From assembly GCA_018667995.1 (NCBI GenBank), contig JABIQT010000189.1, positions 1 through 5,269 on the forward strand: a DNA stretch of 5,269 nt, given 5' to 3'. The stretch comes from Candidatus Latescibacterota bacterium (lineage in GTDB: Bacteria > JAAXHH01 > JABIQT01). The translations under genes and the position numbers were made by a program. Position 1 is the stretch's first letter. Every line of letters starts with the position of its first letter. The notes beneath the pieces are model-generated. The model was not told where the DNA came from. It worked only from the letters and a program-made list of their open reading frames with translations, and ran no database searches. Shown one piece after another: positions 1-5,269 of this stretch.

Positions 1-2
1 GC

Positions 3-41
3 GCACCAGTCTTTGGCCTGTATTCTGTTCGCGTGTCGTAA
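3..41 (+). CDS. Possible C-terminal tail of a gene entering from the left edge
   Basis: Frame 3 is open from the left edge and reads APVFGLYSVRVS before a TAA at 39-41. A 7-bp hairpin (43-61) follows directly, as often seen after the end of a gene. Twelve residues cannot identify a family. The other two forward frames are also open at the left edge (frame 1 to the TGA at 148-150, frame 2 to the TAA at 137-139), so the choice of frame 3 rests only on the hairpin after its stop. Low confidence. Confidence 0.2.
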   Translation, partial: APVFGLYSVRVS

Positions 42-42
42 A

Positions 43-61
43 TGTCATGTCATCCATGACA
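43..61. terminator. Small inverted repeat, possible weak terminator
   Basis: TGTCATG (43-49) and CATGACA (55-61) are perfect inverted repeats around a 5-nt loop, two bases after the TAA at 39-41. No T tract follows directly (next bases are ACTCTAATTAT), and the first long T run is at 97-104. It is therefore a weak terminator at best. It would fit the end of a gene lying left of the window. Confidence 0.25.
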
Positions 62-125
62 ACTCTAATTATACGAGAGATCCATTGGGGGGTAAGTTTT
101 TTTTCCTCTTTTTTGAAATTGGCAG

Positions 126-148
126 ACGTAAAACTAACGTAAAACGTT
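126..148. repeat. Tandem 9-bp motif ACGTAAAAC with 11-bp period
   Basis: ACGTAAAAC occurs at 126-134 and again at 137-145, so the start-to-start distance is 11 bp, about one helical turn. The second copy also forms a short inverted repeat: AACGT (136-140) and ACGTT (144-148) around AAA. Same-face repeats of this kind are typical of binding sites for a DNA-binding protein. No regulator gene is visible nearby and only two copies are present, so chance is possible in this AT-rich stretch. Confidence 0.3.
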
Positions 149-547
149 GATGGTTATAAGAATACACTAGCTCAAACAGGATCCTGTGATTGAGAGAATA
201 GGGAGTTTTTGGCATGCTATTGAGGTCATGTACACTGCTTAATCACCCTAGCGGACGAAGGGGATTACACAGGCAAAGGCACCTCACCAGCCAATTCAGT
301 CCGGATGGGGATGGAGTACTTCCCACGATTAGCCAAGAGGATTCGATGGTGAGAAATACCTCGATCTTCGGCAGTCTGGTCAAAAAGTGCATCCGTATAA
401 ATGTGTGATAGAAAAAGGGCGGTATCTGGAACAATTTTGTGCCGTATGATGAACCACATATGTGTGAACTGGGTCTTTGTATCGAAGACGTTCGCGTGAC
501 TGCACGTTCTTGCATGCGCTAACCGGTTGATTAGGTCCGTCCAAGAT

Positions 548-552
548 AGGAG
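548..552 (+). promoter_or_regulatory. Ribosome binding site that sets the start at 560
   Basis: AGGAG lies 7 nt before the ATG at 560. The in-frame upstream ATG at 527 has no comparable site and would add eleven polar residues, encoded partly by this Shine-Dalgarno itself. The later start is therefore preferred. Confidence 0.75.
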
Positions 553-559
553 TTTCAAT

Positions 560-940
560 ATGTCTGATAAACCATCGCGTTTCGACCAGGCCGTGCAGCG
601 CCATCCAGTTCTTCTGCACCTGCTTGGAGTATTGTCAGTGCCCATATTGATCGTGTTCGCGCCGATCCTGTTATATGGTATTCTGTTGCCTACGGAAACG
701 TCGTTTCTATCTGTCGTACGGGCGATTCCCTGGGGACCTGTACTCTTCATTATAGCCATTGCAGCAGCCCTTAGTCTCCTGCAAACACCCTGGGGAGTTC
801 AAATTCAGGAGAGTGATGCCGTTGACGGCAACCGTTATCGCCCCATACAGATACCGAGATCAGCAGACGCCGTTTTATCTGTGGAAACAGTAGCAGAATT
901 GGATGATGATAGCAGTGATACGAAGCTGATCGAGGGATAG
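560..940 (+). CDS. Small inner-membrane protein of unknown function, two predicted transmembrane helices
   Basis: I do not recognise this 126-residue protein. It starts with a short polar and basic segment (residues 1-16, MSDKPSRFDQ...). A long hydrophobic stretch at about 17-43 is rich in Leu, Val, Ile and Pro. A short loop with TET and a charged Arg54 comes next, then a second hydrophobic stretch at about 58-75. The C-terminal half (about 80-126) is soluble and ends in an acidic run (EL-DDD-SSD, 113-120). Both ends are thus likely on the same side of the membrane, and the short basic N-terminus suggests the cytoplasm. The start at 560 is chosen for its AGGAG at 548-552; the frame remains open back to an ATG at 527. 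It stands alone on its strand and converges on the PHP gene. The coding call rests on the ribosome site and the coherent hydrophobic pattern; the function is unknown. Confidence 0.75.
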   Translation: MSDKPSRFDQAVQRHPVLLHLLGVLSVPILIVFAPILLYGILLPTETSFLSVVRAIPWGPVLFIIAIAAALSLLQTPWGVQIQESDAVDGNRYRPIQIPRSADAVLSVETVAELDDDSSDTKLIEG

Positions 941-972
941 TCGAAATAAGGATACGGCTCGTACATCTAAGT

Positions 973-1012
973 CTGTATACAGTTGGAGAGATGTGTCGAT
1001 CTCCCCAGATCG
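973..1012. repeat. Cluster of short palindromes after the membrane-protein gene
   Basis: Two perfect palindromes lie close together. CTGTATACAG (973-982) has no spacer. CGATCT (997-1002) and AGATCG (1007-1012) flank a CCCC tetraloop. An alternative pairing is GAGAT (988-992) with ATCTC (999-1003). No T run follows any of them, so they are not clear intrinsic terminators. The first resembles the outer CTGT/ACAG halves of a LexA site, but its spacing is far too short for one. Confidence 0.3.
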
Positions 1013-1055
1013 CGCAAAGAGAAATCAAGGCATGTCTACGCAAGTAGCGTGTGAT

Positions 1056-1095
1056 AACGGGCGGGCCGTGGACTCCAATGTGTCCATGGCCCGTT
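1056..1095. terminator. Strong dyad between convergent genes, possible terminator for the + strand
   Basis: GGGCCGTGGAC (1063-1073) pairs with GTCCATGGCCC (1082-1092) around the 8-nt loop TCCAATGT, giving 11 bp with one G-U pair when read as + strand RNA. On the minus strand the same position is an A-C mismatch, so the hairpin is better in + strand RNA. An alternative pairing uses AACGGGC (1056-1062) with GCCCGTT (1089-1095), keeping the inner six pairs and bulging GGGCC. The bases after it (GTTCTCTATT) are only partly T-rich. It lies 115 bp after the membrane-protein stop at 940 and 38 bp beyond the PHP stop at 1133. A role in stopping transcription between convergent genes is likely but not proven. 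Confidence 0.45.
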
Positions 1096-1132
1096 CTCTA
1101 TTGGCGCAACATGGGGATAGGGATTCAGGCTG

Positions 1133-1996
1133 TCAGTCACGGAAGATAGGATTGCTCCAGGCCTTCCTGCCGTCATGTCCGTGGATTTCAATTCGCAGAT
1201 AAGAGTCGTCGCATTTTGAGAGATCCCACTCAAGTTCCTGAACCGTGTTGTTCCCGCCATGCACCACCTTTACAGGCCCCGCAGCTGACACAACAGCGAT
1301 TCCCATCACGGGTTCGCAACGTACCTGCAGCCGGGCGCCGTCACAGATTATATGCTCGAATTTCGGACCGGTAGTCGCATAAAAACGCCCCGCTTTCAGA
1401 GTTTTGGTTACGGCAGTCTCGTCCCGCTCGCAGTACAGCTCCACCCACCCCAACCCGCGATCCCAGTCTGAATGACTATCGTCCGTCGCCAGACCCCACA
1501 CTCGTCTGCCTCGCCGCAACAACTCGTCCCAATGGGTCAACGACATTTCTGATCCGTGCCCTGTGGAACCGGCATTGCAGATTTCTATAGAATGATACCT
1601 TTGCAGTTCGAGCAAACGATCAACCGACATTCCAGACCAGGTCGGGTGATTGAGCGTCGAAAAACCGCCCTGTTGGTTGATCCAGTCAATGACTTCCTGG
1701 GTCCGTTCGCAGGATCGATCGCCTGCATCAACGGGTGAAGGAGCCATGACACCGGTGGCAAGCAGGTGCTCGCGATGTGAGAGTGAGGGCTCGTTGCTGT
1801 TCAGGACTAAGAGTTTACCGGTCGATGCGCCACGGTGATCCATCCATCGGTTGTGGTCGGTGATGGCGAGCACATCATAGTCCATCGATTCATATGCTTT
1901 GATCACATCCGAAAGGCTATTCACCCCGTCTGAAAACGTAGTATGTGTATGTAGATTGGTTTTCAACGTCGGTCCGGTGAGCGAGATCTGCTGCAT
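1133..1996 (-). CDS. PHP-domain metal-dependent phosphoesterase (CehA/McbA-like)
   Basis: This 287-residue protein should be a cytoplasmic metal-dependent phosphoesterase; no signal peptide is visible. The PHP metal ligands are all present in order: HTHTTFSDG (H16, H18, D23), ITDHN (D47, H48), E69, H77, NHP (H117) and DDSH (D173, H175). A complete set argues for an active enzyme. PHP proteins hydrolyse phosphoester bonds in many substrates (histidinol phosphate, nucleoside bisphosphates, RNA ends), so the substrate cannot be named. After the catalytic part, residues from about 212 form a beta-rich C-terminal segment that ends in GHDGRKAWSNPIF (274-286). That ending is shared by the CehA/McbA branch as I know it. 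The ATG at 1996 is preceded by AAGGG (2006-2010 on the + strand, 9-nt spacing). The gene is last in a three-gene minus-strand operon, 29 bp after the TPR gene. Confidence 0.88.
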   Translation of the reverse strand: MQQISLTGPTLKTNLHTHTTFSDGVNSLSDVIKAYESMDYDVLAITDHNRWMDHRGASTGKLLVLNSNEPSLSHREHLLATGVMAPSPVDAGDRSCERTQEVIDWINQQGGFSTLNHPTWSGMSVDRLLELQRYHSIEICNAGSTGHGSEMSLTHWDELLRRGRRVWGLATDDSHSDWDRGLGWVELYCERDETAVTKTLKAGRFYATTGPKFEHIICDGARLQVRCEPVMGIAVVSAAGPVKVVHGGNNTVQELEWDLSKCDDSYLRIEIHGHDGRKAWSNPIFRD

Positions 1997-2025
1997 TGTG
2001 ATTTACCCTTTACTTGGAAACAGGT

Positions 2026-3285
2026 CTATGGATTGCTCGCACGCAGTTTGATGTCTTTGTACCTCTGGACGTCTTTATCGCGCTTCAGGTATGTGGCCAT
2101 CTGGATCAGCGCGTCAAGGGCATCTTCATTGAGACGTTCCAACGTGTGTGCCTTCTCAAACAGCGGCACCGCAGCTGCAAATCTGCTCCCGATAAGCTCC
2201 TGCGCCGATCTTCTCAGGGTCAGGTCGGGTTCGTCTTTCAATGCCGTAAACAGTTCGGCACCATCGTTGAACAGCATGACTGCAAGATTGAAGTAGGCAG
2301 TACGTCGGTCGGGGTCTGCGCGAATGGCCTGCTCGTACACGGGTATGGCTCGTTTCCGATCCGTTGCTTCCAGTAGAGAGGCGAATCCGAGGAGCAGCTC
2401 GTAGTCATCTGGATTCTGCACAAGTGCCTCACTGAACTCTCTTTCCGCCAGCGCATATCGCTCCGGATCGTTCAGCAGCATATCCAGCTCCAGCTTTTCG
2501 ATGTCCGTTTTCGCCCGTGAGAATCTCTCTTCCAGCCGTTGTTCGGTGAAATCATCACTCATCTTTGCACGTTCCGCTGCGAGTGCGGCTTTTCCGGAAG
2601 CGACGGCCTCTATGGCAAGATCAATACCGCCGACGCTCATCCTGTGGAGGCGGGCTATTCTATAGTATACATAGGTGATCAGGGGATCCGGCATAACGTT
2701 CGGGTTGCTCTGATAGACTTCGGTGGCCCGCCGAAGATCGTCCATGGCACCGAGCGTGTCCTGGAGCGCCAGTCGTGCCTGGCCACGCATGTCGTAGGCC
2801 GGCCAATAGGCATTGTCCATGGTGGATGTTGAGATAGAGACGACGCAATCCATGTAATCCCTGGCTCTCTGGAAATCATGCCCGTTCAGCGCTCGAATTC
2901 CCTCGGATAGTAGCGGCCGGTACAGCTCCTTCCTCAACTGGCTTATCTCTTCGGTCCAGCTTCCATCATCGGCGGCGCTGGCCGCGGCCAGGTCCTGGCA
3001 AGTCCGTAGAAATGCATCGGCAATGGGAGGAGGCCTGCGTAGCCTCAACGCCTCCTGATGAGCGCTGATGATGGCCATCCCACGGTAAAAGTAGGCCTGC
3101 GAGGCATCTTCTGTGGTCAGTAAGGCTGCTGCGCTCAGGGCGTCGTTCAATTCTACGAGGGCGCTAGGGTAGTCGCCGCTCTTGAGGGCTGCGATTCCCG
3201 ATGCCACCTTCTGATTCGGCTGTCCATTGACGGGGGTGTTGCCGGCAATGACCAGACAACACGCTACGAAAAGGAACTGTTTCAC
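2026..3285 (-). CDS. Exported TPR-repeat protein
   Basis: This is a 419-residue helical-repeat protein, probably a periplasmic scaffold that binds other proteins. The N-terminus is a typical signal peptide: Lys2, a hydrophobic core (FLFVACCLVIAG, 4-15) and a likely signal peptidase I site after VNG (19-21). The two Cys lie inside the core rather than at its end, so a lipoprotein is unlikely. TPR-like helix pairs are visible at about 25-51, 122-151, 159-195 and 199-235. The clearest tandem pair is at 273-342 (FSEALVQNPDD..., YEQAIRADPDRRTAYFNLA), and a last pair is at about 368-413. A charged helical linker lies at about 234-270. The GTG start at 3285 is preferred over an ATG 13 codons upstream. 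It puts the signal peptide at the N-terminus, has AGGAG 10 nt upstream (+ strand 3296-3300), and overlaps the preceding stop as GTGA, which suggests translational coupling. No enzymatic domain is seen and the specific role is unknown. Confidence 0.85.
   Translation of the reverse strand: MKQFLFVACCLVIAGNTPVNGQPNQKVASGIAALKSGDYPSALVELNDALSAAALLTTEDASQAYFYRGMAIISAHQEALRLRRPPPIADAFLRTCQDLAAASAADDGSWTEEISQLRKELYRPLLSEGIRALNGHDFQRARDYMDCVVSISTSTMDNAYWPAYDMRGQARLALQDTLGAMDDLRRATEVYQSNPNVMPDPLITYVYYRIARLHRMSVGGIDLAIEAVASGKAALAAERAKMSDDFTEQRLEERFSRAKTDIEKLELDMLLNDPERYALAEREFSEALVQNPDDYELLLGFASLLEATDRKRAIPVYEQAIRADPDRRTAYFNLAVMLFNDGAELFTALKDEPDLTLRRSAQELIGSRFAAAVPLFEKAHTLERLNEDALDALIQMATYLKRDKDVQRYKDIKLRASNP
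3282..3285 (-). promoter_or_regulatory. GTGA stop/start overlap coupling two operon genes
   Basis: On the minus strand the bases GTGA hold both the GTG start of the TPR gene (3285-3283) and the TGA stop of the nucleotidyltransferase gene (3284-3282). An AGGAG on the same strand (3300-3296) lies within the end of the upstream gene. Overlaps of this type usually mean that ribosomes finishing the first gene restart on the second. Confidence 0.75.
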
Positions 3286-4091
3286 GGTGACTTGTCTCCT
3301 ATCTCTTCCAGATAGTCTATCCATTCATGGCCTTCGCCGAACTGTTGGCGTAAACCATCCATGAGCCAGAGCCTTTCCGCCGAGTTCAGATGGGCACTCG
3401 CGTGTTCGAAATCGTGACGATCTTTCTCGATGGTCTCACTCTTTGCCTTGTAGAGAAGCTGAATCGCAGGTTTCAGATAAGGAATGCCATCGGCTGTCTG
3501 AAAACCTATCTCTGAGATCGGCCCCCGAATCTCGGGGCAGCGCTTGTAGACCCAATTGTCGCTCTGTGTATTCATCAGCATGACCTGAAATGCCCAGGGC
3601 TTATCGTCTCCGCTCCGGCACCAGACATCGCCAATTTCTTCAAGGAAATCGCCGGACTCAATACGGGTAAGTGTACCCGAGTGGGCTTTGTGCAACTGCC
3701 AGTCGTGTAGATGTTCATAAAGCAAATTCTGGTCCCTACGCAGCACCAGAATGTCGGTGTCGTAGTGAATTCTTGTATGTTTCCCAAGAAAGAGATCAAT
3801 GGCCCAACCACCCGCTATCCACCAAGGGGCTCCGAATCCAGACATGATTTTAGCAACGTCGCTGGGACTGATAGGTTGCCATCGGAATGCATCTACCTCA
3901 TAAGCGGAGGACTCGCACTTGAGACATTCCAGAGAGAAACCAAGCATGGACTGCCGACCTGCTACCGTGACAACCCAGGGCCGGTCAGCAAATGGTGGCT
4001 CGTGCCTAACGTGGCTTCCATGGCCGCAACTGAGCTCGGCGACCCAGTCTTCGCGCTCGTCACGATGATAACCGATTATTGTTTGTTTCAT
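3282..4091 (-). CDS. DUF3565 domain fused to an aminoglycoside-adenylyltransferase-like nucleotidyltransferase
   Basis: The 269-residue protein has two parts. Residues 1-60 match the DUF3565 family (IIGYHRDEREDWVAEL, SCGHGSHVRH, PPFADRPWVVT, then CLKC). C22, H24, H27, C56 and C59 could bind a metal, but the family has no established function. Residues about 70-269 form a small nucleotidyltransferase of the group with the pattern AGGWAIDLFLG (93-103), TRIHYDTDI (106-114) and QLLYKAK (211-217), followed by a KD-x-x-DF motif (223-228). G94, G95, D111 and D113 are the expected nucleotide and metal residues. Relatives add a nucleotide to a small molecule such as an aminoglycoside, but many have no known substrate and some are mislabelled amino acid transporters. 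In family members as I recall them, a Glu follows the Pro before QLLYKAK; here it is Ala209. The gene is first in its operon and its TGA overlaps the GTG of the TPR gene. No clear Shine-Dalgarno precedes the ATG at 4091. Confidence 0.85.
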   Translation of the reverse strand: MKQTIIGYHRDEREDWVAELSCGHGSHVRHEPPFADRPWVVTVAGRQSMLGFSLECLKCESSAYEVDAFRWQPISPSDVAKIMSGFGAPWWIAGGWAIDLFLGKHTRIHYDTDILVLRRDQNLLYEHLHDWQLHKAHSGTLTRIESGDFLEEIGDVWCRSGDDKPWAFQVMLMNTQSDNWVYKRCPEIRGPISEIGFQTADGIPYLKPAIQLLYKAKSETIEKDRHDFEHASAHLNSAERLWLMDGLRQQFGEGHEWIDYLEEIGDKSP

Positions 4092-4131
4092 AGCCAGATA
4101 CCGTCAGAAAACCAGCGGAAGTAATCTGAAG

Positions 4132-4160
4132 AAAATACACCGTTGCCGGTTTGGTGCCAA
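4132..4160 (-). promoter_or_regulatory. Sigma70-like promoter of the minus-strand operon
   Basis: Read on the minus strand, TTGGCA (+ strand 4155-4160) is a -35 box matching the consensus at five of six positions. It is followed after exactly 17 bp by TATTTT (4132-4137), which matches -10 at four of six. Transcription would start near 4125, about 34 nt before the ATG at 4091. The boxes are embedded in the dyad at 4140-4174, so a regulator binding there would block or modulate the promoter. This is a prediction from consensus only. Confidence 0.5.
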
Positions 4161-4174
4161 CTGGAAACCAACGG
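4140..4174. repeat. Bulged dyad over the operon promoter, possible operator
   Basis: CCGTTG (4140-4145) plus GTTT (4149-4152) pair with AAACCAACGG (4165-4174), giving ten pairs with a 3-nt bulge (CCG) on the left arm and a 12-nt loop. A second short inverted repeat, TTGG-TG-CCAA (4151-4160), lies inside it and includes the -35 box of the minus-strand promoter. The position between divergent genes and on top of a promoter suggests an operator, but no regulator gene is visible in the window. Confidence 0.35.
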
Positions 4175-4184
4175 GAACTTCGGT

Positions 4185-4213
4185 TTGACAGCGCACATTG
4201 GTGATAATACGTT
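4185..4213 (+). promoter_or_regulatory. Possible promoter of the DUF255 gene
   Basis: TTGACA (4185-4190) is a perfect -35 box. The sequence 17 bp further is TACGTT (4208-4213), which matches -10 at only three of six positions. GATAAT (4203-4208) is a better box but only 12 bp away. The -35 box is convincing; the -10 is not. If used, transcription would start near 4220, about 43 nt before the ATG at 4263. Confidence 0.35.
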
Positions 4214-4262
4214 CTACTACTCAGCACAGAAGACTATGAAGATTTAATGCAATGGCGGGGAC

Positions 4263-5269
4263 ATGTCGAGACGATATCTGATGGGTTTGGTGGTGCTGCT
4301 CATGCTTGGCGGCGGTTTTTTCTGGCGGGGTTACGGTGTGGGTGGCCAAGCGGGCAACCGGCTCGGTGATGAGATAAGTCCTTATCTGCTACTTCATGCC
4401 CACAATCCTGTAGACTGGTATCCATGGGGGGAAGAAGCGCTGGCGCGCTCGCGCCGGGAGCAGAAACCTATTTTTCTGTCAATCGGGTACGCTACCTGCT
4501 ATTGGTGTCACGTCATGGAGCGTAATGTATTCTCTAATCCCGAAATTGCCGATTTGATGAACGAGCACTTCATCAACATCAAGGTAGATCGGGAGGAGCG
4601 TCCCGACCTGGATGATCTCTACATGACTGCCACACAGCTCATGACGGGCAGCGGCGGTTGGCCCAATTCGGTATTCTTGACACCCGAACTGAAGCCGTTC
4701 TATGCAGGAACCTATTTCCCTCCCGAGGATTTGCCCGGCCGCCCCGGATTTCCTGGCGTGGTGTTCGGTATGAGTCAGACGTGGACAAAAGAACGCGCCA
4801 AGGTCAAGGCCTATGCGGACCGGGTGACGGAGGCAATCCGAGCCATAAAAGCGGAAGCATTTGTGCCCGATGATTCTGTAACCATTGATCACGGTCTCGT
4901 GGCGCAGGCGGTTGCACAATTGACGTCCCGATACGACAGTCAGAATGCGGGATTCGGGGGCGCGCCGAAATTCCCCCAGGCCATGCAACTTGAGTTGTTG
5001 CTGCGCTTCTACGAGCACGACCCAGATCCCCGTATTCTTAGTATAATTACCCACACGCTCGACACGATGGCAAACGGTGGGATCTATGATCATCTCGGTG
5101 GCGGATTTCACAGGTATGCCACGGATGCGCGTTGGCGCGTGCCGCACTTCGAGAAGATGCTGTATAATCAGGGGGATCTTTCCCGCCTCTATCTTCGGGC
5201 GTATGAGGTGACGGGAAATGAACGCTATCTTCGCGTGGGAAAGCGCATTCTCGATTTTGTCGCCCGGGA
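4263..5269 (+). CDS. DUF255/SSP411-type thioredoxin-fold protein with N-terminal leader, truncated by the window edge
   Basis: The first 335 codons are present and the gene runs off the right edge; family members usually have 600-700 residues. A thioredoxin-like DUF255 domain spans about 35-190. Its family signatures are [21 protein letters not shown] (starting at 39), the redox-type motif C79-Y-W-C82 followed by [14 protein letters not shown] (108-117), GSGGWP (129-134) and a GTYFPPE segment. The second part begins the alpha/alpha-barrel domain related to N-acylglucosamine epimerases: [10 protein letters not shown] (230-239), [14 protein letters not shown] (272-285) and [10 protein letters not shown] (294-303). 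Known relatives include human SPATA20 and bacterial YyaL; their biochemical role is unsettled. The N-terminus carries two Arg and a hydrophobic stretch (about 5-21), which points to export or membrane anchoring. The ATG at 4263 is the first in frame after a TAA at 4245; its Shine-Dalgarno is poor (GGGG directly upstream), and Met7 is an alternative start. It is divergent from the operon. Confidence 0.9.

Follow-up and report, generated by a model that had tools for sequence, protein, structure and literature searches.

Two kinds of described protein are among the closest to the gene considered here. The first are the stand-alone proteins of the DUF3565 family (PF12088), which are normally 60-95 residues long and consist of this domain alone; a description of their function is lacking, and the family is not named in the literature searched. 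The second are small nucleotidyltransferases, namely the lincosamide nucleotidyltransferase LnuA (PDB 4FO1, 4WH5) and the aminoglycoside nucleotidyltransferase ANT(2'')-Ia or AadB (PF10706; PDB 4WQK, 4XJE). The window, by which we mean the whole stretch of 5,269 nucleotides that was analysed, carries a gene that combines the two, with DUF3565 as the N-terminal part of a protein of 269 residues. It is one entire contig (C618) of a MAG of 6.06 Mb in 1165 contigs, 85% complete and with 4% contamination, and holds the following features:

1133..1996, minus strand: PHP-domain protein, a flank common with the relative G013 (Pfam)
2026..3285, minus strand: TPR protein, 419 residues from a GTG start (ORF list, Pfam)
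3282..4091, minus strand: fusion gene, DUF3565 plus nucleotidyltransferase, 269 residues (ORF list, Pfam, whole-genome search)
3309..3881, minus strand: complete LnuA/ANT(2'')-like nucleotidyltransferase, residues about 71-261 (alignment, LnuA profile match)
3882..3908, minus strand: junction, residues 62-70, AYEVDAFR region (sequence reading, alignment with homologues)
3909..4076, minus strand: DUF3565 domain, residues 6-61, with C22-G-H24-xx-H27-xx-H30 ... C56-xx-C59 (Pfam, alignment)
4263..5267, plus strand: DsbH/DUF255 thioredoxin-domain protein, cut by the contig end (Pfam)

The DUF3565 half is complete, as a sequence-only reading of the window had claimed, together with its Cys/His pattern: it matches the PF12088 profile over residues 6-61 (profile positions 1-56 of 58, E 6.6e-29, 100 bits against a cut-off of 25), and the pattern C-G-H-x2-H-x2-H ... 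C-x2-C is present in full, with H27 and H30 as invariant as the C22, H24, C56 and C59 named in that reading. All positions that are invariant across 21 aligned DUF3565 proteins are kept in the fusion, including, besides these six, G23, R29, P32, P33, R37 and R46; the stand-alone proteins share the full profile match and the invariant Cys, His, Arg and Pro residues with it, at identities of at most 62%. The CGH and CxxC ligands probably hold one zinc ion. Against solved structures, the DUF3565 profile gives no significant match (best E 0.29), and structure prediction without an alignment is too poor for use, with a pLDDT of 60 for DUF3565 alone and 41 for the whole fusion.

The half that follows is a complete small nucleotidyltransferase, again as previously read: all the motifs named for it are present (GGWAIDLFLG, H109-Y-DTD with D111-x-D113, QLLYKAK and K223-D-R-H-D-F), and residues 71-261 align end to end, at 30-42% identity, with stand-alone proteins of about 190-210 residues from Embleya, Streptomyces, Shinella, Agrobacterium, Cytobacillus, Priestia and others. 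The metal-binding motif GG...D-x-D of the pol-beta type is kept (G94-G95 ... D111-T-D113), with D111 invariant in the alignment. The profile of this family matches the LnuA structures 4WH5 and 4FO1 across most of its length (E 1.3e-14), and ANT(2'')-Ia with E 1e-8. With LnuA, the fusion has the GGW..D-x-D motif and the C-terminal D..D region in common; it differs from it in the additional N-terminal domain and in Q169, where many relatives carry D or E. With ANT(2'')-Ia, it shares the block GGWAID..LG..TR.H.D.D and passes the cut-off of PF10706 (Aminoglyc_resit; residues 79-145, E 3.5e-9, 37 bits against 21), the match being limited to the N-terminal core. The NCBIfam models of the resistance enzymes score far below their cut-offs, with 19-23 bits against 300-350 for Lnu(A), (C), (D), (E), (P) and (AN2), and 22.4 bits against 350 for ANT(2'')-Ia (NF000064); with scores of about 20 bits, the enzyme half is therefore a distant relative that lies outside the known resistance families.

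Position 169 is Q in the fusion and in the two nearest actinobacterial homologues (Embleya, Streptomyces), and D or E in most others. The position is assumed to be equivalent to the third catalytic carboxylate of the pol-beta superfamily; because Q takes the place of D or E here, it is not certain that the enzyme is active. By homology, it would most likely use an NTP as donor and attach the nucleoside monophosphate to a hydroxyl group on some small molecule. The homologues that were fetched lie on plasmids, as single genes beside genes for GNAT, NUDIX, MFS efflux and hydrolase proteins, surroundings that fit accessory modification of small molecules.

The two halves are encoded in a single frame from an ATG start, with zero internal stops and similar GC3 on either side of the junction (0.58 in the DUF3565 half, 0.56 in the enzyme half); in the assembled sequence, the two complete proteins follow each other in an exact, in-frame join, and the continuity noted in the sequence-only reading is thus borne out. 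Downstream of DUF3565, no ATG, GTG or TTG occurs in frame before M83; the enzyme half is thus made solely within the fusion, as a separate start would cost it its first helix.

It also holds that members of either family usually occur as short proteins on their own. In about 75 DUF3565-bearing genomes, drawn from one broad sample and three at phylum level, nearly all copies stand alone at about 60-95 residues, and the homologues of the enzyme have the lengths given above. The fusion itself is a singleton in everything searched. A DNA pattern consisting of the W-V...G-R...CxxC region of DUF3565, a linker of 70-130 nt and the GG-x-A-[ILV]-D of the enzyme found no second case among 84,980 species genomes, a count that applies to fusions with W-V, GGxA.D and a similar linker on contigs of at least 3 kb, in a set that may not include the genome of the window; the DUF3565 part of the pattern matches nearly all the DUF3565 loci against which it was checked. 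The single match (L056) is due to chance, being antisense to mreC and with its linker out of frame. No such fusion was found in IMG/VR or among 77 genomes from a phylum rich in DUF3565, no match spans both halves in a tblastn search of the whole fusion against plasmids and phages, and a search of genome contigs with the single fusion protein as query returned zero relatives; viral contigs yielded one nucleotidyltransferase and no confirmed DUF3565. Since the fusion is not seen twice, conservation gives no backing to a functional coupling of its halves.

The small phylum to which the MAG belongs is represented by 15 further genomes, and neither DUF3565 nor the enzyme half was found in any of them, which implies a lineage-specific gain; close relatives thus offer no pair of adjacent separate genes from which a frameshift could have produced the present frame. 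The slot that holds the gene is variable. The DsbH-like gene is up to 64% identical to genes within the same order and at most 55% to genes outside it, and its neighbourhood with the PHP gene recurs in the relative G013 (64% identity for the DsbH-like gene, 72% for the PHP gene); because of this kinship and synteny, the contig is very probably binned correctly. Between these two genes, where the window (1996-4263) has the TPR and fusion genes, G013 has short ORFs only (L069:2954-4088), some of which resemble leftover pieces of a transposase-like gene.

The TPR gene begins with a GTG that overlaps the stop of the fusion gene as GTGA, with a GGAG upstream, an arrangement in keeping with an ordinary operon; the gene is thus a probable operon partner, to judge from the sequence a translationally coupled one. 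The N-terminus of the TPR protein resembles a signal peptide; in the other 15 genomes of the phylum, it finds weak TPR matches only and no clear homologue. An Rfam scan of the window gave no match.

DUF3565 has been joined to other proteins elsewhere. At L012:1480-2364 (plus strand; also at L109), it precedes MOSC and YiiM_3-alpha domains, beside the catalase-peroxidase gene katG; at L044:1219-1887 (minus strand), in one species, it precedes DUF1971, which we take to be a YeaR/TehB-type domain. In a congener of the latter (L034:1342-1761, plus strand), DUF3565 is followed by an apparent DUF1971 tail only. Four further candidates (L018, L024, L080, L095) were rejected as fusions, their long frames being N-terminal overhangs ahead of the DUF3565 start codon. 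As in the window, DUF3565 is N-terminal in the L012 and L044 proteins, with the other domain behind it; unlike in the window, the partner domains are unrelated to the nucleotidyltransferase. MOSC/YiiM proteins are reported to reduce N-hydroxylated compounds (PMC5818509, PMC3831636), and a homologue of tehB has been placed among the members of NsrR regulons (PMC1274295).

The neighbourhoods of stand-alone copies lead in the same direction. In four species, which share one genus and are thus not independent, the flavohemoglobin Hmp and an Rrf2 regulator are encoded within a few kb of DUF3565, and three different gene orders occur (12-kb loci L102, L103, L105 and L107; also L011, L017, L020 and L021); at L102, genes for an NsrR-like Rrf2 protein and a NorB-type NO reductase lie nearby as well, the latter seen this once. 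The remaining neighbourhoods are mixed; in the genomes of family f138, they contain sulfatases. We read fusions and neighbourhoods together as a weak but consistent tie of DUF3565 to nitrosative and oxidative stress, and a functional link to NO detoxification is possible.

On balance, we lean towards a real, one-off, in-frame fusion, in which a stress-linked DUF3565 module was captured by a nucleotidyltransferase of the LnuA/ANT(2'') branch. The protein consists of a complete DUF3565, a linker of about 10 residues and a complete minimal enzyme of the pol-beta superfamily; its first half is most likely a small stress-linked accessory module, which would serve in metal-held dimerisation, protein docking or redox/NO sensing and was captured by this enzyme here, and elsewhere by proteins of the MOSC/YiiM and DUF1971 kinds. 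The fusion gene shares a variable slot between the DsbH-like and PHP genes with the TPR gene, and was probably gained horizontally. Domains, frame, synteny, rarity and the other fusions are observed, while the metal, the enzymatic activity and the role of the fusion are inferred. The pairing of these two known domains is new and has a single example; it is a minor curiosity, unproven as a clue to what DUF3565 does, and a lone fusion cannot assign a function to it. Seen beside the fusions to MOSC and DUF1971 and the neighbourhoods with Hmp, Rrf2 and NO reductase, it leaves as the narrower guess a metal module that is portable and linked to stress. A more specific form of this idea, that DUF3565 is a metal-holding module (responsive through Zn or to NO and redox state) which tunes or switches Hmp, MOSC/YiiM, DUF1971 and nucleotidyltransferase proteins under NO or oxidant stress, is speculative and we hold it to be doubtful.

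The fusion could instead be neutral, the result of a deletion between two neighbouring acquired genes that left DUF3565 as a passenger. The gene is a singleton, both stand-alone families are sporadic accessory genes, and the slot between DsbH and PHP varies, all of which such an origin would accommodate; against it, every ligand and motif residue of DUF3565 is intact, so that the module is now, or was recently, under selection. We regard a neutral origin as rather unlikely, though deserving of some weight.

The sequence-only reading had gone further and taken the fusion as the first functional hint for DUF3565, with the module in the role of recognising or presenting the nucleotidyltransferase's substrate, which would make this enzyme its normal partner. 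The physical linkage and the lack of a separate start for the enzyme half agree with such a role. Elsewhere, however, DUF3565 is joined to MOSC and DUF1971, two domains without relation to this enzyme or to one another, and around the roughly 65 DUF3565 loci tested, homologues of the enzyme half are absent within about 1.5 kb. In one DUF3565-containing phylum, such a homologue occurs in 4 of 294 genomes, and in the one among these that also has DUF3565 (G609), the two are far apart. A substrate-reading role is not favoured because the partners are mutually unrelated and nucleotidyltransferases of this family are missing next to stand-alone copies; we consider it improbable, and the MOSC/YiiM and DUF1971 fusions, together with the NO-detoxification neighbourhood, give different and better hints. 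These hints point to a stress-linked metal module added to unrelated small enzymes, as in the captured-module reading preferred above, and not to a substrate reader.

A trivial origin would be an assembly chimera, in which two genes that are separate in the organism have become joined in the contig. The fusion is known from one contig of one MAG, itself fragmented and carrying some contamination (figures above), and an artefact of this kind has to be weighed. The join, however, keeps the frame and sits precisely in the linker that separates the two complete domains, which lie on the same strand and resemble each other in GC3; the coupled start of the TPR gene follows directly after the fusion, and the flanks are syntenic with a relative. 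All such features together would rarely arise from random joining, and we judge a chimera to be highly unlikely.

Least credible, to the point that we give it hardly any weight, is an enzyme half of the toxin type (AbiEii/MenT-like, with tRNA as its target) that has DUF3565 or the TPR protein as its partner, for which a weak profile match to the AbiEii-type toxin 8AN4 (E 0.006) and the coupled downstream gene might speak, but against which stand the far better match to LnuA (E 1e-14), the apparent export of the TPR partner, the occurrence of the homologues as single genes in the plasmid settings described above, and the lack of an antitoxin-like gene.

Some minor observations concern the stand-alone relatives of both halves. 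Among plasmid records (matches H8-H30, many from Agrobacterium), LnuA-like nucleotidyltransferases of about 200 residues are named 'amino acid transporter' or 'hypothetical protein'; as far as sequence can tell, the former label is without support. On a Pseudomonas aeruginosa plasmid (L052:4409-6385), DUF3565 lies between genes for a peptidylprolyl isomerase and an acetate kinase, touching the start of the latter. In the Pseudomonas phage record OQ658364.1 (match H35, 59407-59556), the terminal attR feature overlaps a DUF3565 coding stretch, so that DUF3565 may be located at a prophage attachment site.
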